A program made the translations under genes and the position numbers. A DNA stretch of 12,318 nt from Planctomycetaceae bacterium. GTDB taxonomy: Bacteria; Planctomycetota; MHYJ01; SBBU01. The DNA lies in NCBI GenBank assembly GCA_005239585.1, contig SBBU01000200.1:1-12318 (forward strand), in the 5' to 3' direction. The notes under the pieces are model-generated. The model was not told the DNA's origin and searched no databases. It worked only from the letters and a program-made list of their open reading frames with translations. Positions 1-12,318 of the stretch are shown piece by piece (within the stretch, counting starts at the first letter, position 1; every line of letters starts with the position of its first letter).

Positions 1-2
1 AA

Positions 3-1229
3 ACCGCATTAGACAAATACAAAACATTCGAATCGCGTTACAGCAATAGTGATGCGTTTAAACAAAAAGGAGGTTATGTCCGCGTTCAAATCCTTACATG
101 TGAGGCCAAGATAAAGGAGCTGTCTGGAAATACTGACCTGGAAAAAGAAGCTGATGACCTTCTGAAGAGGGCAGATGAAGAATTCAAGTCCAAAAATTAT
201 CGTGAGGCAGACAAATCTTATAGGAAATTTTTATCGTTCTACTCTAAAACTGAGATAGGCATGGCTAAGAGAGGCTATGCAGACGATCAAGTCGCAGGAT
301 GTGTAAGGCTAATGGTTGAGCAATACAAGGCTGTAGACTCGAATAAAACAATTGTTCTTTTCGGCCCGGGTATGGATATAGAGATGCTCAAAAAAATATG
401 GAATTGGGAAAGAGATGAAGTTAAAGTCGATGGTAAAATATTGTATTTTGAATCAAAAGATAAGGAAACGCCGTTACGTTATAGGGTACCAGAAAAGCTG
501 CCTGAAAGAAATTATATACTTCATATTAAGGGCAATTCATCTTCAGATCTTAACATTTTCTTGCCAGTTGAGAAAAGTGTAAAAAATGTTCACTGCCAAA
601 ATTTGCAGGGAAACTTTAATCTGATTGTTGAGGTCTTGGGAAAGGATAAGGTAAATCCAAGCGGTACAAGTGCAACCGTTGGTCCTTTTGGTTTAACTAT
701 ACCGACCTTTATCTTGATATCGAAATCAATAAGGTTCGAGCTCATTGAATTGATACTGCTTCCAGATACTGCATCTCAACAAAGAATAATCCTTTTTGAT
801 GGGACATCCATCGATGGGTGGAAACCAAGAGATCCTGAAAGGCTCAAGGTCGAGTTTAAAGAGAAGGAAAAGCAAATGGTTGTTACTGCTTCTGGTAGAG
901 ACGTTCTCTTTTGGACCAAAGAAGTTCCATCTGACAACTACTCATTTAATCTAGAGGGCGTATTTAGCGGAGGCATTAATGCTGGAATAACTTTTGTTTT
1001 ACCGATAAGTAATGAGCAAATTGCCTATCTTGAGCATTCCCTTGATAAAGGGCGCTTTAACATCAAGATATCAGTTGATAAAAATGGTGCAATTAACGTA
1101 AATAATGAGCCAAAGGAACCCAAGTCGATAATTAAAAGAAAACATCCAACAGACAAGTATATAGGATTTACAGTTCCCAGCGGAGTAGTACTTGTCTTTG
1201 AGCGAATCGAAATAATCAAGGGGGAATGA
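3..1229 (+). CDS. TPR-like / DUF1080 (concanavalin-like) domain protein, 5' partial
   Basis: The reading frame is open from the left edge, so the true start lies upstream; the internal ATG at 261 is not the start because the coding pattern continues unbroken before it. About 408 residues are visible. Residues 1-100 are charged and helical, with a TPR-like pair (around ADEEFKSKNYREADKSYRKF). A beta-rich region follows, and then near residue 263 the phrase ILFDGTSIDGW, the hallmark opening of DUF1080 (3-keto-disaccharide hydrolase / laminin-G-like) domains, which runs to the C-terminus. DUF1080 domains are common in Planctomycetota and Verrucomicrobiota, usually in secreted or surface proteins and often fused to repeats or kinases; the role here is unknown. 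The beta-rich part before it may be a second, degenerate jelly-roll. The gene ends with TGA 74 bp before dxs, which has its own promoter, so the two need not be co-transcribed. Confidence 0.8.
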   Translation, partial: TALDKYKTFESRYSNSDAFKQKGGYVRVQILTCEAKIKELSGNTDLEKEADDLLKRADEEFKSKNYREADKSYRKFLSFYSKTEIGMAKRGYADDQVAGCVRLMVEQYKAVDSNKTIVLFGPGMDIEMLKKIWNWERDEVKVDGKILYFESKDKETPLRYRVPEKLPERNYILHIKGNSSSDLNIFLPVEKSVKNVHCQNLQGNFNLIVEVLGKDKVNPSGTSATVGPFGLTIPTFILISKSIRFELIELILLPDTASQQRIILFDGTSIDGWKPRDPERLKVEFKEKEKQMVVTASGRDVLFWTKEVPSDNYSFNLEGVFSGGINAGITFVLPISNEQIAYLEHSLDKGRFNIKISVDKNGAINVNNEPKEPKSIIKRKHPTDKYIGFTVPSGVVLVFERIEIIKGE

Positions 1230-1265
1230 AGCGCTCGGCGGCCGCGGGGTAATAACTATCCTTCC

Positions 1266-1294
1266 TTGCTAAAGGTATCGGCATTCTTTAGAAT
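1266..1294 (+). promoter_or_regulatory. Promoter of dxs, predicted to give leaderless mRNA
   Basis: There is a -35-like TTGCTA (1266-1271), a 17-nt spacer and a -10 box TAGAAT (1289-1294; 5 of 6 matches to TATAAT). Only 8 nt separate the -10 box from the GTG start at 1303, so the predicted transcription start falls on or next to the start codon. No Shine-Dalgarno sequence is present. The same arrangement occurs before the ECF sigma gene and moaB. Confidence 0.6.
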
Positions 1295-1302
1295 GTTACA
1301 CC

Positions 1303-3264
1303 GTGGGAAAATACCTCGATAGGATAAATCAGGCAAATGACGTCAAGGCATTCAAAGAGGAGGAACTTGGCTATCTGGCCGAGGAAATACGCAAAGAAAT
1401 TATCGATGTAGTATACAAAAATGGCGGTCATTTAGGCTCGAATCTAGGCGTTGTTGATCTTACAATCGCACTCCACTATCTCTTTGATCCGGCAAAGGAT
1501 CTCATTGTCTGGGATGGCAGTTATCAGACATACACACACAAGATCCTCACAGGCCGCAGGACGCAGTTTAGTACACTGCGTCAATTTAAGGGTCTTAGCG
1601 GTTTTGCATGGAAGAATGAGAGCAGTCTAGATCCATTTTCATTTGGACATGTCGGGACAGGTCTTGCCGCCGCGTATGGTGCAAGTGTAGCAGACAAGGC
1701 GCTTGGGAGACAGAGAAAAGTCATAGGTATTGTAGGCGATGGCTCCATGACATCAGGTGTCGCATTTGAAGCCCTTAATAACATAGGTGCATCGAGGCAG
1801 GGGATGCTGGTTATACTTAATGACAATGGATTTTCGATAGCAAAGACAGTAGGCGCTATATCAAATTATTTCAATGAGCTTAGGACAAAACCCATTTACA
1901 GCGGTTTCAAAAAAGAGCTGCAACAAGTCCTTTCTAAACTCCCTCTGGGACATTCTATCGAGCAGGCGCTGGAGGCAGTTCATCGAGGCCTTAGACAGGC
2001 GATTCTTCCCAATATGTTTTCTGCGCTGGGTTTTCAGTACTATGGGCCGATAGATGGACACGATATAAAGCTTATCTTGAGGATATTGAACAACATCAAG
2101 TCTCAGAATCGCCCAGTGCTTCTTCACGTAGTTACAAAAAAGGGCAAGGGGCATCCAGATGCAGATAAGGACCCATACGGGCTTCACAAGCCGGTTGAAC
2201 CTGCCCATGTGCCTGCGGCAAAAGGGAAAGTACATAAGGAATACAAGCTCGAGCCCGCCGGCAAGGCGCCATTGCTAAAGACTAAATCATATACGCGGGC
2301 ATTTATTGACATACTTACAGTTACAGCTCAAAACGATAAGAGAATCTGTGCAATAACTGCTGCAATGCCGGATGGTACTGGTCTGGTTGAATTCGGCAAG
2401 GTATTTCCAGATAGAACTTTTGATGTCGGGATCAGCGAACAATGCGCTGTTGCGTTTGCCTGCGGACTAGCAAGTGCAGGTTTGAGACCAGTTGTTGCAA
2501 TATATTCTACATTTTTGCAGCGGGCTTATGATCAGATTTTCCAAGAGGCATGTCTTCAGAATGCCCCTGTACTCTTTGCGATAGATAGGGCTGGTATTGC
2601 GGGGGAGGATGGACCAACTCATCATGGAGTCTTTGATGTAGGATACCTCAGACTCTTTCCAAACATTACGGTAATGGCGCCAAAGGATGAGCAGGAGTTT
2701 GTGGGCATGATGTCTCTTGCATTTAACCTGCCGGGCCCTTCAGCAATCAGATTTCCAAGGGAAAACTGTCCGCAGATCGAGTCAAAGGCCCAAGCGGTGG
2801 AGCTGGGGAAGGGCGAGATAGTGGTAGATGGTAAAGACGGCATGGTGCTTGGCTATGGGGCCTCGGTAAAGTATGCAGTCAAGGCAAGAGAGATCCTGCT
2901 TGGCGAAGGAATCGATATAGGAGTTGCAAACGCGCGCTTTGTAAAACCTATAGACTCTGAATTGATTTCGGAACTGATTTATCACTATCCATTTGTGCTT
3001 TGTGTTGAAGATCATACATATCAGGGAGGATTCGGGTCGGCAGTCCTAGAGGCAGCAGCTCTGAAGGGACTAGATAGCAAAAAGATAAAGCTTTTATCTG
3101 TCCCTGATAAATTTATTGACCACGGGCCAAGAGAACTTCTTTTAAAGTTACTCGGGCTCGATGGCGAAGGCATAGCCCGCGCATGCAAAATACTAATTGA
3201 AAACCCCAAGGTTTCATCAGAAGCTCTTTACATGACAGAGTTTGTATCATCAATTTGCACGTAG
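1303..3264 (+). CDS. dxs: 1-deoxy-D-xylulose-5-phosphate synthase (variant active site)
   Basis: This is a TPP-dependent enzyme that condenses pyruvate with glyceraldehyde 3-phosphate, the first step of the MEP isoprenoid pathway. Its 653 residues are close to the family's 620-640. Family blocks are in order: GGHLGSNLGVVDLTIALHYLF (41-61), HKILTGRR (79-86), GDG for TPP/Mg (145-147), LNDN (172-175), GPIDGHD (248-254), E379 of the pyrimidine half-site, QRAYDQ (406-411), GEDGPTHHGVFD (434-445) and IRFPR (482-486). Several usually invariant positions differ: WDVGHQ is WDGSYQ (His to Tyr74), NDNEMSI is NDNGFSI (Glu to Gly176), and EQHAV is EQCAV (His to Cys381). H43, H116, H253, E379, R407 and H440/H441 are kept. 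It may be a genuine but divergent DXS or a DXS-like paralogue. The GTG start is forced: an in-frame stop lies at 1270-1272 and no other start codon comes before the conserved LDRI segment. Confidence 0.88.
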   Translation: MGKYLDRINQANDVKAFKEEELGYLAEEIRKEIIDVVYKNGGHLGSNLGVVDLTIALHYLFDPAKDLIVWDGSYQTYTHKILTGRRTQFSTLRQFKGLSGFAWKNESSLDPFSFGHVGTGLAAAYGASVADKALGRQRKVIGIVGDGSMTSGVAFEALNNIGASRQGMLVILNDNGFSIAKTVGAISNYFNELRTKPIYSGFKKELQQVLSKLPLGHSIEQALEAVHRGLRQAILPNMFSALGFQYYGPIDGHDIKLILRILNNIKSQNRPVLLHVVTKKGKGHPDADKDPYGLHKPVEPAHVPAAKGKVHKEYKLEPAGKAPLLKTKSYTRAFIDILTVTAQNDKRICAITAAMPDGTGLVEFGKVFPDRTFDVGISEQCAVAFACGLASAGLRPVVAIYSTFLQRAYDQIFQEACLQNAPVLFAIDRAGIAGEDGPTHHGVFDVGYLRLFPNITVMAPKDEQEFVGMMSLAFNLPGPSAIRFPRENCPQIESKAQAVELGKGEIVVDGKDGMVLGYGASVKYAVKAREILLGEGIDIGVANARFVKPIDSELISELIYHYPFVLCVEDHTYQGGFGSAVLEAAALKGLDSKKIKLLSVPDKFIDHGPRELLLKLLGLDGEGIARACKILIENPKVSSEALYMTEFVSSICT

Positions 3265-3306
3265 AGTAAATTGTAGAGCCTCCATGTAGCTTGCCGTGGT
3301 GAAGCC

Positions 3307-4233
3307 TTAATTTGCCTCAAGGTATCGTTCACAATCCAGCGCAGCCATGCAGCCTGTGCCTGCTGCAGTTACAGCCTGCCGGTAGACATGGTCTTGAACA
3401 TCACCGCAAGCAAAGACTCCATCTATGTTGGTACGAGTCCCATTTCTGGTAAGAATGTATCCTTTTTCGTCGAGATCGACCACACCCTTGAATATTGATG
3501 TATTTGGCGTATGACCAATTGCAACGAACATAGCTGAGCATGCCTGTGTGGTCTCTCTTCCAGTCTTTAGATTTTTGATCCTGACACCCGTTACCAGATT
3601 TTTGGTGATATCGTCCACCATTGTTATAGCTGAATCCCAAATAAAACTGATGTTAGGTGTATTAAATGCCCTCTGTTGCATTATCTTGGATGCCCTGAGA
3701 CTAGAGCGCCTATGGATAACTGTAACGCTCTTTACTATCTTTGAGAGATAAAGCGATTCTTCCATTGCCGAGTCTCCACCACCTACCACGACAACATCTT
3801 TTCCCTTAAAAAAAAAGCCGTCACATGTTGCACAGGATGAGACTCCTTTTCCGATAAGCTTTTGCTCTGACTCTAGACCAAGCCAATTACTTGATGCTCC
3901 TGTTGCAATTATGATGCCCCTGCTGAGATAGACTTCATTTTCAACATAGACTTTGAATGGTTTGGAGCCTAGGTCTACTTTGGTTGCCTCTTGATCTATG
4001 ATTCGTGTCCCAAATCTCTCGGCCTGTTTTCTGAACTCTTGCATCAGCTGCGGACCCTGTATACCGTGCGGAAAACCGGGGTAGTTTTCAACGTCGGTGG
4101 TGAGCATAAGCTGGCCGCCCCAAACAGTCCCTGCAATCATGAATGGATTAAGGTTTGCCCTTGCAAGATAAATGGCTGCTGTGTAACCTGCAGGCCCCGA
4201 TCCAATTATTATTGCGTTTTCAACCTCTTTCAT
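3307..4233 (-). CDS. trxB: Thioredoxin reductase (NADPH)
   Basis: This cytoplasmic FAD enzyme passes electrons from NADPH to thioredoxin. Its 308 residues match the low-molecular-weight bacterial type. It shows the FAD dinucleotide-binding GSGPAG (11-16), GGQL with ENYPGF (39-55), the redox-active CATC (C134, C137), the NADPH-binding GGGDSAMEE (151-159), HRRSSLRAS (174-182), whose arginines are typical of NADPH preference, and the C-terminal FAD motif GVFACGDVQD (272-281). Nothing is missing. It is the last gene of the minus-strand set with the GGDEF protein (34 nt gap) and the NPP phosphodiesterase, and it converges on dxs with only 42 bp between. There is no convincing Shine-Dalgarno sequence before the ATG. 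No thioredoxin gene is present in the window. Confidence 0.95.
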   Translation of the reverse strand: MKEVENAIIIGSGPAGYTAAIYLARANLNPFMIAGTVWGGQLMLTTDVENYPGFPHGIQGPQLMQEFRKQAERFGTRIIDQEATKVDLGSKPFKVYVENEVYLSRGIIIATGASSNWLGLESEQKLIGKGVSSCATCDGFFFKGKDVVVVGGGDSAMEESLYLSKIVKSVTVIHRRSSLRASKIMQQRAFNTPNISFIWDSAITMVDDITKNLVTGVRIKNLKTGRETTQACSAMFVAIGHTPNTSIFKGVVDLDEKGYILTRNGTRTNIDGVFACGDVQDHVYRQAVTAAGTGCMAALDCERYLEAN

Positions 4234-4267
4234 TATAAGTTAAGATTTTAAGATTTGACTAGACACT

Positions 4268-5614
4268 TTATTCGGCGCCTTTGATTATGTCGTAGAATTT
4301 TTGCTTGTCCTGATACATTGTCTTGTCGACTGTTCTTAGAAAATCATCGGTGCTCGCTCCGGGTGGATACTGGCATATTCCGACAGCAATTGATAGTCGG
4401 ATCGGTTCATTTTTAGAGTAGAGATTGGTGAATTTGCTTGAGGCTATTTCTTGGGTGAGGTTATGTCCCTTTACGTTGGCGTTTTCCAGGGTTGTCTCTG
4501 GCATTAAGATCATGAATTCATCTCCACCATACCGTGCTACGATATCTGTCTGGCGGGAGGAGGCTTTAATTATCTTTGCAATCTCCTGAAGTGTCAGATC
4601 CCCTTGTTTGTGTCCGTATGTATCATTCACTTGCTTAAAACCGTTCACATCGGCCATGAGCAGCGAAAGCGGACGCTTGTATCTTGTAGTTCTGCTGAGC
4701 TCCTCCTCAAGCTTCGAGTCAAGGTAGCGTCTGTTATAAAGTCCTGTCAGCGGATCTACAATTGATTGTTCGAAGATTCTTTCATAGAGTCTGATATTTT
4801 CAAGCACGAGGCCAATTATCTCGGCTATGGCGATCACAATATCCCGGTATCCTCTGATGGCTACTTCATTTCCCTTGAGCGATTCAAGCTCTCTCTGGGG
4901 CAGTTGTACATCCATGACCCCAATTATTCCTTCTTTACCATTGAGTGCGACAAACAATTGATTCCCTTTTTCGATATATTGTGACTTGCCTGTCAGAAGA
5001 TCAGCCAAGCCATCCTTTTTATCTATTTTTATATCCCTTGTTTTTGTCTCTGAAAGGGCAGGGACAAGTATTTTGCCTTCCAAAAGATAGAATGTTGCTT
5101 TTGCATATCCGAGCTTGTCTCTCTTTTGCATAAAGTCTGTAGCACATTCAAAGACGTGATTTACAGATTTAAGGTCCAAGAGTTCGCGGGCTAGCTCCTG
5201 CATGGCCTCTAGCTTTTCTTTTATGATCCCCAGCCTTGAATTCGACTTTATTATCTCTTCTATCTTTTCCCATGCGGATTCAACATAAAGCTTTTTTTCT
5301 GTCAGATCTCTGGCAAAGCCTGCAAAATTGTTTTCCCCCATTGAAAAGAGCTGTAACTGAACAGACAAAAGTTGTCCGTTTTTAGTCTTTAGCTTGACCT
5401 CAGTTTTCAGGTCATCAGCGGTCTCAAGAAGAGTTTTGATGTGATTATCTTCTACAAGGTTAGTGAATTGTAGTTTACCTACAAGTTCATCTCTTCTGTA
5501 TCCCGTGAGTGCCTCAAATAGTTTATTTACATCTACAAAATTATGTGATGATTTTTCTAATATGAATTGAGGTTCCATTGAGCTGTCAAATATGCTCTTG
5601 TAGATCTCTTTCAT
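4268..5614 (-). CDS. PAS-GAF-GGDEF diguanylate cyclase
   Basis: This is a predicted c-di-GMP synthase of 448 residues. An N-terminal PAS domain (about 5-108, with the typical ALTGYRRDELVGK and a closing FARDLTEKK) is followed by a short coiled-coil linker (about 110-150), a GAF-like domain (about 150-275) and a C-terminal GGDEF domain (about 283-445). The catalytic domain looks intact: DPLTGLYNRRYLD (287-299), ADVNGFKQVNDTYGH with metal-binding D322, and the signature GGDEF at 363-367. An RxxD inhibitory site (R354-D357) sits five residues before the signature, so feedback inhibition by c-di-GMP is expected. There is no membrane segment, so it is probably a cytosolic sensor. Its ATG lies 2 nt after the stop of the upstream phosphodiesterase gene, which points to translational coupling. 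The ligands of the PAS and GAF domains cannot be read from the sequence. Confidence 0.92.
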   Translation of the reverse strand: MKEIYKSIFDSSMEPQFILEKSSHNFVDVNKLFEALTGYRRDELVGKLQFTNLVEDNHIKTLLETADDLKTEVKLKTKNGQLLSVQLQLFSMGENNFAGFARDLTEKKLYVESAWEKIEEIIKSNSRLGIIKEKLEAMQELARELLDLKSVNHVFECATDFMQKRDKLGYAKATFYLLEGKILVPALSETKTRDIKIDKKDGLADLLTGKSQYIEKGNQLFVALNGKEGIIGVMDVQLPQRELESLKGNEVAIRGYRDIVIAIAEIIGLVLENIRLYERIFEQSIVDPLTGLYNRRYLDSKLEEELSRTTRYKRPLSLLMADVNGFKQVNDTYGHKQGDLTLQEIAKIIKASSRQTDIVARYGGDEFMILMPETTLENANVKGHNLTQEIASSKFTNLYSKNEPIRLSIAVGICQYPPGASTDDFLRTVDKTMYQDKQKFYDIIKGAE

Positions 5615-5616
5615 AG

Positions 5617-6918
5617 TTAATTCTGAATCACTTGCTTTATAGCCTTGCCATCCACGTCGCAGATTATACCCATTAACTTACAAAGTGTTGGTGCAATGTC
5701 TACCAGGTCTATTTTATCAATTTTACAGGGATTTTTAATACGATGTCCAACTGCTATAAAACCTGTGTAGAGTTCATCTTGGTCTGGTAGATGGCCGTGC
5801 TGACTAGACATGCTTGCTTTACCTGTGATTTCTTCTGACAACGCATCAGAGATTGCATAGCCATTCAATGGCTCAAGTGCCGCGATGGCTTCATCACAGG
5901 TATGCAGTGGCTTTAGGTCGTCAATGATCTTGTAGTACTTACCGCTCTTTTCTTTAAGGAGTTTCAGTACCTTCTCTTTGGACTCCTTATCTTTGAGGAA
6001 AACGAGACCCACTGCATCGCATGAGAGCACAAATGCCTTGGCTGCAAGCCCATTCTGTTTGAGAAGTGTGTTTGGCCTGAATTCCTCTGATACATTTTTA
6101 AATCCGTGGTCGCCAACAATGAACAAAGTGGCTTTTCTGTCTTTGAGTGTGTCGATTATTTTTCCTATGGCCTCATCAAGAGATTCAAGCGCTTTTTTCA
6201 GTTCCTCTGAATCTTTTCCGTATTGATGGGATATCGTGTCTACGGAGAGGAAATGAATTAACATTAGGTCAGGGCTATGTTTGCTTATTACATGAATCGA
6301 TACTGAGGTTAATAGTTTATCTGCTTCCAAAGGATCTTTGAGTTTTGATTCATCTGGCTTGCCAATCACAGACAAAAGTTCCATGAGCAGGGATTTGGTG
6401 GAGTGCTTCATTAGGAGGCCTATATGAGTTTCTTTGTCATTTGTGGGCCAGCGCTCTGGCACAAGTAGGTCGATCTTTGCACCTACGGTTGTTGGCCAGT
6501 AAATACTGGCAGTCTTTAGACCTTTTTCACTTGCATAGTCCCAGAGGGTCTTGGACTTGAAAGAAGAGGCATTAAAAAATTTCTCGCCATCCTTGTTTGA
6601 ATTGGCATAGATGCCGTGCTTATCTGGGTAAACGCCTGTTACTATGCTTGCATGGGCTGGATAAGTTACAGAGGGGTATACTGAAACTGCCCTTTTTGCG
6701 TAAACCCCATCTTTTACACATTTTTTCAGATTCGGTGTTTTCCAAGTGTCGGAAAGATAGAATTCTGGCCTGAGACCATCGATCGAAATTATAATAAAAA
6801 GCTCATTTTCTTTTGGATTGATTAAAAGAAATGGTAGTGCAAATAATGACAGAACTATTTTCAAGCTCCCAGTAATATACTTTTTATGCTTTCCATTGCA
6901 ATCTTTAACCAGATTCAT
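5617..6918 (-). CDS. Exported type I phosphodiesterase / nucleotide pyrophosphatase (alkaline phosphatase superfamily)
   Basis: This is a two-zinc phosphohydrolase of the NPP family (433 residues) that would cleave phosphodiester or pyrophosphate bonds outside the cytoplasm. A basic N-terminus (KHKK, 10-13) and a hydrophobic segment at about 18-34 form a signal peptide or anchor; there is no lipobox. The metal and nucleophile set is complete: D47 (ISIDGLRPEFY), nucleophile T85 (YPSVTYPAHASIVTG), D227 and H231 (SVDTISHQYG), D270 and H271 (GDHGF), and H374 (QHGHLP). The substrate cannot be fixed from the sequence; nucleotides, phospholipid head groups or sugar phosphates are all possible. It leads the operon with the diguanylate cyclase and trxB. 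The ATG at 6918 has no visible Shine-Dalgarno sequence, and I found no convincing promoter close upstream. Confidence 0.9.
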   Translation of the reverse strand: MNLVKDCNGKHKKYITGSLKIVLSLFALPFLLINPKENELFIIISIDGLRPEFYLSDTWKTPNLKKCVKDGVYAKRAVSVYPSVTYPAHASIVTGVYPDKHGIYANSNKDGEKFFNASSFKSKTLWDYASEKGLKTASIYWPTTVGAKIDLLVPERWPTNDKETHIGLLMKHSTKSLLMELLSVIGKPDESKLKDPLEADKLLTSVSIHVISKHSPDLMLIHFLSVDTISHQYGKDSEELKKALESLDEAIGKIIDTLKDRKATLFIVGDHGFKNVSEEFRPNTLLKQNGLAAKAFVLSCDAVGLVFLKDKESKEKVLKLLKEKSGKYYKIIDDLKPLHTCDEAIAALEPLNGYAISDALSEEITGKASMSSQHGHLPDQDELYTGFIAVGHRIKNPCKIDKIDLVDIAPTLCKLMGIICDVDGKAIKQVIQN

Positions 6919-7046
6919 GCGAGTTTAAGCTGGTGTAAGCGGACAAGTTCGATCCGTGTGAGTTTGTTCCAATCCATCTGCACCCTGACAGGTACGGGGT
7001 TTTGCGTTTAGCGTGGGGGAAGAGTAAAGTGCCATATACTGGGAGA

Positions 7047-7072
7047 AAAAACGGCAGACGTCCGCCGTTTTT
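7047..7072. terminator. Strong hairpin with T-runs on both strands (orphan terminator)
   Basis: The arms aaaaacggc (7047-7055) and gccgttttt (7064-7072) pair perfectly over 9 bp. The central agacgtcc can pair further as gac/gtc with one mismatch. A run of T ends the stem on either strand, the form of a bidirectional intrinsic terminator. The flanking genes diverge from here, so it ends neither. It may end an unrecognised small RNA or act as an attenuator in the long minus-strand leader. Confidence 0.55.
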
Positions 7073-7170
7073 CTTAGGCATGCGCATAGTGATAGGGTAA
7101 ACCAATGACCGTATCTATTTTAAAATCCCGTGACCTGTTAGATCTGCACTTGTATAGTAATACGACACAA

Positions 7171-7203
7171 AATTCCAACAAAGACGGAATTAGAACGTAT
7201 AAT
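7171..7203 (+). promoter_or_regulatory. Promoter of the K/E-rich protein gene with operator-like inverted repeat
   Basis: A perfect -10 box TATAAT lies at 7198-7203. The -35 position (CCAACA, 7175-7180, 17-nt spacer) is a poor match. Overlapping the -35 region is a perfect inverted repeat, aattcc (7171-7176) and ggaatt (7186-7191) separated by 9 nt, which is well placed as a regulator binding site. A weak -35 with an operator-like repeat would fit activator-dependent control. The predicted leader is about 115 nt. Confidence 0.45.
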
Positions 7204-7251
7204 ATCTTGAGGCCTTTGAGGCAAATGGCTGCCTAGCATCAAGGAGTCACT

Positions 7252-7292
7252 AACTGACCTGGAAATCCTCTGGTGGTCAGAGGTGGTCAGTT
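7252..7292 (+). promoter_or_regulatory. Structured 5' leader hairpin before the K/E-rich protein gene
   Basis: Nested inverted repeats could fold in the mRNA leader. The outer arms aactgacc (7252-7259) and ggtcagtt (7285-7292) enclose the inner arms cctctg (7267-7272) and cagagg (7278-7283), which close a 5-nt loop: 14 bp in total with an asymmetric internal loop. A tandem repeat of ggtggtcag (7272-7280 and 7282-7290) supplies part of the pairing. The hairpin ends 21 nt before the Shine-Dalgarno sequence, so it could influence mRNA stability or translation. Confidence 0.45.
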
Positions 7293-7323
7293 GGCAAGGG
7301 CAGCAATGTCAACGGAGGATATC

Positions 7324-8370
7324 ATGAAGAAAATAATAATGGCGGTTTTAGCTATTGGATTCCTGCCATTTATCCTGGTTGCTCAGGATGAAAAGACAAA
7401 GCAGGAACAGGATGAGATCAAAAAGCAACTTGATGAGATAGAAAAAAAGCTGGGTGACATTGATAAGCAGAAAGAGGAGTTGATAAAGCAGTGGGAGACT
7501 GCGAAAAAAAAACAGGCAAAGATAGAAGTGGAGAAGCTGTCGAAAAAATACCTCAGCGACGAGATAACACTCTCAGAGTTTGTGAAGGAGTTACGCAAAG
7601 TCGATCGTGAGAGCACAAGATTTTCCAAACGTGGATTTGGTTTTGATATTCCCAGGGATCATGATTGGAAGAAAATGTTAGAAGATAGGATGCACAAAGA
7701 TAACAATGAGAAGAAAGAGGACAAAAATGAAAAGATGAAAGGGCAACTGCTCGTTGTACTATCTGCTCAGGAGGATAAAGAGGATCTAAAAAAGAAGGCA
7801 GAAGAGCTTATGAAAAAGCGTGAGCAGGAGAAGGAAAAGAAGACCGAGCAGGAAAAGGAGAAGAAACCTGATCAGGAAAAAAAGGTAAAGGATCCAAAAT
7901 CAAAAGAGGTAAAGGATGAGGTCGAGAAGCTTACAAAAAAGTATCAAAGTGATGAAATAACACTCTCAGAGCTGACAAGGGAACTCAGAAAAATCGAGCG
8001 CGAGTGCACAAAACAACCCAAATTCGATAGGTTCGATCGTGATCATTTCATCTTTGGTCACGAAAACCTTGAGAGGCTGAAAAAACTGCTGGAGGAAAAA
8101 GGAGACCAACTTCCAGAAGAAATAAAGAAAGCGCTGGAGGAGAGGGTCAAGGCTCTCGAAGAGAAACTAAAGGAAAACAAGGACGAAAAGAAAGACGAGA
8201 AAAAGGAAGATAATAAGAAAGATGACAAGAAGGAAGAGAAAAAAGGCGAAAAAGGTGAAAAATTCGGCTTGATCATCAAGAATGGCGAGCTAAAAATCAT
8301 CCGTTCTGGCGAAGAGCTTCCAGAAGAGTTAAAGAAGATGCTGGAAGAGCAACTGAATAAAAAAGAATAG
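7324..8370 (+). CDS. Secreted K/E-rich coiled-coil protein with internal duplication, unknown function
   Basis: I do not recognise a family. The 348 residues begin with a clear signal peptide (MKKIIMAVLAIGFLPFILVAQ, likely cleaved near residue 20-21), so the mature protein is exported. The rest is highly charged Lys/Glu/Asp helix, probably coiled coil or disordered. A segment is repeated 131 residues later: EVEKLSKKYLSDEITLSEF at 68-86 and EVEKLTKKYQSDEITLSEL at 199-217, both followed by (K/R)ELRK(V/I)(D/E)RE. A hydrophobic MKGQLLVVLSAQED at 138-151 resembles a worn signal peptide ahead of the second copy. LPEE(I/L)KK(A/M)LEE also recurs, at 263 and 332. The start is ATG 7324, chosen because GGAGG (7314-7318) lies 5 nt upstream and the signal peptide starts there. 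The longer frame from GTG 7273 would bury the signal peptide and run through the leader hairpin. It is transcribed alone. Confidence 0.85.
   Translation: MKKIIMAVLAIGFLPFILVAQDEKTKQEQDEIKKQLDEIEKKLGDIDKQKEELIKQWETAKKKQAKIEVEKLSKKYLSDEITLSEFVKELRKVDRESTRFSKRGFGFDIPRDHDWKKMLEDRMHKDNNEKKEDKNEKMKGQLLVVLSAQEDKEDLKKKAEELMKKREQEKEKKTEQEKEKKPDQEKKVKDPKSKEVKDEVEKLTKKYQSDEITLSELTRELRKIERECTKQPKFDRFDRDHFIFGHENLERLKKLLEEKGDQLPEEIKKALEERVKALEEKLKENKDEKKDEKKEDNKKDDKKEEKKGEKGEKFGLIIKNGELKIIRSGEELPEELKKMLEEQLNKKE
7525..7617 (+). repeat. Internal protein repeat, copy 1
   Basis: It encodes residues 68-98 of the K/E-rich protein, centred on VEKLSKKYLSDEITLSEF and ELRKVDREST. It aligns without gaps to copy 2 at 7918-8010. 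Confidence 0.8.
7918..8010 (+). repeat. Internal protein repeat, copy 2
   Basis: It encodes residues 199-229, centred on VEKLTKKYQSDEITLSEL and ELRKIERECT. The differences from copy 1 are mostly conservative (S/T, V/I, D/E, K/R), as expected of an old duplication under selection. Confidence 0.8.
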
Positions 8371-8377
8371 AAATTAA

Positions 8378-8404
8378 AGGGGCGCTAATGGTTTTAGCGC
8401 CCCT
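8378..8404. terminator. Convergent terminator; encloses the stop codon of the MFS gene
   Basis: A perfect 11-bp stem, aggggcgctaa (8378-8388) and ttagcgcccct (8394-8404), closes a 5-nt loop (tggtt). It starts 8 nt after the stop of the K/E-rich gene. The stop codon of the minus-strand MFS gene (8394-8396) is part of the stem. On the minus strand a T-rich tail (TTTAATTT) follows; on the + strand the tail is poor. It probably serves both convergent genes. Confidence 0.75.
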
Positions 8405-9602
8405 CCATTTCATCAACTGGCTTCACCTTTCTGAAAGCAACCCACAGTGATACATCATAAATAATCTTAAGAGAACCCCCAATGTATAATGGCAAGGCCT
8501 TTGATAGGCCCATAAATGCACCCGCAAAAGTAGGTGTTATAGACCAGGCGCAGTTTCTAGCTAAATTTGACATACCTGAAGCGAATGTCCTCTCTTCTTC
8601 ATTAACTATGCTTACAATATAGGACTGTCTTGTCGGTACATCCATCTGAACCAGAAATTCGCGCAGAACAAACAGAGCAGCAGCTAACAGAAAACTGTCC
8701 ATGAAGGGCAGTGCCATCAGAACTAGGCTAGATGGTATATGTGTGAATACCATGGTGTTTATCAGTCCTATCCTGTGACTCAGCCAAACTGCGACTAGAT
8801 ATGAAATAGAATTTGCAATGCGTCCGGCGAAGAAAAGAAAACCCAAGTGCTCGGGAGAAATGCCAAACTTGGTGAAAAACCAGATGGCCAGGAAGGACTG
8901 TGCTATGAAACCGCTCCCTAAACTGTCTATAGTCGAAAGAGCAGCGAACCCAAAGACGCGTTTTTGTGTCGGCTTGGATATTACTTGGCGTTCTAGCCGC
9001 TTTTTAGTTTCGATCAGAGTGGGGAGCAGAAAATAGCATAGAATCGGAATACCCATAAGAATGGAATATGAGAGAAAAGTGAACCTGTAAGCCTCGATCT
9101 CGCTAACTCTAAAGTAATTGGTGAATAGACTGGGCAGAAAGGCGTAAAGACTTCCCAAGGCATGTCCTACATCCATAATAAAGTTATAGACTGAGAATGC
9201 TGCTGTCCTGGATTTAGCCTCTACAGTTTGAGGTATAATTGCCTGTTCAACTGAATAAGCCCCGTGTCTGTCCTTTCCCATCCCATTTACCATCCCTAAA
9301 AAGGCAAAAAAAAGGAATGCCCATAGTTCACATGTGAATGAAATGAATAGACCTCCAACCACACTTGAAAGAGCCAAGATTACAAGTGTGTTTCTCCTGC
9401 CCAGTCTTTCAGCAAAGAGGCTTGCAAATAATGTTGAAAGGGCAGCTCCAGTCAGTCCTGATGAGATTACTAGCCCAATAGATATCTCATTAAAACCATT
9501 CTTAGAGAGGTATATTCCAAAGATTGTCCCGGCAAGCCCTACCGCCTGGGCCCTGAAAAAGGCAGCGATGTAGATCAGAATGTTAGATTTTGTTATCTGC
9601 AA
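8394..9602 (-). CDS. MFS family transporter
   Basis: This is a 12-helix inner-membrane permease of the major facilitator superfamily (402 residues), probably driven by ion gradients. A motif-A-like loop FAERLGRRNT (63-72) lies between helices 2 and 3, and hydrophobic helices alternate with short charged loops in two halves around a basic central loop (about 198-215). The C-terminal half has RxSYIVSIVNEEERTFASG (325-343) and GGSLKIIYD (375-383), features I associate with an uncharacterised MFS group found in bacteria and archaea; the substrate is unknown. The start is TTG, because an in-frame stop (the stop of the upstream gene) lies 9 nt before it and no ATG precedes the first helix. It sits directly behind the selenocysteine HMA lipoprotein gene, so co-transcription, possibly coupled translation, and a role in metal or metalloid handling are plausible. 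Confidence 0.88.
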   Translation of the reverse strand: MQITKSNILIYIAAFFRAQAVGLAGTIFGIYLSKNGFNEISIGLVISSGLTGAALSTLFASLFAERLGRRNTLVILALSSVVGGLFISFTCELWAFLFFAFLGMVNGMGKDRHGAYSVEQAIIPQTVEAKSRTAAFSVYNFIMDVGHALGSLYAFLPSLFTNYFRVSEIEAYRFTFLSYSILMGIPILCYFLLPTLIETKKRLERQVISKPTQKRVFGFAALSTIDSLGSGFIAQSFLAIWFFTKFGISPEHLGFLFFAGRIANSISYLVAVWLSHRIGLINTMVFTHIPSSLVLMALPFMDSFLLAAALFVLREFLVQMDVPTRQSYIVSIVNEEERTFASGMSNLARNCAWSITPTFAGAFMGLSKALPLYIGGSLKIIYDVSLWVAFRKVKPVDEMEGR

Positions 9603-9611
9603 ATGGCAGTG

Positions 9612-9926
9612 TTACTGTGCGATCACGCCGCTGAATTTGCCAGTGTCAGTCAGCGCTTTGAGCAATGCGTTAGTATCTTTTTTTGTCTTGTCTACTTTTA
9701 CTGTTGCTAATTTTTTACTAAAATCAATTGAGACATCTGACACACCATTGACCTTGCTCAAGGCACTCTTCACGGAGTTTACACAGCTAACAGGTCAGGT
9801 CATGCCGCTTACTTGTATCGTTACTATATCCTGGGAACTGTCAGTATTTTTATTGCCTCCTGAAGGAGGCTTGCTTTCGCACCCTAGAAAAGCTATTAGC
9901 AACGCGAAAAAAAGCGCTAATTTCAT
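9612..9926 (-). CDS. Candidate selenoprotein: HMA-domain lipoprotein with in-frame TGA (Sec44)
   Basis: The frame from ATG 9926 to TAA 9612 gives 104 residues if the single TGA (9797-9795, codon 44) is read through. Residues 1-16 (MKLALFFALLIAFLGC) are a lipoprotein signal peptide; Glu follows lipidated Cys16, which in Gram-negatives favours outer-membrane sorting. A polar linker leads to an HMA domain (about 34-102): VSGMT-U-PVSCVNSVKSAL, then KVNGVSDVSIDFSKKLATVKVD and ALLKALTDTGKF. The TGA stands exactly where the first metal-binding Cys of GMTC is expected, and the partner C48 is present, giving a U-x3-C motif. The frame stays open and HMA-like after the TGA, and a SECIS-like hairpin starts at it. 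A strong Shine-Dalgarno sequence (AGGTGAT, 9935-9929) precedes the ATG. The MFS gene follows after 9 nt. Expected role: binding soft metal ions in the envelope. Alternatives are a recent nonsense mutation or a sequencing error (TGC to TGA). Confidence 0.8.
9749..9797 (-). promoter_or_regulatory. Putative bacterial SECIS element at the in-frame UGA
   Basis: Counting the U of UGA as +1, UGACCU (+1 to +6) pairs with AGGUCA (+44 to +49), GCU (+11 to +13) pairs with AGC (+40 to +42), and the apical stem ACUC (+20 to +23) pairs with GAGU (+30 to +33) around the 6-nt loop CGUGAA. The loop has a G in its first two positions and lies about 21-26 nt after the UGA, as bacterial SECIS elements require. 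The element begins at the UGA and lies within the coding sequence, as in fdhF of E. coli. No folding program was run; the apical stem is short. Confidence 0.6.
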
Positions 9927-10043
9927 ATATCACCTAAAAAAAACCCGAGTCGCCTTGTAAAATTTCTGCGTAATGTCATTTTGAGCTGACCCATACATAT
10001 TGATATTCTACATCTTTCTGAGGCGCTTTCTAACATTTTCTTA

Positions 10044-10070
10044 ATTATAAAATCTACTGGCTGCCAACAA
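10044..10070 (-). promoter_or_regulatory. Candidate promoter of the Sec-HMA / MFS operon
   Basis: On the minus strand a perfect TATAAT (10049-10044) follows TTGTTG (10070-10065) with a short 15-nt spacer. A small palindrome tggc-t-gcca (10058-10066) lies between the boxes, where a MerR-type or repressor protein could bind. The predicted leader is about 110 nt and includes a T8 tract (9936-9943) just before the Shine-Dalgarno sequence. Confidence 0.4.
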
Positions 10071-10077
10071 TAGGACC

Positions 10078-10102
10078 GCCTGCCGCCGCATAGAGGGCAG
10101 GC
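10078..10102. repeat. Inverted repeat between the ECF sigma gene and the Sec-HMA gene
   Basis: gcctgcc (10078-10084) and ggcaggc (10096-10102) form a 7-bp GC-rich stem with an 11-nt loop, 33 nt after the sigma gene stop. Neither strand has a good T-run after it, so it is at most a weak or factor-assisted terminator for the sigma gene. Confidence 0.45.
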
Positions 10103-10135
10103 AAAGACTTGTCAGGTCAGCTTGCGAAAAACAGA

Positions 10136-10675
10136 TCAACCTTCAATCTTCCCTTTCAGTCTGTTGCGTAGTCGTGAGAGTGCCCTGAAGATCCTGGACT
10201 TGACGGTTCCAATTGGAATATCCAGCACATCAGAGATTTCTTCATAGCTAAGCCCATTATATTCGCTCAGAATTAGGGTTACTCGTTCGCCTTCAGGCAG
10301 GGTTAAAAGCGCCTTTTTGAGTCTGTCGAATTCCTCGTTCTTTATCATCGTATCCACAGGTTGTGAGTAGGTTGCGGGTGCATCAAACTCATCCATAAGG
10401 ACCTCTTTCTTTTTTCTGAATTCATTAATCCACAGATTGTGAGCGCATCTGTATAGATATGTGTAAAGCTTGAATTTGGGGTTATATTTAGGCAGGTTGA
10501 TCCAAATTCTGACAAATAATTCCTGTAGGAGCTCCTCTGCGAGATGTTCATTGAGGGATACCCTATAGAAAAAGTTTAAGAGGCGGTCCTTGTAGCGTTC
10601 ATAAAGTTCCTTGAATGAGGCATGATCGCCTCGCTTTGCTCTCTTGAGTAATTCACGCTCCGACTCTCCCGACAT
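10136..10675 (-). CDS. ECF-type RNA polymerase sigma factor
   Basis: This is a group 4 (extracytoplasmic function) sigma-70 family protein of 179 residues that directs RNA polymerase to a special promoter set. The sigma-2 region spans about 20-90 (FKELYERYKDRLLNFFYRV, AEELLQELFVRIW, FKLYTYLYRCAHNLWINEFRKKK) and the sigma-4 region about 118-172 (LPEGERVTLILSEYNGLSYEEISDVLDIPIGTVKSRIFRALSRLR, with its helix-turn-helix). Length and domain order are normal. No anti-sigma gene (zinc-finger or membrane type) is adjacent: downstream is the Sec-HMA lipoprotein gene after 209 nt, and upstream is divergent moaB. Control may therefore be transcriptional or by a distant partner. The ATG at 10675 has no Shine-Dalgarno sequence but sits 8 nt from a good -10 box. 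Confidence 0.93.
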   Translation of the reverse strand: MSGESERELLKRAKRGDHASFKELYERYKDRLLNFFYRVSLNEHLAEELLQELFVRIWINLPKYNPKFKLYTYLYRCAHNLWINEFRKKKEVLMDEFDAPATYSQPVDTMIKNEEFDRLKKALLTLPEGERVTLILSEYNGLSYEEISDVLDIPIGTVKSRIFRALSRLRNRLKGKIEG

Positions 10676-10683
10676 TACTTTTA

Positions 10684-10712
10684 ATTCTAGCGTATCTTGT
10701 GCTATTGCTCAA
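10684..10712 (-). promoter_or_regulatory. Promoter of the ECF sigma gene, predicted leaderless
   Basis: On the minus strand there is TTGAGC (10712-10707), a 17-nt spacer and TAGAAT (10689-10684). Only 8 nt lie between the -10 box and the ATG at 10675, so transcription should start at or within 1-3 nt of the start codon. It is a housekeeping-type promoter rather than a GGAAC-type ECF promoter, so autoregulation through this site is not indicated. Confidence 0.65.
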
Positions 10713-10720
10713 GACAACAT

Positions 10721-10748
10721 TTGGAATTTTAGAACAGTTTGATAGTAT
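10721..10748 (+). promoter_or_regulatory. Promoter of moaB, predicted leaderless
   Basis: TTGGAA (10721-10726), a 16-nt spacer and TAGTAT (10743-10748) are followed after 9 nt by the in-frame ATG at 10758. There is no Shine-Dalgarno sequence. It lies back to back with the sigma gene promoter in an 82-bp divergent spacer. Confidence 0.5.
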
Positions 10749-10757
10749 TTGCATGAG

Positions 10758-11255
10758 ATGTCTTCTCCCGATCACAAGAAATCTGCCAAGGGACTCAAAG
10801 CTAATTGCGCTATAATTGTCATAACAGATACACGTAAGCTGGATGAAGACAGATCAGGCAAGATGGCAAGGTCAATTCTCTTGAGAAATGGTCATGTAGT
10901 TTCAAGCTATACACTATGCGGAAACAACAAAAGCCAGATAAAGCGTGCAATAAAGAGTCGGCAAGCAGATTTGATAATTACAATAGGCGGCACCGGAATC
11001 AGTAAGAAAGACCTCTCCTCGGACGTTGCGCTGTCGTTAATAAAAAAGGAACTCCCGGGTTTTGGTGAGCTGTATAGGGCAATGAGTTACAGTAAGATAA
11101 AGACTGCTGCCATACTATCAAGGACGGTAATGGGAATTACTTTATCTGGTCAGGTTATCTGTTCACTCCCGGGGTCAGAACGGGCTGTGAGATTGGCAAT
11201 CGAAAAGATTCTGATAAAAGAATTGCCCCACATCATTTGGGAGCTGAGAAAATAA
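10758..11255 (+). CDS. moaB: MoaB/Mog-family molybdenum cofactor biosynthesis protein
   Basis: This is a molybdopterin-binding protein of 165 residues, predicted to adenylylate molybdopterin before metal insertion (MoaB/Mog/MPT adenylyltransferase family); it is cytosolic. It shows VITDTRKLDEDRSGK (21-35, the substrate-binding loop), LIITIGGTGISKKDLSSD (72-89, with the GGTG signature and D85), PGFGELYRAMSYSKIKTAAILSR (100-122) and LPGSERAVRLAIEKI (137-151), all in family order. The usual RD(V/L)T is KDLS here, a mild change. The start ATG 10758 fits the promoter position; an in-frame TTG at 10749 abuts the -10 box and is unlikely. The 3' end probably overlaps the start of the next gene. Molybdopterin enzymes such as formate dehydrogenase often use selenocysteine in selenium-using bacteria, but nothing here links moaB to that directly. 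Confidence 0.9.
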   Translation: MSSPDHKKSAKGLKANCAIIVITDTRKLDEDRSGKMARSILLRNGHVVSSYTLCGNNKSQIKRAIKSRQADLIITIGGTGISKKDLSSDVALSLIKKELPGFGELYRAMSYSKIKTAAILSRTVMGITLSGQVICSLPGSERAVRLAIEKILIKELPHIIWELRK

Positions 11256-12318
11256 TTAGGTGGTATAAGAAACTTGCCCTAATCCCTAAAATCATTGTCA
11301 GTTTTTTTGCATTTCTGTTCTGTATTCTAATAGTTTACGTGGGCATTAGGTCATTCATATATTTTGCCTCGAGCGGCACTAATCTTTTGGATCTTCAGCT
11401 TGAGGATGCAGATATTCTCGTACAGATCAGGAATCTGGAGGATGTTATCAAAGAGTCAGAAGGCCTAAAGTTGTTTAGGGGTTTAGGCCTCGAAGATAAG
11501 TTGAAGCAAACAGATCTGAATCAAATTATGCGTTTTATAAGAGACGAGTTTGCAATCTCGGTTAAAAAGGAGGGTAATAGAGAAAAATTTTTCGCTTCTA
11601 CTAGGATTGGATATCTTGATTTTCTTCTCCTGCCGATTGTTGAATTATTTCCGGGGATAATTAAGGCCAGAAATGAGGGAGGAATACTCTATATTCCCAC
11701 AGAATCTATGGCAATTACATTTCAGGGAAATGTTGCCTTGGTTAGTAATGACCCTAATTTATTGAAGAGAAACTTTGTCAACAAGGAGGGTGTAAAACAG
11801 GAAAAGCGAGTCTATATAAAACTTCGTTCCTCAGATAAATACATATTGGAAGATTTAAAAGTTTTTCTGCCACAGTTAACTAATATGCAGTGGATAGAGA
11901 TTGGATTGGATTTGAAGGACGGAATATTTGATGCTGATTTGCAAGTCCAGCTTAAAAGGACCCTGAGGGATATAAACATATCTAATTATGTCGTGCAAGA
12001 CGCGATATTTGTTGGCACAGTACCCGTAAATGGTTTGGAGTTGTGGAAATGGTTGAGGAAACAGGTCACAAACAAGCAAATGAGCGAACTCCTGAATGAG
12101 ATAGCTGCGAGCGGGATAGAACTCGAGTTTTTTTCTTACTTGAGAGATGGTTTCGGTCTTGTGGCAAGGTCACAGGAATCAGTAGGTCTAAGGAAGGGGA
12201 GATTTGTCTCTGCATGTATAATAATCAATGTCGAAGATCCTGTTATAGCGTTTAATAAGCTTGATAATGTTATGCGGAAAATCTTTGGGAATTTCGGACA
12301 GTTTTACAAGGATGGAGA
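11237..12318 (+). CDS. Membrane-anchored protein of unknown function, 3' partial
   Basis: An open frame runs to the window edge, giving about 360 residues. With a TTG start at 11237 (overlapping moaB by 19 nt) the protein begins MGAEKIIRWYKKLALIPK, followed by one hydrophobic helix (about 19-37) and a large soluble domain, presumably periplasmic given the basic N-terminus. The domain has a modular look: LEDADILVQIRNLEDVIKESEGLKLFRGLG, then FFASTRIGYLDFLLLP, SMAITFQGNVALVSNDPNLLKRNF and AIFVGTVPVNGLELWKWLRKQ. This is reminiscent of DUF3352-like periplasmic proteins, but I cannot assign a family with confidence. The start is uncertain: no ATG precedes the membrane segment and no good Shine-Dalgarno sequence is visible, so a non-ATG start overlapping moaB is required. 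It is probably co-transcribed with moaB. Confidence 0.75.
   Translation, partial: MGAEKIIRWYKKLALIPKIIVSFFAFLFCILIVYVGIRSFIYFASSGTNLLDLQLEDADILVQIRNLEDVIKESEGLKLFRGLGLEDKLKQTDLNQIMRFIRDEFAISVKKEGNREKFFASTRIGYLDFLLLPIVELFPGIIKARNEGGILYIPTESMAITFQGNVALVSNDPNLLKRNFVNKEGVKQEKRVYIKLRSSDKYILEDLKVFLPQLTNMQWIEIGLDLKDGIFDADLQVQLKRTLRDINISNYVVQDAIFVGTVPVNGLELWKWLRKQVTNKQMSELLNEIAASGIELEFFSYLRDGFGLVARSQESVGLRKGRFVSACIIINVEDPVIAFNKLDNVMRKIFGNFGQFYKDG

Follow-up and report, generated by a model that had tools for sequence, protein, structure and literature searches.

A recurrent in-frame UGA, probably read as selenocysteine, in the metal-binding loop of an HMA-domain protein family of Planctomycetota

The window, by which we mean the whole 12,318-nt stretch of DNA analysed, contains on its minus strand a short gene for an HMA-domain protein and, directly downstream of it, a gene for an MFS transporter (Table 1). 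The sequence-only reading had placed the HMA gene at the same coordinates and described its frame as broken by one TGA alone; both statements hold, codon 44 being the sole in-frame stop of a 104-codon frame that has no other defect. The gene lies on the minus strand, and the plus strand contains several stops in the same frame. The translation runs MKLALFFALLIAFLGC...SGMT-U-PVSCVNSVKSAL..., in which U is residue 44. With Cys written for U, the protein matches the HMA domain (PF00403) with 52.7 bits (E = 5.8e-14), above the gathering cut-off of 24.8. Because the match spans residues 36-97, the similarity continues 53 residues beyond the TGA.

Table 1 Features of the HMA locus and its surroundings in the window
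Feature	Position	Strand	Remarks
HMA lipoprotein gene	9612..9926	minus	104 codons plus TAA, single in-frame TGA; ATG at 9926 and TAA at 9614-9612
TGA codon 44	9795..9797	minus	Probable Sec, at the first of the two metal-binding positions in the HMA loop
TGT codon 48	9783..9785	minus	Second metal-binding Cys of U-x-x-x-C
Signal peptide ending FLGC (Cys16)	9879..9926	minus	Lipobox-like; fits loose pattern scan
Shine-Dalgarno-like AGGTGA	9930..9935	minus	Read directly; ends 3 nt before ATG
Predicted stem-loop, SECIS candidate	9749..9797	minus	Begins at UGA; not significant alone
Apical helix ACUC-CGUGAA-GAGU	9778-9765		4 bp; loop 20 nt after UGA
MFS transporter gene	8394..9602	minus	Starts TTG, 9 nt past the HMA stop
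Lys/Glu-rich ORF, highly charged	7273-8370	plus	One weak Pfam match, under cut-off

The ordinary metal site of an HMA domain is CxxC, one residue shorter than the U-x-x-x-C of the window motif, GMT-U-PVSC, which therefore does not have the usual HMA spacing. This difference had been overlooked in the sequence-only reading, and a plain CxxC motif with Sec at its first position was rejected because three residues separate U from Cys. The column of Cys48 is invariant in an alignment of 15 rows in which TGA is written as C. An origin of the TGA by slippage in an ACCTG repeat, seen by eye, was dropped because relatives share the spacing with other codons. Upstream of the frame, AGGTGA is a good Shine-Dalgarno core with a short spacing. 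The short putative signal peptide ends in a lipobox-like FLGC (Cys16), which fits a loose lipobox pattern; Leu is usual at -3 in the lipobox consensus, and the Phe found there is therefore unusual.

The short distance between the HMA and MFS genes suggests that the two may be co-transcribed. The MFS neighbour itself gives no hint of metal, and its relatives, present in 5 of 99 genomes, have no adjoining HMA gene; a fixed HMA-MFS operon is therefore unsupported. The ORFs around 24 family loci, inspected by eye on mostly GC-rich contigs with noisy ORF picks, revealed no conserved partner, so that gene context indicates no function besides the MerT fusions described below.

A database search with the single protein gave three candidates, none at E 0.001. 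A comparison with 99 relatives of the nearest genome (G001) gave matches in 44 at that threshold. An in-frame TGA was present in 23 of the listed matches, from 21 genomes (those in G047 and G050 were left unread), with no TAA or TAG among those listed; the genome behind L002 likewise has a TGA-bearing match. We then used a profile, A1, of 15 domains (14 with TGA, one Cys form); at E 1e-5 it gave matches in 278 of the phylum's 392 genomes, many of them to ordinary HMA domains. Among the 150 matches listed, 57 in 48 genomes carried an in-frame TGA (72 TGA in total, two of the contigs being 9.5 and 5.0 Mb long) and none carried TAA or TAG, as compared with a stop in 10 of 111 matches (3 TGA, 4 TAA, 3 TAG) in a rough control search with DXS. 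We scanned L033-L134 (102 loci, of which ten are SelB or tRNA loci) and the window in six frames with a profile and obtained 94 distinct domain hits; 63 of them contain a TGA. In 61 of these 63, including the window, the TGA lies exactly at the first metal-binding position (60 distinct sites, one gene being represented by both L077 and L121), which bears out the earlier placement of the TGA at the first Cys of GMTC. By spacing, the 61 U hits are divided into UxxxC (40), UxxxU (15), UxxC (5), and UxxU (1), and the 27 C hits of the same scan into CxxC (19) and CxxxC (8); thus both Cys and TGA, proposed as what homologues should have in the column of U44, were found there. The loci were picked partly for having a TGA, so that the proportion of U forms among them is not a frequency. 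The search for the family covered relatives of planctomycete genomes. The recurrence of the TGA position in many genomes is more than chance. With the same TGA in so many relatives, the gene seems to belong to a genuine family that has not been catalogued rather than to be broken, and comparison with these relatives makes a base-call error at the TGA very unlikely.

Several members depart from the one-domain, one-TGA arrangement. The UxxxU hits (15 of 61 U hits; L051, L085, L096, L103 (two), L104, L106, L107, L109, L111, L112, L114, L115, L117, and L120) have two TGAs 12 nt apart and raise the question of how both UGAs are decoded with one stem-loop. L072, L098, L099, L103, and L122 each have two Sec HMA domains with a TGA of their own; in L044/L072 both Sec HMA domains are in one reading frame. 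L100 (G394), on the 5.0-Mb contig, encodes three HMA domains (GMTUASC, GMTUGAAC, and GMGCEAC), placing Sec and Cys forms next to each other. Finally, L035 and L043, the source of the two remaining TGA hits of the scan, have, near the Sec HMA gene, a second HMA-like frame with the motif TUMAUP and two TGAs each (UxxU); these domains, of which that of L043 is below all NCBIfam cut-offs, are possibly a further type of selenoprotein.

In homologues, the TGA of the window gene is aligned with Cys. With an alignment as query, 151 proteins of the database were matched at E 1e-8; among the best 120, which were listed and do not include P0001 itself, 80 have CxxxC, 36 CxxC, and 4 no motif by the pattern used; the names among the matches include heavy-metal-associated domain-containing protein [Planctomycetes], copper chaperone CopZ, and mercuric ion binding protein. 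A lipobox-like sequence is found near the start of 78 of the 80 CxxxC proteins, many of which are near-copies of one GMACGVMC subfamily, vs 3 of the 36 CxxC proteins. Similarly, the loose lipobox pattern occurs upstream in 35/61 U hits (a few doubtful, e.g. the MerT fusion L066), 6/8 CxxxC hits, and 0/19 CxxC hits of the scanned loci. Because the lipobox is found mostly with CxxxC and rarely with CxxC, three-residue spacing and lipid anchoring tend to co-occur, and the signal sequences predict that the family is mostly exported. On a tree of 88 rows (81 columns), in which bootstrap had not settled and the window's placement is not fixed, the U/C label requires 9 changes, at least 5 of which are forced by well-supported branches; to judge from this tree, Sec and Cys appear to have been swapped several times within the Planctomycetota family. 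The row most identical to the window is a CxxC Cys form, L127 (43% over 74 columns). In a near-identical trio, L087 and L090 carry GMTUGAGC and L073 carries GMTCGAGC, with 89-95% identity after the motif, providing ready-made natural pairs for testing U against C.

If the TGA were a true stop, the 3' stretch would evolve neutrally. Instead, dN/dS after the motif is 0.07-0.32 in 11 of 12 U-containing pairs and 0.53 in the remaining pair (L080/L088), in a set kept to pairs more than 60% identical, a cut that favours conserved pairs; the many synonymous changes in these pairs document that time has passed. This stretch is thus under purifying selection in the relatives. A decaying gene, in which relatives would accumulate stops or frameshifts, had been named beforehand as an outcome that would speak against a selenoprotein; this purifying selection and the exclusive use of TGA among the 150 listed phylum matches contradict it. 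We therefore regard it as extremely improbable that the gene is a pseudogene or contains a sequencing error and that TGA44 is a real stop. The weakness of the window's own stem-loop would fit that explanation, but the in-frame TGA recurs in dozens of genomes and on multi-megabase contigs, relatives are selected after it, and the window frame is otherwise undamaged.

The base of the window's predicted stem lies at the UGA, a position that fits a SECIS element. Its folding z is -0.34 for a 45-nt stretch, -1.66 (p 0.07) for one of 54 nt, and -1.20 against dinucleotide shuffles, and an Rfam scan of the window gave no match at gathering scores. For the family, we compared folding energy over 45 nt after the TGA with synonymous-codon shuffles. 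At offsets 0, 3, and 12, the mean z of the 61 U hits is -0.89, -0.87, and -0.87 vs 0.03, -0.23, and -0.07 for 26 C hits; the U hits have z of -0.25 and -0.34 at the upstream offsets -33 and -12, and the signal vanishes at offset 30. A helix of at least 6 bp centred 22-32 nt from the TGA is present in 30 of 54 distinct UxxxC/UxxxU sequences, as compared with a mean of 8.0 (sd 2.3, max 13) after column shuffling, a procedure that ignores relatedness and neighbouring letters, and with 6, 6, and 10 of 54 in three control stretches further downstream in the same genes. No single helix alignment fits all 54 sequences. The family-wide hairpin signal in the SECIS position is clear, while the window's own candidate is weak. 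Short helices are also over-represented at a second place, with their centre 51 nt from the TGA (in 7 of 54 sequences; shuffle mean 0.7); a SECIS does not account for this enrichment, which may be inherited in one subfamily.

Decoding as Sec predicts that the carriers possess the Sec machinery. Among the 99 relatives, a SelB that exceeds the curated cut-off is present in 20/21 TGA genomes vs 47/78 others (Fisher one-sided p 0.0012), tRNA-Sec, at a threshold of 58 bits or more that we set above the background from other tRNAs, in 18/21 vs 44/78 (p 0.011), and either of the two in 21/21 vs 51/78 (p 0.0005); like the other family statistics, these ignore kinship. The one TGA genome without SelB over the cut-off has tRNA-Sec. 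In 30 further TGA genomes, SelB was over the cut-off in all 30 and tRNA-Sec (E 1e-9) was found in 28, so that SelB or tRNA-Sec is present in 51/51 genomes with the TGA form. At the same thresholds, 14 control genomes gave SelB in 2 and tRNA-Sec in 3. Six genomes picked for CxxxC forms have SelB in 4 and tRNA-Sec in 6, indicating that Cys forms live in Sec users too.

For the window organism, we used its DXS protein to find the nearest of 149 searched genomes, which are those of planctomycetes: G001 (64% identity), G009, G010, and G012 (62%), G011 (60%), and G013 (58%), the next identities being 52% or less. SelB is present in five of these six (not G012) and tRNA-Sec in four (G001, G010, G011, and G012), with one or both in all six; from this we infer that the window organism has the Sec machinery. 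G012 and G013 themselves carry TGA-HMA genes. In G001, the closest of the six, nothing matches the window protein at E 0.001, and the A1 profile has one candidate match at 4.8e-7; 32 loci around DXS contain no HMA copy at E 1.

Because homologues carry Cys at the position of U44, we also considered a selenium-free alternative, in which leaky read-through or an unusual tRNA places Cys or some other residue at the UGA. We judge this to be very improbable: all 51 TGA genomes have SelB or tRNA-Sec, a stable fold follows the TGA in U forms but is absent from C forms, and TGA is the terminal codon of two window frames, so that it serves there as a stop too. Taken together, the shared TGA position, the Cys homologues, the selection, the hairpins in SECIS position, and the machinery strongly support the selenoprotein proposed in the sequence-only reading.

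As to what the protein does, a single-sequence structure model (pLDDT 72.6) has as its best PDB match by Foldseek MerP, 1osd (E 1.9e-6), and tells little more than the fold. In two relatives, a MerT-like membrane part is followed by a UxxxC HMA domain (L066:1477-2181 and L068:1486-2688). The Pfam MerT scores of L066 and L068 are just under the cut-off of 32.9 (32.3 and 32.8); with the MerTP fusion model (cut-off 180) the bit scores are 68.2 and 59.6, that of L068 coming from the HMA end only. L068 has in addition a CopZ N-terminal metal domain between the MerT-like part and the HMA domain (108.4, cut-off 100). Because MerP is the nearest fold and MerT fusions exist, our first guess for the metal is Hg(II) and our second Cu(I). 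Envelope location and soft-metal binding are both reasonable to suppose, given the HMA fold, the lipobox-like signals of Cys forms, and the two relatives with a MerT fusion, and we speculate that the extra loop residue suits a different metal geometry.

Our working hypothesis, which we consider highly probable, is that UGA44 is decoded as Sec by SelB and tRNA-Sec, directed by the stem-loop just downstream, and that the product is held at the envelope by a lipid anchor, its one HMA domain, of ferredoxin-like fold, lying outside the cytoplasmic membrane. The Sec selenolate and the Cys48 thiol would together bind a soft, thiophilic ion, e.g. Hg(II) or Cu(I), and the protein would do MerP-like work, capturing metal and then handing it over to a putative partner or sequestering it outside the cytoplasmic membrane.

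A different function is conceivable for the same selenoprotein, namely that U44 and Cys48 form a selenenylsulfide for redox work, in thiol exchange or peroxide defence, and do not bind metal. Most uncharacterised selenoproteins are probably redox proteins according to the accessible part of a 2026 review (PMC13188914), the U-x-x-x-C spacing is unlike the CxxC of HMA domains, and the same window contains a thioredoxin-reductase-like gene (our own name, based on a Pfam match and the sequence CATCDG). That gene is several genes away, however, fold and profile matches are to proteins of the HMA, MerP, and CopZ types, and two relatives fuse the UxxxC domain to a MerT-like part; we therefore consider a redox function unlikely and continue to favour metal binding.

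More broadly, we find it fairly probable that the window gene belongs to a widespread, uncatalogued Planctomycetota family of exported HMA proteins in which a selenolate-thiol (U-x3-C) or two-selenolate (U-x3-U) site of new spacing would act as an envelope trap for soft metals, as the selenium counterpart of MerP, some members having a pair of Sec domains or, within one motif, two Sec codons 12 nt apart. Discussion of Sec usually treats it as a redox residue. Here it is a likely metal ligand in a well-studied metal-binding fold, making the effect of a selenolate on affinity and selectivity for Hg(II), Cu(I), and Ag(I) testable against the natural Cys form. Because gene callers that treat TGA as a stop are expected to split or miss such genes, the Planctomycetota selenoproteome may be undercounted.

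In the open-access literature, we found no UxxxC selenoprotein and no title on such a family. Selenoproteins have been reported in two planctomycetes, as far as the accessible text states (PMC4807772). The accessible part of a 2026 inventory (PMC13188914) counts 119 selenoprotein families or subfamilies, including a UxxC cation ATPase, a UxxU metal-binding protein tabulated with 2 Sec, and a MerT-type protein, the same three that are named in the available part of PMC9312934; neither a UxxxC motif nor an HMA lipoprotein is in Table 1 of the inventory. The Sec cation-transporting ATPase, as these two sources present it in the parts available, resembles the window protein in having Sec in or near a heavy-metal-binding protein and differs in being a large ATPase with UxxC. 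A Sec MerP from ocean metagenomes (PMC2398784), likewise with Sec in or near a metal-binding protein, is given in the part of that paper available as a table row without motif and with 0 Cys homologues; it could be related to the UxxxC family.

The window protein matches 16 NCBIfam models, each below its cut-off, and all 15 A1 members match the MerT_CopZ_Se, MerP, and UxxU_metal_bind models at E 0.001. The UxxU metal-binding (seleno)protein (NF041115) is likewise a selenoprotein of HMA type and small size whose metal site contains Sec, but it has UxxU over 74 positions and the matched part has no signal peptide (window protein 42.3, cut-off 95). The best match, at 56.6 bits, is the MerT/CopZ fusion-like heavy metal transport selenoprotein (NF045683, MerT_CopZ_Se, cut-off 375 bits), of which the window protein matches the HMA part only (positions 158-228 of 235). 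MerP is a soluble periplasmic protein with a CxxC motif and is not lipid-anchored. It nevertheless resembles the window protein (TIGR02052; PDB 1afi, 1osd) in consisting of one exported HMA domain and is both its best fold match and its second-best NCBIfam match (55.2 bits, cut-off 92.55), the window protein differing from it as a UxxxC putative lipoprotein.
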